This document shows positions 1-64,000 of a stretch of DNA of 64,000 nucleotides, piece by piece. The position numbers and the translations under genes were made by a program. The DNA is from Myxococcales bacterium 68-20 (GTDB lineage Bacteria > Myxococcota_A > Polyangia > Polyangiales > Polyangiaceae), in NCBI GenBank assembly GCA_001899635.1, contig MKVQ01000004.1, positions 190,023-254,022 of the forward strand. The letters are read 5' to 3'. The notes under the pieces were generated by a model, which ran no database searches, had not been told where the DNA came from, and saw only the letters and a list, made by a program, of their open reading frames with translations. How positions within the stretch are numbered: position 1 is the first letter of the stretch; each line of letters begins with the position of its first letter.

Positions 1-221
1 GCGTGCAAGCGACCGACCCGGTGACTGCGCGCCTCGGACGCGAGCACAACGACGCCAACGTCCTCGCAATGGGCGCGCGGATCGTCGGCGTCGCGATCGC
101 GATCGGCTGCGTCGAGGCATTCCTGGCCGGCGAGTTCCAGGGCGGCCGCCACGAGCGCCGCGTGGAGAAGATCGGGCTCCTCGAGCGCGAAGAGAGCGGC
201 TCGAGCTCGGACATCCCCTGA
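1..221 (+). CDS. rpiB: Ribose-5-phosphate isomerase B, C-terminal end (partial)
   Basis: The 5' end lies outside the window; the reading frame is open from base 3. The visible part reads ARLGREHNDANVLAMGARI and later FQGGRHERRVEKI. These match the conserved C-terminal blocks of the RpiB/LacAB sugar-phosphate isomerases (the R-x-HN-A-N-VL-x-GAR signature and the GGRHxRRV tail that helps bind phosphate). RpiB interconverts ribose-5-phosphate and ribulose-5-phosphate in the cytosolic non-oxidative pentose phosphate pathway. The last 12 residues (after KIGLLE) are a Ser/Glu-rich extension with no family match that I know. It converges on the next gene with a strong hairpin between them. The family call is secure; the N-terminal half was not seen. 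Confidence 0.9.
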   Translation, partial: VQATDPVTARLGREHNDANVLAMGARIVGVAIAIGCVEAFLAGEFQGGRHERRVEKIGLLEREESGSSSDIP

Positions 222-237
222 CGTCGCGTCACGCGAG

Positions 238-279
238 GCCGGCCGAATCGCTGCACCCCTCCGTGCAGCGAAGGCCGGC
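238..279. terminator. Bidirectional terminator-like hairpin
   Basis: Two-part stem: GCCGGCC (238-244) pairs with GGCCGGC (273-279), and TCGCTGCAC (248-256) pairs with GTGCAGCGA (263-271), with a 3:1 internal bulge and a 6-base loop. It sits between the convergent ends of rpiB (stop 221) and the Cys-rich lipoprotein gene (stop 295). There is no clear T-run, as is common in high-GC genomes, so termination is inferred from position and stem strength. Confidence 0.7.
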
Positions 280-294
280 TGGCGCGATCGCGCG

Positions 295-2883
295 TCAGAG
301 CGAGGCGACGCTCGCCGAGAAGTTGAACGTGAGCGGGGTGTCGGGGCCCGAGAAGTTACCGACGTAGACCCAGATCGAGCCGTTCGCGGGGATCGTCGGG
401 GCCTTGTTTCCGATGAGGCACGCCTTGAAGGCGGCGTTGTTGTTGCATCCGAGCTCGGCGCCGGTGAGGCACGCCTTCCGCGCGGTCGCATCGCTCGGCA
501 GCGTCGTGTACGCGGCGATGAGGACGTTGGGCGCGGGCTGCCCCGCAGCCGTCGCGACCCCGAGCTCGACCTTCGCTGCGGTCGCGTTCGGATTGCGCAC
601 CTCGATGTAAACGTAGTGCGAATCGGTCATGGTGGACACGTTGCAGGGTGAGCTGCTCGCCGTGAGCCGCTTGATCTTGTCTCCGAGCTGGGTCAACGGG
701 CGCACCACCGTCGCACCGACCGTGCTCCCGATCGTGAAGATCCGCGAAGCCTCCTCGCAGGTCATCGCCGGCGAGGCCCAGGCGCAACTCGCATCGCACG
801 TCCAGGACCGCGTGATGCCGTCCTGGCAGCCTTCCGTGCGGTTCTGCTTCTCGCCGGCCAAACATCGATCGGCGGACGCGACCTCACCCTCACAGGCCTG
901 CGCGGTCCATGCGCACTGCGCGTTGCAGATCCTGCTGGTCGTTCCGCAATACCCGCACGCAGTGGCGGCTTCGGTCGAGCCGGGCTGGCAGGCGCCCGCG
1001 GGCTCCACACACGTGCTGAAGTCCGTCACGACGTTGGTTGGACTGCACGAGGCGGTCTGCGTTCCGCAGTTGCCACAGGCGCGACCGAAGATCTGGCCGG
1101 CGGTCGCGCACGAGCTTCCCGGGCTCGGCAGCGGAACGCAAGCAGCGGCGTTCGCGGTCATGCTCGTCTCGCCCGCGGGACAGGCCGCACACTGGCGATC
1201 AGCGCCGGCCGTGCCGGCAGCGCTCACGATGGTGCCCGGCGCGCACGTGCTCCACGCCGCACAGCTCGTCGCGTTGGCCGTCGTGCTGAATGTTCCGTTC
1301 GCGCACGCTGCGCACGTCCGATCCGTCGTGGTGCCGCCGCCGGTCGTCACGGCTTCGCCCGGGGTGCAGCTCGTCCACGCCACGCACACCGTCGCGGATG
1401 TGCCGTCATGATCCCAGCTGCCGCTCGAGCACACCTGCTTCGGCGTCGTGCCGCCGGCGCAATACGTCCCCGCTTCGCACGCCGCGCACACGACCGGGGA
1501 AGTCGGCGTCGACGCGGCCGTCTGCTCGGTGCCCGCCGCGCACGTGCCTGCGGGCAGGCAGAGACTCTCGTTCGGCAGCGACGTGTATGTCTCGGCCGCG
1601 CAGGTCGCGCACTGCCGATTCGCGACGGCGCTCCCGAGCGTGGTCACGTAGCTACCCGGAGCGCAGTCACTCCACGGCGTGCAGCTCGCCGCGTTCGACG
1701 TCGTGCTGAAGCTTCCGCTCGTGCACCCTCTACAGGTCCGATCCGTCGTCGTGCTGCCGGCGGCGCCGACGGACTGGCCGGGCGCGCACTCGGTCCAAGC
1801 GACGCACGCCGTCGCGGCGTTGCCATCGTGGTCCCATGTCTCGTTCGCACACGCCGCCTTCGGGGTCGTGCCGCCGGCGCAATACGTCCCCGTTTCGCAG
1901 GGAGTGCACACTGCCGGAGACGCCGGGGTGGCGGGTGCCGTTTGCTCCGTCCCCGCAGCGCATGTCCCGATGGGCTGACACGTCGTCTGATTCGGCGAAG
2001 AGGTGTACGTGCCTTCGGCGCACGCCGTGCACTCGCGATTCGCGACGGCGCTCCCCGGCGTGCTCACGTAGGTCCCCGCGGCGCAGCTGTTCCAGGGCAA
2101 ACAGCTCGGCGCGTTCGACGTCGTGCTGTAGCTAGCGCTCGGACACGCCGTGCACGTTCGGTCCGTCGTGGCGCTGCCGGCTGCACCGACCGACTGACCC
2201 GATGCGCACGCCGTCCACGGCACGCACGCCGTCGCGGGATTGCTGTCGTGGTCCCAGGTGCCGCTTGCGCATGCCTGCTTCGTCGTCGCTGCGCCGGCGC
2301 AATAGGTCCCGACCTCGCAGGCCGTACAGACGGCGGGCGAAGTCGGCGTGGGGGCTGCCGTCTGTTCCGTACCAGCAGCGCATGCGCCCGCGGGCACGCA
2401 GCTCGACTGGTTCGCCGACGACGAGTAGGTCCCCGCAGCGCACGCCGTGCACTGCCGATCCGAGGCCACGCTTCCCGGCGTGCTCACGTAGGTCCCCGCG
2501 GAGCAGGAGCTCCAAGCCTTGCAGCTCGCCGCATTCGCCGTCGTGCTGAAGCTACCGCTCGCACATCCGGCACATGTCCGATCGCTGGTCGCGGAGGGCG
2601 TGTTCGTGACGTAGGTCCCTGCCGCGCACGTCGACCAGGCAATACACGCCGTGACGGGATTGCCGTCGTGATCCCACGTCCCTTGCGGGCACGCCTCCGG
2701 ACCGTCATCCGAGCTGCCGCCGTCCGCTCGAGAACGAGCGTCTTGCCCGATCCCTGCGTCGCCGGTCACGCCGTCGCCCTTCGAGAGATCCGCCTCGCCT
2801 GGCTCGGTAGTGCAGGCACCAAGCAAGACGAGCCCCGCGCTCACAAGAGCGACGAAGCTTCCCGAACGGACACGATTCTTCAT
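295..2883 (-). CDS. Large Cys-module repeat lipoprotein behind a Fur box
   Basis: 862 residues. The N-terminus is a lipoprotein signal (MKNR..., hydrophobic core, LLGAC lipobox near residue 24) followed by an Asp/Gly/Ser linker. Residues ~60-640 are about twenty Cys-rich modules of the form C-x-AGTYVS-x-GS...DRQCxxCAAGTY, resembling TNFR/ephrin-receptor (GCC2/GCC3-like) repeats, arranged in four larger blocks that each restart with GTWDHDGNPxTAC. A second Cys region follows (GRACGNCGTQTASC, ACGYCGTTSRIC). The last ~150 residues are a non-repetitive beta-rich domain starting RIFTIGS. The start at 2883 is supported by GGTGGAGA just upstream. A 19-base palindromic Fur-type site lies 61 bases upstream, so iron control is likely. 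It is probably surface-anchored; the ligand is unknown. Confidence 0.85.
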   Translation of the reverse strand: MKNRVRSGSFVALVSAGLVLLGACTTEPGEADLSKGDGVTGDAGIGQDARSRADGGSSDDGPEACPQGTWDHDGNPVTACIAWSTCAAGTYVTNTPSATSDRTCAGCASGSFSTTANAASCKAWSSCSAGTYVSTPGSVASDRQCTACAAGTYSSSANQSSCVPAGACAAGTEQTAAPTPTSPAVCTACEVGTYCAGAATTKQACASGTWDHDSNPATACVPWTACASGQSVGAAGSATTDRTCTACPSASYSTTSNAPSCLPWNSCAAGTYVSTPGSAVANRECTACAEGTYTSSPNQTTCQPIGTCAAGTEQTAPATPASPAVCTPCETGTYCAGGTTPKAACANETWDHDGNAATACVAWTECAPGQSVGAAGSTTTDRTCRGCTSGSFSTTSNAASCTPWSDCAPGSYVTTLGSAVANRQCATCAAETYTSLPNESLCLPAGTCAAGTEQTAASTPTSPVVCAACEAGTYCAGGTTPKQVCSSGSWDHDGTSATVCVAWTSCTPGEAVTTGGGTTTDRTCAACANGTFSTTANATSCAAWSTCAPGTIVSAAGTAGADRQCAACPAGETSMTANAAACVPLPSPGSSCATAGQIFGRACGNCGTQTASCSPTNVVTDFSTCVEPAGACQPGSTEAATACGYCGTTSRICNAQCAWTAQACEGEVASADRCLAGEKQNRTEGCQDGITRSWTCDASCAWASPAMTCEEASRIFTIGSTVGATVVRPLTQLGDKIKRLTASSSPCNVSTMTDSHYVYIEVRNPNATAAKVELGVATAAGQPAPNVLIAAYTTLPSDATARKACLTGAELGCNNNAAFKACLIGNKAPTIPANGSIWVYVGNFSGPDTPLTFNFSASVASL

Positions 2884-2943
2884 TGGTCTCCACCTTCGAG
2901 CGCCGATCGCTCGCGTAGGCAGACCCTAGTTCCCTCAAGTGAA

Positions 2944-2962
2944 ATTGAAAATCATTTTCAAT
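2944..2962 (-). promoter_or_regulatory. Fur box (perfect 9-1-9 palindrome)
   Basis: ATTGAAAATCATTTTCAAT is a perfect inverted repeat around base 2953. It fits the 7-1-7 Fur core TGAwAATnATTwTCA at nearly every position. It stands out as a low-GC island in a high-GC intergenic region (2884-3157). It contains a TTGAAA hexamer that could act as a -35 element on the minus strand. The only gene it can serve is the Cys-module lipoprotein starting at 2883; the next gene up ends at 3158 and points the same way. Confidence 0.8.
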
Positions 2963-3157
2963 ACGACCGCCGACGGAGGGTGACCTCAGTGCCGGGACGG
3001 AGCCTCGAGCTCGTGCGCTCGCGGCCTGAGCGAGCGCGCCCTCATTCACGGCGTGCGGGCGATCTCACCGCGAAGCTCACGATGAATCGCCCGCGCAGCT
3101 CGAGACCTCGTCGGCTTCACCGCTCGCACGCGTCCGCACGCTCCCCCCGACGAGCCG

Positions 3158-5116
3158 TCACTGCTCGAAGCAGAAGAGCGCGTTCATGCGGTCGCAGTAG
3201 GTGCCGCCGTAGGCAAAGCTCCAACCGGTCGTTTCGTTGGTCTCGCCGAGGATGGCGACGATGTTGCCTTGGGGATCGTAGACCGAGCTCGTCCAGTTCG
3301 AACAGGTGTGCGTCAGCCAGTAGACGTTGCCGCTCTCGCTCGTGCCGGTCCACACCACCGCGCGGCCGAAGACCGGTTGGACAGGAGGAGCGCCGCCCGT
3401 CTCGGTCTTGTCGATCGGGTGCTGGAGCGAGCCGCTCGTGAGCTCCGCGTAGTCGTCGGCGATCACGGTACCGTCGACGAGCGCGTACGGATCCGCCGAG
3501 CGCGTGAAACGCGTCGAAGGCGACCCGGTCGCATCGCTCAACCATGCCTTGAAGGTTCCCGAGAGCCCTGCGGCATCCGCGTGGACTTGGCACTTCGCAT
3601 CGGCCCCAGAAAGCCCGCCCAGGTTCCCGTCGTAGGAGGTGCTCGTCACGAACACCCTGTACCGGCGATTGCACGTGACGAGCACGTCGACGTCGGCGGC
3701 GACGACCGTTCCGGCTCCAGACGAGACCTGACAGACCTCGGCGTGAGGCGACGGCAGGGTCTTGACCGTGACGAGATACGGAGCGCCGCTGCTGATGCTC
3801 GTGGTGAACGAGTACGTGTCGGAGCTGTCGACGACGAGATCGTTGCCGCCGTTGTTCTGCAGGACGAGCCCGGTGCCGGTGAGCCCCGTGACCTGCACGC
3901 GCACCTTGTACTTGTTGGTCTCGCAGGCAACCTTGACGCTCGTGATGTCGGCGCCGCCGACGCCGCCGCTCCCGTCGGTCACGCCGCACGTCTGCGAGGG
4001 ACTCGTCGGCTGGGTGAGGACGCTGACCGTATAGTTGCTTCCGCTGTCGATCGCTCCGAAGATGAACGACGTAGCGCCGGACGCCGGCGTGACGGTCTCT
4101 GCCCCGTTCAGCTGGAGCACCAACCCGCTGCCGGTGAGCCCGGAGATCGAGCCGCCGACGGTGTGCTTGTCCGTCGTGCACGTCACCGTCACCGACGAGA
4201 CATTGGCGGTCGCGACCTTGCCCGTCCCGTTGCCGACGGCGCAGGACTGCCAAGGCGTCTGCGGGTTCGTCTTGACGGTGACGGCGTAGTCCGTCCCCGT
4301 GGTCGCCAGCGTCGGGAACGCGAACGTCCCATTGGCGTTGACCGGGATGTCGTCCCCAGCGTTGTTCTGGAGGACGAGGCCGCTTCCCGTCAGGCCGGTG
4401 ACCGTGCCACCGACGGTGTAGAGCGTGGTGCAGTTGACCGTCACCGTCGTCACGGCGCCCGCCACGACCGTTCCGGCGCCCCCGCTGACGACGCAGTTCT
4501 GGGGCGGCCCGCCCGGCTGGGTCTTGACCGCGACGTCGAACGGCTTCCCACTCGCCACCTTCTTCGAGAACGTCGCCGTGACCGAGGTGCCTACCGCTGC
4601 CGTGACGGCGAGATCATCGCCTCCGTTGTTCGTCAGGACGAGGCCGCTTCCGGCGAGACCGGCGACGGTCACCGTGATCGGATACTCGTTCGTGGTGCAC
4701 GCGACCTTCACGTCCGTGACGTCCGCCGACGCCGTGCCGCTTCCGCCCGTGACGACGCACGTCTGCGCCGGCCCGGTCGGTTGGGTCCTCGCCTTCACCT
4801 CGAACGTGGCGCCCTTGGCGACCTTCTTCGGGAAGACGAAGCTCGCGCTCGACTTCGAAATCGCGATCGTATCGCCGTTGTTCTCGAGGACGAGCCCGTC
4901 GCCCTCGAGCCCGGTCACGGAGCCGCCGATCGAGAACGTGGCGGCCGGCCCTGCGTCGATGTCGGGCGCGCCGGTGTCGGGCCTGCCGGTGTCGGGCGCG
5001 CCGGCATCGCTGTCGACCGGCTCCACCCCGGTGACGTCGATTCCACATCCAGCGACCCCCGCAAGCGCCCCGGCAACGAGGGCAAGTGAAGCTACAAGGG
5101 CCCCATTTTTGATCAT
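3158..5116 (-). CDS. Lipoprotein with five GLVLxNNG repeats and a C-terminal DUF1554 domain
   Basis: 652 residues from ATG 5116 (GGAGAGC upstream; an in-frame GTG at 5125 is the alternative). The signal ends in a lipobox (AGVAGC), followed by a DAGAPDTGRPDTG linker. Residues ~55-490 hold five ~80-residue beta repeats, each opening with GL-x-GxGLVLxNNG and closing with C-x(3)-SGxGTV...V-x-C-T; each has two Cys. The final ~160 residues (RVFVTSTSYDGNLGGLSGADAKC... AYGGTYCDRMNALFCFEQ) match DUF1554, a domain known from Leptospira lipoproteins, with the expected GADAKC and KAWLSD motifs. The function is unknown; surface display is inferred. Confidence 0.85.
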   Translation of the reverse strand: MIKNGALVASLALVAGALAGVAGCGIDVTGVEPVDSDAGAPDTGRPDTGAPDIDAGPAATFSIGGSVTGLEGDGLVLENNGDTIAISKSSASFVFPKKVAKGATFEVKARTQPTGPAQTCVVTGGSGTASADVTDVKVACTTNEYPITVTVAGLAGSGLVLTNNGGDDLAVTAAVGTSVTATFSKKVASGKPFDVAVKTQPGGPPQNCVVSGGAGTVVAGAVTTVTVNCTTLYTVGGTVTGLTGSGLVLQNNAGDDIPVNANGTFAFPTLATTGTDYAVTVKTNPQTPWQSCAVGNGTGKVATANVSSVTVTCTTDKHTVGGSISGLTGSGLVLQLNGAETVTPASGATSFIFGAIDSGSNYTVSVLTQPTSPSQTCGVTDGSGGVGGADITSVKVACETNKYKVRVQVTGLTGTGLVLQNNGGNDLVVDSSDTYSFTTSISSGAPYLVTVKTLPSPHAEVCQVSSGAGTVVAADVDVLVTCNRRYRVFVTSTSYDGNLGGLSGADAKCQVHADAAGLSGTFKAWLSDATGSPSTRFTRSADPYALVDGTVIADDYAELTSGSLQHPIDKTETGGAPPVQPVFGRAVVWTGTSESGNVYWLTHTCSNWTSSVYDPQGNIVAILGETNETTGWSFAYGGTYCDRMNALFCFEQ

Positions 5117-5950
5117 GCTCTCCACGCTACGAGGCCCGGCGAGCGATCAGCAACGCGCTTCCGCTCCGACTGAAAAAAAGGACCCACCTTGTCGTTCCTT
5201 CGCGCTGGCGGACGACGTGGCTGTCGGCCGATACGGCAAGCGGACGACCGGCGCCCCGTGAGCAGCGACGACCTGCTCTCGAGCCTCTCGGATGAGCTCA
5301 TCCCGGCTCAGGAGGCGGGCGCTGCGACCCGCACTCTCGGCAGCACCCTCGCCTCCGGCGTCCGCTCGCTCGCATGACGACGAGGGCCTCGTGGACGAAG
5401 GCCCACGTCCGCGACTCGCTGTCTTCAGACCGGCGCTCGGCGCTGACGATCGTACGGCGAAGCACGAAAGTCCGTATGCCTGCTCGCGACTCTTGAACAC
5501 GCCGAACAACCGAAGCCGGGGTCGGTAGCCACAATACCGGGAACGACAGCGGGCATTGCTGGAGGGCCTCCGCGAGAGCGCACCCTGCGCAGACGATCGA
5601 CACATCTTGCGCAAGGTGCGCACGTCGTTCGAATCGCACTTCGCATGGTGCCTTTGCATCATTTTCGACAGAACGGCCGCTTCGTATCCTCGTCCAACCA
5701 TATGCCGCTTCGAGCTGTCGACAGGGCGCCAATCACGCTCCGGGTACTACGCAGTGGAGATTGGCAACAACGCCGGCACGGCACTCGCTTCGAGCGCATC
5801 GAATGAGCTCGATCGTGGACGCGAACACCTGTGGCCACGCCCCGAAGAGGTTCTGCGAGCGGCCGAGTCGGTCGCCCGCGGCCTCGAAGACAGTCCAGCG
5901 CCATGCCTCGCGCCCCCTCACCGCCTGACGACTCGACGGAGAACGCTCCC
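5117..5950. other. 834-base stretch without a confident gene
   Basis: It holds several overlapping short open frames. The best is on the minus strand (5147 to about 5400), where the C-terminal part (LLSRDELIREAREQVVAAHG) looks protein-like with fairly high GC at third positions, but the upstream half does not and no start is convincing. It may be a decayed gene. An in-frame GTG at 5831 and an ATG at 5903 could extend the following TPR gene upstream. No RNA gene or repeat was seen. Confidence 0.4.
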
Positions 5951-8401
5951 ATGACCATCGAAAGCTTGGATACTGCCGCGCAGTTGCTCGGAACCTCGAA
6001 CGACAAGGCGATCGACATCGCGATGGCTTGGATCCATCGTGGCGAAGACGTCGCACGGGCCGCTACGATCGCGGCAGAGGGATTCGACGGCAAAGGGATG
6101 GCCGCCGACGCCCTGACGTTCTTCGACCTGAGCCTGGCTGCATCGCCGACGGCACGAGCATATGCGGGCCGAGGGATGTTGCGGCGAGCTCGTGGCGACG
6201 ATGCGGGTGCTGCGGAAGACTTTGGGCACGCCCTCGCGCTCGATCCCAAGTCCTGTCTCGCCTCGCTCGGGCAAGCTCTGATCTTGGCTGCCAATGGTGA
6301 CGCGGCGGGTGCGCTCGCGCTGCTGGCACTGCTGCTGGAGGATGAAGAGTACCGCACGCGGGCGCTCGTAGAGCGTGCGAAGGTGTTCTTCGCGACCGAT
6401 CGAAACGAGGGTGCGTATCGTGAGCTACTCCTCGCCGCCGAGCTCGGGCACAGCGGCGCCGCGGGGCGATTGGCGAACGATGGCGCGGACACGAATGGAT
6501 GGAGTGGAAAAGCGCTGATCGCATTGGCGAGCTACTACTGCAACTTGGACGAGCCCGATCTCGAGGCGGAGGCATCCACGCTCCAGCTCGCGATCGACAA
6601 GCTCGAAGGCAAGGCCAAGCACGACGCCCTGGTGTCTCTCGGGCTGAACCAGCGGTCGGCCCGCGCATTCGACGATGCGATCGCGACATTTCAGCGCGCG
6701 ATGGCACTGGAGCCGAACGGGCCCGCGCCGGCGTGGTTGGCTCGCACGCTCTTCTTCGCGAATAGGAACCACGAAGCCGAGACCGCCGCACTCAGCGTCC
6801 TCACGACCAACGCCGACAAGTTCGAAGCGCATCGGACACTCGGAGACCTCCATGCCGAGGAAGAGCGCTTCGAGGAGGCGCTCGCGGCGTTCGACCAGGC
6901 GTTGCCGCTCGCCCCGTCGTATGCGGTCGCATCGACCCATCTCGGGCGCGCCCGAGCCCTGTTTGCGCTCGATCGTGAGCCCGAAGCTCGCGCCGCGTGG
7001 ATCGCTGCCGAGGATGCCGGGAACGCGAGGGCCCGGGAGGAGCGTCGCGAGCACTTTCCGGCGGAGACCGGCGCCGACTTCTTCGACGAGGGCCTCGAGT
7101 TTCTCGACGAAGGCGACTGGGAGTCGGCGCGGGAGCCTTTCAAGCAGGCAGCGGCGCTCTTTCGAGCAGCGATGCGCTCACCGGGAGACTTCGCTGCCCG
7201 GCAGCTCGCAAACGTGCTCACCAACCTCGGCAATGTCTTCCGTCAGAGCGGCGATATCGACGCCGCGCTCTTGCATCTCGAGGAAGCAACGCGCGTCCGC
7301 CCAGCGGGCTACGAGGCGCTCGTCATGTTCGGAAACGTTCTCCGGAACGCAGAGCTCTCGAACGACGTCGTCGTCAGGGTCGAAGGCGAAGCGCTTCACG
7401 ATGCAAGAGCTCGCCTCCGAAAGGCCATCGAGCTCCACGAGCGTTCGGTCAATCTCGCTCATGGCGAGCCCTACGCGCACTACAACCTTGGCCTCGCGCG
7501 ACAGACGGCCGGCTTGTGGCGTGACGCAGTCAAGGCCTTCGAACGAGCGCTCGCCTACCGCGATGCCTCCAAGCGCCAGGATGCCGTCTTCAATATCGTG
7601 AAATCAATATGGAAGGCGGGATCGTTCGAGAGCGCCCGCAATCGATGCGATTCGCTCTACACCAACGACGATCTCGAGACGACGACGCGAAAGAACATCG
7701 AAGCGCTCATCATGCGCCAGCCTCGATACGACGGCGACTTCGTGGTCAAGCGCTTCGCCGAGACGCTCGACACGATCATCGATCTTCACACACGGAAGGC
7801 GACCGCAGCCACGAAGGCATTTCCATTTCGCTTCTACGGCATTCGACCAGCAGACTGGGCGCCGGGCAGCAACATGGGTCACGAATACCGCCTCCGCTTC
7901 CGCGAGGCGCCCGATGCCGCGACCCGTGAGACGATCGCGAAGGCGGTGGCGCAGCCGTGGGAGCTCATCGACGATGGTTACGGCTGCACATGGCGATGGT
8001 CCGGCCCCTTCGTTCAGATCACGCTCGGTGAGCGGCAAGTCGACGAGATCGACGGCTTCTTCATCGAGGTGGCCGACATGATGAAGGCGATCCACGCCGT
8101 CGCTCCGCTCGACGAGGTCGTCGCGTTGAACGCGCAGCGCCTCTCCAGCACCACGCCCGAGGACGAGGCGTGGGAGCGCTGGTCGCTCACCGTCGCCCCC
8201 TTGCCGGCCCCCCATCCGTTCTCGAACGACGGCCAGCTCTTCTTCTCTGCCTACGGCGAGGTTGGACAGTGGCCGGCTCCCCAAACGGACGCCGCCTTCG
8301 ACGCAGCACGCGCAGCAGCAATGCCCGAGCGCATCGACGACGACGAGGACCTCGACGACGACGACGACGACCTCGACGAGGACCTCGACGGCGACGACTG
8401 A
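5951..8401 (+). CDS. TPR-repeat protein with an acidic C-terminal tail
   Basis: 816 residues, cytosolic (no signal peptide or membrane segment). Residues ~20-560 are helical TPR-type repeats; examples are TARAYAGRGMLRRARGDDAG, ALVSLGLNQRSARAFDDAI and PYAHYNLGLARQTAGLWRDA. The C-terminal ~230 residues form a separate domain (PFRFYGIRPADWAPGSNMGHEY... CTWRWSGPFVQITLGERQVDE) that I do not recognise. The last ~22 residues are almost all Asp/Glu. The start at ATG 5951 is chosen because a GGAG precedes it and repeat-like sequence begins at once; ATG 5903 and GTG 5831 would add a Pro/Arg-rich extension. It is probably a scaffold. Followed 60 bases later by a strong hairpin. Confidence 0.8.
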   Translation: MTIESLDTAAQLLGTSNDKAIDIAMAWIHRGEDVARAATIAAEGFDGKGMAADALTFFDLSLAASPTARAYAGRGMLRRARGDDAGAAEDFGHALALDPKSCLASLGQALILAANGDAAGALALLALLLEDEEYRTRALVERAKVFFATDRNEGAYRELLLAAELGHSGAAGRLANDGADTNGWSGKALIALASYYCNLDEPDLEAEASTLQLAIDKLEGKAKHDALVSLGLNQRSARAFDDAIATFQRAMALEPNGPAPAWLARTLFFANRNHEAETAALSVLTTNADKFEAHRTLGDLHAEEERFEEALAAFDQALPLAPSYAVASTHLGRARALFALDREPEARAAWIAAEDAGNARAREERREHFPAETGADFFDEGLEFLDEGDWESAREPFKQAAALFRAAMRSPGDFAARQLANVLTNLGNVFRQSGDIDAALLHLEEATRVRPAGYEALVMFGNVLRNAELSNDVVVRVEGEALHDARARLRKAIELHERSVNLAHGEPYAHYNLGLARQTAGLWRDAVKAFERALAYRDASKRQDAVFNIVKSIWKAGSFESARNRCDSLYTNDDLETTTRKNIEALIMRQPRYDGDFVVKRFAETLDTIIDLHTRKATAATKAFPFRFYGIRPADWAPGSNMGHEYRLRFREAPDAATRETIAKAVAQPWELIDDGYGCTWRWSGPFVQITLGERQVDEIDGFFIEVADMMKAIHAVAPLDEVVALNAQRLSSTTPEDEAWERWSLTVAPLPAPHPFSNDGQLFFSAYGEVGQWPAPQTDAAFDAARAAAMPERIDDDEDLDDDDDDLDEDLDGDD

Positions 8402-8445
8402 AGCCGACTTCGTCGATCCGCCAGCGCCCAGGCCCCCCACTCCGC

Positions 8446-9738
8446 ATGGGTGGAGCGTGCATCGCGAGCGTCGAGAAGGACATCTCGACGCTCGCGAGCC
8501 GCCCCACGAAAACGGGGCCCCAAACCTGCGTGGAGGCCGTAGCGAGCGACTCCCCCAACGTTGCTGTTCGCGCTAGGGTGGCCGCTCTCTTGGATCCGGT
8601 GACCTGCTTCGCGATCGTGGCGCTGATGACGCTCATGAATGGCGGCATCCTCGTTCTCGTTCATCGCGACCTGCCAGAAACCATTCGGCCGAGCGCGCTC
8701 GATTGGCTGATGAGCACGCTGCTCATGGCAGGAGGCTCTCTGTTCCTCGTGCTGCAGGCGTACGCGCCTCCGGCCTTCATCCTGCCGCTCGCCAACGGGC
8801 TGCTCATGTTGGGCCTTACGGGATACTGGCGGGCGCTTCGCCGCTTCTACGGCAAGGCGGACTCGCCCTGGCTCATCGCACCGACGCTCGCGGGCACGCT
8901 CGGCATCTATTGGTTTGCCGACCAGCAGCCCCACCTCACGGCGCGCGTCGTGCTCAGCGCGGCCGTATGGCTCGTCATCTTGGTTGGCGCGATCGGGACG
9001 CTTCGCAACGCCGCCGAGGACGCGAAGAGCCGCCGCGTGCTCACTGCCATCTTCGTCGTGGTCGCGTCATTCACGCTCGTTCGGGCGGTCTACTTCGCCG
9101 TCAGACCGGCCCAGACGGGGACAGTCACCGACCGTTCGCTGATCAATCTGCTCACGCCGATCGTGGTCGGGATCCTGCCGCTGATTGGAACGACGACCTT
9201 CCTTCTCCTCTGCTCCGATCGCATTCGACGTCAGTGGGAGCGCGCCGCCTCGACCGACTACCTGACAGGCCTCGCAAATCGCCGCACGCTCGGCTTCGAA
9301 GGCAATCGCAGAGTGGAGCGCGCACGCGCCAATGGCGATCAGCTCGCGATTGCCGTCGTGGACGTGGATCATTTCAAGTCATTCAACGACCACCACGGAC
9401 ACGAGATCGGCGACCTTGCGCTCAAGCACGTCTCCTCGCGTCTCAAAGCAGCGTGTCGCGGAGGCGATCTCCCGGCACGGCAAGGAGGAGAAGAGTTCGT
9501 CGTCCTCTTCGATCGCATCGATGCCTTGCAGGCAAAGACCGCCAGCGAGCGGATGCGCCTTGCCGTCGAGTCCGAGCCATTCCTCGTCGACGGGTCTCCG
9601 CAGGCCATCACCGTCTCGATTGGCGTCGCTGCCCTTTCGCCAACGGACGAGACGTTCGACGACCTCCTGCGTCGCGGCGACCAAGCCCTCTATGCTGCCA
9701 AGACGGGCGGCCGGAATCGTGTCGAGCTTGCCGAGTGA
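8446..9738 (+). CDS. Membrane diguanylate cyclase (GGDEF)
   Basis: Up to 430 residues. After a ~45-residue hydrophilic lead, about six or seven membrane helices follow (LDPVTCFAIVALMTLM; STLLMAGGSLFLVLQAYA; FILPLANGLLMLGLTGY; LIAPTLAGTLGIYWFA; VVLSAAVWLVILVGAIG; RVLTAIFVVVASFTL; LTPIVVGILPLIGTTTFLLL). A GGDEF domain then begins at STDYLTGLANRR. The active-site motif is GGEEF, with an upstream RGGD that fits the RxxD inhibitory site, so an active, product-inhibited cyclic-di-GMP synthase is expected. The start is uncertain: ATG 8446 would place the 15-bp hairpin inside the gene, and in-frame GTGs at 8530 or 8578 would not. The membrane part is MASE-like, with ligand unknown. Confidence 0.88.
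   Translation: MGGACIASVEKDISTLASRPTKTGPQTCVEAVASDSPNVAVRARVAALLDPVTCFAIVALMTLMNGGILVLVHRDLPETIRPSALDWLMSTLLMAGGSLFLVLQAYAPPAFILPLANGLLMLGLTGYWRALRRFYGKADSPWLIAPTLAGTLGIYWFADQQPHLTARVVLSAAVWLVILVGAIGTLRNAAEDAKSRRVLTAIFVVVASFTLVRAVYFAVRPAQTGTVTDRSLINLLTPIVVGILPLIGTTTFLLLCSDRIRRQWERAASTDYLTGLANRRTLGFEGNRRVERARANGDQLAIAVVDVDHFKSFNDHHGHEIGDLALKHVSSRLKAACRGGDLPARQGGEEFVVLFDRIDALQAKTASERMRLAVESEPFLVDGSPQAITVSIGVAALSPTDETFDDLLRRGDQALYAAKTGGRNRVELAE
8462..8497 (+). terminator. Perfect 15-bp stem hairpin after the TPR gene
   Basis: TCGCGAGCGTCGAGA (8462-8476), loop AGGACA, and the exact reverse complement TCTCGACGCTCGCGA (8483-8497). A weaker GCCCC/GGGGC hairpin follows at 8502-8519. It lies 60 bases past the stop of the TPR gene. 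No T-run follows. If it is a terminator, the diguanylate cyclase gene should start after it rather than at ATG 8446. Confidence 0.6.
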
Positions 9739-9786
9739 ACCTCCAAGACGCAGCCGGGGCTCGGCTCGAACAACGGCCTTCCGCGC

Positions 9787-9951
9787 ATGGACACCGCCGA
9801 GACGAAGCGCCGCCGTGCGGACGACTGGGCAACGCTCTCGACGCTCGCTCCGAAGCTCCTCCGTGACGACCTGCGGCGCCAGGAGCCCCTCGAGTCCGCG
9901 CCCGCGATCCGCTCTGAGCGCCCGACCGCGCGTCGCACGGCCTCCTGGTAA
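9787..9951 (+). CDS. Possible small protein (54 aa)
   Basis: ATG to TAA encoding a 54-residue, charged, helix-prone peptide beginning MDTAETKRRRADDWATLSTL, with third positions mostly G/C over the first 40 codons. It lies 48 bases after the diguanylate cyclase stop on the same strand. No good ribosome site is seen and no family is recognised. The rest of the 9739-10075 gap shows nothing else. Confidence 0.35.
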   Translation: MDTAETKRRRADDWATLSTLAPKLLRDDLRRQEPLESAPAIRSERPTARRTASW

Positions 9952-10075
9952 CCTGAGGCTCCGACCAAGACGCGCAGACGCGCGCGGACGACACCGCGTA
10001 CACTTCGACCTGATCTCGCTCGGAACGACGCCGCGATCTGCTCCGCTCTACTGCGCTGGATCGTCGGGTCGGTGG

Positions 10076-10957
10076 TCACTGCACCGGCTTGTAGGGCACA
10101 CAAGTCGATGAGCCGGCGCCTACGATTTCGATCCCCGAATCCTCGATGACGACGGTCGACGTCTTCATCGTGGGTGAATAGCGGGTGACGCTCGATCTCG
10201 CCATTCCACTGGTGACGAATAGCCAAAAGTCTCCCCCCCACTGCGCAAACGCCCACGATGAGCCGATAGCAGGCGTTCGGTGCCTCTCGAGCGTCTGACC
10301 CGACGTCTTGTCGATGTGCAGGACCGTCCCGTTCAGAGAGGCGTACCCATAGAGCTGACCGTCTCCCGTGCCGGTAAGCTCAAACGTGTAGCCAAGCTCC
10401 GTCGCCCCGACGCGGCCGACTTCGAGCGTCTTGGTGTCGACCTTCCAGAGCCCGTCCTGTCCCAGATAAAGCGTTTCGCCATCTCCAGAATCATTCTTAG
10501 AAAATCCCATCCCAAACAGAAAGAGCTCAGGCGTTCGCCCACGCAAGACGATTTCGTCGCAACGAAGGTCGTCGAGGCGCACCTTGAAGAGCCTGCCAGA
10601 TGTGTACAGAATCCAGGCGGTGTCATAGCGATCGATTGCCATCGAGAATGTTCCGCTATCAGGACACTGGAGGTATCCAAGGCGGCTGAAGGCGAGGGTC
10701 TTGGGCTCGAACCGGTGAATCGCGTCGGGCCCCTTCGATAGGACGTAGACAAAGTCTTCCCCACCCGCACACTCCACCTCATGCGGGCCCGCATCGCCCG
10801 TTCCAGCTTCCGGCGATACGAACGCGCTCTCGGGAGGACCGGCGTCGGCATACGACGGGGGATCGATGTACGCCGCACGGTCCGACGTGCAGGCGACGAA
10901 GGCCGTCATCATGACGGCGAGAACGAGCGAGACGCGCGGCTCTGTGGCGAACGACAT
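10076..10957 (-). CDS. Propeller-like lipoprotein downstream of operon A
   Basis: 293 residues. Lipoprotein signal with lipobox FVAC (residue ~23), then a DAG-rich linker and a beta-propeller-like body with repeated strands such as HRFEPKTLAFSRLGYL, KVDTKTLEVGRVG and LHIDKTSGQTLERH. Its last Cys lies in GAGSSTCVP near the end. It follows the RCC1 gene of operon A by 164 bases on the same strand. In operons B and C this position is held by an IgGFc-binding protein instead, with which it shares no sequence. Composition is unusually AT-rich (bases 10501-10560 are 32/60 G+C). The role is unknown; it may be a substitute terminal subunit. Confidence 0.75.
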   Translation of the reverse strand: MSFATEPRVSLVLAVMMTAFVACTSDRAAYIDPPSYADAGPPESAFVSPEAGTGDAGPHEVECAGGEDFVYVLSKGPDAIHRFEPKTLAFSRLGYLQCPDSGTFSMAIDRYDTAWILYTSGRLFKVRLDDLRCDEIVLRGRTPELFLFGMGFSKNDSGDGETLYLGQDGLWKVDTKTLEVGRVGATELGYTFELTGTGDGQLYGYASLNGTVLHIDKTSGQTLERHRTPAIGSSWAFAQWGGDFWLFVTSGMARSSVTRYSPTMKTSTVVIEDSGIEIVGAGSSTCVPYKPVQ

Positions 10958-11121
10958 CGAAGGTCAGCCTTTCCTTACGGCGGTGACCACCTGCATCCCC
11001 CCGGATGGGCGAGTCAACCGAAACACGGCGCGCTTTCCTGGGGTCCGTCGACGAGAGCCGTCGCCCCGTCCAGTCAGCGCAAGCGCCTCGTCCCGTAGCA
11101 AGTACGATTCGTGCAATTGGA

Positions 11122-12516
11122 TCAGTCTCTAGAGAAGACGACAGGAGCAGGCGGGGCATACTCGATCGACTCATCGTCGATCCCGCGGCCGAGCGCTCCC
11201 CACGCGTTGTACCCCCAGCATTCGACAGAGCCTGAACGTAAGAGTGCGCAGCTCGTCGCCGAGCTCGCGACAATGGCGACAGCAGGTTCGCTCAGCCCAT
11301 CGACGCGACGAGGGGACTTGTCTTCCGTCTGGCCGCTCGCTCCCCAGCAGTACACGCGCCCGCTTCCCATGACCGCACAAGTGACATACTCACCAGCGGA
11401 GACCTGAAGCGGAATGTCCAGACGACGAGGCAAGCCAGCGTCCTCATCGTCCGCCTGGACGATGCTGGCCAACATGGTTGGCCGCGGGAGCGAGTCGACC
11501 CCATCCTCCGTGCCAAGCCCCAACCCAGAAAGATAGTTTGATCCCCAACATTCGACGGTCTTGCCTGCGATCGCACACGAGTGAAATCTGCTGGATGTTA
11601 TCCCCCGAACGTCTCTGAGCCCCGATACTTGGGTGGGTACCGGATCAGGATCTTCGGACGTGTCGCGCCCAAGAAGAAACCGGCCATCTCCCGAGCCCCA
11701 GGACCAAAGCTGTCCGCTTTGCGTGATCGCGAATGTCCGGCCGATCGAAGGCACGATCGTTGCCGCGCTCCCGCTGTCGATCGACAGCCGCTCGGGCGGA
11801 GCGGCTCCCGTCCGGGCACGCGGACCGAGCTGAGACGTGTCGTTATTCCCCCAGCAGTACGTGGTACCAGCGTCGGTGGCGACACAAGCGGTGGCGAAAC
11901 TGTACCCGTCGAACGTGCCTCCAAGCGTGACTTTCGAGCTCGAAGGAACGAGGTCGAGGCGTGTAGGAAGCGCCGAATCGGAGGTGGGTGGCCCTGCATC
12001 CAGATCGAGTCCAGCGTTGATGAGCGTGGGGTCTCCCCAGCACCAGACACCGCCATCGGCGGTGGTCGCGCACGCATTGTTCCCAGCGAGGCTGACGCTC
12101 GTGACCTCGGTGAGCGCGTCGACCCGACGAGGCACGGAGCTGTACGTGCCCTCGTCCAGCGAAGACCCGAGGCGGCTCACCAGGTTGCTGCCCCAACAGT
12201 GAAGACTGCCACTCTTGAGCAGCGCGCAGAACACCATGCCCGTATCGTAGTCATAGCTCCCAGCAATCGCGACAACGCAGGGCTCGGAATCGCATGTGAC
12301 GCTGCCGTCTGGGACCTCGTACGTATCCGTGATTCCCGAGTCTGCGATCGAGCTTCCGCCAGAAGCGTCAGGGACCGGGGGATCGTAGTTTGGCCCGGCA
12401 TCCGAAGGGATATCTTCTCGCGGCTCTGCGGCGGAGCAGTGAACGAGCCCTGCGCCGCCGAGGAGCGCCCACGACGCGAAAAGCATCCACGAGACGAGGA
12501 ATCGCTTCGAGCTCAT
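11122..12516 (-). CDS. RCC1-repeat propeller lipoprotein (operon A)
   Basis: 464 residues from ATG 12516 (AGGAGA upstream; 4-base ATGA overlap with the preceding gene). The lipobox is GLVHC (residue ~25), followed by an acidic linker, then the boundary motif VTCDSEPCVVAI. The rest is RCC1-type blades with paired Cys: CALLKSGSLHCWGSNLVSRL, CATTADGGVWCWGD, CVATDAGTTYCWGNNDTSQL, CAIAGKTVECWGSN, CAVMGSGRVYCWGA and CALLRSGSVECWGYN. The recurring C-x(6-8)-C-W-G pair in each blade suggests disulfides in the periplasm or outside. Eukaryotic RCC1 is a Ran exchange factor; in secreted bacterial versions only the fold is expected. It is last in the coupled run. Confidence 0.88.
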   Translation of the reverse strand: MSSKRFLVSWMLFASWALLGGAGLVHCSAAEPREDIPSDAGPNYDPPVPDASGGSSIADSGITDTYEVPDGSVTCDSEPCVVAIAGSYDYDTGMVFCALLKSGSLHCWGSNLVSRLGSSLDEGTYSSVPRRVDALTEVTSVSLAGNNACATTADGGVWCWGDPTLINAGLDLDAGPPTSDSALPTRLDLVPSSSKVTLGGTFDGYSFATACVATDAGTTYCWGNNDTSQLGPRARTGAAPPERLSIDSGSAATIVPSIGRTFAITQSGQLWSWGSGDGRFLLGRDTSEDPDPVPTQVSGLRDVRGITSSRFHSCAIAGKTVECWGSNYLSGLGLGTEDGVDSLPRPTMLASIVQADDEDAGLPRRLDIPLQVSAGEYVTCAVMGSGRVYCWGASGQTEDKSPRRVDGLSEPAVAIVASSATSCALLRSGSVECWGYNAWGALGRGIDDESIEYAPPAPVVFSRD

Positions 12517-13733
12517 AGGGGGTCTCCTGGTAGCGCCACGCTGCTCTTGTGAAGCAGAACGTCGCGTCCGGCGATCCAGACGTCGTTCTCGCCCGTGCCC
12601 CAAATCGCGAAGAGGTCTTCCTTGGTCGCGCCGTCGAGCGGTCCTTCCGCCAAGGTCCATGACTGTCCATCGAAATGGAGGATCGTCCCGCCGTCACCAA
12701 CAGCCCAAATGTCGTCGTCCGCGACTCCCCAGATCGCCCGTAGCGGTCTCCTCGCCGGCGACTCGAAAATCTCTGCTGGTGACCGATCTCCGCCGGAGAA
12801 CGCGAAGCGGCGAATGGTTCCGCCTTCACCTGCAGCCCACACGCCGCCGGAAGGCGCACACCACGCTGCATATAGTTCACGCGACGTCTGGCTGTTTACT
12901 GAGTGCCAAGCGGCGCCGTCCTTCATCCACCCGGACGTGTGGCGAGTCTTTCCGCCGCTACCGACAATCCAGACTCCCGCCTTTTGGCTACCGCAGATCG
13001 CATTGAACGTGATCGGCTCCACCTCCGACGGGGTGCTGGGGCTCGTAGGCGAGACCTTCCAGTTCGGATCACCATTCTGCCAGCCCTCGGAGTGGAAGAC
13101 CGAAGGAGTAATTATTGTTCTGGGCGGGTTCGGAGAACCGGGGCCGCCCGGTCCCGGCTCTATCGGACCAGGCTCTATCGGTCCGGGAACGCTCAACTCG
13201 AAGGACATGCCAACCGCCCAGACGTCGGTCGCGCTCGAGCCCCACATCGCGGCGATCGGCGGCGGCCAGCGTGCTTCCGTTCGACCCGACTCTCCAGTCG
13301 AGCGCGACCACGCTCCGCCGCTGGCGTCTCGATGCCAGACCGAAGCGCTCGTGCTGAACGTCCAGACGTCGCCGCCACCGCTCCCCCACACACCGAATAG
13401 CGACTGGCCAGTATCGATTGTTTCGGCTTCCAGGCCTCTGCCATCCCAGTGGAGAACGACGGCGGGGCTTCCGGCCATCCACACGTCGTCAGGTCCCGAT
13501 CCCCAAATCCCGTTGATGGCGACAGGCGACCGCGGGAGCGCCACGCGACACCAGTTTCCGGCTGCGCAGCCGGTATCGGGTATCGAGGCTGTCGCGTCCG
13601 ACGTCGAGCCCGGAGCAGGAGGCTCCTCTAGTTGGGGAGCCGCGCTCTCGGCGCAGCTTGCGACGAGATAGGCTGGACACGTCGCCAGCACGAACGCGGG
13701 CAGCGCGATCCTTCGGAGCACATAAGGACGCAT
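12513..13733 (-). CDS. WGSGPDDVW propeller lipoprotein (operon A)
   Basis: 406 residues. The signal ends near LVASC; a Pro/Ser/Thr linker leads to TGCAAGNWCRVAL (C-x5-C) and then propeller blades with the signature GIWGSGPDDVWMAGSPAVVLHWDG, GVWGSGGGDVW, AMWGSSATDVWAVG, AIWGVADDDIWAVGDGGTILHFDG and AIWGTGENDVWIAG. A short P-G-P-I-E repeat (residues ~180-200) interrupts the middle. Start ATG 13733 shares its A with the stop of the upstream gene. The blade pattern is common in exported myxobacterial proteins of unknown function. Likely outer-membrane anchored. Confidence 0.85.
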   Translation of the reverse strand: MRPYVLRRIALPAFVLATCPAYLVASCAESAAPQLEEPPAPGSTSDATASIPDTGCAAGNWCRVALPRSPVAINGIWGSGPDDVWMAGSPAVVLHWDGRGLEAETIDTGQSLFGVWGSGGGDVWTFSTSASVWHRDASGGAWSRSTGESGRTEARWPPPIAAMWGSSATDVWAVGMSFELSVPGPIEPGPIEPGPGGPGSPNPPRTIITPSVFHSEGWQNGDPNWKVSPTSPSTPSEVEPITFNAICGSQKAGVWIVGSGGKTRHTSGWMKDGAAWHSVNSQTSRELYAAWCAPSGGVWAAGEGGTIRRFAFSGGDRSPAEIFESPARRPLRAIWGVADDDIWAVGDGGTILHFDGQSWTLAEGPLDGATKEDLFAIWGTGENDVWIAGRDVLLHKSSVALPGDPL

Positions 13734-14899
13734 CAGAACACCACTCCCGCATCAGGCACTTCGCAAGGTTTCGTCAGGCACTGCCCCGCAGCGCAAGGTT
13801 GCCCTGCGTCGTTGTCGCACTGCACGCCGCAGCCTCCGCAGTTGACCGGATCGGTCATCGTCTCGACTTCGCAACCATTTTCGATTCGCAAATCGCAGTC
13901 AGCTCGACCAGGCGGGCACTGATAGGAGCATCTTCCTAGTCGACATACGGGGCTGCCAATCGGATTCGCCCCCCAAGACACATTTCCGGGACAGACCCTG
14001 CCGCAGGCACCGCAATTGAGTGGATCAGTCAGCAGATTGACGCACTGGTCACAGTACGTCAGCGATGGATCCTCGCATTCGCACCGCCCCTTCACGCACG
14101 CCTGCTGTGGCAAGCATGCGTTCCCGCATTCGCCGCAGTTCTTCGGGTCGTTCGTGATGTTGGTCTCGCAACCGTCGCTGCACAGATTCTGGTTGCAGTC
14201 CGCGTATCCGTTTCCGCAACCGAGGGAGCACGACGAGCTCACGCAACTCGGGCCGAAGTTTGGGGGGCGTCCCCCGACACCGCATGGCCACGCGTCGGCG
14301 CCGGCGTCCTCGTCCGGGAACGCGCACTGGATTCCGCACGCACCACAGTTGAGCGGGTCGCGAACGGTAGGGCTACAGTCGGTTCCGCATTGGGTATAAC
14401 CTGGTGGACAGCCGCACGCTCCACGCCAGCAAATCTCGCCGTCCTGACATGCAACTCCGCAACTTCCGCAGTGGTTCGGGTCGTCCAATAGCGAAGCCTC
14501 GCACCCATCCCCATATCGTTGATTACAATCGCCGTAGTATGCCTTACATTGAATCGAACACTTTCCGGCGACACAGTAGAGCGCCGCGGTATCGTCGCCA
14601 CCGGCGTCGCCGAACGTGCACGCATTTCCGCACGCGCCGCAGTTGGCTATGTCGGTTTGGAGATTCGAAGTGCATTGTCCCGGCTTGCCGGCGCAGGTCA
14701 CATACGGAGCCGGGCAGTCGTACGAAATGCACATGCCGGCATCGAGCTCCGGAAGCGGCCCGGCCTCGGGTTCGGCGAACGTAGGGCCGGGCGGCTTCGG
14801 CGGGGCGCCGAAGTCGAAGGATCGCTCTGACGTGCAGCTCATCGCGGCCGCGCCGACGAGCAGTAGGAAGAAGACAATGCCGTGACGGCCCTTCATCAT
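13733..14899 (-). CDS. NCGACG Cys-module lipoprotein (operon A)
   Basis: 388 residues with signal and lipobox AAAMSC (residue ~21). After a DAG/Pro linker come six modules of about 50 residues with the core [N/H]CG-x-CG-x-x-C (DIANCGACGNAC, DPNHCGSCGVAC, DPLNCGACGIQC, DPKNCGECGNAC, DPLNCGACGRVC, DPVNCGGCGVQC), each preceded by an xGDxxDGCE/N-type turn. The C-terminus QPCAAGQCLTKPC is shared with the B and C paralogues. Automated pipelines have labelled such proteins tryptophan synthase alpha chain; nothing here supports that. Start at 14899 gives a 4-base overlap. Probably a rigid, disulfide-rich surface stalk. Confidence 0.87.
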   Translation of the reverse strand: MMKGRHGIVFFLLLVGAAAMSCTSERSFDFGAPPKPPGPTFAEPEAGPLPELDAGMCISYDCPAPYVTCAGKPGQCTSNLQTDIANCGACGNACTFGDAGGDDTAALYCVAGKCSIQCKAYYGDCNQRYGDGCEASLLDDPNHCGSCGVACQDGEICWRGACGCPPGYTQCGTDCSPTVRDPLNCGACGIQCAFPDEDAGADAWPCGVGGRPPNFGPSCVSSSCSLGCGNGYADCNQNLCSDGCETNITNDPKNCGECGNACLPQQACVKGRCECEDPSLTYCDQCVNLLTDPLNCGACGRVCPGNVSWGANPIGSPVCRLGRCSYQCPPGRADCDLRIENGCEVETMTDPVNCGGCGVQCDNDAGQPCAAGQCLTKPCEVPDAGVVF

Positions 14900-15882
14900 G
14901 GTGAGATCTCCGCGCTATCACTGGTGCGCGCTCGGCTCCCGGCAGACGACAGCAGCGTGCTGACGCGCGCCGAGTAGGGACTGCGCGGACTCTCCGCAAG
15001 GAAGCGGCGCGCGAGCAGCGTCGCCTCCTCGTTGCGGGCGAGATGGATCAGAGCTTCGACGCGCAGAACCAGAGCCTCGTCTGCGAGGACTCCAGTGGGG
15101 TAGTCGGTACGATACTCGTCGAGCAGACGCATCGCTTCCGCGGCTCGGCCTGCGCGAAGCTGGCGGCGAATCGCCTGCATTCGCTGCACCTCCTCGGCGA
15201 GCGCACTGCTCCGCTCGTGTCGAGGAGTCTCATCGCTGCCGCGTTCGCTCGCGTGCTCCGCGTGGAGACTCTCCGCCCGGCCCGGCGCGTTGGGAGAAGG
15301 CGCGCCAGGATCGAGGGTCTCCGAGGTAGTATCGGTCGAATGCCGTGTCGCCTTCGTCGGCATGCCCACTTGTTGCCCCTCCGCAACGCCGTGCGTCCGC
15401 GCCGGTGCACGTTCGAAACCGGACGCTCCGACCGGAGGCGCGTGCCTCGTCGGCACCGCGATCGTGACAGCCGCCGACGGTTCGTCCGGCGAAGGTTCGC
15501 TTGGAGCGGCCGGTGGCGGAAGCTCGCTTGGGGACGTCGCGGTTACCGGCATCCCAACTTTGGCGGCCGCCGGAGCCTCGACCACAGGAGCCGGGAGTCC
15601 CTCGATGTGCGTGACTTCGCGGATCCCTGACGCGAGACCGGCGAGCGCCGCGATCCCGAGGAGCCTCCAACCGAGCGTCCAACCTCCGATGCCCGCGCGA
15701 GGCAGGGCGATGGTGATCGCCTTCGCGCTCTCTACGCCGGCAGGGGTGGCCATTGCATTGGATTCGGCCGCCGCAAGGGCAGCCATGGTCGCGCGCTTGG
15801 CGGCGGCGGAAGCACGTTCACTGCGCCCCGCCGCGTAGAGAGCGCTTCGGAGCCGCGCGGCATCGTCTCGTAGTCGACTCAT
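14896..15882 (-). CDS. Single-pass TPR-like membrane protein, candidate anti-sigma factor (operon A)
   Basis: 328 residues from ATG 15882, which overlaps the sigma gene stop by 4 bases. Cytosolic Ala/Arg-rich helix (MSRLRDDAARLRSALYAAGR), one membrane segment (GGWTLGWRLLGIAALAGLASG, residues ~65-85), a Pro/Ala/Ser linker, then a periplasmic helical repeat: AIRRQLRAGRAAEAMRLLDE, YPTGVLADEALVLRVEALIH, AESPRSPYSARV. Position right behind an ECF sigma gene and topology argue for an anti-sigma role. The H-x3-C-x2-C zinc motif of many anti-sigma factors is absent, so the fold, if anti-sigma, is a different one. The same architecture recurs in B and C. Confidence 0.75.
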   Translation of the reverse strand: MSRLRDDAARLRSALYAAGRSERASAAAKRATMAALAAAESNAMATPAGVESAKAITIALPRAGIGGWTLGWRLLGIAALAGLASGIREVTHIEGLPAPVVEAPAAAKVGMPVTATSPSELPPPAAPSEPSPDEPSAAVTIAVPTRHAPPVGASGFERAPARTHGVAEGQQVGMPTKATRHSTDTTSETLDPGAPSPNAPGRAESLHAEHASERGSDETPRHERSSALAEEVQRMQAIRRQLRAGRAAEAMRLLDEYRTDYPTGVLADEALVLRVEALIHLARNEEATLLARRFLAESPRSPYSARVSTLLSSAGSRARTSDSAEISP

Positions 15883-16499
15883 CGCTTCGACCTCCCCGCA
15901 CCATTCACGTGAATTCGCTCGCAGATTCGGACGAAGAGAGCGCGCGCACTGCGCAGGCGCGATGCTACGGTGCCGCTCGGGATGGCAAGGCACTCGGCGG
16001 CCTCGCTCGTAGTCATCTCCTCGAGGTCGATGAGCACCAGGACCGCCCTCAGGCGCTCGGGCATCGCCGCCAGTGCCTCGTCGAGGATCGCGCGAGCGCG
16101 GCGCTGATCCACGATGTCGTCCAGGGACACCTCGACCATCGGTTCGGCGCTCTCGTCGAGCACGTCCTCGTCGTAGAGCGACTCGCGGCTCCTTCCTTCG
16201 CCGTAGCGAAGACGGGCCGCGATGTTCATCGCCGTCCTGTAGAGAAACGCGCGCTCCCGGCCCGCTTCGATGTCGTGAAGCCGCTGGAAGGCGACGAGGA
16301 AGACCTGCTGGAGCGCGTCATCGGCGGCGGCCTCCTGCAGGCCCATCCGCCTGAAGACACGCCAGACGAAATCGCCGTGCGCATCGAGTAGCTCTCGTAC
16401 GGAGAGCGAGCTCGCCTGTCTAGGAGGCACGTCGTCCTCGACCCGCACCAGGTGGGCCGCCTCGGGACTCGTTGCTGCCGTTCGCACTCTCCTAATCAC
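15879..16499 (-). CDS. ECF-type RNA polymerase sigma factor (operon A)
   Basis: 206 residues, GTG start at 16499. Region 2: LLDAHGDFVWRVFRRMGLQEAAADDALQQVFL (residues ~38-70). Region 4: AMPERLRAVLVLIDLEEMTTSEAAECLAIPSGTVASRL with helix-turn-helix (residues ~143-185). Regions 1.2 and 3 are absent, as in ECF group factors. The N-terminal ~30 residues are not conserved; an internal AGGAGA in codons 2-4 could instead serve a slightly later start. It heads operon A and probably drives its own operon, though the target promoter cannot be read directly. Confidence 0.88.
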   Translation of the reverse strand: MIRRVRTAATSPEAAHLVRVEDDVPPRQASSLSVRELLDAHGDFVWRVFRRMGLQEAAADDALQQVFLVAFQRLHDIEAGRERAFLYRTAMNIAARLRYGEGRSRESLYDEDVLDESAEPMVEVSLDDIVDQRRARAILDEALAAMPERLRAVLVLIDLEEMTTSEAAECLAIPSGTVASRLRSARALFVRICERIHVNGAGRSKR

Positions 16500-16778
16500 G
16501 AGATCGGCGCAAACTGATCAGAATTTCTTCCGTGCCGCGCGGTGGACCTAGCACAGCCATACGTGACGAGACGGAGTGACGAGACACAGCGAGGCAAAAC
16601 GAACTCCTCTCGGAGCGCTCGGCCTCCGGGCTCGGACGCACCGTGAGCTGCGGTTGCTCGAGGCGAGCGGAGGACGAACGGCCGCCACTGCCCCGTCCTG
16701 CACGGCGCCTTGCAACCAGAGCCCCGAACCGTACGATACGGTCCGCATGCTTCGGCGTCCAGATGCGAGTCCTAGAGC
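16500..16778. promoter_or_regulatory. Divergent control region of operon A
   Basis: 279 bases between the sigma gene (minus) and the exported Cys-pair protein gene (plus). It contains a perfect dyad ACCGTA-CGA-TACGGT at 16728-16742, 36 bases before the GTG at 16779, and a direct repeat GTGACGAGAC...GTGACGAGAC around 16562-16584. No -35/-10 pair can be assigned with confidence. Confidence 0.5.
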
Positions 16779-17732
16779 GTGAAGCTCCTGCTTGCGGCGT
16801 TCGCGGCGTCAGCTGCCGCCCTCTGGCCTCGAAACGTCGCCGCGCAACCTACCGTGACGCACGCGCATGCGGTCGTGAACGCAGCGTGCGCCGACGAGGA
16901 TGGCTTCTGGAAGCGGGTTGGAGCGTACACGTCTCTCGTGGCGAAGGCGTCGGCTGACGAAGGCACCGTGACGCTCGTGGTTACGGTTCATGCCGAAGAC
17001 GAGCGAACCACCGGCAGCTTTGCCGTACTCGATGGAGCGAACACAGCTGCTTCGTACGAACGGAGCGTCAGCGGAACGTCCTGCGAAGAAGTCCTCGATG
17101 CGCTGAGCTTCTTCGTAGCGCTCACCTACGATCCGGATCTCCTCGGGGCGCGCCCACACTCGACTCCCGCACCTCTCCCCCCCGAGCGGCCACGAGTAGC
17201 CCCTCCCCCAGCGAAGCGGTCTTGGATCCTCGCGCTGGGCGCAGCGGCAGAGCTGACCGCGACGGGCGACATTCCGCTGGGCGGCTCGGTGTTCGCGCAA
17301 GCCTCACGACGATTCGGAAGGATCGAGCCGGCGTTCCGGATATCCCTGTCCGCGCTGACGACGCGCGTCGAAACCTCGAACGTGTCCGCTCGTTTCGTCT
17401 GGCTCTCCGCCGCTCCCGAGGTTTGTGTGAGCCGCTTCGCTGCAGGCGTTCTGTCGATTTCACCCTGCGGGAGCTTCGTGCTCGGAGTGTCCTCAGCCAC
17501 GCCGAGCGGAGTGCCGGGGGGGCGTTCCTTCATCCAACCGTGGCTCGCTCCGCGGGTGCTCGTTCGAGGAGCCATGACACTCGATCGGCGTCTCAGCATC
17601 GAGCTATCTTGTGGAGTCGAGACTCCCCTGCTGCGCGGAAGATATCTCTTCGGACCGATCCCGGCGTACCGTACTCCGGCCATCGCTCCTTTCGTAATGC
17701 TCGGCTTGTCCCTCGCGATCGGAAGCGGGTAG
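16779..17732 (+). CDS. Exported Cys-pair protein, possible outer-membrane barrel (operon A partner)
   Basis: 317 residues, GTG start. Cleavable signal (LLAAFAASAAALWPRNVAA). Residues ~30-125 form an alpha/beta domain with two conserved Cys (VNAACADEDGFWKRV and VSGTSCEEVLDALSFFVAL). A Pro-rich hinge (PAPLPPERPRVAPPPAKR) leads to a ~180-residue beta-rich region with alternating hydrophobic strands (WILALGAAAELTATGDI ... IAPFVMLGLSLAIGSG) consistent with a small barrel. The same layout is found at 37323-38378 and 47035-48126, each next to a related ECF operon. Here it is transcribed away from the sigma gene. Barrel nature is inferred. Confidence 0.75.
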   Translation: MKLLLAAFAASAAALWPRNVAAQPTVTHAHAVVNAACADEDGFWKRVGAYTSLVAKASADEGTVTLVVTVHAEDERTTGSFAVLDGANTAASYERSVSGTSCEEVLDALSFFVALTYDPDLLGARPHSTPAPLPPERPRVAPPPAKRSWILALGAAAELTATGDIPLGGSVFAQASRRFGRIEPAFRISLSALTTRVETSNVSARFVWLSAAPEVCVSRFAAGVLSISPCGSFVLGVSSATPSGVPGGRSFIQPWLAPRVLVRGAMTLDRRLSIELSCGVETPLLRGRYLFGPIPAYRTPAIAPFVMLGLSLAIGSG

Positions 17733-18222
17733 TACCGCGCTCTGCGGTGAGCCGACCACGACCTCGCAGTGTTCGGTTCGCACCGTCTGACGGCCGCTGC
17801 ACCAACCACCTTCCACGGCCATCTCCGTCGTATGCAGACGGTGCGGCTCAAACGCGGAGAGGCTCGCGAAGTCGGCCAGAGCAGCCTGAGTCGCGAGCCC
17901 GGCGGATGCCCGCACCTTGTTCGCGTGGGATTCATCATGTCGAACGCGTCTGTGACGAAGTGCTGGCGGAGTATCTCGCGCACCGGCGCGACTGAGAAGG
18001 ACATGAGCACGCCGGCCTCCTCACGACCTGCGCGTGATACCGAAGCTCCGGATCTGATGCGAGGTATGGGTCTTTCGATAGCGCGCGGGTATGTCGTCGA
18101 GCGGCGCCAGCCCCTGTTTCAGCGAGGAGTTCGGCGCACGAGCGCTCGACGAGGCCGAGACGCACCTCGCGCGCGCGCGGCGCGATCTGCCGGCGTGCTC
18201 CGGCGTCTGCTACGCTCCGCGC
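17733..18222. other. 490-base gap without a confident gene
   Basis: A plus-strand stretch ending at 17995 reads HHVERVCDEVLAEYLAHRRD before a stop and looks like the tail of a protein, but the frame upstream overlaps the preceding gene in a different frame and has no start. It may be a small gene remnant. Nothing else was recognised. Confidence 0.3.
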
Positions 18223-18852
18223 ATGCGTCGTTCTTCTTGCTTGGTCGCGGCATGTGCCGTGGCGTTGGCTTCGTGTGTGGTCTACGGCGAGGCCGACGAC
18301 GCAGGCGACGTCCCCACGGACGCAGGTGAGCAACGACTGGCCGACGGCGGTACGTACGCCGAGCCCGACGCGCGCAGCCAGGCAGACGCCGGTGACGCAG
18401 GAGCGGACGCCGCCGTCGCCCCGTTGACCGCCGGGCAGCAAGCGGTGTTGGACGCCGCCAACGCCTACCGCGCGCAGCTCAGCCCCGCGCCTACCCCACC
18501 CTTGCCGCGGCTCGAGTGGTTCCACGAAGCCGTCCCCTTGCTCGAGCCGTGGAGCCTCGGCTGCGAGCCGGCGCAAAATCGCAAGCAGGTCGGCTCGGCG
18601 ACTCGCTACACCCCGATACCAGGCAGCGTGACCCCGCAGCAGCTCGTCGAGCAGCTCGCGAGCGGCTACGAGTACGGTAACAATGCATGCTCTCTACCCA
18701 ACGGCAACTGCGTGGTGCCCAAGGCGCTGATCCAACGCGCCGTCACGCGCTTTGCCTGTACGTGGAACACGTGTTCGCTGAACGGCGCTCCGCACGAATT
18801 CTGGGCATGCGCGTTTGCGCCCGAGTTCGACGTCGACGCGCGCCCGTACTGA
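18223..18852 (+). CDS. SCP/CAP-like small lipoprotein
   Basis: 209 residues from ATG 18223; the longer open frame upstream has no signal and is ignored. Lipobox ALASC (residue ~16), then an Asp/Ala/Gly-rich linker. The body starts LTAGQQAVLDAANAYRAQL, which resembles the first helix of CAP/SCP domains (LxxHNxxR) but lacks the catalytic-like His; it ends with CTWNTCSLNGAPHEFWACAF, with several Cys. This could be a diverged CAP domain. Function unknown; secreted. Confidence 0.65.
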   Translation: MRRSSCLVAACAVALASCVVYGEADDAGDVPTDAGEQRLADGGTYAEPDARSQADAGDAGADAAVAPLTAGQQAVLDAANAYRAQLSPAPTPPLPRLEWFHEAVPLLEPWSLGCEPAQNRKQVGSATRYTPIPGSVTPQQLVEQLASGYEYGNNACSLPNGNCVVPKALIQRAVTRFACTWNTCSLNGAPHEFWACAFAPEFDVDARPY

Positions 18853-18931
18853 GTCACGCCTCGGTCCGTCGCGCCCCCTGCGTCGTCAGCGCTTGGCGCA
18901 CCGCATCGATGACTTCGCTGCACGCGAATGC

Positions 18932-19858
18932 TCAGAACGAACCGGAGATGCGGATCGACGAGCCGTCGGCGTGGACACCGACCTGGCCGCCACCTGAGGA
19001 CGACGGGGCGCTGAGGACGAACCAGACGCCGGCGCCGGTCGCAGCGATGCCACCGAGCATCGCGATGGTCGAGACGAGGCCGGCGCTGCGGCCGGCGCGA
19101 TCGGCCTCGACGCCGACCTGAGAGCAGCCCGCGGCGCAGTCTGTGTCGCGTTCGTCCTTCTTCGACATCGCGCGAAGGCCGAAGGCGGTCCCGATCCCGA
19201 TCCCCACGACGCCAACACCGGTCAGGATCCAGCCGCTCGTGCGCTGCGCGCTGCTCGAAGAATCGACGGGATCCCGAGAGAGGTCCGCCGACGTCTTCGT
19301 CGAACGCGGGCTCGGCTCCAGATCGAAGGCGACCTTGGCCGTCGTCTCAGGCGCGACGCGGAGCGAGCTCGACGCGGGCTGGTAGCCATCGGCGCGGACT
19401 TCGATCGTCACGACGCCAGCAACGACACGCACGCGTCCGTCGGCCTCCAGCGGCGCCGGCGAGCCGTTCACGAACACCTCCGGGCTCGGCACCTTCACGT
19501 CGACGGTCGCCCAAGCGAGCTTGCTCGCGACGAGACGCGCCGCCCTCTCGAGGGGCTCGCGGTTCTGTTTGATCCACGGATCGTCCTTCTCCGCGAGCGC
19601 GAGCCCGAGGTCCCGCTCCGCCGCGACCCAGAGGGCAAGCGCTTGCTCCGCGAGCGCGACCTGCGCACGCGCGCGCGCGCTCGGTGCCAGCGCGAGCGCT
19701 TGCTGGAAGGCGTCCAGCGCCTCCGCGTCCTTCCCTTCGCGCCGGAGGGCGACTCCGGCTTGCAGCGCGGCGTCCGCATCCTCTCGCGGTCCTGCATGGG
19801 CGGCATGCGACGAGCCGAGAGCGGCGAGCACGACGAGGACCCCCGCCGCCCGTTTCAT
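18932..19858 (-). CDS. TPR protein with PEGA-like domain, kinase-operon member
   Basis: 308 residues from ATG 19858 (signal MKRAAGVLVVLAALGSSHAAHA). Residues ~25-110 are two TPR units (ADAALQAGVALRREGKDAEA, ARARAQVALAEQALALWVAA). Residues ~120-190 are a PEGA-like beta domain (VFVNGSPAPLEADGRVRVVAG... RADGYQPASSSL). A Ser-rich linker and two hydrophobic segments follow (GWILTGVGVVGIGIGTAFGL; LVSTIAMLGGIAATGAGVWFVL). Genes of this build commonly sit beside Ser/Thr kinases in myxobacteria. The gap to the kinase gene upstream is 22 bases, so it is probably co-transcribed. Confidence 0.8.
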   Translation of the reverse strand: MKRAAGVLVVLAALGSSHAAHAGPREDADAALQAGVALRREGKDAEALDAFQQALALAPSARARAQVALAEQALALWVAAERDLGLALAEKDDPWIKQNREPLERAARLVASKLAWATVDVKVPSPEVFVNGSPAPLEADGRVRVVAGVVTIEVRADGYQPASSSLRVAPETTAKVAFDLEPSPRSTKTSADLSRDPVDSSSSAQRTSGWILTGVGVVGIGIGTAFGLRAMSKKDERDTDCAAGCSQVGVEADRAGRSAGLVSTIAMLGGIAATGAGVWFVLSAPSSSGGGQVGVHADGSSIRISGSF

Positions 19859-19880
19859 GCACAGCGGCAGGGTCCGACGA

Positions 19881-21317
19881 TCAGTCGAGGATCGGGACGC
19901 CATTTCGATCGACCTGATGTGTCTTCTTCGGCACGGCTCCCGTCGTCGAGACGGGCATCGTCCCGCGGACGCTTCGAACGCGCGGCGGAGGCTTCGAGCT
20001 CGGACGCGACGAGCCGGCGCTCGCCTCGAGAGCGGGGGCCGGTGGAACCTCCACCTCGCCCGAATCCACCGAGGCGGGCATGACGACCGAGGGTGCGGCT
20101 ACCGTCGTGAGCGCTACGGGCGGTGAGGACGAATCTGCGCGCCTCGTCACGAAGACCGCTCCGGCGATCAGCGCGGCGACAGCGACTCCGAAGACTCCGA
20201 TCGCTCGACGGAACCTTCGACCGGACGGAGCGGTCGGCTCCAGCGAGGCGATATGCGTCGCCTCTTCGATCGTGACCGGGACGCTCGCTGCCAGCGGAGC
20301 GAGGGCCGTCTCCTCGCTCGTGGGATCATCGGCCCGCCGGCTCGACGGCACCAACATCGCCTTCTCCGAATCGACGAGCGGCGCTCGCTGCAAGCGCGAG
20401 CCATACGCTTGAACGACGCGCTCGGCGTTGACCCGCCCTTCGGGTGACGCGAACGGCTCGAGCGCGCGCGCGACCTCGGCGACGTTCGGGATCCGTAGAT
20501 CACGCGACTTCTCCAAGCAACGAAGGATGACCGCTTCGAGCGCCCTCGGCACCGACGGGCAGCGCTGCGAGAGCGGTCGCGGCGGGTCGACCATGATCGA
20601 CGCGCACAGCGCCGGAAGCCCCTCCCCGTCGAACGGACGTCCGCCGCCGAGGAGCATGTAGAGGACGACGCCGAGAGACCAGACGTCGGCCCGCGCGTCG
20701 ACGCCGCGAGGCGACCGAATCTGCTCCGGCGGCATGAACGCCGGCGAGCCGAGCATCACTTGCGAGGAGGTCAGCTCGTGCTGTTGATGAGCGCCGAGCT
20801 CCTCGAACTTGGAGACGCCGAAGTCGAGCAGCTTGATGCATGCACTGCCGTTCGTGCGTCGCGTACGGAACAGATTGTGGGGCTTGAGATCGCGATGAAC
20901 GATGCCGTTCAAGTGCGCCTCGGCGAGCGCCTCACAAGCCTGCAGCGTGTAGTCGACTGCCTCTTCGACAGGGAGGGCCCCCGACGTGTCGAGGAGCGAT
21001 CGGAGGTCGATGCCCTCGAGATACTCGAGGACCATGTACGGCGTCTTCGGCGGGAGGATGCCGAGGTCGAAGACGCGAACGATGTGATCGCTGCGAAGCG
21101 CCATCGTCGCCTTCGCTTCACGGAAGAAGCGCGACCTCACCTCCTCGGTATCGACCGACGCACGGAGGATCTTGATCGCGACGCTATGGCCGAGCAGGAC
21201 GTGCTGGGCGCGGTACACCCGCCCCATCGCGCCTTCGCCGACGAGGCGCTCGATGCGGTACTTGCCGTCGACGACCTCGCCGACGGCTGGCATCGCGAGA
21301 TCCGGAGCCTCTGCCAC
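19881..21317 (-). CDS. Membrane-anchored Ser/Thr protein kinase
   Basis: 478 residues, GTG start. Kinase domain residues ~18-285: GEGAMGRVY loop, AIKIL lysine, HRDLKPHN catalytic loop, DFGVSK metal site, GSPAFMPPEQ activation segment and DVWSLGVVLYMLL. All key residues are present, so it should be active. A single membrane segment (IGVFGVAVAALIAGAVFV, residues ~375-392) is followed by a short Pro/Ser-rich outer part ending HQVDRNGVPILD. This is the usual Pkn layout. It lies between an FHA-containing sigma54 activator (49 bases upstream) and a TPR/PEGA protein, so it may phosphorylate a Thr read by the FHA domain. Confidence 0.92.
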   Translation of the reverse strand: MAEAPDLAMPAVGEVVDGKYRIERLVGEGAMGRVYRAQHVLLGHSVAIKILRASVDTEEVRSRFFREAKATMALRSDHIVRVFDLGILPPKTPYMVLEYLEGIDLRSLLDTSGALPVEEAVDYTLQACEALAEAHLNGIVHRDLKPHNLFRTRRTNGSACIKLLDFGVSKFEELGAHQQHELTSSQVMLGSPAFMPPEQIRSPRGVDARADVWSLGVVLYMLLGGGRPFDGEGLPALCASIMVDPPRPLSQRCPSVPRALEAVILRCLEKSRDLRIPNVAEVARALEPFASPEGRVNAERVVQAYGSRLQRAPLVDSEKAMLVPSSRRADDPTSEETALAPLAASVPVTIEEATHIASLEPTAPSGRRFRRAIGVFGVAVAALIAGAVFVTRRADSSSPPVALTTVAAPSVVMPASVDSGEVEVPPAPALEASAGSSRPSSKPPPRVRSVRGTMPVSTTGAVPKKTHQVDRNGVPILD

Positions 21318-21366
21318 ACAGTGCAGCGTACACGAAGATCACGGCGCCATGAACGGGCGGCGTCGA

Positions 21367-22749
21367 TCACCGCCGCCGGAAGTCGTCCGCGTCGAGCCCG
21401 AGCTGCTTGAGCCAGCGATAGACCTGGATCGGCGCCTTCCCGAACGAGCGAGCGACCGCCGCGACGTTGCCCTGGTGTGTGGAGAGCGCGGCGGTGAGCT
21501 GCGCCTTGAGATCCCCGCTTGGCGGCACATCTGCGCGAAGCGCGATCGCATTGGCCAGGGCCGGCGTCACGTGCTCGACCCCGATCGGTGCTCCGTCGGA
21601 GATGACGAGAGCCGACGCGAGCGCATGACGGAGCTCGCGGATGTTGAGCGGCCAGTCGTGAGCCAGCAGCTTGAGCGCTGCGTCGGGCGTGAAGACCACG
21701 CTCTTGTCGCCTGCGAGCTTCGGCAGGAGCGCTGCGATGAGCGAGCCCAGATCTTCGATCCGTTCGCGAAGCGGAAGCAGTCGGTGTGTGAAGCCCGAGA
21801 GGCGCGCAAGCAGGTCCTCGCGGAACATGCCCTTGGCGACGAGGTCGTGGAGCGGACGGTTCGTGGCGGCGACGATGCGGACGTCGACCGAGAGAGGGCG
21901 CGTCGTCCCGACCGGCACGACGGCACCTTCCTCGAGAGCGCGGAGGAAGGCAGCCTGGGACGTCAGCGGAAGATCACCGAGCTCGTCGAGAAAGAGCGTT
22001 CCTTGGTCTGCAGCGCGAAAGTGCCCGAGCTCGTCTCGGACGGCACCGGAGAACGCTCCCTTCACATGACCGAACAAGTGACTCTCGAGAAGCCCGGCCG
22101 GGATCGCGGCGCAGTTCATCGCCACGAAGGCGCCCGGACGCCCGGAGGTCTCGTGAACGGCGTTGGCGACGATCTCCTTGCCCACGCCGGATTCACCGAG
22201 CAGGAGCACCGGCAACGACGACCTCGCGAGGGCGACGAGCCGCGCGTGGCTCGCCTCGAGCTCGGGCAGCAGCGTCGCGAGCGGACCGGTCGCGAGCTCC
22301 TCACGATCCCGCTGCGCCTCGGGTGGCGAGACCCGAGCGGCGCGGAACACGAACAGCGTTCGCCCGCATTCGAATACGTCACCGTCGGAGAGGGTGGCGC
22401 GCGTGATGCGCTTGCCGTTGACGAAGGTTCCGTTGCGCGAACCATCGTCGACGAGGACCCAGGACGTGTGGGCTCGCAGGAGCCGCGCATGCACCCTCGA
22501 GACGAACGTCCCCGGGAGCCGGATCGAGAGGACGCGGCCCTCCGCGCTCTCCTCACGCGTCGCCTCACGCGTCGGACCACGGCCGAAGACCACCTCATGG
22601 AGACCGCCAAGCCCGTACCGCGCCCCTCCGAGGTGTGGCGCATCGCAGTGAAGCGCGACGAAGAGGAAGGGGGCGGACGCCTCCGCGCGCTCCTCCACCC
22701 GATCCCGCGATTCCGCGGCGGTCGTCGTCGCTTCGAGCGCGTCGCGCAT
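21367..22749 (-). CDS. FHA-domain sigma54 enhancer-binding protein
   Basis: 460 residues. Residues ~25-135: FHA domain with [11 protein letters not shown] and NGTFVNGK, the phosphothreonine-binding signature. Residues ~150-385: AAA+ sigma54-interaction domain with Walker A GESGVGKE, Walker [12 protein letters not shown] and the sigma54 loop GAFSGA in place of the usual GAFTGA. C-terminal Fis-type helix-turn-helix ([24 protein letters not shown]). FHA in place of a receiver domain means input probably comes from Ser/Thr kinases, and a kinase gene follows 49 bases downstream. Activates sigma54 promoters; targets unknown. Confidence 0.92.
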
Positions 22750-22832
22750 CCTGCCCAGCCTACCCCGGACGGAGCGGCGCCTCCATCCTGCCTCATCGAG
22801 CCCTCGCGAATCTTGCTACAACGGGAGTGTCG

Positions 22833-23669
22833 ATGAGCCGTTCTCACTGGGCCAGCCTCGTGCCGGTGCTGTTCGCGCTCGGCGGATGCACCCTCATTCT
22901 CGGCTACGGCGACGAGGCCGAGCTCGCACGGGATGCCGGCGCGCCCGACGCGGCCGAGGCGTCGTCGCCGGCAGACGGGTCGGCTCCGCCCGACGATCGG
23001 CCGTTCTGCGAGACGCGCTCGCCGAAGCCGACGTTCTGCGCCAGCTTCGACGGACCGAGCTTCCTCTCCGAGTGGATGGAAAGCCACGCGACCAACGCAC
23101 GGATCGAGCGCGACACGAGCTCGTTCGTGTCGCCTGCTGCGTCGCTCCGCGTCGCCCTCGATCGCGAGGACAGCGGCCCGGTCTCCTGCGGGGTCGGGGC
23201 GACCTTCCACGCCTGGGCCGACAAGCCCTTCTCCGTGACGGTCGGCTTCGATCTCCAGATCGAGGCCGCCGCTCCGGTCGATGCCTTGGCGGTCATCGCC
23301 AACCCGATCTACTTCACCGTCCCGGGCCGCGCATCCTACCTCGTTCAGCTCGCGGGCCGACCGCTCGCAGACGGCTCGACGATCGCCGTCAGCCTCGTCG
23401 AGGTCACGAACTCACCCGACGCGTCGCGCGGCCATTCTTCCAGCGTCTCTCTCCAGATCGGCACGTGGACTCATGTCGAGCTGACGATGGCGCTCGCAGG
23501 GACGAACAACTCCGCGCGCCTCGCGCTCGATGGCGTGGTCGGCTTCGAAGGCCCCCTCGAGCTGTCGGCAACGGGAACGCCGCACACCATCTTCGGCATC
23601 GCCACCGTCGACCCGGAGACGACCGCCTGGGCCTACCGGGTGGACAACGTGACGCTCGACTTTCGCTGA
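22833..23669 (+). CDS. Jelly-roll-like lipoprotein
   Basis: 278 residues from ATG 22833 (CGGGAG upstream). Lipobox ALGGC, acidic DAGAPDAAEASS linker, then the motif RSPKPTFCASFDGP that opens a beta-sandwich resembling concanavalin-like jelly rolls (TWTHVELTMAL, WAYRVDNVTLDF). A paralogue with the same opening (FCADFD) lies at 51770-52630. Divergent from the sigma54 activator with 83 bases between; TGCTACAAC before the start could be a -10 element. Carbohydrate binding is possible but not shown. Confidence 0.75.
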   Translation: MSRSHWASLVPVLFALGGCTLILGYGDEAELARDAGAPDAAEASSPADGSAPPDDRPFCETRSPKPTFCASFDGPSFLSEWMESHATNARIERDTSSFVSPAASLRVALDREDSGPVSCGVGATFHAWADKPFSVTVGFDLQIEAAAPVDALAVIANPIYFTVPGRASYLVQLAGRPLADGSTIAVSLVEVTNSPDASRGHSSSVSLQIGTWTHVELTMALAGTNNSARLALDGVVGFEGPLELSATGTPHTIFGIATVDPETTAWAYRVDNVTLDFR

Positions 23670-23683
23670 AGCGTCCTCGCCCC

Positions 23684-23756
23684 GATCGAAACGTGTTTCG
23701 AACCATGTTTCGATCCTGAACCTGCCTCGCCCCGCGCATTTCCCGAGAATCTCGGG
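23684..23756. promoter_or_regulatory. Two inverted repeats upstream of the DUF1592 operon
   Basis: GATCGAAAC (23684-23692) and GTTTCGATC (23707-23715) form a 9-bp dyad with a 14-base spacer that also contains a further TGTTTCGA copy. CCCGAGA-A-TCTCGGG (23742-23756) is a perfect 7-1-7 palindrome 62 bases before the start at 23819. The first could end the jelly-roll gene; the second looks like an operator. Confidence 0.5.
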
Positions 23757-23818
23757 GTGCGATGGCGGCCCCGGAGCCTCTCGACCGAGCGGCATGCACC
23801 TTGCGATGGGCGCCCACC

Positions 23819-25573
23819 ATGAGAGTCGCGCGCATCTTGGGCCTGGTCACGATCGGCGCCTTCGCGCTCGCAGCATGCGCGGACGAGTCGGGCACGGACC
23901 CGCGCCGCAACCAAGGCGTAGACCCGGCCGAGAACACCGCTACCGACGCGCCGCCGCTCGGCGAAGAGAGCACGATGTCGCTCCCCCGCCTCACGCGAGA
24001 CGAGTACATCGCCACGCTCGGCGATCTCCTCCACGCGGCAATGCCCACGGAGGCGAACGAGATCCTGCAAACGGTACTGCCCCTCGCGGAGGCGATGCCC
24101 CCCGACCAGCTCGTCTCCCCTCCGGCGGAGAAGCACGGCGGCTTCGGGCGGCTCGACCAGTCGCAACAGCAGCAATACGCCGATGTCCCGTTTCAAGTCG
24201 CGGTGCAGCTCGGCAAGGAGGCGACGAAGACGCCGGCGCGCATCGCGAGCCTCGTCGGTGTTTGCGCGAGCACGAGCATCGATCGCGCGTGCTTCGAGGC
24301 GTTCGTGCGGAAATTCGGCGAGCTCGCGCTCCGGCGTCCGCTCGATGACGAAGACGTCGCGTTCTACGTCGGCGACGCCCCGGCGACGAACATCCCGGGC
24401 GATACGGTCGCGAAGGCCGTCACTCGACTGCTCTCGGCACCGCGATTCCTCTACCACGTCGAGAGCGGCACCACGGCGGCGGGCGCGAACGACATCTTCG
24501 CGCTCGATGCCTGGGAGCTCGCGTCGCGCCTCTCCTACCACTTCTGGGGAACGATGCCGGACGCGGCGCTACGCGAGGCCGCGAGTAGCGGTGCGTTGCT
24601 CGAGCCCGCGCGCTACGAGGCGGAGGTCGAGCGCCTGTTCTCCGATACGCGCTCGACGACCACGCTCACGAGCTTCTTCACGCAGTGGTTCTGGCCGCTC
24701 ATCGAGCTCCCGGCCCTCGACAGCCGACTTCGAGATCCGGTCTTCAAGGCGTTCGCCGGCGCGAACACACCGAGCTCCGAGCTTCGTGGCCGGATGGTCC
24801 AGGAGGTCATCGACGCCGCGACGTTCATCGCCAAGAGCGGCGGGTCGATCCGCGATCTCCTGACGAACCGCCAGTCGTTCGCGCGCGATCCGGAGCTCGC
24901 CGCCATCTACGGAGTCGCGCCGTGGAACGGAACGGGCATTCCTCCCGAGCTCGGGCCGGAGCGCGCGGGGCTCCTCACGCGCGCCGCGTTCCTGAGCACG
25001 GGCTCGGCGAACACCCGTCCGATCATGAAGGGCGTCTTCATTCGTACGACGCTCCTTTGCGACCCGATCCCGCCGCCGCCCCAGGAAGGAATGGCGGTCG
25101 CGATCAACCTGAGCCCGACCCTCTCGACGCGGCAGGTGATCGAGGAGCTCACCGAGAAGGAGCCGCGCTGCGCCGGCTGCCACCAGACCCAGATCAATCC
25201 GCTCGGCTTCGCATCGGAGAACTTCGACGCGCTCGGACGCCTGCGAACGACCCAGACGCTCTTCGATGCGACGGGCAAGGTCGTGGGCCAGGCGCCGATC
25301 AACACGAAGAGCGTTCCGCTGATCGGCGCCGATACCGGCGAGTCGAGCGGCATCGTCCAGATGAGCCAGTGGCTCGCCGAGAGCGGCCGCGTCGAAGCAT
25401 GCTTCGCCCAGCGCTACTTCCGCTTCACCTATCGGCGAATCGAATCGACCACGGGCGACCACGCGCTCATCGAGGTCTTGGCGAAGTCGGCACGCGAGGG
25501 CGGTGCGATCGCGAAGGTGCTCAAGGCGAGCGCACTGAGACCGGAGTTCAAGCGGAGGAGGATTCTCCAGTGA
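23819..25573 (+). CDS. DUF1592/DUF1588 lipoprotein with CxxCH motif
   Basis: 584 residues from ATG 23819 (the earlier frame start lacks a signal). Lipobox ALAAC. In order: an N-terminal domain (LTRDEYIATLGDLL), DUF1595-like FGELALRRPLDDEDVAFY, DUF1592 (LSAPRFLYHVES, LASRLSYHFWGTMPD), DUF1588 (GLLTRAAFLSTGSANTRPIMKG ends in CAGCHQTQINPLGFASENFD, split across residues ~385-470) and a DUF1585-type tail (RYFRFTYRR). The CAGCH is a haem c-type motif, so it may be an exported redox protein. These genes are known in planctomycetes and myxobacteria, usually before a DUF1552 gene, as here. Confidence 0.88.
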   Translation: MRVARILGLVTIGAFALAACADESGTDPRRNQGVDPAENTATDAPPLGEESTMSLPRLTRDEYIATLGDLLHAAMPTEANEILQTVLPLAEAMPPDQLVSPPAEKHGGFGRLDQSQQQQYADVPFQVAVQLGKEATKTPARIASLVGVCASTSIDRACFEAFVRKFGELALRRPLDDEDVAFYVGDAPATNIPGDTVAKAVTRLLSAPRFLYHVESGTTAAGANDIFALDAWELASRLSYHFWGTMPDAALREAASSGALLEPARYEAEVERLFSDTRSTTTLTSFFTQWFWPLIELPALDSRLRDPVFKAFAGANTPSSELRGRMVQEVIDAATFIAKSGGSIRDLLTNRQSFARDPELAAIYGVAPWNGTGIPPELGPERAGLLTRAAFLSTGSANTRPIMKGVFIRTTLLCDPIPPPPQEGMAVAINLSPTLSTRQVIEELTEKEPRCAGCHQTQINPLGFASENFDALGRLRTTQTLFDATGKVVGQAPINTKSVPLIGADTGESSGIVQMSQWLAESGRVEACFAQRYFRFTYRRIESTTGDHALIEVLAKSAREGGAIAKVLKASALRPEFKRRRILQ

Positions 25574-27117
25574 TCAAGACATCTCGTCGCCAGCTCCTGC
25601 GCGGCATCGGCGGATTCACGCTCGCTCTTCCCTTCCTCTCGTCGCTCGCGCGCCCGTCACGGGCGGACGCGGCGGTGCCGGGGATGCGCCGGTTCGTCCA
25701 ATTCTGCTCCTCCCACGGAGGGATCTGGGGCACGAACATGTATCCGGCCGAGTCGACGCTCACCCAGTCGCTGAGCTACGCCGGACGGACTGTTCGTCGC
25801 GGCACCCTCGGCCTTCAGACACAGGGCTCGGACGCGCTGCTCAGCCCCGTCCTCCGCGGACCTTCGAGCGCGTTCACGCCTTCGCTCGTTTCGAAGATGA
25901 ACGTGCTCCGCGGCCTCGACGTGCCCTTCTACATCGGGCACCACACCGGCGGGCATCTCGGGAACTTCGCGCGCAACGACGGAAACGGCACCGACGGCAC
26001 TGCAATGCAGGCGTTCCCGACGCCGACGATCGATCAGCTCATGGCGTGGTCGCCCAAGTTCTACGAGTCGCTCGGCACGGTCCGCGAGCGCTCGCTGCAC
26101 ATCGGGAACAACCTCTCCTTCAACTGGTCGAACCCACAGACGAAGAGCGGGCCCATCCAGGGAGTCGCCGGGAGCACCGACGCGCTCGCCCTGTTCAAGC
26201 GCATCTTCGTCCCCAACGATCCGACCGACGACACGAACGTGACCCTTCCGCCGGTCGTCGATCGCGTCCTCGAGGACTACAAGCGCCTCCGCGAATCGAA
26301 CCGCCGCCTGTCGGCAGACGATCGCCGTCGACTCGACGACCACATGCAACGTCTGGCGGAGCTCGAGCGCCGCCTGCGCGTCCGCCCGAGCTGCAACAAC
26401 GTCACCCCGGTCACCACCAACACGACGGCGATCGAGCGCCAGGCCTCCTTCCCCGTGGATCCGGCGGCGCAGGGCACGATGTACGGAGTGCTCAACGACG
26501 TCATCGTCGCGGCTTTCCTCTGCGACACGAGCCGCATCGCGGTGGTGCACGTCGACGACACGTTCTCCACCTACGCCGGCGACTGGCATCAGGACATCGC
26601 GCACCAGGCGAACGGAAGCGCCCAGGCGCAAGAGACGATCGCCGCAGCCCATCGACTGACGTTCGCCCGCACGTTCCTCGATCTCGCAGCCAAGCTGAAC
26701 GTCGACAACGGCACCGGCAAGACGTTCCTCGACGACTCCCTCGTCGTCTGGACCCAGGAGTCGGGCGAATACACCCACTCGGGTCAGGGCGTCCCCGTGA
26801 TCACGGCCGGAAGCGCAGGCGGATTCCTCAAGACAGGCAACTACTGCGACTACCGCTCGAAGTCGCTCGTCGTCACCGACGGCGAGGCGGGCAATCCGGC
26901 CAAGATCTACGCGGGCCTGCTCTGGCATCAGTGGCTCGGTACCGCGCTCCAGGCCATGGGCCTCTCTCCCTCCGACTACGAAGGCAACGGCGTGAAGGGA
27001 TATCCGTCGCGCAAGTTCATCGGCGAGAACTTCTGGGGGCCGACGAAGCCCGCGCAGCTCTACCCGGACGCCGTCTGGAACGTGGCGACCGACGTCCTTC
27101 CCTTCCTCGGAGCCTGA
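25570..27117 (+). CDS. DUF1552 Tat-exported protein
   Basis: 515 residues, GTG start overlapping the previous stop by 4 bases (GTGA). Twin-arginine signal SRRQLLRGIGGFTLALPFL. Body motifs typical of DUF1552: RRFVQFCSSHGGIWGTNMYP, YIGHHTGGHLGNFAR, DRVLEDYKRLRESNRRLSADD (a helical linker) and VHVDDTFSTYAGDWHQDIAH. Transport by Tat means it folds, perhaps with a metal, before export. Tight coupling with the CxxCH lipoprotein points to one exported enzyme system; the substrate is unknown. Confidence 0.88.
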   Translation: MIKTSRRQLLRGIGGFTLALPFLSSLARPSRADAAVPGMRRFVQFCSSHGGIWGTNMYPAESTLTQSLSYAGRTVRRGTLGLQTQGSDALLSPVLRGPSSAFTPSLVSKMNVLRGLDVPFYIGHHTGGHLGNFARNDGNGTDGTAMQAFPTPTIDQLMAWSPKFYESLGTVRERSLHIGNNLSFNWSNPQTKSGPIQGVAGSTDALALFKRIFVPNDPTDDTNVTLPPVVDRVLEDYKRLRESNRRLSADDRRRLDDHMQRLAELERRLRVRPSCNNVTPVTTNTTAIERQASFPVDPAAQGTMYGVLNDVIVAAFLCDTSRIAVVHVDDTFSTYAGDWHQDIAHQANGSAQAQETIAAAHRLTFARTFLDLAAKLNVDNGTGKTFLDDSLVVWTQESGEYTHSGQGVPVITAGSAGGFLKTGNYCDYRSKSLVVTDGEAGNPAKIYAGLLWHQWLGTALQAMGLSPSDYEGNGVKGYPSRKFIGENFWGPTKPAQLYPDAVWNVATDVLPFLGA

Positions 27118-27119
27118 GC

Positions 27120-28061
27120 ATGTCGATGACGCGCGCCTCCGCGATCGTGGCTCTCGCGCTGCTCTCGAGCTGCACCGATCCCGCCGAGGATCCCGGAAGT
27201 GGCCTTCAGCCATCATCGTCGGGGAGCCCCACGACGCCTTCGGATCGGGAAGAGGCTTCCTCCCCGGACGCATCGCCACCGACGACGGGTACGCCCGACG
27301 CCGGCTCGAATACGCCAGATGCGGATTCCGGCACTCCGGGACCGCCGGGTCAGGTGCGTGGCCTCGTCGGCGTCGGCTACGGCGGCATTCGCATCATGTC
27401 GCGCGACAGCGGCAAGACGTGGACGCGCACGGCCGTCGAGGCAAGCGGCGGTCTGGACGACTACAACCTTCTCCGTGCCGTCGCGTACGCGAACGGCAAG
27501 TGGCTCGCCACGGGCTGGGGCGCCACGATGTCGACGGACGGCGTAACGTGGTCTCCGCTCGAGCGCATCAACCAGCCCGCGCCGGGCGGAGTCACCTGGA
27601 ACGGCGCCCGCGCCTGCGGGCTCACCGAAGGGCTCACCTCCGACGGCAGTGCGTTCTACGTCGCCTGTGGATCGCCATCCCAGGTCTTCCGCTCGACGGA
27701 CGGCAGCAACTGGACCTCGATCGGCACGATCGGCAACCTCGGTGGCCACCCCGCCCTCGCCTTCCGCGACGGCATGTTCTACGCGTACGGCGACTCGAAG
27801 ACGAGCTACCGCTCGAGCGACGGTGCGACATGGACGCAGGTCCCCGGCCTCGAGCAGGCGACGTTCTGCGAAGGCACCTGGAAGAGCCGCGCCGCATGTC
27901 ATGACGCGAGCTGGTTCGAAGGAGCGTACTTCCAGGGCGTCTGGCAATCCCGCGTGAGCCGCTCCACCAACGGCGCGAGCTTCACCGTCGTCCACGACGA
28001 TCCGTCGAACAACACGCTCTACCAGGCCCGAGCGATCGGAGAGGGCTGGGTCGCGCCATGA
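27120..28061 (+). CDS. BNR/YCF48-like propeller lipoprotein
   Basis: 313 residues from ATG 27120, two bases after the DUF1552 stop, so it is the third gene of that operon. Lipobox LLSSC, long Ser/Pro/Asp linker (DASPPTTGTPDAGSNTPDAD), then sialidase/photosystem-assembly-like strands with SRDSGKTWTRT, STDGVTWSPL, STDGSNWTSIG and SSDGATWTQVPG (Asp-box-like). No catalytic residues of sialidases are apparent. Likely an exported accessory of the DUF1592/DUF1552 pair. Confidence 0.78.
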   Translation: MSMTRASAIVALALLSSCTDPAEDPGSGLQPSSSGSPTTPSDREEASSPDASPPTTGTPDAGSNTPDADSGTPGPPGQVRGLVGVGYGGIRIMSRDSGKTWTRTAVEASGGLDDYNLLRAVAYANGKWLATGWGATMSTDGVTWSPLERINQPAPGGVTWNGARACGLTEGLTSDGSAFYVACGSPSQVFRSTDGSNWTSIGTIGNLGGHPALAFRDGMFYAYGDSKTSYRSSDGATWTQVPGLEQATFCEGTWKSRAACHDASWFEGAYFQGVWQSRVSRSTNGASFTVVHDDPSNNTLYQARAIGEGWVAP

Positions 28062-28111
28062 GAAACCGTGTCCGGGCTGCACTAGCCCCCGATCGCAGCT
28101 AGGCTAATTCG

Positions 28112-29185
28112 ATGCGAAGAGTGTCCGCGCTCGTGCCGCGCGCGGGAGGGGGCCTGCTCGTGATCGCCGTGGCCACCTCGGCGTGCTCTCTCCTGCTGAA
28201 CGACGACGACTACTCGGGCACCCCCGACCTGACGCCGAGGGCAGAGGGCGGCGTGGATGCCCCATCACTGCTCGACGGACAGGCGCCCGATGGAGACGGC
28301 GCCGCCGACGCTGACGCCGACGCTCCGAACGATCCTCCCGACTCCGGCAAGCACGGGCGAGCCTTCGTCGCCGTTGGCGAGAACGGCCGTCGCGCCGTCT
28401 CGACCGACGATGGCCTCACGTGGAGGCTCGTCGCCGAGAGCGACGCGAGCGCGTCCAAGCTCAACAGCGTGACCTTCGGCCTGGGGCGGTTCGTGGCGGT
28501 CGGCACGGTCTTCACGCCCGCCTTTCGTACTTCGGTAACCGACGATTTCGCGAACTGGGCGTGGATCGATACCGAAGTGTCGAACGCCGGTGGCCCGGAG
28601 CAGGTGGTCTTCGGAGCGGACCGCTTCGTCGCGGTAGGGGCCTACCGGAGCAGCACCGTCAGCACCGACGGCAACGCCTGGTTCACCTACCAAGTGGAGT
28701 TCGACTTCAACGGCCTGACGTTCGGCGCCGGAAAGTTCGTCGGGGTCGGCTCGCAGGGCAACAAAGGCGCAGTCGCGAGCAGCACCGACGGAATCACGTG
28801 GACCCCGATCAGCATCGGAGGCAGCGAGCTCATGGCGATCGCCTACGGCAACGGCCGCTTCGTTGCCGTAGGCAACAACGGGCGAACGGGGACTTCTCCG
28901 GACGGCGTCTCGTGGACGTTCAATCCGGAGATCGGCACGCAGAGGTTCCATAGCATCGCCTACGGCCAGGGCTTGTTCGTGACGAACGACGGCCGGACGT
29001 CGTCGGACGGTCTGCTGTGGACGGCGCCGGTCTTCGGTGATGGGCCGGTCATCTACGGAGGCGGCGTCTTCGTCCACTTCAATATCCCAAACCAATCCTT
29101 CTATCGGAGCACCAACGGAACGTCCTGGGGCCAGCCCGTCCAGATGATTCCTGGAATCGCGGCTCTCGGGTACGGGGAGTGGTGA
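28112..29185 (+). CDS. FVAVG-repeat propeller lipoprotein
   Basis: 357 residues. Signal with lipobox TSAC (residue ~24), linker of DGDGAADADADAPNDPPDSG type, then about six blades with the pair RFVAVGxxG and STDGxxW (FVAVGENGRRAVSTDDGLTW, FVAVGAYRSSTVSTDGNAW, FVGVGSQGNKGAVASSTDG, FVAVGNNGRTGTSPDGVSW). Related in fold to the preceding gene. It is the last plus-strand gene before operon B, with only 13 bases to the convergent IgGFc gene end and no room for a classical terminator. Confidence 0.75.
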   Translation: MRRVSALVPRAGGGLLVIAVATSACSLLLNDDDYSGTPDLTPRAEGGVDAPSLLDGQAPDGDGAADADADAPNDPPDSGKHGRAFVAVGENGRRAVSTDDGLTWRLVAESDASASKLNSVTFGLGRFVAVGTVFTPAFRTSVTDDFANWAWIDTEVSNAGGPEQVVFGADRFVAVGAYRSSTVSTDGNAWFTYQVEFDFNGLTFGAGKFVGVGSQGNKGAVASSTDGITWTPISIGGSELMAIAYGNGRFVAVGNNGRTGTSPDGVSWTFNPEIGTQRFHSIAYGQGLFVTNDGRTSSDGLLWTAPVFGDGPVIYGGGVFVHFNIPNQSFYRSTNGTSWGQPVQMIPGIAALGYGEW

Positions 29186-29198
29186 CGGACGCCCTCGA

Positions 29199-30935
29199 TC
29201 AGCGGACCGCGGGCACGTCGTTCAGGATCTTGGTGCCCATCCCCGCGGGATAGCCGTAGCTCGCAGCGCGGTCCCAACCCCAGACGGTCAGCGCGAACGG
29301 CTTCGAGCTCTTCGCGCGGTGGACGCCGTTCTCGCATGTCCCCTGCGGCAGGCCCTTTCGCACGAGATCGACGTACGCGACCTCGTAGCCGCTGCTTCCG
29401 ATCTTCGTCCAGCCCTGGACGTTGCCGACGCAGTCGAGCTGCACGTCCGCGTAGACGCCGTCCTCCGGCGCGCGCACGAACACGAGGTTCGTGTTGCCAT
29501 ACGTCGGATCGGTCAGGAAGACGTACGAGCTCAGGTATTGTCCGACCGGGAGCACGTTCACCATCTCGGGATCGCCGTCGCCCGTGGAGATGTTCGTGCC
29601 GCCCGTCATGTACGAGGCGACGTAAATCGGATGATTGGCGTCCTGGCTCTTCACGACGAACGGGCCGGGCGCCCAGAGCTCCGCCCACTTTCCGCGGTCG
29701 AGGGTGGTCGGCGCGTCCGGAATCGGTGGGTCGAACGTGAGCTTCGTGCCGTCGGCGGCCGCGAGGATCCGCCACGGCGTCGTCTCCGGCTCGGACGCGC
29801 CTTCGCGGTCGCGATAGCGCGTCGCGACGTAGGTGTCGCCGAGGAGGCGGATCGGCGGCAGCTGCTGGTGGAGCGTGTCACACGCGGGCTTCGCGTTCGG
29901 GATGTTCATGCACGTGGCACCGCCGACCAGCGAGACCGGCTTGTTCGAGGCGACAGCGGTCCCGTTGATCTCCTCGATCTGCGTGAACTGCACGAACTCC
30001 CCGCGCTGCAGGACCAGCTCACCGGTCGTGCCCGCGACGATCGGCGGCTTGCCGCCCGCGCTGCTCAACGTCGCGGTCGGCTGCACCTTCACGTGCGTCT
30101 CGTCTTCGCGCGCGATGATCTGGAAGTATGGATAGAACCCCTGACGGATGTGGGGCTCGTCGGTGGCTCCCCAGCCGTCCATCGCGAGGCTGTCGGTCCC
30201 CCAGGAAGAGGTCGGGAGCAGCAGCGAGCTGCTCGCGACGAAGCTGTCGGCGCCGCCGTATGGATAGATGTCGTAGGCGGTGACCGGCGCCGACGTGCGG
30301 ATGTGGAACGTCTTTCCGTAACCGCTGCCGCGCACCTCCGTCCGACCGACGATCGCGGCGCCCACCGTCTCCGGGCACGGCTGCCAGCCGTTCTGGAACC
30401 CGCCGGGGTCCGGGTGGTGTGCAAGGAAGAGGATCGCAAGCTCACCGCTCGGCAGCTTCCCTTCAGGCAGGAGCTCGTAGCGGATGTCCTTGCCGCGCCC
30501 TCGTGGGACCCGGAAGTAGCTCGACGAGAGCGGCTGCCCGTCGTACTCGACCTCGATCTCGATCGGAGAGTTCCACGTGTTCGCGACGAGGACCGCGTAG
30601 CAGCTCGCGTCGAGGTTGCCCGGAAAGACCGTGTACGCCGAGGGCTTCGCGACGATGTACTCGCAGCCGACGGTGCTCTGTGCGCTCGCCGCCGCTTCAC
30701 ACCCGGAGATGCACTTCGCACCGAAGCACGATGCGTAGGCCTGGCACTCCGTGACCGTCACGCCGTTGCAGTCGACGACCGCACGGCCGTCTGCCGAGCA
30801 GGTCTGCGCGCAGTCGGGCGACGCGAGCGGCGGCGGAGGCGGAGGCATGGCGCCCTCTTCGGTCGACGCGCAGGCGCCTGCGACGAGCATGGCCCCGAGC
30901 GTAGCGACGATGTTCTTCTTCGTTTTGCGGATCAT
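29199..30935 (-). CDS. IgGFc-binding-domain lipoprotein (operon B)
   Basis: 578 residues from ATG 30935 (ATGA overlap with the RCC1 stop). Lipobox VAGAC, Pro-rich linker, Cys motif (CAQTCSADGRAVVDC... CQAYASCFGAKCISGC), then a ~480-residue domain of the IgGFc_binding family: VLVANTWNSPIEIEVEYDG, RTSAPVTAYDIYPYGGAD, SSSLLLPTSSWGTD, EFVQFTQIEEINGTAVASNK, HPIYVASYMTGG and the end FALTVWGWDRAASYGYPAG. The name comes from a mucus-associated human protein; in bacteria the domain is a surface protein of unknown ligand. Paralogue at 38637-40421; missing from operon A. Confidence 0.88.
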   Translation of the reverse strand: MIRKTKKNIVATLGAMLVAGACASTEEGAMPPPPPPLASPDCAQTCSADGRAVVDCNGVTVTECQAYASCFGAKCISGCEAAASAQSTVGCEYIVAKPSAYTVFPGNLDASCYAVLVANTWNSPIEIEVEYDGQPLSSSYFRVPRGRGKDIRYELLPEGKLPSGELAILFLAHHPDPGGFQNGWQPCPETVGAAIVGRTEVRGSGYGKTFHIRTSAPVTAYDIYPYGGADSFVASSSLLLPTSSWGTDSLAMDGWGATDEPHIRQGFYPYFQIIAREDETHVKVQPTATLSSAGGKPPIVAGTTGELVLQRGEFVQFTQIEEINGTAVASNKPVSLVGGATCMNIPNAKPACDTLHQQLPPIRLLGDTYVATRYRDREGASEPETTPWRILAAADGTKLTFDPPIPDAPTTLDRGKWAELWAPGPFVVKSQDANHPIYVASYMTGGTNISTGDGDPEMVNVLPVGQYLSSYVFLTDPTYGNTNLVFVRAPEDGVYADVQLDCVGNVQGWTKIGSSGYEVAYVDLVRKGLPQGTCENGVHRAKSSKPFALTVWGWDRAASYGYPAGMGTKILNDVPAVR

Positions 30936-32278
30936 GGCGTCAGCACCACGTTCTGAGGATCGAGATACGGCAGCGCGTCGGCCGCGCCCGTACCCAACTG
31001 TCCTTTGTCGTTCTGCCCCCAGCACTGGACTGCGCCGGAGCTCAGGATCGCGCACGTCGTCGCCTCCATGACGGCCATCCGCACGGGGCGTCCCGCGAGC
31101 TTCTGGACTCGCACGGGGACAGGCTGCAGCTCCGCGTTGCCGACGCCGAGCTGCCCGCGTGAGTTGTCGCCCCAGCACCAGGCCGATCCGTCGGACAACG
31201 TCGCGCATGCCGAGCGTGGTCCGACGGCGACCGTCTGCGCATGGGCGATCGGACCGCCGACGCCGACATATGCAGGATACACCGAATCACTGCCCGCTGT
31301 CTGCCCCGCGCCCCAGCAGTAGACGCGGCCGTTCGCGATGGCGCAGACGCGCCCTTTGCTCGCCGCGATCGCGGCGACGTGCGCGAGCTCGATCTTCGCC
31401 GGCGTTGCCGTCTCGGTAGAGACCTCGCGACCGAGGACCCCCGTGTTCGGACCGAGCAGGTCCCCTTGCAGCCCCCACGACACGAGCCCCGTGTCGGTCA
31501 GCGCAACGGTGCCACGGTCCGCAACTCCGAGCTGCTTCGGCGCGGAGTCGAGAGCGAACGTCGTTGCGGGAAGCGGAATGCCGGGTCGGTGCGGCGAGCT
31601 CGGGAGCTGCGCTGCGTCGTTCGAGCCCCAGCATGCGACGTCGTTGCCTGCGAGGAGCGCGCAGGAGACGAAGTAGCCTGCGGCCACGGCGCTCGCAGCG
31701 CCGATACCGGCGACGGGAGCGGGGACCGGCGACGACTCGGTGATGACCTCGCCTTCGTGGTCGACGCGGCCGAGGACGCCGTTTGTGTTGGAGCCCCAAC
31801 ACACGGCCGCACCGCCCGCGCGGAGCGCGCAATACGTGTCGCCCGGCACCGAAGCGCTGCCCGAGATCTGGGTTGCGTCGCCGAGACCGTCGACGGGCGC
31901 GGGTGCGCTCGACTGGCTGCTCGCGTCGGCGCCGCGCCCGAGCGCACCCGCTGCGTTGCTTCCCCAGCACGACACGACTCCGTCGTTCAGGCGGACGCAC
32001 ACCGACTCCGCCCCCGCGGCGATCTCGACGGCGCAAGGTGTCACCGTACACGTGATGAGCTCTGCGCTTGCATCGACGAGCTCCTCCGGAGCGTCGGTCG
32101 AAGTGTCGCGCGTGCCCGCGTCCGTGACTCCGGCCTCGGACACGCCGGCGTCGCCTGTGTCGGCGGGGTTCGGCATAGGCTGTTCGTCGTCGCCCGAGTC
32201 GCAAGCGCTCGCCACGACCGCAGCGAAGACGAACGTGAGTGCACTCGCCAGTGCGAACGGTCCTCGCGTCGTCCTCAT
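30932..32278 (-). CDS. RCC1-repeat propeller lipoprotein (operon B)
   Basis: 448 residues from ATG 32278 (ATGA overlap). Lipobox VASAC, Thr/Asp linker, then ITCTVTPCAVEI (C-x4-C) followed by blades: CVRLNDGVVSCWGSNAAGAL, CALRAGGAAVCWGSNTNGVL, CALLAGNDVACWGSNDAAQL, CAIANGRVYCWGA, CATLSDGSAWCWGDNSRGQL and CAILSSGAVQCWGQNDKGQL. A longer frame upstream is Arg-rich and out of keeping with its neighbours. Same build as in operons A and C. Confidence 0.9.
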   Translation of the reverse strand: MRTTRGPFALASALTFVFAAVVASACDSGDDEQPMPNPADTGDAGVSEAGVTDAGTRDTSTDAPEELVDASAELITCTVTPCAVEIAAGAESVCVRLNDGVVSCWGSNAAGALGRGADASSQSSAPAPVDGLGDATQISGSASVPGDTYCALRAGGAAVCWGSNTNGVLGRVDHEGEVITESSPVPAPVAGIGAASAVAAGYFVSCALLAGNDVACWGSNDAAQLPSSPHRPGIPLPATTFALDSAPKQLGVADRGTVALTDTGLVSWGLQGDLLGPNTGVLGREVSTETATPAKIELAHVAAIAASKGRVCAIANGRVYCWGAGQTAGSDSVYPAYVGVGGPIAHAQTVAVGPRSACATLSDGSAWCWGDNSRGQLGVGNAELQPVPVRVQKLAGRPVRMAVMEATTCAILSSGAVQCWGQNDKGQLGTGAADALPYLDPQNVVLTP

Positions 32279-33480
32279 GGTGCCTTCCTCCGGAGCGCGA
32301 CGCCGTCGCCTACGACGAGGATGTCGCCATTGCTCGTCCCGGCGATCCCGGTCAGGTTGGCGACGAGCGGAGCGCCGTTGAAGACGAGGGACACACTCTT
32401 CCACGCTGTCCCGTCGAAGTGGAAGATGCGCCCGATGTCGCCGACGGCCCAGATGTCGTTCGCGGAGCGCGCCCAGAATGCATTGATCCCGATGCGGGGA
32501 TTGAACGGATCCGGCTCCCAGCTCTCGCCCCCGCCGCCGACCGTGCCGCGCGCGAGGACGTCGGGAGCCGCCCAGAAGCTCGGACCACCGGCAAAAGCGA
32601 TCCCGGCGAGGATCACGTGCTCCTTGCTCCACCGAGTCTGCAGCTCGGGAAACGTCGCGAACGTCCACTTCGCGCCTTCGTCGTCGACCGTGCGGTGGCC
32701 GAGGTAGCCGAATCGCGGCCAGCTCATCTCGCCCTCCACGCCTCCGACGTACACATCGTTCGGTCCGGTGCCCCAGATCGAGACGAAGTCGCTGCCGGAC
32801 TCGTCGCTCTCCGAGATCCATCCGCCGTCCGACGACGATCGGAAGATCGCGCCGCCACGGCCCGCGATCCATGCGACGCCAGGCTCGGCAAACCACGACG
32901 CCTCGAGCGAGGCATCGAAGCTCTCGGTCGTGAAGGTGGTCCCGTCTCCGCGGACGATCGCTCCGGCCGCGTAGTCGAGGGTGCTGCCGACCGCGAGCAG
33001 CTTGCCTGCGCCGTCGGTCGAGAGTGACGCGAGCCGGATGTTCTGTCTGTCGGCACCTGCGCCGAGCACCGGCGCCTGTACGGGCTTCCACGCGTCGCCC
33101 TCGAAGCGGAGCATCTGAGCGGTCGCGACGTCGATACCCGAGACGCCGTTGGCGATCGCCCACGGGCCGAGAGTCGGATCGACCTGTACGCCGCTGAACG
33201 ACCACCTCGTGAAGCCGTAGGCGCCCGGGTTCGGAAGATCGACGAGGCAGAAGTCGCCGCTGCAGCGCAGCGCCTCGGGCTCGGGCTCGGCGCCGCCATC
33301 GGAGGCGTCGTCCGGCATGGCGGTGTCGGCGATGGTCGAGTCTTGCGCGCCGCCGTCGTCGGGCGGAGGATTGACGTCGCCCTCGTCGGAGCCCGCACAG
33401 GCGCCGACCAACGCCAGCAACGCGACCAGTGGCAGCGGCAAGAGCGTCAGCGGGATACGACGAAGACAAATGGGCTTCAT
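32275..33480 (-). CDS. Second propeller lipoprotein (operon B)
   Basis: 401 residues from ATG 33480 (ATGA overlap). Lipobox LVGAC, acidic linker, boundary motif RCSGDFCLVDL (C-x4-C). The body is a WGSGPDDVW-type propeller, though the early blades are diverged: GVAWIAGRGGAIFRSSSDGG, SIWGTGPNDVYVGGVEGEMS, AFWARSANDIWAVGDIGRIFHFDGT and GIAGTSNGDILVVGDGVALR. Operon A has no second copy; operon C has its own (41820-43271). Probably arose by duplication of the upstream gene followed by divergence. Confidence 0.83.
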   Translation of the reverse strand: MKPICLRRIPLTLLPLPLVALLALVGACAGSDEGDVNPPPDDGGAQDSTIADTAMPDDASDGGAEPEPEALRCSGDFCLVDLPNPGAYGFTRWSFSGVQVDPTLGPWAIANGVSGIDVATAQMLRFEGDAWKPVQAPVLGAGADRQNIRLASLSTDGAGKLLAVGSTLDYAAGAIVRGDGTTFTTESFDASLEASWFAEPGVAWIAGRGGAIFRSSSDGGWISESDESGSDFVSIWGTGPNDVYVGGVEGEMSWPRFGYLGHRTVDDEGAKWTFATFPELQTRWSKEHVILAGIAFAGGPSFWAAPDVLARGTVGGGGESWEPDPFNPRIGINAFWARSANDIWAVGDIGRIFHFDGTAWKSVSLVFNGAPLVANLTGIAGTSNGDILVVGDGVALRRKAP

Positions 33481-34664
33481 TGGTCGCCTCCCGGGGCCTT
33501 CGAGCGGAGGAGAGTTCCCTGTCCCGCGATCCACACGTCCGCTCCGGAGCCCGAGACGGCGTACAGAGGAGGGCGGTTCTCGATGCCGTATGGCGTCGGC
33601 GTCAGCGTCCATTCCTTGCCGTCCCAGTGAAGGACGACGCCGTCATCCCCGACGGCCCAGACGTCGTCGGGACGCGCGCCCCACACGGCGTTGAGGTCCG
33701 CAGTGACGGGCGACGGCACGATGGTCCACGCGTCGCCGCCACCCCAGTGGCGGATCACGCCCTGGACCCCGACGGCCCATACGTCATCATCGCCGAAGCC
33801 CCAGATGCCGTTGAGCGCGCGAAGAGAGCTGGAGTTCATCTCGGTGAGCTCGAGGTGTTTTTGGGATTCGCCGGCGTCGGGGTCGCCGCCTCCTCCGCCG
33901 TCGGCAAGAGAGCTCGTGTCGCTGCGGAAGACCTTGCCCTCGTCGCCGACGAACCACACGCGGTGGGCGCTCTCGGCCCACACGGCATTGAGCTTCATGC
34001 AAATCTGGCGGTCGAACTCGTCGACCGGACACGGAGGCGAGACGGGCTGCCAGCCCCACTCTCCGCCGGAGCCGGGCGCGTAGTGCCAGATGAAGGCGGC
34101 GGGTGGCGGAGGGAACTCCCACCAATTGACGAAACCGGTGCCCACGGCCCACGCCTCTCGAGCTCCGACGGTCGCGATGGCTCTCACGACACCCGAGAAC
34201 CCGCCGCTGACGACCTCGGCGCCCCCGTCCACGGTCCGGCTCAGCACGAAAAACGAGTCTCCGCTGCTCGCGCCCCAGACCGTCCCATCGCCGCTCGCTG
34301 CGACGTCGAAGATGCGCGCCTTCGACCCCGTCGGGATGCGCTGCCACGTCGTCCCGTCGAAGCGGGCCGCATACCCGCCGGAGCCGACGACCCAAACGTC
34401 GGAGGGGCTTCTCACCAAGATCCCATCGAGGGCCGTGGTTTGCCCGTCCGGCACGGCGACGCGACAGAAGGTGTCGTTGCACGCAGGCACCTCCGACAAG
34501 CCAGCGTCTTCGCCCGCGCTGCCCGCGTCGACCGAAGCCTCGGCGTCGACGCCTCCATCCGCGGCCGGAGGCTGAGGTAGTGCCGCTTGCTCTGACGCGC
34601 ACCAGACGTGCGCGATCGCGAGCGCGACGAGGCCGATTCGCAGTCCGATCGTTCGCGTGCTCAT
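33477..34664 (-). CDS. WGSGPDDVW propeller lipoprotein (operon B)
   Basis: 395 residues, ATG 34664 in ATGA overlap. Signal ends near AHVWC, linker DGGVDAEASVDAGSAGEDAG, boundary ACNDTFCRVAV (C-x4-C). Blades: GILVRSPSDVWVVGSGGYAARFDGT, AVWAESAHRVWFVGDEGKVFR, GIWGFGDDDVWAVGVQGVIRHWGG, AVWGARPDDVWAVGDDGVVLHWDG and AVSGSGADVWIAGQGTLLR. Pro-rich insert (FPPPPAAFIW) mid-protein. Counterpart of 12513-13733 and 43268-44464. Confidence 0.87.
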   Translation of the reverse strand: MSTRTIGLRIGLVALAIAHVWCASEQAALPQPPAADGGVDAEASVDAGSAGEDAGLSEVPACNDTFCRVAVPDGQTTALDGILVRSPSDVWVVGSGGYAARFDGTTWQRIPTGSKARIFDVAASGDGTVWGASSGDSFFVLSRTVDGGAEVVSGGFSGVVRAIATVGAREAWAVGTGFVNWWEFPPPPAAFIWHYAPGSGGEWGWQPVSPPCPVDEFDRQICMKLNAVWAESAHRVWFVGDEGKVFRSDTSSLADGGGGGDPDAGESQKHLELTEMNSSSLRALNGIWGFGDDDVWAVGVQGVIRHWGGGDAWTIVPSPVTADLNAVWGARPDDVWAVGDDGVVLHWDGKEWTLTPTPYGIENRPPLYAVSGSGADVWIAGQGTLLRSKAPGGDQ

Positions 34665-35869
34665 CGCGCCTCTTCCGGATCACAAGGGGCCAGGCGGCAC
34701 GCGCCCGCGACACACGGCTGTCCGAAGGACAGGTCGCACTGTGCACCGCAGGCGCCGCAGTTGCGTGGATCGGCCGCTACGTGTGTCTCGCAGCCGTTCT
34801 CGACGCGGCCGTCACAGTCGGCGTAGCCGCTCTTGCATTCGATCTCGCAGCGTCCGAGGCGGCAGACGCCTTTCCCGGAGCCGTCGAAGATGCGCGGGCA
34901 CGCGTTCCCGCACACTCCGCAGTTCTGCACATCGGAGTCGAGATCCACGCAGTTGAGGCGCGTGCCGAACCCGACCGGGCACGCGGTCTCTCGCGGTCCG
35001 CACACGCACTTTGCGTCCTGGCATTGCTGCCCGGGAGCGCACTCGCTACCGCATGCACCGCAGTTCTTCGGATCCTCGAAGAGCGCGGCCTCACAGCCGT
35101 CGAGCTCGATGTCGCCATTGCAGTCCTCGTATCCGCCCTGACACTTGAGGACGCCGCATTGCCCGTCGCCGCAGCCACGCTCCATGTTCGGCGGCGGGAA
35201 CGGCGGATCGAAGGAGAAGGGGCACTCGTTCCCGCACGTACCGCAGTTGAGGATCTCGTTCTTCAGATCGATGCAGTCGGCCGCGCAAGCTTCTCCGCAC
35301 GCGGTGAGGCCTGCGGGGCATCCGCAGTTCCCACGGATGCAGAGCAGGCCGTCCGGGCACTTCACCCCGCATGCGCCGCAGTTGTCGGAATCACATCCGA
35401 GGTCGGCTTCACATCCGTCGGCGACGTCGCCGTTGCAGTCCGCCATGTGGCTCTGCGGGTCGCACCCCATCCGGCACTTGCCCGACTGGCAGAACCACTC
35501 TGCGCCGAAGACATCTTTGACCAGCGGACCGTTCGGGCACGTGACTCCGCATGCACCGCAGTTCGAGTTGTCCGTGTCGAGGTTCGTCTCGCACCGGAAC
35601 GCGTCGTCGGAGCAGGTGGTGTACGGCGAAGGGCAGTCCGCAGCTTTGCAGAGCGGGCTGAACTCGTTCGCATCCTTCTCCGGCACGCCTGCTTCGGTGA
35701 GGGGAGGCAGCGTGTCGCTCGCGTCGACGAAGCCGCCGAGCGACACGGGCGTGCTGCACGCGCTCGAGGCGATCGTACTGCCGAGGCCGAACGTGACGAA
35801 CACGCCCAACATGCGAACCAGCCGGAGTTCCACTCGGACGCTATGGCCGCGGCTCTGTCGCACGATCAC
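34661..35869 (-). CDS. NCGACG Cys-module lipoprotein (operon B)
   Basis: 402 residues, GTG start at 35869 (a later ATG at 35812 is possible). Lipobox ASSAC. Modules: NSNCGACGVTC, SDNCGACGVKC, ILNCGTCGNEC, DPKNCGACGSEC, DVQNCGVCGNAC and DPRNCGACGAQC, separated by YxDCNGDxxxDGCE turns; C-terminal QPCVAGACRLAPC as in A and C. It follows the TPR gene after 30 bases, one of the few non-overlapping junctions, and this non-overlapping position recurs in operon C. Confidence 0.87.
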   Translation of the reverse strand: MIVRQSRGHSVRVELRLVRMLGVFVTFGLGSTIASSACSTPVSLGGFVDASDTLPPLTEAGVPEKDANEFSPLCKAADCPSPYTTCSDDAFRCETNLDTDNSNCGACGVTCPNGPLVKDVFGAEWFCQSGKCRMGCDPQSHMADCNGDVADGCEADLGCDSDNCGACGVKCPDGLLCIRGNCGCPAGLTACGEACAADCIDLKNEILNCGTCGNECPFSFDPPFPPPNMERGCGDGQCGVLKCQGGYEDCNGDIELDGCEAALFEDPKNCGACGSECAPGQQCQDAKCVCGPRETACPVGFGTRLNCVDLDSDVQNCGVCGNACPRIFDGSGKGVCRLGRCEIECKSGYADCDGRVENGCETHVAADPRNCGACGAQCDLSFGQPCVAGACRLAPCDPEEAR

Positions 35870-35899
35870 CGAAAAGTGACCTTCCAGTGTCGACCGAGG

Positions 35900-36667
35900 T
35901 CACCGATCACGACCGAGCACGGCACGCACACGACGCGCGTGAGGACCGCTGGGTTGCTCTGCGAGGAACGCGTCGCCGAGCGCGTTCGCCCGTGCGAGGT
36001 TCTGTTCGCCGCCTGCACGGACGAGCGCCTCGATGCGGAGCACGCGGGATTCGGGGCGAAGGGTGCCGCTCGGGAACTCCCGGTCGTGGACGTCGAGCGT
36101 TCGCATCGCTTCGAGCGAGTCGCCGCGTGTGAGCAGTGCACGCGCAGCTCGAACGAGCTCGACCTCGCGCGCGAGATCGCCGGCGCTCTCGGAGCTCGTC
36201 GTGCTCGGCGCCGTGGAACCGACGGGCTTGCCTGCGGATCTCGCCGGCGTCGCCGGAGACGATGGCAGGTCCTCCACGCGGGCCGACGGCAACGCCTCGA
36301 CGCGAGCCTCGGCGATGCGAGCCTCGGCGTTCGGCGAGGCCGGCGGCTCTGGAGTCTCGATCGGCGGTGACGCCTCGACGCTCACCGGCGGCTCCGTCGC
36401 GTCGTGAGACGACGATACCGCAAAGGCGCCCGCGGTGACGGCGGCGACAGCCATCGCGATCGCGGCGAACGAGCCCTTCGTGCCGAGCTTCGCCGCGTAC
36501 TTCGCGAGGAGCGCCGAGGCCGCGCTGCCACCGCCGACGCCGAGCGCTGCGAGCAGTCGTCGGTCGGCTCCTCGAGGTGCGCGCTCGCGCTGGGCTGCGC
36601 GGAGCAACGCGTGCTCGAAGGAGTCGTCGCTTCGCTTGACGAGGGGTGTGAGGGGCTCGGGGTTCAC
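35900..36667 (-). CDS. Single-pass TPR-like membrane protein, candidate anti-sigma factor (operon B)
   Basis: 255 residues, GTG start overlapping the sigma stop (GTGA). N-terminal ~65 residues cytosolic and charged; membrane segment GSFAAIAMAVAAVTAGAFAV; Glu/Pro/Ala linker; periplasmic helices ELVRAARALLTRGDSLEAMR, FPSGTLRPESRVLRIEAL, EQPSGPHARRVRAVL. These line up with operon A (RAGRAAEAMRLLDE, YPTGVLADEALVLRVEAL) and C (RSGDLTGALAVARD, CPSGLLVQERERIAIEAL). No zinc anti-sigma motif. Confidence 0.77.
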   Translation of the reverse strand: MNPEPLTPLVKRSDDSFEHALLRAAQRERAPRGADRRLLAALGVGGGSAASALLAKYAAKLGTKGSFAAIAMAVAAVTAGAFAVSSSHDATEPPVSVEASPPIETPEPPASPNAEARIAEARVEALPSARVEDLPSSPATPARSAGKPVGSTAPSTTSSESAGDLAREVELVRAARALLTRGDSLEAMRTLDVHDREFPSGTLRPESRVLRIEALVRAGGEQNLARANALGDAFLAEQPSGPHARRVRAVLGRDR

Positions 36668-37263
36668 GGGTGCCTCGTGGTTCGCTTCAAGCGAGCGGCC
36701 GCAGCGTGGAAGTGCTCTCGTGCGCGCCGTAGCCGTGACGCGACGGTCCCGGTGGGAATGCCGAGCAGCTCGGCGATCTCGGAGGCCTGCAGCTCCTCGA
36801 TCTCGAAGAGGACGAACACGGCGCGAAGGTCCTCCGTCATCGACTGGAGGATGTGGTCGAGCATCGCGCGCGCCTTCTTCTCGTCGACGAGCGCCTCAGC
36901 GCTGGGACCATCGTCCGGCTTGTCGTCGACTTCGGCGTCGTGGACCTCACGCCTGCGGGTCTGCGTGCGCCGTGCGTCGGACGCGACGCGCACGACGGTG
37001 CCGAACAGGAAGCTGCGCTCGTTGTCGGCCGGTACGTCGCCGAGCTTGCGCGAGAGGACGACGAAGACCTGCTGCATGGCGTCCTCCGCCGCGCTCTCGG
37101 GCACGCCCATACGCCGGAGCGATCGCCACACGAAGTCGTGCTGGTCGCGGACGATGCGCCGGAGGCGGGCCTCGTCGGCGCACGCCATCGTCATATCTCC
37201 GCCGGCGCCCGCGAGAGCGCCCATGGATGCCGAGCTCACGTTGGTCCTCGTCCTCGACGCCAT
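36664..37263 (-). CDS. ECF-type RNA polymerase sigma factor (operon B)
   Basis: 199 residues from 37263; an in-frame ATG at 37194 begins closer to the conserved part. Region 2: VRDQHDFVWRSLRRMGVPES, then AAEDAMQQVFVVLSRKL. Region 4: SMTEDLRAVFVLFEIEELQ, then ASEIAELLGIPTGTVASRLR. It resembles the operon A factor closely (VWRxxRRMG; GTVASRLR), so the two may read similar promoters. 59 bases after the exported Cys-pair gene. Confidence 0.9.
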   Translation of the reverse strand: MASRTRTNVSSASMGALAGAGGDMTMACADEARLRRIVRDQHDFVWRSLRRMGVPESAAEDAMQQVFVVLSRKLGDVPADNERSFLFGTVVRVASDARRTQTRRREVHDAEVDDKPDDGPSAEALVDEKKARAMLDHILQSMTEDLRAVFVLFEIEELQASEIAELLGIPTGTVASRLRRAREHFHAAAARLKRTTRHP

Positions 37264-37322
37264 GGCCGGACCCGTCGTCCACGATCACGAAAAGATGCTC
37301 GAGCCGCCGTCCGGCTCGCCGG

Positions 37323-38378
37323 TCACCGAAATGTAGTGCCGACACCCACGTTTCCGAGCAGGACGACGCTCGGTGCACGATACACATCGTCTCGCGGGAG
37401 AAAGAAGAAGTCGTCACGGATGAGCGGGAGAGTGAGGCCCACTGCCATCTCGAGCTCGAGCGGTCCGAAGAAGCGCCACCGTTCTTGGAGCATCGCTCCG
37501 ATCGAAGCCCACGGGCGTGGCATCCGGTGGACGCCGAAGGCGGACGACGAGCCTTCGAGGACACCGCCCGCGAGCTGAACGCACGGGCGGAGCTCGAGCA
37601 CGTTGGCGCCACGGTGGAGCTTGGGCTTCCACCCGACCGCGGTGAGACACCCATCCACCGCCGCGGTCGTGAGCTGGAAGAACGCCGTTCGCTGCTCGCG
37701 CTCCGCGGAGAACGACTGCGTGCGCGCGAACCGGAGGCGAAGAGCCGGTGAAGCACGCGTCGCGAGCGCGCCTTCGACCCACACACCGCGGCCGAGCACG
37801 AGCTCGCCGAGACCATAAGCCTCGAGCGTGACGCCTGCGCTCACCGAGCCTCGACGGCGAGCGGGCGGCCCTGCATCGATCTCGACGGGCGCCCGCCGCG
37901 GGGGTGGAGGTGGAGGCGGCGCGGGCGGCGGCTCCACGTCCGCCTGCGGAGCGCCCGCGTCGACGGGGACGGCGCTGGCGAGCGGGTCGATCGCGAGCGC
38001 CGCGATCAGCGCGACGGCGGCGAGCACCTCCTCGCAGGTCTTGCCCGGGACGCGCCGTTCCAGCACCTCGTCGTCTTCGACCAGACGGAGATCCGCCACG
38101 AAGCGATCTCCGTCCGGAGCGATCACGACGCGGAGCGCGCGGGAGCTCTCACCCGCGCTCGCCTCGCGGACACGACCGGTGTGCGACCGTACGCGCTCGA
38201 AGAGCGTGGGTCGTATCGGACACGATGCCGGCGCGGTCATCTCGACCCGCAGCGGCTCCGTCTCGGGCGCGGCGGCGAATGAGAGCGGATCGCGCAACAC
38301 GACCAGCGCGGCGCAGAGCGTGCTCGCCATCGAGATGCGGATCCAGCGGATGGACGAGAAGGGCCGGCGCACGTCCAA
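37323..38378 (-). CDS. Exported Cys-pair protein, possible outer-membrane barrel (operon B partner)
   Basis: 351 residues. Signal region MASTLCAALVVLRDPLSFAAA (start could be an internal Met near residue 17). First domain with Cys pair: TAPASCPIRPTLFERVRSHT and VPGKTCEEVLAAVALIAALAI. Pro-rich hinge (EPPPAPPPPPPPRRAP). C-terminal ~190 residues beta-rich (GVTLEAYGLGELVLGRGVWV ... VVLLGNVGVGTTFR). Same order of parts as 16779-17732 and 47035-48126. The 258-base region upstream to 38636 should hold the operon B promoter; a small GAGCG/CGCTC hairpin is all that stands out there. Confidence 0.75.
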   Translation of the reverse strand: MDVRRPFSSIRWIRISMASTLCAALVVLRDPLSFAAAPETEPLRVEMTAPASCPIRPTLFERVRSHTGRVREASAGESSRALRVVIAPDGDRFVADLRLVEDDEVLERRVPGKTCEEVLAAVALIAALAIDPLASAVPVDAGAPQADVEPPPAPPPPPPPRRAPVEIDAGPPARRRGSVSAGVTLEAYGLGELVLGRGVWVEGALATRASPALRLRFARTQSFSAEREQRTAFFQLTTAAVDGCLTAVGWKPKLHRGANVLELRPCVQLAGGVLEGSSSAFGVHRMPRPWASIGAMLQERWRFFGPLELEMAVGLTLPLIRDDFFFLPRDDVYRAPSVVLLGNVGVGTTFR

Positions 38379-38636
38379 ACGCCGACGCTATCACGCTCGT
38401 CCCCAGGCTCGACCGACACGCTTTCGGCGCCCCAGGGTGAACGTCGACTTGGACGGGCCGACCTTCGCTGGCCATCACCGTGCCCTGAAACGCTAGGAGC
38501 CCGAGACCGAGCGTTGCGCTCGCTTCACCCGTCAGGCGAGCACGATGCAACGGTCAATCGAACCGAGCACAACCGTACTCCGCTCGCAGACCTCTCGGCC
38601 CACTCGATCGCGCAGGGTCGTTGCCCGAGCGCAGCG

Positions 38637-40421
38637 TCAGCGCAACGGGTCGAGCGGCGTCGTGACGAGCTTGCGATGCGCCATTCCTCCCGGATAAGCG
38701 TAGCTGGCGGTCATACCCCAGCCCCACAACGTCGCGGTGAACGGGCCGTCGCTCTTCATGCGATGGAGACCACTCTGGCAGGTCTTGTCTCCGAACGTCT
38801 GGCCGGGGCCCCTCCGCCGCGAGAGGTCGACGCGGGTGAACTCGTATTCGCCCCGCGTTCCGACTGGACGGAAGTCGGTCAGGTTGCCCGCACACTCGAG
38901 CCAGACGTCCTTGAACGTACCGTGGCTCTTGGCCCTCACGATGACGAGCGACGTCTCGTCGTACGTCGGGTCGGCATAGAAGCTATAGGCATTCAGATAC
39001 TGGCCGGTAGCAACGACGTTGACGAACTCTGGATCGCCCCAACCGAGCGTCGGGGGCGAGCCGTGATAGCCGCCGGCCGAACCGGTCATATACGCGGCGA
39101 GATAGATCGGGTGGTCGGCGTCCTGCGTGCGCACCACGAACGCCTGGCCGGTGCCGGCGGGAAAGGTCGCCACTTCCCCGGCGGACATCTCGGTCGGAGC
39201 ACCGGTGGGGATCGCGGGGTCGTAGTCGAGGCGCGTCCCGTCGCGAGCGGCGACGATGCGGTAGGGCATCGCCTCGCGCTCGTCGCCGAGGCGCGGACGA
39301 TAGCCGACCCCTACGTATTCGGAGCCCCATTGCTCGAAGGACGGGATCTGCTGCCAAAGGACGTCGCAAGCGAGGTTCGGCAGAAACGCGCAGCCGTGAC
39401 CGCCGAAGATCGTCGTCGGCTTGTTCGACGTGACGATGCTCCCGGAGAGTTCCTCATGCTGGACGAACTGGAGGTACTGACCTTTGCCGAGACGATAGGT
39501 CGTGGGCACGTTCACCGCCCCGCCGGCGACGCCGAACCCATTCTGGATCTCGCGCGAAGGTCGGATCGTCACCTCGGTATCCTCTTCGGACGCCACGATC
39601 TGCGTGGTCGGCCTACCGGCGTTCGCCTCCCACGGATTGACGACGATGTGCTGCTTCCCCCAGGTGACGACGGGCAAGAGGAGCGTCGCCGTGGGGAAGA
39701 AGCTCGCCGCCCCGCCGAAAGGATACATCGCAACGAGCGACACCGGCTTGCTGGAGCTCAAACGGAACGACGATCCGAGTCCGGTGCGGCGCAATGAGCG
39801 TCCCGATAGGAACGCAGGGACCACGTCTTCGGGGCAGCCGATGTGCTTCCTTTTCCACTGATCGGCTATGGGCACCGACGGGTCGTGATCCGAAACGAAG
39901 AGAACGATGCTCTCGCCAGGAGCCACGGGGCCAGTCTGCGGGATCAGCGTCGCGTCGCCCGGATTCGTGCGGAACATCGCCTTCGAGACGTCGAGGGACT
40001 CACCTTCGTGCTCGAGCGAGAGCACGGCAGGCTGGGTCGATGTGTTGACGACGAACGCGGCAAAACAGGAGTCCGAATACTTGCCCTCGGCCTCTGCGAC
40101 CGGCTGTTGGAAATAGAACTCGCAGCCATTCGAGCTCCGATCATCGGCCGCGGCTGCGCACGGCTCCTGACACCGCCCGGCTCCGCATGCCTGCTCGACC
40201 GGACACGTCTCGACAACCTCGCCCGAGCATGATCGAATGACCGAGCGGCCGTCGAGGGAGCACTGGAATGGGCAGGCGCCCGCGTCCTCCTCCGAGAGCT
40301 CGACGAAACCGGACGGCGGGGTGGCAAACCCGCCGCGATCTTCCCCGCATGCGCCGGCGGCGGCGACGAGCGCGAGACCGACGAGGGAGAGCGCCGCGAC
40401 GCTGGGCACACGCATGCTCAT
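38637..40421 (-). CDS. IgGFc-binding-domain lipoprotein (operon C)
   Basis: 594 residues from ATG 40421 (ATGA overlap). Lipobox AAGAC; Cys cluster (CPFQCSLDGRSVIRSC, CPVEQACGAGRCQEPC); IgGFc_binding-type domain: FVVNTSTQPAVLSLEHEGES, SSSKPVSLVAMYPFGGAASF, YLQFVQHEELSGSIVTSNKP, IFGGHGCAFLPNLACDVLWQ, HPIYLAAYMTGSAGG and the tail TATLWGWGMTASYAYPGGM. It parallels 29199-30935 through its whole length while the linker and Cys region differ. Predicted outer-surface lipoprotein. Confidence 0.88.
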   Translation of the reverse strand: MSMRVPSVAALSLVGLALVAAAGACGEDRGGFATPPSGFVELSEEDAGACPFQCSLDGRSVIRSCSGEVVETCPVEQACGAGRCQEPCAAAADDRSSNGCEFYFQQPVAEAEGKYSDSCFAAFVVNTSTQPAVLSLEHEGESLDVSKAMFRTNPGDATLIPQTGPVAPGESIVLFVSDHDPSVPIADQWKRKHIGCPEDVVPAFLSGRSLRRTGLGSSFRLSSSKPVSLVAMYPFGGAASFFPTATLLLPVVTWGKQHIVVNPWEANAGRPTTQIVASEEDTEVTIRPSREIQNGFGVAGGAVNVPTTYRLGKGQYLQFVQHEELSGSIVTSNKPTTIFGGHGCAFLPNLACDVLWQQIPSFEQWGSEYVGVGYRPRLGDEREAMPYRIVAARDGTRLDYDPAIPTGAPTEMSAGEVATFPAGTGQAFVVRTQDADHPIYLAAYMTGSAGGYHGSPPTLGWGDPEFVNVVATGQYLNAYSFYADPTYDETSLVIVRAKSHGTFKDVWLECAGNLTDFRPVGTRGEYEFTRVDLSRRRGPGQTFGDKTCQSGLHRMKSDGPFTATLWGWGMTASYAYPGGMAHRKLVTTPLDPLR

Positions 40422-41797
40422 GGAAACACCACCTCCACCGGAACGAAGCTTCTCCCCCTGTTCAATCCGTTGCCCAACTGACCGTTGTAGTTGCCTCCCC
40501 AGCAATAGACCTTGCCGTTCGTCAGGAGGGCACACGTCGTATCGGGAGTCGTCTTCACTTGTGCTACGCGCTCCGGAAGACCTTCGACTTTGACGGCGTC
40601 GAGCACGTAGTCTTGCGTACCGTCTCCAGCCTGCCCGCTCTCGTTGAATCCCCAACAGTACAGGGCGCCCGACACTGCTGCCGCGCACCATCGGTACCGC
40701 TGGGTGCCGATGTTCTCGATTGTATGGGTGCGCGTCGTCGCGATCTGAACGATGGGCTCCGGGGTGACGACCGGCTCGGGAAGCGCGCGGGGGACTTGGG
40801 GCAGGAAGCTCTGGAAGACCGGAGCTCCCCAGCAGTAGCCAATGCCGCCCGCCGTCATGCACGCATTGTCGTGCACGAGATCCGCCATGAGGATCCCGCC
40901 GAGCGCGACGCTGTCGGGAAATGGATCGGGGAAGATCGAAGAGAGGCGGCCGAGCGGTGGGTTCGCTCCCCATGTCAGGAGCGTGCCGTCCTCCCGAAGG
41001 ACGAACGTCGCCCTGCCGACGGCCATCGCGTGGACGGGCGCGCCTTGTGGAATCGGGATCAACCTCGGCGGCTCCATGGCTCCCGCCGTCGCCGCGAGGG
41101 GCTTCACTTGCGCGTCCGCGTTGCTTCCCCAGCAGAGGATGCCGCTCTCGACCGCCGCGCACGCCGTGGCGTAGCCGCGGGCTACCTTCGTGGCGGAAGG
41201 GAGATCGAGCTTCACCGGCGTAAGCTCCGTCGTCAGCGCACCTGCGTCATCATCGAGAAGGAACGGCCCGGTTCCCCAGCACCACACGCCGCCGTCCTTG
41301 TCGACCGCGCAGGTGTGGTCGAGCATGACGACGTCCGAAAGCCCGACGACGCGTGCCGCACGTGCACTGTCGACCGTCCCCGCGTCGTCCCCGCGCCCGA
41401 GCTGGCCCGCGCCGTTCGCGCCCCAACATGCGACGGTGCCGTCGCTTAGCAGCGCGCAGAAGCCCTGGCTGCGGTCGTCGGCGTCCGCGCCGAGCGTCGT
41501 CACGAGCGACGTCGCGCAAGGGGGCGCCGCACAGACGATCGGTAGCGGCGCCGCGTCGGCCCATCCGGCGTCACGAACGCTCGTTCCGTCCAAGCCCGCT
41601 TCGCTCGCTGCCTCGCTCGCTGCGTCGGAGCCCGCGTCGCTCCGATCCGGACGTTGATCTTCGCTACTCGAACAGCTCGCGGCCGCGCCGCCGGTCGTGA
41701 CGAAAGCGGCGGCGAGCACGACACGCGAAACGCCCCATCCGATCCGAACAGGCGTTCGCCGAGTCTCCTCGGCTCTCATTGGACTCGCTCCATCCAT
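40418..41797 (-). CDS. RCC1-repeat propeller lipoprotein (operon C)
   Basis: 459 residues from ATG 41797, with GGAG six bases upstream; ATG 41779 also has a fair ribosome site and ATG 41845 would overlap the previous gene. Lipobox AAASC, linker rich in Ser/Asp/Ala, boundary IVCAAPPCATSL (C-x4-C). Blades: CALLSDGTVACWGANGAGQL, CAVDKDGGVWCWGTG, CAAVESGILCWGSN, CMTAGGIGYCWGA, CAAAVSGALYCWGFNESGQA and CALLTNGKVYCWGGNYNGQL. Confidence 0.88.
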   Translation of the reverse strand: MDGASPMRAEETRRTPVRIGWGVSRVVLAAAFVTTGGAAASCSSSEDQRPDRSDAGSDAASEAASEAGLDGTSVRDAGWADAAPLPIVCAAPPCATSLVTTLGADADDRSQGFCALLSDGTVACWGANGAGQLGRGDDAGTVDSARAARVVGLSDVVMLDHTCAVDKDGGVWCWGTGPFLLDDDAGALTTELTPVKLDLPSATKVARGYATACAAVESGILCWGSNADAQVKPLAATAGAMEPPRLIPIPQGAPVHAMAVGRATFVLREDGTLLTWGANPPLGRLSSIFPDPFPDSVALGGILMADLVHDNACMTAGGIGYCWGAPVFQSFLPQVPRALPEPVVTPEPIVQIATTRTHTIENIGTQRYRWCAAAVSGALYCWGFNESGQAGDGTQDYVLDAVKVEGLPERVAQVKTTPDTTCALLTNGKVYCWGGNYNGQLGNGLNRGRSFVPVEVVFP

Positions 41798-41819
41798 GCT
41801 GGACTCCGTCCACTTCCTT

Positions 41820-43271
41820 TCAAGGCGTCGTCTTGTGAAGTGCATAACGGGGTCCGATTGCCCAGAGGTTGGTATTGGAGGTTCCGCGCACCTGGTAAAC
41901 CGGTATGTCGAGAGGAGCGCCGTTGAGCACGGTCGTGGAGATGCTGAAGAAGGACGGGTGGGGCTGGTCGTTGCCCGCGCTGGAGCCCTCGGGATAGAGA
42001 CCGTTGCCCTTCGCCCACACGCTGGGAGCGTTGGCGGTCCGAAGAACGAGACCCCAGCCGCTGATCCATGTGTCTGTCCCGTGACTCCAGACCGAGTTCA
42101 CGATCGTTGGCAGAGTCGTCGTCGCCCTCGTCGTCGCGACGACGAGCCCGTTGGCGCGCGCCGCGCCGCCGTCCTCCGCCGTTACGTACGCGAAATGGCT
42201 TCCACCCAAGATCCCGACGGCCGCGCCAGGCCCCGCCGACTCGACGTTCGTCATCCACGCGCCTCTGGTTGTCGGCAAGCTGAGCTCGCCGAACCCCGGC
42301 CAGAAGATGGTGCTCGTGAAGTTCAGCGCCCCGGCCTTCGGCTGGCAAGCGTTGAGCGAATGACCGAACTTGTCGGTGTCCCGGATGACATGGTCGACGA
42401 GACGGCGGTATCCGTCGGGTGTCTTGTGAATGACCATCGCACAAGGGAAGATGCCGGTAGCGTCATGCCGCGCTCTCCCACCGGCAAACCAGACATCGTC
42501 GGGCCCCGAGCCGCTGGCGCCGAAGATGAAGAAGGTGTCCGTGAGATTCGCGCTGTCGTCCGCGACGTACTCGGCGACCCAGCCGGGCGCGCCGCCATCG
42601 TCGCTCTTCCAGCGGAAGATCGTGTTTGCGTACCACGCGTAGACGTTATCGGCGGATGTACCCCACACGCCGAGCGCCGGATAGTCGATCGACGGCCCCG
42701 GGTAGGCTCTCACGTACCGAGCGCGGCCGTGATCGCGCGAGGGATCGTCGCGGCTGTGATCCTCGAGCCTGCTCCGCTGCCACGACCAAGGCGCGGACGG
42801 CGACGAGCGCGTTCCGTGATAGATGAACGCGGGCGCGACTCCGTAGTAGACCTCGTTCTCGTTCGGCCCCCAGAGCTTTCCTGCGTACTGGCCGAATCCG
42901 TACTCATTCTGAGTATTGTCGTCGATGTAACTCCACTTGTTCGACACGTCGTCCCACTCGAGGACCTTGACGCCGAGCGCGTTGCTCTCCGCGATCGCGA
43001 ACGCGCGCCGCTCGAACGGCCAGATGTCTTTGAGCGTCAGATCGCGATCGGGGAGCGCGGTGATGCACCAGTCCGCGTCACTGCACGAGCGCACGACCGG
43101 GACTGCACTGTCGAAGACGTCGCCGCTGTCGTCCATCCCGGCATCGGGGAGCGAATTCGCCCCTGCATCGTTCGGAGACAGTTGTGCTGCTTCTTCTTCG
43201 CCCGACGTCGCGCAGGCCGCAGCAGCCGCGAGGGCGGCCGAGGCGCAGGTGAGGAGAACTGCTCTTCTCAT
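41820..43271 (-). CDS. Second propeller lipoprotein, diverged (operon C)
   Basis: 483 residues from ATG 43271 (ATGA overlap). Lipobox AAAAC, linker, boundary SCSDADWCITAL (C-x5-C). Blades are less regular than in the other copies: DIWPFERRAFAIAESNALGV, GVWGTSADNVYAWYANTIFR, ASGSGPDDVWFAGG, SVWSHGTDTWISGWGLVLR and QVRGTSNTNLWAIGPRYALH. A His/Arg/Asp-rich insertion (SRDDPSRDHGRAR) breaks the first half. It is longer than the ~400-residue norm of the set. Confidence 0.82.
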   Translation of the reverse strand: MRRAVLLTCASAALAAAAACATSGEEEAAQLSPNDAGANSLPDAGMDDSGDVFDSAVPVVRSCSDADWCITALPDRDLTLKDIWPFERRAFAIAESNALGVKVLEWDDVSNKWSYIDDNTQNEYGFGQYAGKLWGPNENEVYYGVAPAFIYHGTRSSPSAPWSWQRSRLEDHSRDDPSRDHGRARYVRAYPGPSIDYPALGVWGTSADNVYAWYANTIFRWKSDDGGAPGWVAEYVADDSANLTDTFFIFGASGSGPDDVWFAGGRARHDATGIFPCAMVIHKTPDGYRRLVDHVIRDTDKFGHSLNACQPKAGALNFTSTIFWPGFGELSLPTTRGAWMTNVESAGPGAAVGILGGSHFAYVTAEDGGAARANGLVVATTRATTTLPTIVNSVWSHGTDTWISGWGLVLRTANAPSVWAKGNGLYPEGSSAGNDQPHPSFFSISTTVLNGAPLDIPVYQVRGTSNTNLWAIGPRYALHKTTP

Positions 43272-44464
43272 GGTTTGCCTCCGAGAGCGAGGACGACGCC
43301 GTAGCCCCCGATCCAGACGTGTCCGGCCCCCGGTGACCATACGGTGTAGAGATCAGGCCGGCGTGCGCCGAGGCCCGCGACCTTCACGCGCGACCAGCGA
43401 ATACCATCGTAGTGAAGGACGACGCCTGCATTGCCTACGGCCCAAACATCGGACGGCGACGTGCCCCAGACTGCATTGAGATGCTCGCCCGTCGGCACGT
43501 CCGAGACGACGTCCCAGCGCAGCCCATCTCCCGTGTAGTGACGAATGGTCCCGGTCCCACCGACCGCCCAGACGTCCGTGTCGGAGGCCGCCCAAACGCC
43601 GGTGAGTCCGTCCCATGTTTGCGTGTTGAGCGAGGTCACCGTCGGCGTTTCGCCGTCCGCGTCGGTGACCCGCATCGCCAAGCCGAGCTCGCCGACCACC
43701 CAGAGAGAGACGGTCTTCGCCGAGAGCCCGTGCAGGCTCCGCGGATTGCCACACGAGCGGGCGCCACATACGGACGATGAAATGCTACGAGCGCCCTCGA
43801 ACGTCCCCCCCGCGGTGAGCTCGAGACGCCAGAAACGCGTGCCCGTCGCCACCCAGAGCGAGTCCGCGCCGGGCGCGGCCCACACCGGCCCGAGCTGGCC
43901 TCCAAAGGTGGCCGTCGGCGCCACCTCGCGAAGCGACCAGCCACCGGCCGAGACGGATGCGTCGGCATCACCAGCGTCGAGACCTCGCGCGTAGACCTTC
44001 GCGAGCGATCGGAACGAGATCTCTCCTGCTCCGGGGAGCCAGAGCTCGCGGAGCGACTCTTGTGTCCCGGTCTCGGATTGCGTCCAGGACGTTCCATCGA
44101 AGTGGGCAACCGTTCCCACGGTGCCGGCAATCCAAACGTCGCTCGCCGAGCGGCCGCGAACGACGTTTATCCGCGTCCGCCAATCCATGCCGACGGCAGG
44201 GTTGACCGGATCGAACGGCCCGCTCGGACAGAGGACGTCAGCCGCACACGCCTCGGGGAAGTACTCGCAGTCGTCGGCGGTGCAGGGGCCTGCCTCCGCG
44301 TCCGCATCCGCGCCTGCTGCGTCTTGCCCGGGAACCGCGTTCGCGACCTCCGGCGGGGCCAGAGACACCTCTTCGTCGGAAGCGCACGCACCGAGCAACG
44401 CGCTCGCCCCTGCTGCGGAGGCGAGCGCACTCACAGCGAAAACCAGGCAGCGGAGCGTCCTCAT
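43268..44464 (-). CDS. WGSGPDDVW-type propeller lipoprotein (operon C)
   Basis: 398 residues, ATG 44464 in ATGA overlap. Lipobox LLGAC, linker GQDAAGADADAEAG, then an enlarged Cys boundary (PCTADDCEYFPEACAADVLC) in place of the simple C-x4-C pair. Blades: VVRGRSASDVWIAGTVGTVAH, GVWAASDTDVWAVGGTGTIRH, AVWGTSPSDVWAVGNAGVVLH and TVWSPGAGHVWIGGYGVVL. An extra CGARSCGNPR Cys pair lies near residue 240. Confidence 0.85.
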   Translation of the reverse strand: MRTLRCLVFAVSALASAAGASALLGACASDEEVSLAPPEVANAVPGQDAAGADADAEAGPCTADDCEYFPEACAADVLCPSGPFDPVNPAVGMDWRTRINVVRGRSASDVWIAGTVGTVAHFDGTSWTQSETGTQESLRELWLPGAGEISFRSLAKVYARGLDAGDADASVSAGGWSLREVAPTATFGGQLGPVWAAPGADSLWVATGTRFWRLELTAGGTFEGARSISSSVCGARSCGNPRSLHGLSAKTVSLWVVGELGLAMRVTDADGETPTVTSLNTQTWDGLTGVWAASDTDVWAVGGTGTIRHYTGDGLRWDVVSDVPTGEHLNAVWGTSPSDVWAVGNAGVVLHYDGIRWSRVKVAGLGARRPDLYTVWSPGAGHVWIGGYGVVLALGGKP

Positions 44465-45615
44465 CGCGCGAAGCCTCCTGCGTCTCCCTCACTGCAAGGC
44501 TCGACCACGCAGCGACCGGCGACACACGCCTGCCCCGCCACGGCGTCACAGACGCGCCCGCAGCCACCACAATTTCGAGGGTCGCTATCCGTACTGACCT
44601 CACAACCGTCGACGGTACTGTTGTTGCAGTCTGCGGCACCTTGAGGGCATTGAGGTTCACACGCGCCATAGCTGCATCGACTATTGCTGCCGCATGAAGC
44701 TCCGCAGGCTCCACAGTTTGCGAGGTCCGACGTAAGGTCGATGCATCTACCGACGCAAAGGGATCCAAGACAAGAATCCTGACAGTACGTCAGGCCGGAC
44801 GGACACATGCATTCATGCAATCGCGTTTCAGCGTTGACGCGGCACTGCTGATTGGCCGGACACACGTTGCCACACGCGCCGCAGTTTTCGGCCGTGCTGA
44901 TGTCGACCTCGCAACCATCCGCCCTCTCACCATTGCAATCGCCATAGCCCTGCTTGCAAAGCACGCCACAAACACCGCCATTACATCCGTATGCACGATT
45001 TGGATAGTTGACATCGTCGCCAGCGTCGACTGGATTGCAAGTCACGCCGCACGCGCCGCAATATTGGGCATCGTTATTGGGATCGCGGCACATGCCAGCG
45101 CAGTAGATGAGGCCGACTGGGCATCCACAGGCGGCGAACGTTTGTTGCTGGTCTTGAAACATGCACGGCTTGTCCGGATCCGTGCACTTGTTTCCACAGC
45201 CGCCGCAATGGTTATTGTCGAGAATTCCGATTTCACAACCATTGTCCGAAAGCCCGTCGCAATCGAGCGTTCTGGGACCGCACGCAAGCGCGCAGGCTCC
45301 CTCGGTGCACACGAACGTGTCGAGGGCGCCCCTGGGACAGGCGTGACCGCAGGCGCCGCAGTTGTTCACGTCCGTCCGGAGGTCCACGTCGCACGGGAAG
45401 CGCGAATTCGGGCAGGTCACCCGACCAGGAGGGCACTTGTTCGTGGGGCAGTACGGGACGAGGCCGGGCTCGGCGTCAGGTCCGGCGTCGACGGCGGCGA
45501 AGGACGGTGGCGGCGGCGGCGCCACGATGGCGAGGCGCTCGTCGACGGTCGTGCAGCCCCACCCCAGCACCATCGACACCGTCGTGAGGGTCGCCACGGC
45601 GATACGAGTCTTCAT
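44461..45615 (-). CDS. NCGACG Cys-module lipoprotein (operon C)
   Basis: 384 residues. Lipobox LGWGC. Modules: DVNNCGACGHAC, NNHCGGCGNKC, AQYCGACGVTC, TAENCGACGNVC, LANCGACGASC and DPRNCGGCGRVC, with DCNGERADGCE and DCNNSTVDGCE turns; C-terminus QACVAGRCVVEPC as in A and B. Part of the gene is distinctly AT-richer than its neighbours (44941-45000 is 32/60 G+C), which could mean recent exchange or relaxed selection. The 123 bases upstream are the longest gap inside operon C. Confidence 0.87.
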   Translation of the reverse strand: MKTRIAVATLTTVSMVLGWGCTTVDERLAIVAPPPPPSFAAVDAGPDAEPGLVPYCPTNKCPPGRVTCPNSRFPCDVDLRTDVNNCGACGHACPRGALDTFVCTEGACALACGPRTLDCDGLSDNGCEIGILDNNHCGGCGNKCTDPDKPCMFQDQQQTFAACGCPVGLIYCAGMCRDPNNDAQYCGACGVTCNPVDAGDDVNYPNRAYGCNGGVCGVLCKQGYGDCNGERADGCEVDISTAENCGACGNVCPANQQCRVNAETRLHECMCPSGLTYCQDSCLGSLCVGRCIDLTSDLANCGACGASCGSNSRCSYGACEPQCPQGAADCNNSTVDGCEVSTDSDPRNCGGCGRVCDAVAGQACVAGRCVVEPCSEGDAGGFAR

Positions 45616-45738
45616 CGCAGTCCCCAGAGCTGGCGGGCAGCTGGAGTTGGGCGCCGCTGAGCGGGAGCGGCGGTTCGAAGCCGATTGCGCATACTCCTCA
45701 TGCAGCTCCAGCGTCGCCTGTATGAAGAAATCGACGTG

Positions 45739-46431
45739 CTAGCGAGAGAGACCGTCGATCACCTGGCGGACGCGCCGGAGATGAGGCGACGCCGGAAAGC
45801 GCTCCTCGAACGTACGCGCACGCGCGCGCGCCGCGTCGACGCGACCGAGCTTGGCGAGCGCTTCGATCGCGATGCGTTCGCGCTCCTGGACGAGCAGGCC
45901 GGAGGGGCAGCGCTGCTCGTGGTCGCGCGCGACCGCGAGCGCGCCCGTGAGATCGCCGGAGCGAAGCTTCGTGTCGGCACGGTCGATGAGCTCGAGCTCG
46001 TTGCAGCGCGGGGCTGCGGCCGCAGGCGCCAGACGCACGCCGGCGTTCGGCAGCGCGTCGACGGAGATCGCTGGCGGAGCATCGGGCACGGCCGGCGGAG
46101 CGTCGAGCACGGCCGGCGGAGCGGACGGCACTGGAGAGGACTCCGGCGCCATGACCGCGCTCCCGGTCGCTCCGTGTTCCTTCAGTTGCGTGGTGAAGAC
46201 GGCCCCCGCGACCAGGACAGCGGCGACGACGGAGATCCCCAGCCATGGCGTCACACGAGCCGGAGACGCGCTCTTTCCTTCGAGCAGCGGACCAAGGCGC
46301 CCGGCGAGCTCGTCCATCTTTCCCGCGGGCGGGCGCGCCGCTTGGTGGGCGCGGATGAGGCGGCCCGTAAACGCCGTATCAGGCGAAGGTGGCTCGCGAA
46401 GGTCGACGAGGCGCTTCGGTTCACCGTTCAT
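45739..46431 (-). CDS. Single-pass TPR-like membrane protein, candidate anti-sigma factor (operon C)
   Basis: 230 residues from ATG 46431 (ATGA overlap with the sigma stop). Cytosolic part with MDELAGRLGPLLEGK, membrane segment WLGISVVAAVLVAGAVFTTQ, an Ala/Pro repeat linker (PPAVLDAPPAVPDAPPA), then periplasmic helices ADTKLRSGDLTGALAVARDH and ARTFEERFPASPHLRRVRQV. Shortest of the three copies. Same place and layout as in A and B; no zinc motif. Confidence 0.77.
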   Translation of the reverse strand: MNGEPKRLVDLREPPSPDTAFTGRLIRAHQAARPPAGKMDELAGRLGPLLEGKSASPARVTPWLGISVVAAVLVAGAVFTTQLKEHGATGSAVMAPESSPVPSAPPAVLDAPPAVPDAPPAISVDALPNAGVRLAPAAAAPRCNELELIDRADTKLRSGDLTGALAVARDHEQRCPSGLLVQERERIAIEALAKLGRVDAARARARTFEERFPASPHLRRVRQVIDGLSR

Positions 46432-47003
46432 TTGAATTCCTTCCGCAGGCGGTAGCGGCGGACGGCCGCGTCCACCGCTTCCCGCGCAGCTCGAAGCCGG
46501 GAATAGGCCGTCTGGATCGGGCACTCGAGCGACTGCGCGATCTCCTGCATCGACAGCCCTTCGAGCTCGAAGAGCACGAACACTGCACGCTTGTCGTCGT
46601 CCAGCCCGTCCAAGATGGCGTACAGAACCTCGCGCGCCTGCTGGTCGCTGAGGTGCTCGGCAGGCGTCGTTGGATCGATCGCCTCGGGCAGGTCCTCCGA
46701 AGCGATTTCCCGGGCGGCGCTCCGGCGGCTCCGCGAGCGGAGCGCGACGCGCACGCAGATCCCGTGGACCCATCCGCGAACCGATCCTCGATCCTCGTAC
46801 TCGCCGGCCCTCCGATGGATGACGACGAAGACCTCCTGGAAGGCATCGTCGACGTCCGCCGGCGCCACGCCGAGGCTGCGCAGCAGGGTGTAGACGTAGG
46901 GCCCGTGCTCTCGAAAGATCGCCGCGATGTCGAGGCGCCCGCTCACCGGATGCGCGCTCGCCGCGTCATCGGACGAGAGGCTGGGAATGGAGCACGCCCG
47001 CAC
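46428..47003 (-). CDS. ECF-type RNA polymerase sigma factor (operon C)
   Basis: 191 residues, GTG start at 47003. Region 2: IFREHGPYVYTLLRSLGVAP, then DVDDAFQEVFVVIHRR. Region 4: GLDDDKRAVFVLFELEGLSM, then QEIAQSLECPIQTAYSRLRA. It is clearly ECF but more distant from the A and B factors (YSRLRAAR rather than ASRLRxAR), so promoter recognition may differ. 31 bases after the exported Cys-pair gene. Confidence 0.9.
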   Translation of the reverse strand: MRACSIPSLSSDDAASAHPVSGRLDIAAIFREHGPYVYTLLRSLGVAPADVDDAFQEVFVVIHRRAGEYEDRGSVRGWVHGICVRVALRSRSRRSAAREIASEDLPEAIDPTTPAEHLSDQQAREVLYAILDGLDDDKRAVFVLFELEGLSMQEIAQSLECPIQTAYSRLRAAREAVDAAVRRYRLRKEFK

Positions 47004-47034
47004 GGGATCATATGCAGGCCCGAGACGCCCATTA

Positions 47035-48126
47035 TTACAAAATCGTGATGAGCCCGCTCAGCCCGACGAACACGATGACCTGCCCGGTCGTGTAGAGCCG
47101 CTCCACCTCCCCGTCGGTGGTCGCATAGTGGAACGCGCGCCGCACAGGCGGGGCCGCTAGCCCGAGGTCGAACCGTACCGAGCGCGTGCCGTCGCCAAGC
47201 CGAAGCGCGACCGTAGCCGTTGGGGCTACGAGGGGCCGCCAGGCATCGCTCCGCTCCTTGATGCCCGCCGCGTCGACGCCCGTCGTGCTGGGGACGATCG
47301 CGCCCCAAAAGAGCCCACCGCAGGCATCGAGGCTGAGCTTGGACCCCGGAACGACCGCCAGACACGCGCGGAGCTGCTGGTCGACCGCGGAGAAGGTCCC
47401 GCGAACCAATTCGTCGCGAATGGTTTGCGGTAGCGAATAGCCGCCGGACCATTCGAAGCTGAAACGTGAGCCTGGGCGCGAGAGCCGCGCCACCACCCGC
47501 ACCGACGCGCTCGGTGACGGAAGGAGGCCGACGGCAGCAGCGCCTCCGAAGCCGAGCGACAGGTCGAACGGTCGCCTCGATGCCTCCGACGTGGAGGCCG
47601 GTGGCCGAGGCCGCAGCGGACGTGACCGCGTCTCGGGCGCCAGCGCCCGGTTCTCTGGGGGCACGCGCTCGACTTCCGGCGCTGGGCCCTCGACCGGCTC
47701 CTCGCTCGGCGGGCGATCCTCTTCGGGCTCGCCAGCGCTCTCTGATTCGATGAAGAGTGCGACGACGATCGTCGTCGTGCGAATCAAGCTGGCGCAGCTC
47801 GAAGCATCGAGCTCGCGCGAGCCGAGGACGGCGCCGCTCCGCTCTCTCTGCGTCACGCGAGCTCGGAAGCGGCCCGCCGTGAAGACCTCGTCCCCTTCGA
47901 TCACGATGTCGGCTCGATCGCGATCGGTGAAGGGCTTACGCCTGAGCTTCTTCTCGACGGCATCGCGGAGGGCTGCCTCCGTCACGCACACGGGCGCGCC
48001 GACCTCGGAGCGCCACGAAAGGGCAAACGACGCGTCGGCCCACGCCGCACGGGGGACGAGTGCGAGTCCGAGCATGACGCACGCGGCAGCGGCCAAGCGC
48101 GGTGCAGCACGATGGCGGCGCACCAC
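47035..48126 (-). CDS. Exported Cys-pair protein, possible outer-membrane barrel (operon C partner)
   Basis: 363 residues. Signal AAAACVMLGLALVPRAAWA. First domain: SEVGAPVCVTEAALRDAVEK and LDASSCASLIRTTTIVVALF (the conserved Cys pair). Hinge rich in Pro/Glu (EEDRPPSEEPVEGPAPEVER). C-terminal beta-rich ~200 residues (LSLGFGGAAAVGLLPSPSAS ... VIVFVGLSGLITIL). First gene of the operon C unit and divergent from the LuxR regulator gene at 48277, so that regulator may act here. Confidence 0.75.
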   Translation of the reverse strand: MVRRHRAAPRLAAAACVMLGLALVPRAAWADASFALSWRSEVGAPVCVTEAALRDAVEKKLRRKPFTDRDRADIVIEGDEVFTAGRFRARVTQRERSGAVLGSRELDASSCASLIRTTTIVVALFIESESAGEPEEDRPPSEEPVEGPAPEVERVPPENRALAPETRSRPLRPRPPASTSEASRRPFDLSLGFGGAAAVGLLPSPSASVRVVARLSRPGSRFSFEWSGGYSLPQTIRDELVRGTFSAVDQQLRACLAVVPGSKLSLDACGGLFWGAIVPSTTGVDAAGIKERSDAWRPLVAPTATVALRLGDGTRSVRFDLGLAAPPVRRAFHYATTDGEVERLYTTGQVIVFVGLSGLITIL

Positions 48127-48241
48127 CGCGATGCTAGCTCACGCCCTGCCGCGCTCGCGACGATCTCGAACCAAACCTCGATGGGCCCCGGCGGGAAGTT
48201 CGTACGCACGACCGGCGCGCGGGGGCGATGATGCAGATGCA

Positions 48242-48261
48242 CTATTCCGGCGTTCGAATAG
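48242..48261 (+). promoter_or_regulatory. 20-base imperfect dyad before the LuxR gene
   Basis: CTATTCCGGCGTTCGAATAG: the outer six bases of each arm match perfectly (CTATTC/GAATAG), and 7 of 10 positions pair overall. It ends 15 bases before the ATG at 48277, within the divergent region shared with operon C (48127-48276). Size and form fit a LuxR-family operator, perhaps autoregulatory; this is inferred from shape only. Confidence 0.45.
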
Positions 48262-48276
48262 ACTCAGGCGTTCTTC

Positions 48277-49284
48277 ATGGCCGCTGCTTCTTCGCCGTTG
48301 CCGACCACCGCCCTCTCGCCTGCAGGGATCGCCGGCTTCCTGCTCGACATCCACGAGCGCTCGAACGAGCTCGGCTACCACGAGCTGCACCGCTTCACGC
48401 TCCAGCGGCTCGCGGCCGTCTTCCCATTCGATGCCGGGCTCCTGGCCATGGGCACGATCCAGAATGGCGTCCCGCACGGTCACGATGTCGTGCTGCACAA
48501 CAAGACGCCCGAGTTCATGGAGAGCTGGGAGGAGATCAAGCACGAGGACAAGGTCGCCCTCCAGGCGTTCGGGAACCCAGGGAAGACGGCGAACGTCGAC
48601 ATCGAGGGACCGATCTTCGATGGCTGCGACCGCGCCCGGGAGCACTGCAGGAAGTGGGGCCTCGCGCATGTGCTGTGCACCTCCATGATCTCGTCGGCTG
48701 CCGGTCTCTACTGGGTCGCCTCCGTCTACCGCTCCGACCAGACGAAGCCGTTCTCGGAGGAGGAGCGCCAGGCGATGGAGATCGTCGTGCCGCACATTTT
48801 CTCGGCCGCGCGTCGCGCTCACCTCGGTCAGCTCCGCACGCAGGCCCACATCCGCGACGCACATGGACAGGCGGGGGCGATCGCCAACGAGTCGGGGCTC
48901 GTCCTCGAGGCGGAGCCGGGCTTCGTCGATCTGCTCCGCACCGGGTGGCCTGGATGGACGGGACCGCTGCTGCCTTCCGACCTGGCGAGCGAGCTGCCGA
49001 CGAAGCCGTCCGTGCGCCTCGTGCGCGAGCCGGTGGTGGTCCGCGCGGACAAGTCCGGCGGGTTCGTCCTCCTCCATGCGCGGAGGAGCGTGGCCGCCGA
49101 TCGGCTCACCGCTCGCGAGCACGAGATCGCCGAAGCATTCTCCCTGGGCGAGACGCACCGCGAGATCGGCGCGCGCCTCGGCGTCTCGCCGAACACGGTG
49201 CGCCGCCACCTCGCGAACATCTACGAGAAGCTCGGGATCGCGAGCAAAGCCGAGCTCGATCGGATGATCAGCGGCCTGACGTAG
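48277..49284 (+). CDS. LuxR-family transcriptional regulator
   Basis: 335 residues, no signal or membrane segment. The N-terminal ~250 residues resemble a GAF/PAS-like sensor (HRFTLQRLAAVFPFDAGLLA, LCTSMISSAAGLYWVASVYR, FSEEERQAMEIVVPHIFSAA). The C-terminal NarL/FixJ helix-turn-helix reads LTAREHEIAEAFSLGETHRE and IGARLGVSPNTVRRHLANIY. The LuxR domain is certain; the ligand is unknown. No cognate LuxI is visible. It is divergent from the operon C unit. Confidence 0.88.
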   Translation: MAAASSPLPTTALSPAGIAGFLLDIHERSNELGYHELHRFTLQRLAAVFPFDAGLLAMGTIQNGVPHGHDVVLHNKTPEFMESWEEIKHEDKVALQAFGNPGKTANVDIEGPIFDGCDRAREHCRKWGLAHVLCTSMISSAAGLYWVASVYRSDQTKPFSEEERQAMEIVVPHIFSAARRAHLGQLRTQAHIRDAHGQAGAIANESGLVLEAEPGFVDLLRTGWPGWTGPLLPSDLASELPTKPSVRLVREPVVVRADKSGGFVLLHARRSVAADRLTAREHEIAEAFSLGETHREIGARLGVSPNTVRRHLANIYEKLGIASKAELDRMISGLT

Positions 49285-49706
49285 GCTCGGTGAGGCGACC
49301 CGTCACAACACCTGGACGACCACGGACGCGGCCGTGCTCTCGTTGCCAGCGTCGTCGCGCGCGACAGCACGGACCTCGGTCGGGCCCGGAGGCAGGTTGC
49401 TGGCCTCGGAGCTGCGCGGCGCTCACACGCCGGACGCGCTCCCGCGACCACGGCATCGATTGATCGAGCGGCTCGCGACGGGCGCGCGACGGGCCCGGTT
49501 GGAGACGCTGCCTTGACGATGGGCGAGCGAGGTATCAGGATTCGGGCGCCGCATCCTTCGATGCGTGCAGCAGGAGGTGAGCCATGCACGGGATTGCCAT
49601 TTGCGGTGTCCAGGTTCGCAAGGTTTGCTCCCTCGCGGCTCGAGCGTGACAGGCGTCACGCTCCACTGCGAGCGAGCCGAGTCATTCGTATTTTGAGCCG
49701 TAAGAA
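49285..49706. other. 422-base gap holding a gene remnant
   Basis: It contains a 39-codon coding remnant on the minus strand (49303-49422, listed separately). The remainder (49423-49706) has no convincing frame; the last ~30 bases lead into rbfA, where a weak TAAG precedes the ATG. Confidence 0.5.
49303..49422 (-). pseudogene. 3' fragment of an Ig-like/FN3-type exported protein
   Basis: Bounded by stops on both sides, the frame encodes 39 residues including LPPGPTEVRAVARDDAGNES and ending VVVQVL. The GPTxVxAxAxDxAGNxS pattern is typical of the last strands of bacterial Ig-like, HYR or fibronectin-type repeats. Third codon positions are nearly all G or C, as in true genes of this DNA. No start or upstream part remains, so this is a deletion remnant. 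Confidence 0.6.
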
Positions 49707-50054
49707 ATGAAACACGACCACATTGGACCGAGCGCTGCAGGCTCGGTCCGGCACCAGCGTGTGGAGTCCTCCATCCTCGAGGAGCTCCGTTCCATCCTGA
49801 GAGACGACGTCACCGACCCCGAGCTCGAGGGCGTCCGGTTGACCGCCATCGTGCTCTCTCCCGACAGCAAGAACGCTCGCGTGCACTTCGCCGTGCCACG
49901 CGGTCGTCCGCGCACTGCGGTCCTTCGCGCGTTCACGCGCGCGACGGGCTTCCTGCGTGGCCGCCTCGCCGAGGGCGTCGAGCTGAAGAGGACGCCAGAC
50001 CTCCGCTTCGTCTACGAAGCAGAGATCGATCCGTCGGGCAGCGACGAGGGCTGA
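49707..50054 (+). CDS. rbfA: Ribosome-binding factor A
   Basis: 115 residues. It matches RbfA: RHQRVESSILEELRSILRDD, VTDPELEGVRLTAIVLSPDS and ARVHFAVP correspond to the KH-like fold with the R-V-x-x-x-I-x-x-E-L opening and the DPxL-x-x-V-x-L/V-S-x-D core. RbfA helps 30S subunit maturation and cold adaptation by acting on the 16S rRNA helix. Family length is ~110-130, so it is complete. The usual neighbours nusA-infB-rbfA-truB are absent; here it is one base ahead of rtcB, an unusual pairing. Confidence 0.88.
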   Translation: MKHDHIGPSAAGSVRHQRVESSILEELRSILRDDVTDPELEGVRLTAIVLSPDSKNARVHFAVPRGRPRTAVLRAFTRATGFLRGRLAEGVELKRTPDLRFVYEAEIDPSGSDEG

Positions 50055-50055
50055 C

Positions 50056-51216
50056 TTGCCTCGAACCCTGTTCGATCCCGGGCGCGGCCATCGCGTCCCG
50101 GTACACGTGTGGGCGCGCGACGCCTCGGAAGAGACGCTCGCGCAGCTCGAGCGCATCGCATCACGCCCCTACGCTGCGCTTCGCGTGGCGGCGATGGCGG
50201 ACGCCCATGTCGCCGAGGGCGTCGCGGTCGGCACCGTGTTCGCCACCGAGCGGACCGTCGTTCCTCGCGCGCTCGGCGGCGACCTCGGATGCGGCGTTGC
50301 GGCGGTCCAGCTCTCGGTACGAGCGAGCGAGCTCGATCGCGCCACGCTCGATCGCGTGGTGAGCTCGCTCGTTCGCGCGATCCCTGCCGGCGACGCCGTC
50401 CACCGTGGTCGCGGGCTGGCCGTTCCCGACGCGCTGTTCGAGGACGACCTCTCGACGCGCTCGCTCGAACGAACGCGCGATGCGCTCTCCGCCAAGCACC
50501 TCGGAACGCTCGGAGGAGGCAACCACTTCCTCGAAATCGACCGTGACGTCGACGACAACGCATGGCTGCTCGTCCACTCCGGCTCGCGCGGGCTCGGTGC
50601 CGCCGTCGCCGCTCATCACGTGCGAGCGGCGGAGGCGATCGATCCCGATCCGCTCGCCGGCCTCGACACGGACTCCGACGCGGGACGCGCCTACCTGGTC
50701 GATCTCGCGTGGGCGCTCGCCTTCGCGCGCGCCAACCGCGAGCTCCTCGCGCGACGCGCGATGCTCGTCCTGAGCGATGTCCTCGCCCAGGAGGTCACCG
50801 CCAAGCGCGAGGTCGACATCCACCATAACTTCGTCGCGCGCGAGCGATGGGAGGACCGGGATCTCTTCGTCCACCGGAAGGGCGCCGTCGCCGTCCCGCG
50901 CGGTAGTCCGGCGATCATCCCGGGCTCGATGGCGACGGCGAGCTACCTCGTCTCGGGGCTCGGCTGCGATCTCGCATTCGGCTCGTGCTCACACGGTGCC
51001 GGACGCGTGATGACGCGCCGAGAAGCGCGCGCCCGGATCCGTCCCGCGGCGCTCGTCCAGACGATGCGCCGGATCGCCTGGCCGGATCACCTCGCACGCC
51101 GGCTCGTCGAGGAGGCACCGGCGGTCTACCGCGACATCGGCGAAGTCCTCGACGACCAGCGCGATCTCGTCGCGCGGGAGCGCCGTCTCGAGCCCCTCGC
51201 GGTGCTCAAGGGTTAG
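50056..51216 (+). CDS. rtcB: RtcB-family RNA ligase
   Basis: 386 residues, TTG start one base after the rbfA stop. Motifs in order: MADAHVAEGVAVGTVFATE, PRALGGDLGCGVAAVQ (GVDIGCG-like), LGTLGGGNHFLEI, VHSGSRGLG, DIHHNF, VHRKGAV, IPGSMATASYLVSG and SCSHGAGRVMTRREA. In characterised RtcB the His of the HGAGR motif is guanylylated before joining 2',3'-cyclic phosphate or 3'-phosphate to 5'-OH RNA ends, using Mn2+ and GTP. All metal- and nucleotide-binding motifs seem present. The family is often involved in RNA repair; no rtcA/rtcR is nearby. Confidence 0.93.
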   Translation: MPRTLFDPGRGHRVPVHVWARDASEETLAQLERIASRPYAALRVAAMADAHVAEGVAVGTVFATERTVVPRALGGDLGCGVAAVQLSVRASELDRATLDRVVSSLVRAIPAGDAVHRGRGLAVPDALFEDDLSTRSLERTRDALSAKHLGTLGGGNHFLEIDRDVDDNAWLLVHSGSRGLGAAVAAHHVRAAEAIDPDPLAGLDTDSDAGRAYLVDLAWALAFARANRELLARRAMLVLSDVLAQEVTAKREVDIHHNFVARERWEDRDLFVHRKGAVAVPRGSPAIIPGSMATASYLVSGLGCDLAFGSCSHGAGRVMTRREARARIRPAALVQTMRRIAWPDHLARRLVEEAPAVYRDIGEVLDDQRDLVARERRLEPLAVLKG

Positions 51217-51249
51217 GCGGCAGCCTCGATGAGCGGCGAGCGCGGACGC

Positions 51250-51675
51250 TCAGCTGCCCCGGCGGAAGAGGCTCCCGATCGCGTCGAACAGCGTCTCGTA
51301 GCGTCGCTTCTTCGCGGTCGTCGCGAACACGCGGTCGAGCGAGTCGCGCTGTTCGGCGCTCGGCATCGTGGCTGCGGCGATCGTCTCGAGGATCGCTGCC
51401 TCCTGTTCGCTGCATTCGCCGTCGGCGTACGCGAGGAAGTAGGCGCTCCGGTACACCTGCTCGCGCCCGGCGTCGGACACGATCTTCGCGGCCTCCGCAG
51501 CGATATCGACTTCCTCGTCGAGCAGGCTGAGGAACGGCGGAGCGTCTTCGACCGCGAACCCCGTGAACGCCGCGCTGAGCGAGCGCAGCTCGTCGGCGTG
51601 GATGTGCCCGTCGGCCTTCGCAAGCGCGACGAGGACCTTCAAACACGCGATTGCTTCGGTTCGGGGGATCGCCAT
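51250..51675 (-). CDS. TerB-like protein
   Basis: 141 residues from ATG 51675. It is an all-helical protein with EAIACLKVLVALAKADGHIH, ADELRSLSAAF, QVYRSAYFLAYADGECSEQE, AAILETIAAATM. The two acidic loops (AKADGHIHADE, AYADGECSEQE) are those of the TerB fold, which is implicated in tellurite-type stress and possible metal binding. It stands alone, without ter partners. Convergent with rtcB at 33 bases. Confidence 0.8.
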   Translation of the reverse strand: MAIPRTEAIACLKVLVALAKADGHIHADELRSLSAAFTGFAVEDAPPFLSLLDEEVDIAAEAAKIVSDAGREQVYRSAYFLAYADGECSEQEAAILETIAAATMPSAEQRDSLDRVFATTAKKRRYETLFDAIGSLFRRGS

Positions 51676-51769
51676 CGTGGATGATGAGTACGGCATTCGC
51701 GGGCGAGCGTCCACGGACGGGCCGCGGTCTTTTGGAGCACCGCGCGCGGCGGCTGCTACTCTGACGGGA

Positions 51770-52630
51770 ATGGGTGGGCTACGGCCAACGGGCTTCTGCG
51801 TCGCACTCTTGCTGGCAGCCGCACCGAGCTGCGCCCTCTTCACGGATCTCGGGGGGTTCTCCGGCACCGCCGATCCGGCGAGAACCGAGGGCGGCGCGCC
51901 CGACGACGGAGACGCCGGACCGGCGCCCACGCTCGACGCGATGCAGACAGCCGACACCGAGACCGACGCGCCGACGCGGGAGCGCGCGTGCGCGAAGCCG
52001 CACACCTTCTGCGCCGACTTCGATGTCTCGGAGGATCCGAAGTACGGCTTCACCGGCGGCGGCACGGAGCTGAGCGGCTCGCTCGCGACGAACGCGACCG
52101 ACTCCTGGTCGTCTCCCCGCTCGCTCGTCGCGAGGGTCACGCCCGTCAGCGGCAGCAGCTCACCCGCTGCGCTCCTGTCCGCGTCCGTCGGCGCGACCCC
52201 GGCGATTCACATCGCCTTCCGGATGAAGCTCGAGGCCAACGACTTCGCGAATACCAGCGTCATCGTCGCGGTGCTCAACGCCTACTCCGACGCCGAGGGC
52301 TTGAAGCAGGTGCAGCTCACCCTCTCGGGCACGGAGGTGAACCTCCGGGCCGCGCGCTTCGATCCGAGCACCGGCCAGACGGCGGTCGTCGCGGACAACA
52401 AGGCGCCGTTCACGATCGACGACGCTTGGCACCTGTTCGAGATCGATGCCTCGACGGTGGGCGCTCATCCCCTCGAGCTGAAGATCGACGGCGTCTCGCG
52501 GCTGATGAACGCGACGGTTCCCGGAAGCGTCGTGGACCAGTACGTCGCCTACTTCGGGCTCTGGTATCCGCGGCCGGTCGCAGGCGCCTGGCAGGTACGG
52601 CTCGACGACGTCGCGATCGATACCCGCTGA
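51770..52630 (+). CDS. Jelly-roll-like lipoprotein, paralogue of 22833-23669
   Basis: 286 residues from ATG 51770 (ACGGGA upstream). Lipobox AAPSC; linker with DDGDAGPAPTLDAMQTADTE; then CAKPHTFCADFDVSEDPKYG, the same FCAxFD opening as the earlier lipoprotein, and a beta-sandwich (AIHIAFRMKLEAN, HLFEIDASTV, GAWQVRLDDVAIDTR) like a LamG/jelly-roll carbohydrate-binding domain. No catalytic residue can be named. Confidence 0.76.
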   Translation: MGGLRPTGFCVALLLAAAPSCALFTDLGGFSGTADPARTEGGAPDDGDAGPAPTLDAMQTADTETDAPTRERACAKPHTFCADFDVSEDPKYGFTGGGTELSGSLATNATDSWSSPRSLVARVTPVSGSSSPAALLSASVGATPAIHIAFRMKLEANDFANTSVIVAVLNAYSDAEGLKQVQLTLSGTEVNLRAARFDPSTGQTAVVADNKAPFTIDDAWHLFEIDASTVGAHPLELKIDGVSRLMNATVPGSVVDQYVAYFGLWYPRPVAGAWQVRLDDVAIDTR

Positions 52631-52644
52631 CGTCGAGGTCGTCC

Positions 52645-52671
52645 CCGGGGCGGCCTTACCGTCCGCCCCGG
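52645..52671. terminator. Bidirectional terminator-like hairpin
   Basis: CCGGGGCGG (52645-52653) pairs with CCGCCCCGG (52663-52671) around a 9-base loop, 14 bases past the stop of the jelly-roll gene and between convergent genes. GAGTCGACTC, a 10-base palindrome, follows at once. Confidence 0.65.
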
Positions 52672-52704
52672 AGTCGACTCCGTGCTCACGTCGAGCGACG
52701 CGCG

Positions 52705-53508
52705 CTACCGGGGAAGCGTGAGGAAGTACGTGTACGCGGGGACGTCCTCGGGATCGAGCTCGAAGAGCTCGGGCACGGCCTTCTTCGCCTTGGCGGGCGA
52801 CTCGAGATCGGCGAGGCGCCGGGCGCGGATCCGGCCCTTGCCGCCTCGACCGATCGTCTCGAGCGCCGTGTCCTTGAGCACCACGGTGTCGGCGTCGAGA
52901 CCACCGACGAAGATGCCTCCGTCCCCGCCGACGTCGCCGATGACCGTCAGCGCCGCGAGCGTGCCACCGACGACGAGGAAGGCGTCGGCATACACGTGAC
53001 GCGCCGTCACGTCGCCCGTGACCACGAGGTTCGGAAGGCCCGAGACGCGACGAAGCGCGACATCGCCCTTCACGCGCAGGTCGCCGACGACCACCACCGT
53101 GCCCGAAACGTCGCGCAGCTCGTCGAGCGTGACGCTCCCGAGCGCGAGCGAGTACGGCTTCGGAAGGCCCGACACGTCGCCGTGAGGCGGATCGAACCCG
53201 ACCGCCGCCAGCGCATCCTGCACGACGGCGAGCGTCACCGGGCGCAGCGGGCTCGCCTTCGCCTTCGCGGGCGCCTTCGCCTTTGCGGGCGCCTTCGCCT
53301 TCGTCTTCGCCTTCGCGGGCGCCTTCGCCTTCGCCTTCGCGGGCGCCTTCGCCTTTGCGGGCGCCTTCGCCTTCGTCTTCGCCTTCGCGGGCGCCTTCGC
53401 CTTCGCGGGCGCCTTCGCCTTCGCGGGCGCCTTCGCCTTCGTCTTCGCCTTCGCGGGCGCCTTCGCCTTCGTCTTCGCCTTCGCGACCTTCTTCGTATTT
53501 GCCTTCAC
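52705..53508 (-). CDS. Histone-H1-like tail fused to a polymer-forming beta-helix domain
   Basis: 267 residues. Residues 1-~88 are nearly all Lys, Ala, Pro and Thr (KAKAPAKAKTKAKAPA units), like the C-tail of histone H1 and bacterial Hc1/AlgP/HU-tail repeats that bind DNA. Residues ~95-235 have a ladder of beta turns (GTVVVVGDLRVKGDVALRRV, GLPNLVVTGDVTARHVYADA, LTVIGDVGGDGGIFVGGLDA) typical of bactofilin/polymer-forming cytoskeletal beta-helices. C-terminus LFELDPEDVPAYTYFLTL. No signal, so it acts in the cytosol. Could bridge nucleoid and a filament; the combination is unusual to me. Confidence 0.75.
   Translation of the reverse strand: MKANTKKVAKAKTKAKAPAKAKTKAKAPAKAKAPAKAKAPAKAKTKAKAPAKAKAPAKAKAKAPAKAKTKAKAPAKAKAPAKAKASPLRPVTLAVVQDALAAVGFDPPHGDVSGLPKPYSLALGSVTLDELRDVSGTVVVVGDLRVKGDVALRRVSGLPNLVVTGDVTARHVYADAFLVVGGTLAALTVIGDVGGDGGIFVGGLDADTVVLKDTALETIGRGGKGRIRARRLADLESPAKAKKAVPELFELDPEDVPAYTYFLTLPR
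53256..53500. repeat. Tandem GCCTTCGCGGGC-type repeat coding the Lys/Ala tail
   Basis: About 245 bases built of 12- and 18-base units (GCCTTCGCGGGC, GCCTTCGCCTTC, GTCTTC) in near-perfect array, inside the preceding gene. Such arrays are prone to slippage, so the tail length probably varies between isolates. Confidence 0.85.
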
Positions 53509-53633
53509 GGCTGCAACTGATCTCGGTGGGCTTCCGGCGTCAAGCGCGCGTCCACCGACCGTGAGCGGCGCTCGCGCCCCCCCGCAGTGGTGCGCGTAGC
53601 ACCGGAGCTCGAGCGTAGAGCGGGCCCGCGCAT

Positions 53634-53831
53634 CAGGGCACCCTGACCGTCGACCCGGAGTACGACCGGCTCCTCGGAGCTCTCGGCCCGACCTTCGGCA
53701 CCGGCGTGCGCATCGGCACCATCAACCTCGGAGCGAACGGAACCTGGTCGCCGCCGATGCTTCATGGCGAGGCACGGCCCGGCAGCACGCACATCCTCGT
53801 CGGCGGCTTGACGCTCCGCGTACAGAACTGA
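53634..53831 (+). pseudogene. 3' remnant of an unknown gene (65 aa)
   Basis: An open frame from after the stop at 53616 to TGA 53829 reads GTLTVDPEYDRLLGALGPTF and ends HILVGGLTLRVQN. Roughly 86% of its third positions are G/C, as in genuine genes here. No ATG/GTG with a ribosome site starts it (only GTG 53706 is possible and would give 41 residues), so the N-terminal part seems lost. Not recognised. The other bases of the 53509-53844 gap show nothing. Confidence 0.5.
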
Positions 53832-53844
53832 GGGACCGCCAGGG

Positions 53845-54492
53845 CTACGACTTCGGCTGCGTGGCAGCGTCATCGCGGATCAGATACCGGACGACGAGAT
53901 CGACGAGCTGTTTCACTAGCGCCTCGAGATCGAGGCCGGGTGGACGCTCGAGCAAGCTCGCCAGCATCGTCGCACGAACCGACTGGTACGCGACGAACGC
54001 GGCCGCTTCGACGTCGTCGGACCGAAGATGCTCGCGGCTCTGGAGAAGGAAGCCGCGCACGACGTCGATCACGCGAAGGTCGAACGCGTGCACGCGCTCC
54101 GCGTTGGCCACCCGCAGTCCCTCGATCGCGAGGACCCGGTGCAACGCGGGTGAGGTCTCGTAGAGCTTCGCCAGCCCGCGCACCACACGCTCGACCATCT
54201 CGCGCGGCGCGGTCCCCAGGTTCTCCTGCGAGAGGACGTCTTGCATCATCGCCAGCGCGCGCGTGAACTCGCGCTCCTGGAGCGCGTTCACGATCGCATC
54301 GCGGTCTTCAAAGTGGTGGTAGAGCGTGCCGACGCTCACGCCGGCGATCTCGGCGATGCGTGTCGTCGTCGCGAGGTCGAGGCTCTCTCGTTCGAGAATT
54401 CGAATGGTGGCCTCGAGGATCGCGTCGATCGTGGCCTGCGCACGGGCCTGGCGCGGCTTGTTTTCCGGGGTCTTCGTTCGTCGCGAGCTCAT
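53845..54492 (-). CDS. TetR-family regulator
   Basis: 215 residues from ATG 54492 (an upstream frame extension is not supported). N-terminal TetR helix-turn-helix: ARAQATIDAILEATIRILER, TTTRIAEIAGVSVGTLYHHF, EDRDAIVNALQEREF. The C-terminal ligand domain is helical (MVERVVRGLAKLYETSPALH, VAYQSVRATMLASLLERPPG). Divergent from the desaturase gene with 109 bases between; a perfect dyad there is a likely operator. By analogy with FabR/DesT-type neighbours it may respond to a lipid, but that is inferred. Confidence 0.9.
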   Translation of the reverse strand: MSSRRTKTPENKPRQARAQATIDAILEATIRILERESLDLATTTRIAEIAGVSVGTLYHHFEDRDAIVNALQEREFTRALAMMQDVLSQENLGTAPREMVERVVRGLAKLYETSPALHRVLAIEGLRVANAERVHAFDLRVIDVVRGFLLQSREHLRSDDVEAAAFVAYQSVRATMLASLLERPPGLDLEALVKQLVDLVVRYLIRDDAATQPKS

Positions 54493-54532
54493 CGAGGAAA
54501 ACCTGAAACCCCCTGGAATGGGCACGGGCGGT

Positions 54533-54553
54533 CGTCGGATCCACAATCCGACG
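54533..54553. promoter_or_regulatory. Putative TetR operator
   Basis: CGTCGGAT-CCACA-ATCCGACG is a perfect 8-bp inverted repeat with a 5-base spacer, between the divergent TetR gene (start 54492) and the desaturase gene (start 54602). Size and symmetry fit a TetR dimer. Confidence 0.65.
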
Positions 54554-54601
54554 TGCCGCGGGAGCATCACTAACGCACTCCGCCGGCCAGGCAAGGTGGA
54601 C

Positions 54602-55480
54602 ATGAAACTTCGTTATCGCGCCGACATCCGAACCCTAGCGTGGGCGCTCGTTCTCATGCCCGGGCTCGTCGCGGCGCAATACCTGCGCCCCTCGCTCGCG
54701 GGTTGGCTGATGCCGCTGTCGATGTACGCGGCGTACTGCGCGGCCGTCATCGCGCACAACCACAACCACGTCCCCACGTTCACTGGGCGGACCACGAATC
54801 GGCTCTTCTCAGCGTGGATCTCGATCTTCTACGGCTTCCCGACCTACGGCTGGATCCCGACGCACAACTTGAACCACCACCGCTTCAACGGCCGTGAAGG
54901 CGACGTCACGGTTCTCGTCAAGCCGGGTGAGCCCGACAGCGCATGGATCGCGCTGACGCACTTCTTTCGCTCCACGACCACGCAGGGCCCTATCCTCGCA
55001 CGCTACCGGCAGATGCTCTACGGCCGCTCGAAGGCCGCCTGGCTTGGGATCTGGGGCCAGTACCTCGTCGTGTACGGAGCCCACGCCGCGATGGCGTGGC
55101 TCGCAATCGCGCGCTTCGGTCTGGGACGCGGCGCCTTCGTCTACCTCTCGGCCCTCGGGATCCCCGCGTTCGGCGCGCTCTGGGGGATCATGTTCACCAA
55201 CTGGGTGCAGCACGTCGGATGCGATCCGACCTCACGCTTCAACCACTCGCGCAACTTCGTCTCGTCCTGGATGAACGCGCTCGTCTTCGACAACGGCTTC
55301 CACACCGTCCACCACGACAAGGCGAACCTCCACTGGAGCCTCACGCGACGAGCACACGAGCAGATCGCACACCACATCGATCCGCGACTGAACGCGAGCT
55401 CGATCTTCTCATATGCGTTCGAGACGTACGTCCTCCGCCGCGATCTCGGTCTCCACGAGCTGGCGCGAGAGACACGCTAA
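54602..55480 (+). CDS. Membrane fatty-acid desaturase/hydroxylase
   Basis: 292 residues from ATG 54602. The three His clusters of the di-iron family are present: HNHNH (residues ~57-61), HNLNHH (~93-98) and HTVHH (~237-241), with a further HEQIAHH. Membrane helices flank them (WALVLMPGLVAAQYL, MPLSMYAAYCAAVIA, LVVYGAHAAMAWLAIARF, FVYLSALGIPAFGALWGIMF). Family members introduce double bonds or hydroxyls into acyl chains or carotenoids using O2. Substrate not readable. Probably controlled by the divergent TetR protein. Confidence 0.88.
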   Translation: MKLRYRADIRTLAWALVLMPGLVAAQYLRPSLAGWLMPLSMYAAYCAAVIAHNHNHVPTFTGRTTNRLFSAWISIFYGFPTYGWIPTHNLNHHRFNGREGDVTVLVKPGEPDSAWIALTHFFRSTTTQGPILARYRQMLYGRSKAAWLGIWGQYLVVYGAHAAMAWLAIARFGLGRGAFVYLSALGIPAFGALWGIMFTNWVQHVGCDPTSRFNHSRNFVSSWMNALVFDNGFHTVHHDKANLHWSLTRRAHEQIAHHIDPRLNASSIFSYAFETYVLRRDLGLHELARETR

Positions 55481-55530
55481 CCGGAGCCGCGGTCGCTATC
55501 GCCCATGGGGCCGGACGACGATGAGTTGCT

Positions 55531-55779
55531 TCACTCCTCGGACGTGGGCGGCTCCACGGGCTCTTCGGTTGCGGTCGTTGCCTCGGCTGCTGTCGCCTTC
55601 GCCCCGGCGGTCTTCGCCGCGGCCGCCTGCGCCGCGCGAAGCTTTCGTACCTCGGCCTCTCGCTTCTGCTTCGCGACCTGGCGGGCCTTGAAGGCGCGCG
55701 CCTGCGCGGAAGTGGCGGCGTTGTTGATCTGAGCGCGCGTGTTCTTGAGATTCGCACGCACCGTAGCGCCTTTGCCCAT
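55531..55779 (-). CDS. Small Ala/Lys-rich coiled-coil protein
   Basis: 82 residues from ATG 55779. MGKGATVRANLKNTRAQINN is followed by a charged helix (ARAFKARQVAKQKREAEVRK, LRAAQAAAAKTAGAKATAAE) and an acidic end (EEPVEPPTSEE). No family recognised. The frame extended upstream to 55887 has no support. Downstream of a hairpin at 55850-55879 that may separate it from the 56-62 kb pair. Confidence 0.65.
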   Translation of the reverse strand: MGKGATVRANLKNTRAQINNAATSAQARAFKARQVAKQKREAEVRKLRAAQAAAAKTAGAKATAAEATTATEEPVEPPTSEE

Positions 55780-55849
55780 CGAGTCAGTGTACTCCGGTCT
55801 TCGAGATGCCGGGCGTCCGACAGCGAACCCGTCCGTCGCGCGAGTGCCG

Positions 55850-55879
55850 CGCGCGTGCCCAGGGTCGAGGGCACGCGCG
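55850..55879. terminator. 11-bp stem hairpin
   Basis: CGCGCGTGCCC (55850-55860), loop AGGGTCGA, and exact complement GGGCACGCGCG (55869-55879). It lies about 120 bases past the end of the pentapeptide gene (stop 56001, minus strand) and 70 bases before the next minus-strand start. Terminator role inferred; no T-run on the downstream side. Confidence 0.55.
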
Positions 55880-56000
55880 CTGCGCAAAAACGCGGTGTTC
55901 GCGGCGGGGACTGCACGAAGCTGCGCCGACGATGCTCGGCGTTGCGCAGGAGCTGCTCAGCTCGTCGTGCCCCGCTCCGACACGGGCCCCCGCGGCCGCC

Positions 56001-58844
56001 TCATTTGCCGGCGCAGGGACCGCAGACGCCGTTGGTGCAGATCTTCGAGTCGCATTCGCACGGGTTCTGCACGTCGCAAGGGGAGCAGGCGAGGCCCGCG
56101 CCGTCGGAGATCTTCGTGAGGAGGCAGCGCACGATGGGCTGCGGACTGCTCCGCTCGAACTGGGAGAGCGAGCACGAGCCGCCCTTCGGGACGGTGTCAC
56201 CGTTCGGGCAGGTCGCGGCATTGGTGGTGATGACTGCAGCGTCGAGCGAAGCCTTGGAGCCGAGATCGACCTTGACGCACGGGACTGCCGCCTGCCCGGT
56301 GATGAAGTTCGCCACCGTGGTGTCGGCCGTCGGAATGAGCGCGCCCTCGAGCGCTGCGCCGTTGAAGTTCGCGTCTTCGACCTTGGCCCCGCAGAACGAC
56401 GCGTCGCGGAAGACGGAGTTGGGGCCGAACACGGTGTCCTTCAAGGTCGCTCGGTGGAAGACCGCGTTCGTGAAGTCCGCGCCCGTCATGTTGAGCCCCG
56501 TGAGGTCTGCCTCCGTGAAGTTGACGTCGGTGAACCGCGCGGCGGCAAACGTCGAGCCCGTGCGCGGAGCCGGGAAGGTCACCGCCGCTCGGACGAAGAG
56601 CGCGCGGGAGAAGCGGCCGTTGACGATGCTCGACGGAGCGAAGCGTGTTCCATTGAACGTGGTGACGTTCGCCCCGGCGTCCGCGATGACGTCATCCATC
56701 TTCGCGTTCGTCAGGTCGGAGTACACCACGGAAGCGCCGTTCATCACGGCGCCGGTGAGGTCGGCGTAGCGGAGGTCCGTGTTGCGGAAGGTCGTCCGAG
56801 CCAGATCGGCGTTGTTGAGCTTCGCCTCGGCGAGCTTCCATCGCTCGAACTGGAGGCCTCCGAGCTTGAGCCCGCAGAGCGTCTTCCGCGCGAGGTCTCG
56901 CTGATCGAGCCCGATGGCGGACGCGTCGCCTTGGGCGTCGGTGAAGTCGATGAACCGCCAGGAGGCGAGCGGGATCTGCTGCAGGCCGAACCGAGTGCCG
57001 GCGAGCTTGGTGAGCGAGAGGTCGTCCCTGCGCGGCTCTTTGCAAGGATCGGCGACCAAGGACTGACCGGGCGGGAGCTTGAAGGTGACGTTGTCCAGGT
57101 AGGCGCTCGTCAGGTCGGTGTTCGTGATCGCCGCGTCGGTGATCTCGCCGATGCCGACGAACGACGTTCGCGCGAAGGACGCACCGTCGAACGTCGAGCT
57201 GATGAGGCGGGCATCTCGGAGGGTCGCGTCGTCGAACTTCGCCCGCGAGAAGTCCATGAACGCGAGCCTCGCCCCAGTGAGGTTGGCGTGATCGAAGCTC
57301 GCCCGGTGCGCGATGTTCCGTGCGGCAGCGAACTGCTCACCGGCGATGTTCGTCCGCGTCAGATTCGCGTAGGAGAAGTTCGTATCGGTGAGGTCGGTGA
57401 AGAGAATGAACGAGTCCGTCAGGTCGGCGCGATCGAGGCGCGCTCCCGCCATCGTCCCGCGAGAGATGTCGAGCTGCGGGAGCCTCGCGTCCCGGAGGTC
57501 GATGCCCTGGAGGTTGCAGGAGTGGCAGGACTTCGTCTCGACGACGAGGGTGCGGATCTCCTGCACGCTCGCGGAGACGAACGTCTGAGGAAGGTTGTCT
57601 CCGCAACGGACGTTCTGGGTGAGGACGGTCTTCCTACCGGTGTAGTTCTCGCCGCTGTAACCGTTGAGGACCGAGTTGCAGGAGAGCTTGATCGACTTCG
57701 TCCCGCCGAGGAACCTCGTCGCCGCGCGGATGTTCGGGGGGAACGCGTTCGCCGCGTTGATGACGAGGGCCTTTCCGGAGTAGTCGCAGTTCTGGAAGAA
57801 CGCGACCTCTCCGGCGCGCAACGTCCCGAGCGAGGCGGCGTCGGAAACGAAGCGCATCGCGAACGTGAGCGGCGTACGCTCAGCGTAGGTGCGCGTGAAG
57901 ATGATGTCGCCCTCGTTCTGCCAAACCACGGTTGGGCGCGACGGCTGGAAGGCGACCGGATCGAACGTGAAGGGCCGCGGGTTCCCGAGCAAGGTCCACG
58001 TCGTGTGGCGGTCGGGATTGACGCTCGACTCGAACGTGAGGAGATCCTCGGTCGAATCGCCCTTTCGGCCGCCCGTCATGACCTGGCCGCTGGCGCCCCC
58101 TCGGAGCTGAGCCAAGCCGCCCACGTTCTTCACCGTGATGAACTTGCGAAGGTCCTGCGGAGGTTCGCTCGTGAACGGATCGACGTAGACGAACGGGTCA
58201 CGCTCGACGGCGCCGCTGACGACTCCGGTCGGCGTCGTGACGTACCAGGCGTGCGTCTCCGGCATCGACGTCGGGTTGGTGTTGCGCTCCTCGTCGGTGC
58301 ATTGAACCGCGGGGCCCGCTTGGAGCGCCGTCGGCGCCTGTGCCGACATCGGGTGGAGGAAGACCGGGACGAGCGGGGCGGTCGCGCCGTCTCCCGTCGT
58401 CGCGCGCGCGACGCTGACCGTGTAGTCGCCGGCGGGCAGCGTCGCTGACGCGCACTCGGACCCATGGGCGACGTGGAGGACGACCTCGTTCTTGTCGTCG
58501 CGAACCGTGACGTCGGAGACCGACGCGTCGCGATCGCGGAGGCAGACGTCGAGCGTCTGGTCGGACTGCAGGCGGTAGGGAACGACGTCGACGCCCGGAA
58601 CGCCCGTGTCGTGGGGGGGCGCCTCGGTCGCGTTCTCGAGCTGAAGCAGGACGGTCGAGGAGAGGGTGGCGCGAAGGACATCGTCCCGCGAGAAGTCACG
58701 CTCGAAGTACGCGGCCTCGTCGTCACTCGGCGGTCCGGGTCGCTTCGGGCCGACGTCGGTGTCCGGCTCGCACGCAGGTGAGATCAGGCCGAGCCCGAGG
58801 CCGGCGGCGAGCAGCAGGATTCGTTTGATCATGGCGTTGGTCAT
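56001..58844 (-). CDS. Pentapeptide-repeat lipoprotein with a crystallin-like domain
   Basis: 947 residues from ATG 58844 (GAGGAG upstream). Signal with lipobox SPAC. Residues ~20-330: beta domain with a GDYTVSVARATTGDG region. Residues ~350-430: beta/gamma-crystallin or I36-like motif (EVAFFQNCDYSGKALVINAA, YSGENYTGRKTVLTQNVRC). From ~440: pentapeptide repeats A(D/N)LxG in two runs (LQGIDLRDARLPQLDISRG, YANLTRTNIAG, NADLARTTFRNTDLRYADLT, EADLTGLNMTGADFTNAVFH). C-terminus Cys-rich (CSPCDVQNPCECDSKICTNG). Transcribed 11 bases after the big Tat gene. Extracellular role expected. Confidence 0.85.
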   Translation of the reverse strand: MTNAMIKRILLLAAGLGLGLISPACEPDTDVGPKRPGPPSDDEAAYFERDFSRDDVLRATLSSTVLLQLENATEAPPHDTGVPGVDVVPYRLQSDQTLDVCLRDRDASVSDVTVRDDKNEVVLHVAHGSECASATLPAGDYTVSVARATTGDGATAPLVPVFLHPMSAQAPTALQAGPAVQCTDEERNTNPTSMPETHAWYVTTPTGVVSGAVERDPFVYVDPFTSEPPQDLRKFITVKNVGGLAQLRGGASGQVMTGGRKGDSTEDLLTFESSVNPDRHTTWTLLGNPRPFTFDPVAFQPSRPTVVWQNEGDIIFTRTYAERTPLTFAMRFVSDAASLGTLRAGEVAFFQNCDYSGKALVINAANAFPPNIRAATRFLGGTKSIKLSCNSVLNGYSGENYTGRKTVLTQNVRCGDNLPQTFVSASVQEIRTLVVETKSCHSCNLQGIDLRDARLPQLDISRGTMAGARLDRADLTDSFILFTDLTDTNFSYANLTRTNIAGEQFAAARNIAHRASFDHANLTGARLAFMDFSRAKFDDATLRDARLISSTFDGASFARTSFVGIGEITDAAITNTDLTSAYLDNVTFKLPPGQSLVADPCKEPRRDDLSLTKLAGTRFGLQQIPLASWRFIDFTDAQGDASAIGLDQRDLARKTLCGLKLGGLQFERWKLAEAKLNNADLARTTFRNTDLRYADLTGAVMNGASVVYSDLTNAKMDDVIADAGANVTTFNGTRFAPSSIVNGRFSRALFVRAAVTFPAPRTGSTFAAARFTDVNFTEADLTGLNMTGADFTNAVFHRATLKDTVFGPNSVFRDASFCGAKVEDANFNGAALEGALIPTADTTVANFITGQAAVPCVKVDLGSKASLDAAVITTNAATCPNGDTVPKGGSCSLSQFERSSPQPIVRCLLTKISDGAGLACSPCDVQNPCECDSKICTNGVCGPCAGK

Positions 58845-58855
58845 CTCCGTGCTCC

Positions 58856-61800
58856 TCACGGCGTCGTCGGGATCCATCGCCACAGGCCTGGCTCGCGTCT
58901 CCCACGGAAGACGAGCTCGTTCCAGCCGAGTGAGATGATGTTCTGGTTCGTGTCGAGTGCGAACTTCGCCGCGGCGAAGTTGCGCGTCGTCGCCAGGACC
59001 TCGGGGGAGGTCCGCTTGTAGATGTCGAGGTAGAAGTCGGTCGGGCTCCTCGAGCGCCCTCGGCGCGAGAGGACGTAAATCGCCCCGCTCTCCAGCTCGC
59101 AGCCGACGTCGAGGTACTCGCGGTCGCTCGGGAGCTCGAGGATCGCGGAGCGCGAGCCGCCGGCCTTGTGGAAATAGTCGACCGCCGGCTCGCCCGTCAC
59201 GCCGAACGCCTGGAGGCGTTTGTTGCCGTTCTCGAGGACGATGAAGACATCGCCGTCGAACGCTTGGCAGAGCGCGACGGCGCCGCGGATGTTCCCGCGG
59301 AGGGTCCCCGGGCCGCTGCGCACGTGCGCGCGAGGAAGACGTTCATCCGAAGCATGGGTGACGGCCACCTGCGGCGACTTGAGCTCGATCACCTCGAGCC
59401 GATCGACGCCGGCGTCGCCGCTGATGATCATGGCGTAGCGGTTGTCGTAGACGGCTGCTGCGCGAACGGTGGTGCTCCCGAGGCGCGCGATCGGCTGGCC
59501 TCTGCGGAAGTCGCTGGCCCCCGTCAGCGAGAGATCGAGCTCGCGGAGGACGTATTGGCCCGTGCTCGCCTCGAGGACGTACGACTTCGGCTCCCGCAGC
59601 GAGTACATCGGGACCACCGGCCTGAGGTCACCGCAGGCGTAGTCCTTCACGTTCGCGTCCAGAGCCCCCTTCTCGACGAAGACGTTCAGGTTCAGGTTCC
59701 GCATCGTGTGGAGCGACGTGCCGCCGGTATCGCTCGAGCGACCGCAGATCGGCAACGCCTGCTCGGCGGCTTGCCACGCGTAGCCGAGGTTTCCATTGTG
59801 CGCGTCGATGCCGATACCGGTCGGCGCGCAGACGATCTCGCTGCCACCGGCGCACGCGTCGGGATAGCCCCCCGGCGGCGCTGTCGGGGCGACCCACTTG
59901 TGGCTTCCACTGACGACGGCGAGCTCCGCCGAGACGGAGTACGTCGTGTCCTTGGTGATCGGGATCGTCTGGTTCTTGACGACGCACTCGACCGAGGCGA
60001 ACGCCGCACCGTTCGGCACGGCGTTGACGAAATCTTGCTGTCCGAACCCGACGAGGAAGCCGGTGCTCGAGAGAATGCGGAGGACGGCCTTGTACTCACC
60101 GCCGCTCGGGACGCCGGTGACGTCGACCTCGAAGCCCGCGGCTTGAGTGAGGAACGCATAGTCCCCGCTCGCGGCGAGGGACATGCCCGTCTTGTTGACG
60201 AGCATCAGCTCGTACCGGACTCCCGTCTGCGGAAGCCCGAGGACGTCGGACGGCGTAACCTTGACGCGGACCGTATTCGTCGCGCGGATCTCCGTCGTGT
60301 AGACGGCGTTCGCCTGGGACAGACCTCCGATCGTTCGGCCGATCGATTGCGCCGTGTCGGCCGCGTTGAGCGCGAAGATGGCGGTGCCCGCGATGGGGAT
60401 CCCTTTCGCCGCGGTCCCTGCGGCGATCGCGCCGCCCCAGAGCAAGGCAGTCGACGCCTTCGCGAGCGCGAGCTTGAGGGCCTGGTTGCCCACCCACACG
60501 CCGAGGTTGATCCATTCGGCGCTGCCCGTCGTGACCTGCGAGTAGATGTTCGCTCCGAGCTTCACCGCGAGGACGGCGGCCGGGACCAGCAGCTCCCGCT
60601 TCAACTGCAATGTCGTGCCGGCGTCGAAGAGCGCGCCGTAGGCGAGCGCGATCGTCGGGACCCCGAGCTCGCAGATCAGCGTCGCGACGAGGCCTGCCGT
60701 CGCCGCCTTGCCACGCTCGTCGTACTGCTTGGGCATGTCGAGGAACGAGAGCGAGCCGACGAAGACGCCGAGCGAGGTGGCCTTGTCCGGGATCCGCGCC
60801 GTGAATCGCTCACGCGCGACCGTGCCGGCGACGGGGATCCCGAGGAGCCAGAGTGCGGGCGAGATCATCCCGCGGTGCTGGAGATACTCGGTGTCGAGTG
60901 TCGTGTTGTCCCCGGCGTCGGCGCCGATCTCGGCGCGTTTGAGGAGCTTTCCGTTGGCGTCGAAGAACCCGCAGTAGACGGAGACCGTCCGGTTGTACGA
61001 GTTGCCGACGTCGAACGAGACCCGCCGGCCCTCGCCGTCGACGCGGAGACCGCTGACGCATTGGCCGCCGGTCCAGTTCTCGTTGAGCGGCGCAAACGTG
61101 TACGCCGAAGGCGCGGTCGGACCTTGCAGGAGCGGCGGAGCGTCCGGGAGCGGTTCCGCGCGCGACGAGCGCGACTTCTCGACGTGGAAGCGTTTGTCCT
61201 CGAGATCGGGGTCGTCGTAGATCGCACGCATTGCGCGGACGACGACGTCCGAAACGGCCCGCATCACCTCGGGGGGGAACGCGTAGTACCACTGATACGC
61301 GGGCTTCCCGTCGACGAGGATGGGGCTTCCGTCCTCGTTCGTCTGCGGGACCTTCTTCCCGTCGGGGTCGAGGAGGTAGGTGCCGCGCGCCCACGAGGTC
61401 CGTGTCGGACTCTCGTCCGGGTTTCGTGCCCGGCCGAGGCGGGCGATGAGCCTGGCGAGGATCTGCATCTCGACCGACTGGGCGTCGAGGTGATGCAATA
61501 GGAGCGCGGCGACGTTCCCATCGAGCGCGAGGATGTCGGGGTGATGGAAGACCAGGTATCGAGCGGCGTCCTCCTCCTCGACGATCAGCGATAGGTCGGA
61601 GATGTTGGAGACGTCTCCGTCGGCGCTCGAGCCAGCGAGGACGTGGAGGCCCCCGCTCCTCGCCGGGACGAAGTTGAATCCGTATTTCGCCCGACGCGTC
61701 GCGTGCACACCGTACGACTGTCCCTTGATCGCTTGGCCCATCAGGATGGCCGGCTCCGGGATGTGGATCGCGGCGAGGGCGAGCGCCCGCATCTCCGTCC

Positions 61801-62164
61801 CCGGGATGGCGTAGCTGACGGTGTACGACTGCGGCGCGTCACCTGGCAGCGAGACGTCCGGCACGTAGTGGGTGAGCTCGGCGTCGGGGATCGATCGAAG
61901 GAGCGGGACCTCTCGGCGGTGCTGCGCGAGCGTCGTCTCGTCGTGGCGGCGCAGCTCGATCCGCCGGTCGCCGAGGTCGAGCGTGTACTCGACGTCGTCG
62001 CGAAACCCGTCGAGCGAGATGTGGAGCGTCTTCCGCTCGATGGGACGCGGCCCGTTGGGGATCCTCGCGCCGTCGTCGCAGCCGCTCAGGAGGCGTGTGT
62101 TTACTCCAGCAGCCGCGAGGAACGCCGCGCCCTTGAGCAACGCGCGGCGAGAGAGTTGTACCAT
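58856..62164 (-). CDS. Large Tat-exported lipoprotein with hydrophobic core segment
   Basis: 1102 residues. Twin-arginine signal SRRALLKGAAFLAAAG followed by LLSGC lipobox, so a Tat lipoprotein. N-terminal ~350 residues: mixed fold (LHISLDGFRDDVEYTLDLGD, YLVFHHPDILALDGNVAALL). Residues ~490-630 include unusual long hydrophobic stretches (TAGLVATLICELGVPTIALA, TALLWGGAIAAGTAAKGIPI), as in membrane-inserting toxins or pore proteins. C-terminal ~350 residues look like a propeller (LREPKSYVLEASTGQYVL, GNIRGAVALCQAFDGDVFIV). TATAGT close to the ATG could be a -10 box. Not recognised as a family; possible secreted effector, inferred from hydrophobic segments only. Confidence 0.7.
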   Translation of the reverse strand: MVQLSRRALLKGAAFLAAAGVNTRLLSGCDDGARIPNGPRPIERKTLHISLDGFRDDVEYTLDLGDRRIELRRHDETTLAQHRREVPLLRSIPDAELTHYVPDVSLPGDAPQSYTVSYAIPGTEMRALALAAIHIPEPAILMGQAIKGQSYGVHATRRAKYGFNFVPARSGGLHVLAGSSADGDVSNISDLSLIVEEEDAARYLVFHHPDILALDGNVAALLLHHLDAQSVEMQILARLIARLGRARNPDESPTRTSWARGTYLLDPDGKKVPQTNEDGSPILVDGKPAYQWYYAFPPEVMRAVSDVVVRAMRAIYDDPDLEDKRFHVEKSRSSRAEPLPDAPPLLQGPTAPSAYTFAPLNENWTGGQCVSGLRVDGEGRRVSFDVGNSYNRTVSVYCGFFDANGKLLKRAEIGADAGDNTTLDTEYLQHRGMISPALWLLGIPVAGTVARERFTARIPDKATSLGVFVGSLSFLDMPKQYDERGKAATAGLVATLICELGVPTIALAYGALFDAGTTLQLKRELLVPAAVLAVKLGANIYSQVTTGSAEWINLGVWVGNQALKLALAKASTALLWGGAIAAGTAAKGIPIAGTAIFALNAADTAQSIGRTIGGLSQANAVYTTEIRATNTVRVKVTPSDVLGLPQTGVRYELMLVNKTGMSLAASGDYAFLTQAAGFEVDVTGVPSGGEYKAVLRILSSTGFLVGFGQQDFVNAVPNGAAFASVECVVKNQTIPITKDTTYSVSAELAVVSGSHKWVAPTAPPGGYPDACAGGSEIVCAPTGIGIDAHNGNLGYAWQAAEQALPICGRSSDTGGTSLHTMRNLNLNVFVEKGALDANVKDYACGDLRPVVPMYSLREPKSYVLEASTGQYVLRELDLSLTGASDFRRGQPIARLGSTTVRAAAVYDNRYAMIISGDAGVDRLEVIELKSPQVAVTHASDERLPRAHVRSGPGTLRGNIRGAVALCQAFDGDVFIVLENGNKRLQAFGVTGEPAVDYFHKAGGSRSAILELPSDREYLDVGCELESGAIYVLSRRGRSRSPTDFYLDIYKRTSPEVLATTRNFAAAKFALDTNQNIISLGWNELVFRGRREPGLWRWIPTTP

Positions 62165-62487
62165 GATCCCCCACTATATCGATTTCGCCGAGTCTCTGTC
62201 GCGAACAGAATTGGGGCTGCACCCCAACCACCCGCAGATCGGATCGGGACGCAGGCGCGCATCAGGCATCGACGCCGTTGCACTGGGGGCCATTCCCTTT
62301 GCAGAGCTCGATGCCTGCGAGACGCGGCAGATGTAAACGCATCCCGCGATCGGCCGCGCCTGCGGGTCGACGTTGGACTGCTCGACCGACACCGGTTCGA
62401 GCGTATCGCCTCGAATCTCGTTGCGGTTCGCCCAGAGGTCGTGCGATCTCTCCACGGCTTCGAACGAGCCGGGCTTCGAGACACGAC
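62165..62487. other. Divergent intergenic region, 323 bases
   Basis: Lies between the Tat lipoprotein gene (minus) and a small lipoprotein gene (plus). It contains a TTGGGG-CTGCA-CCCCAA hairpin (62211-62227), a TATA-rich stretch next to the 62164 start (CACTATATCGAT, 62172-62183) and a possible frameshifted coding remnant (62262-62455), described separately. Confidence 0.45.
62262..62455 (-). pseudogene. Possible frameshifted Cys-containing ORF
   Basis: Minus-strand frame 1 (from 62455) reads WANRNEIRGDTLEPVSVEQS and ...GCVYIC; the natural continuation IELCKGNGPQCNGVDA-stop is in the next frame, with the shift between 62313 and 62326. Codon bias is gene-like on both sides. No upstream signal peptide is retained. 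A decayed small secreted peptide gene, or a single-base sequencing error. Confidence 0.35.
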
Positions 62488-62949
62488 ATGGTGAGACCGC
62501 GGATGACCGCGCAGGCTGTGTGGGCGCGAATGCGGGTGATTCTGGGGGCAGTGCTGGCGCTCTCGGCCGTCGGGTGTGGTGGCACCCGCTCGAGTGTCGC
62601 CCGGCTCGCCGGCGACGGAGCTGAATACGCTGGGCCCGTGACCGTCGCGGCGGCGACGCTGCCGGCCTCCTACGAAGTCGTCGGCGCTGTCGAGGTCGAG
62701 TCGATCAAGTCCCTCGACGACGCGCTCTCGGCGTTCGTCGAGCGCGTTCGTGAGGTCGGCGGCGACCACGGTCAGATCGACCGGTACTGGACGACCTTCG
62801 AGACCCGCACGGTGACGAGCACGGAGAGCTACCCCTGCGGCACCACCAAGTCGCCACAAACGTGCACGCGATCGGTCACGCGACAACAGCTCGTCATCGC
62901 CTCTCACTATATCGGGCGGGCGATGCGCACTGCAGCGAGGATTCAATGA
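62488..62949 (+). CDS. Small lipoprotein, first of a coupled pair
   Basis: 153 residues from ATG 62488 (ATGs at 62503 and 62530 are alternatives). Signal MRVILGAVLALSAVGCGG. Mature part: YAGPVTVAAATLPASYEVVG, AVEVESIKSLDDALSAFVER, VREVGGDHGQIDRY, TESYPCGTTKSPQTCTRSVT (two Cys). The VxxVGGDHG pattern resembles YbjQ/DUF4156-like periplasmic lipoproteins. Stop overlaps the next start (ATGA). Confidence 0.7.
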   Translation: MVRPRMTAQAVWARMRVILGAVLALSAVGCGGTRSSVARLAGDGAEYAGPVTVAAATLPASYEVVGAVEVESIKSLDDALSAFVERVREVGGDHGQIDRYWTTFETRTVTSTESYPCGTTKSPQTCTRSVTRQQLVIASHYIGRAMRTAARIQ

Positions 62950-63278
62950 GGTTCGTCGCAGTTCTATGTCTCGGTCTTTCGCTCGCCGGATGTGGGCGGC
63001 TCATCTCGGACAGGGCCGTCACCGGCCGCACGTATCCCGCGCACAACAGCGCCGTTCGTCTATTCCTCGAGAACGACCCGCAGCCCTCGAATTGCGAAGA
63101 AATCGCCATCGTGCGGGCGGTCGGGACGGGCAGCGAAGCGACTCTGGAGTCGGTATTCGACGGCTTGCGGAAAGAGGCGCAGAGCGTCGGCGCGAACGCA
63201 GTCGTCCGCGTGCGCATCGATCACGGCGCGGGGGTTGCGGGAATCGGCGTCGCCGTGCGAATGCCGGACGGTGCCTGA
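62946..63278 (+). CDS. DUF4156-like small lipoprotein
   Basis: 110 residues, ATG 62946 overlapping the previous stop by 4 bases. Lipobox SLAGC; mature part NCEEIAIVRAVGTGSEATLE and LRKEAQSVGANAVVRVRID. The C-E-x-I-x-x-V-x-A...LRxEAxxxGANAVV pattern is that of DUF4156/RcsF-type outer-membrane lipoproteins. Probably paralogous in fold to its partner. Function unknown; coexpressed. Confidence 0.72.
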   Translation: MRFVAVLCLGLSLAGCGRLISDRAVTGRTYPAHNSAVRLFLENDPQPSNCEEIAIVRAVGTGSEATLESVFDGLRKEAQSVGANAVVRVRIDHGAGVAGIGVAVRMPDGA

Positions 63279-63430
63279 GGACGACGGCCGAAGACAGCCT
63301 CTCCTCCGAATCTCGCTGTTCTCGACCAGCACCGAGCTCACCGGCTCGGATCCATCACCGTCAGGACCAAGCGCACTGCTTCACGATATTCGAGCGATGC
63401 AGGAGGATGTTGCGACCGACGGCAGCGTCG

Positions 63431-64000
63431 TCAGGCGGTCTCGCCGCGCGGACGCGTCATCGCACGCACGACGGTCTCCGCCGCCACGAGCGCGAGAAGC
63501 GCGAGCGCGATGGTCCACGACACGTCGACGACCGACACGCCGCCGCCGAGCGACGAGGACGTCGCTTCGGAGACCACCGCCCGCGGACGGAGATCGAGCT
63601 CGCGCTGCATCGGCGCCGCCACCCGGAGCTCCGGAGTGCCGTCCACGGTCAGCCGGTAAGGGCCGATGAGCGTCGGTACGATCCGCAGCGCGCCGTCACC
63701 GCGCGCCGAAGGGACGCGGCCTCGCGGCCCCTCGGCCTCCACCTGACGCGCTCCGGCGAACGCCCACGGCACGCCGACGTCTCCGCGCAGCGGCGCCGAG
63801 CGCTCCTTCGCGGCGGCGACGATCGCGTCGAGGAGCGAGAGGAACCCGGGGCGGAGGGGCATGTCCGAAGCGTCGACCGAGAACGAGAGCGTCGTCAGCC
63901 ACACCTCCCCTCGCCCGCGAGCGCGACGCAGGACGAGCGGAGCACCGTCCGACCACTTGAGCAGCGACTCGAACGCCGCCACGTCGTCCGGCGCGACGGT
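63431..64000 (-). CDS. Membrane protein with GATase/VWA-like soluble part, C-terminal end
   Basis: The reading frame runs to the window edge, so the start lies beyond 64000. Visible 190 residues: ...APDDVAAFESLLKWSDGAPL, VLRRARGRGEVWLTTLSFSV, DASDMPLRPGFLSLLDAIVA, then a beta domain and a final membrane helix WTIALALLALVAAETVVRAM. This resembles the end of BatA-associated double-membrane proteins in which a glutamine-amidotransferase-like fold checks net worth of a scalar (LxRRxRGxGxVxLxT). Exact family not certain. Confidence 0.6.
   Translation of the reverse strand, partial: TVAPDDVAAFESLLKWSDGAPLVLRRARGRGEVWLTTLSFSVDASDMPLRPGFLSLLDAIVAAAKERSAPLRGDVGVPWAFAGARQVEAEGPRGRVPSARGDGALRIVPTLIGPYRLTVDGTPELRVAAPMQRELDLRPRAVVSEATSSSLGGGVSVVDVSWTIALALLALVAAETVVRAMTRPRGETA

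Follow-up and report, generated by a model that had tools for sequence, protein, structure and literature searches.

The window, a 64,000-nucleotide stretch of the genome of Myxococcales bacterium 68-20, encodes on its reverse strand a 267-residue protein that joins a long, lysine-rich tail resembling histone H1 to an acidic core, which is predicted to be a beta-solenoid of the bactofilin fold. We give about even chances to the reading that this protein is a cytosolic scaffold or adaptor whose tail keeps it attached to polyanions, with nucleoid DNA the likeliest of them. The parts of the gene, with the evidence for each, are as follows.

52705–53508, reverse strand: whole gene (267 amino acids, GTG start, stop included); open reading frame list, selection on the core, orthologs L009 and L010
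53251–53508, reverse strand: N-terminal tail, residues 1–86, a K/A/P array of net charge +32; composition, tandem array at 53253–53485
52708–53250, reverse strand: core, residues 87–267, net charge −4, with a short helix, beta-solenoid and C-terminal flank; ortholog alignment, AlphaFold2, composition
52825–53166, reverse strand: solenoid part, residues 115–228; trimmed AlphaFold2 model, with Thermus bactofilin as best structural match
53191–53250, reverse strand: helix predicted at the start of the core (residues 7–16 of the core, within these 20); block pLDDT of 86 and 82 over core residues 1–20
52708–52824, reverse strand: C-terminal flank, 39 residues, kept among orthologs; alignment, pLDDT mostly below 50

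A first-pass annotation made from the letters alone had called this reading frame and given it a KAKAPA/KAKTKA tail of about 88 residues; the frame is confirmed, and the tail comes to 86. No in-frame start codon lies between the preceding stop and the GTG. Against the ortholog L009, the 181-residue core has a dN of 0.086 and a dS of 0.61, and against L010 a dN of 0.109 and a dS of 0.73 (NG86); its differences from L009 number 13, 14 and 68 at codon positions 1, 2 and 3. The low dN relative to dS against the orthologs indicates that the gene is real and that its core is under purifying selection. A promoter scan of 52400–54000 found no sigma-70-like site, and the four terminator-like sites in that interval all lie within the array on the opposite strand, as repeats of one motif.

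Both orthologs come from Labilithrix sp. ACE_MYX5 (G003), which belongs to the same genus as the window genome (G000; 11.9 Mb in 52 contigs), and their identities to the window protein are 87% (L009, in the core) and 84% (L010). Close orthologs were found in G003 alone: two of 58 relatives' genomes match, the window's own included, and peptide patterns of the window protein were found at two loci among 84,980 species scanned. The ACE_MYX5 assembly holds the locus twice, with the contig of L010 ending at the lysine array, which suggests either an assembly broken at the repeat or a mixture of strains. Because the sequence downstream is similar, L009 and L010 are probably strain variants of one locus. 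Inspection of the open reading frame lists around the window gene, L009/L010 and L092 revealed no evident shared neighbours that would point to an operon or a conserved neighbourhood.

The tail consists of 36 alanines, 32 lysines, 9 prolines, 5 threonines, 2 valines, 1 asparagine and 1 serine, so that K, A or P fill 77 of its 86 positions; it contains no acidic residue and no large hydrophobic residue other than the valines, one of which is the GTG start and is read as methionine. Long K/A/P repeats free of acidic residues are expected of H1-like tailed proteins such as PhaF, AlgP and Hc2, and the histone-H1-like character proposed at first pass is borne out by the composition. So is the repeat array proposed to encode it: Tandem Repeats Finder reports an array over 53253–53485 with scores of 251–303. 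A leader is followed by units of 18 (KAKAPA), 24 (KAKAKAPA) and 30 nucleotides (KAKTKAKAPA), and therefore gain or loss of a unit leaves the frame intact. The units also differ between species. Of the three-residue stretches that follow APA, all nine in the window read KAK and 10 of the 12 in L009 read KTK, a species-specificity that fits turnover of the array, homogenised separately in each species. Array length, which the first pass had proposed comparing among related strains, could be compared with one ortholog (86 versus 100 residues), since the second ACE_MYX5 copy ends at the tail.

That 100-residue tail of L009 has a net charge of +35 and is attached to a core of net −2; in L011, a more distant relative, a tail of 74 residues and net +29 sits at the C terminus of a core of net −14. 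Tail charge thus stays between +29 and +35 across the three members measured (window, L009 and L011) while the units differ. Among frames of at least 60 amino acids in the window, the richest 40-residue stretch holds 16 lysines here and 6 in the next frame, which argues that the array is no artefact of composition. The full protein also matches Pfam Cornifin and DUF1388 as well as NCBIfam TolA, EntC and others; these matches lie in the tail and were discarded as compositional.

AlphaFold2, run on the whole core with the three available sequences, gave a pLDDT of 61, with a confident helix at core residues 7–16 followed by strands. Foldseek was unconvincing for this model (bactofilin at rank 39, no match reaching E = 0.001), and VIA-align placed Thermus thermophilus bactofilin second, at Z = 6.5. 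A model of the solenoid alone reached a moderate mean pLDDT of 72.9, with two of five models poor. For it, T. thermophilus bactofilin occupies Foldseek ranks 1 (6ria) and 2, with E values of 0.11 and 0.38 and probabilities of 0.94 and 0.28, none of the matches falling below E = 0.001. VIA-align likewise put Thermus bactofilin at the top with 6rib (Z = 11.6, 2.1 Å over 94 residues), and also matched 6ria (Z = 9.8, 2.1 Å over 83 residues) and Caulobacter BacA (2n3d, Z = 9.4, 2.5 Å over 94 residues); tapirin (6n2b, Z = 9.3, 2.8 Å) ranks below 6rib, and the other entries near Z = 9, left-handed transferases or similar, have an rmsd above 11 Å. A search of the PDB with the core sequence returned aminotransferases only, at E = 0.2, and the superfamily profile A5 (described below) had no significant match among solved structures, the best being at E = 0.94 and bactofilin at 2.6. 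At the level of fold, the core holds as a predicted beta-solenoid of the bactofilin type, in line with the beta-ladder that the first pass had placed after the tail.

Bactofilins polymerise through their free solenoid ends, both of them; these ends are uncapped and carry hydrophobic contacts (a C-terminal phenylalanine, F130 in BacA), and polymerisation is nucleotide-independent. For the C-terminal side, an interface that makes polymer contacts is described in PMC12448750. In the window protein, the conserved flank of about 40 residues adjoins the end of the solenoid, with pLDDT below 50 for most of it, and this flank and the helix before the solenoid may cap the ends through which bactofilins polymerise.

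The likeness to bactofilins proposed in the earlier reading holds for the predicted fold and fails for the family. Neither the full protein nor the core matches PF04519 at E = 1 or better, while the window genome has seven matches over the gathering cut-off, this gene not among them; by this curated test the protein falls outside the family. Weak matches to PF04519 occur in the relatives L018, L013 and L012 (E = 0.003 to 0.014, all under the cut-off), and when 13 superfamily cores (A5) were aligned by hhalign to 20 canonical bactofilin domains, drawn from seven genomes, the probability was 66 and the E value 5.6e-5. We conclude that the modelled core is a solenoid resembling that of bactofilins, without belonging to their family proper.

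Its relatives extend well beyond the genus. A profile of the window, L009 and L010 cores matches 13 of 317 genomes of the class at E = 0.01, and only G000, G003 and G105 below 1e-20; the G105 match, L011, is the closest relative outside the genus, with a core 37–39% identical and the tail at the opposite end. Widened to 13 cores, the profile A5 matches 33 of the 317 genomes at E = 1e-4 or better, at up to ten places per genome and at four in the window genome. By these matches, the window core belongs to an unnamed beta-solenoid superfamily of its class, whose members are either single-domain proteins or modules in long frames with ankyrin repeats (L012, a PF12796 match under the cut-off) or leucine-rich repeats (L035, L036 and L037, by eye). 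No superfamily member tested reaches a Pfam cut-off for the solenoid, and the libraries searched give this large myxobacterial superfamily no name. One match, L024 (G007, E = 6e-4), does not resemble a solenoid in appearance.

Two further observations concern this superfamily. Many members carry a YN(H/D)(G/Y) motif followed by a histidine-bearing motif, a feature that is missing from the window lineage. A paralog in the window genome, L004:1138-1800 (G000:C19), is 84% identical to L119:1426-2112 from G165, in another family of the class; this identity lies far above that of most members, and horizontal transfer is possible.

Several other identities were considered for the protein and rejected. 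As a secreted choice-of-anchor-A or ice-binding-like adhesin, the core reaches PF20597 at E = 0.005 and 17.2 bits, under the cut-off of 23.8, and L011 scores 18.4 against TIGR04215, under the cut-off of 29, in a domain search for which L018 and L021 were slightly trimmed in frame; no export signal is visible by eye in the window protein. As a phage baseplate part, the core matches the PHROG wedge subunits phrog_13163 (E = 1.2e-4) and phrog_1469 (E = 0.0025), and no relatives were found in phage records or viral contigs; we take these matches to reflect a shared solenoid pattern, distant kinship being possible. PADLOC found no anti-phage defence match among four proteins tested, and a plasmid-borne origin was set aside, the six matching plasmid records having E values between 0.8 and 8 and coverage of the query below 80%.

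We then asked how often lysine-rich tails recur, scoring any 40-residue stretch with at least 12 lysines. Such a stretch is present in 5 of 73 distinct superfamily frames, these being a subset of all A5 matches: at the N terminus in the window protein, L009 and L137, and at the C terminus in L011 and L142. Because only five members have one, the tail is no part of the superfamily's common function. The background comprised 80 stretches from 12 genomes (1,459,875 bases and 1,049 crudely called genes), not drawn at random; seven such stretches occur in it, and removal of the two that are superfamily genes (L011 and L137) leaves five, two of them rich in acidic residues. The window lineage (window, L009 and L010) was left out of the comparison because it was chosen for its tail. 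Outside it, tails occur in 3 of 70 members versus 5 of 1,049 background genes (Fisher p = 0.010, or 0.004 without the two acidic tracts), and within family f22 alone in 3 of 37 versus 3 of 492 (p = 0.005), where the 70 should read 69 and the 37 should read 36, as L033 and L098 are one gene counted twice.

A tree was built from the 58 members whose cores span 85 residues or more. It groups the window protein with L009, L010 and L011 (SH-aLRT 96) and places L142 apart from them; L137 has a long branch, and its position is uncertain. If L010, whose tail is unreadable as the contig ends there, is left out, the tail label requires three changes; scored as tailless, L010 raises this to four, and the branches with good support demand two or more. 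Gain or loss of tails has therefore happened on at least two occasions, and the tail switched ends between L011 and the window protein. Clustering of the label on the tree is no stronger than chance would give (62 of 500 shuffles scored as low).

Comparable tracts are found on other genes of the window genome. L039:421-1749 (G000:C5, ~249241-249483) ends in some 80 residues of KTKAPTKAK repeats, attached to an unrelated domain whose only Pfam match is compositional, and L002:3-488 (G000:C1, ~157148-157633) is a 162-residue open frame made up almost wholly of KKAP-type repeats, which looks like an AlgP-like tail. The lysine-rich module is thus not private to the superfamily.

How might such a protein work? 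A cytosolic location, already suggested at first pass, is likely because no signal peptide is seen by eye before the lysine array. The tail, presumably disordered, would by its composition bind polyanions whatever their sequence, with nucleoid DNA as the likeliest ligand. It would thereby hold the core, together with the core's partners or assemblies, on the nucleoid, as PhaF and AlgP hold storage granules; the acidic core would be the part that binds a partner or assembles, possibly with itself. On this reading, a solenoid with its own DNA-binding tail would join scaffold and nucleoid by the most direct route possible, with no need for an adaptor. The recurrence of such tails, at either end, opens the idea to comparative tests, as several natural pairs with and without a tail exist.

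The tail could also act more directly: the core might form bactofilin-type polymers from which DNA-binding tails project like a comb and connect the filament to the chromosome. This is the idea of the first pass in full, and it appears fairly unlikely. Bactofilin is the best structural match of the core, bactofilins are reported to show N-terminal tails along their polymers and to bind membranes cooperatively through them (PMC12448750), and BacNOP and PadC are described as organising ParABS in Myxococcus (PMC5703909). However, the predicted helix and conserved flank may cap the ends of the solenoid, the gene is no PF04519 member, ordinary bactofilin matches elsewhere in the genome could fill that role, and superfamily members are also found as modules of long frames alongside ankyrin or leucine-rich repeats. 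In its broadest form, this proposal makes the tailed members a family of direct nucleoid-cytoskeleton couplers, in which assembling bactofilin-fold subunits bundle or position DNA with no PadC-like adaptor, and in which tails were gained repeatedly at either end, only charge and attachment mattering; we regard that form as rather doubtful too. The tail may instead be a neutral by-product of an expanding GC-rich repeat with no specific role, which turnover of the array between species and the other long lysine-rich tracts of the same genome (L039 and L002) would fit. We consider this unlikely, as tails with different units recur on separate superfamily members, more often than on background genes, and as the three members measured retain a charge of +29 to +35 despite those differing units.

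Other ligands for the tail carry lower odds. AlgP, with its 154-residue KPAA-rich tail, is reported to associate with polyphosphate granules and to be required for their spacing (PMC9239181), and the window protein might likewise sit on or space polyphosphate or other granules; with no granule gene recognised among the neighbours tested and nothing in the core that suggests granules, this is quite unlikely. Binding of RNA or ribosomes, after the manner of lysine-rich tails on translation-related proteins, is improbable given a core with no RNA-related domain, even though one background tract lies on L086, which by eye reads like a ribosome-rescue protein of the peptide-release-factor type. An electrostatic membrane anchor on a solenoid scaffold is highly improbable: membrane binding by BacA is reported to need K4 and K7 of its N-terminal peptide and also the hydrophobic M1 and F2 (PMC12448750), and the tail has no large hydrophobic residues except its two valines.

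The preferred reading, a solenoid scaffold tethered to the nucleoid, has precedents for each of its parts. Bactofilins (Caulobacter BacA, Thermus bactofilin, Myxococcus BacNOP) share a solenoid of similar size to that predicted here, a cytosolic location and a disordered terminal extension that could target the protein; the window protein differs in lacking a PF04519 match, in its extra helix and flank, and in bearing an 86-residue polycation rather than a short membrane peptide. In Myxococcus xanthus, bactofilins are reported to be linked to chromosome segregation through the adaptor PadC and ParA (PMC5703909). The Pseudomonas phasin PhaF is described as combining a cargo or assembly domain with a histone-like tail of AAKP repeats that binds DNA unspecifically and tethers the cargo to the nucleoid (PMC5658603); in PhaF, an amphipathic helix that serves polyester granules takes the place held here by a beta-solenoid, and the tail of the window protein is N-terminal. 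AlgP (AlgR3) of Pseudomonas aeruginosa has a long, KPAA-type, H1-like tail of variable length, as described in PMC9239181, but it is C-terminal and follows a predicted alpha-helical N-terminal domain.

Lysine-rich arrays are also known from Hc1 and Hc2 of Chlamydia and BpH1 of Bordetella, with gain and loss of units in frame reported for Hc2 (PMC2848022); Hc2 is nearly all array, whereas the acidic solenoid makes up two thirds of the protein here. Larger archaeal orthologues of the segregation protein SegB combine DNA binding with a predicted beta-helix, which the authors compare with bactofilin at Z = 3.6 to 3.9 (PMC12284271); SegB is not known to be homologous to the window protein, is archaeal and partners with the ATPase SegA. 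A search of the literature on bactofilins with DNA-binding, nucleoid, lysine-rich or histone features showed no title on such a protein among those listed. The parts are known singly; nothing in these searches described them combined, or the combination recurring with the tail at one end or the other of a bactofilin-like solenoid.

The window holds other features of note. A 960-residue protein with pentapeptide repeats (PF00805, E = 7.7e-34) is encoded at 56001–58883 on the reverse strand, and an RbfA-like gene (PF02033), directly followed by one for an RtcB-family RNA ligase (under NCBIfam curated cut-offs), lies at 49707–51216 on the forward strand. At 53845–55480, a TetR-family regulator on the reverse strand overlaps, as called, a fatty-acid desaturase frame on the forward strand, forming a divergent pair with provisional starts. 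A second tandem array, at 1372–2583, has 2.9 copies of a 420-base unit with 74% matches.
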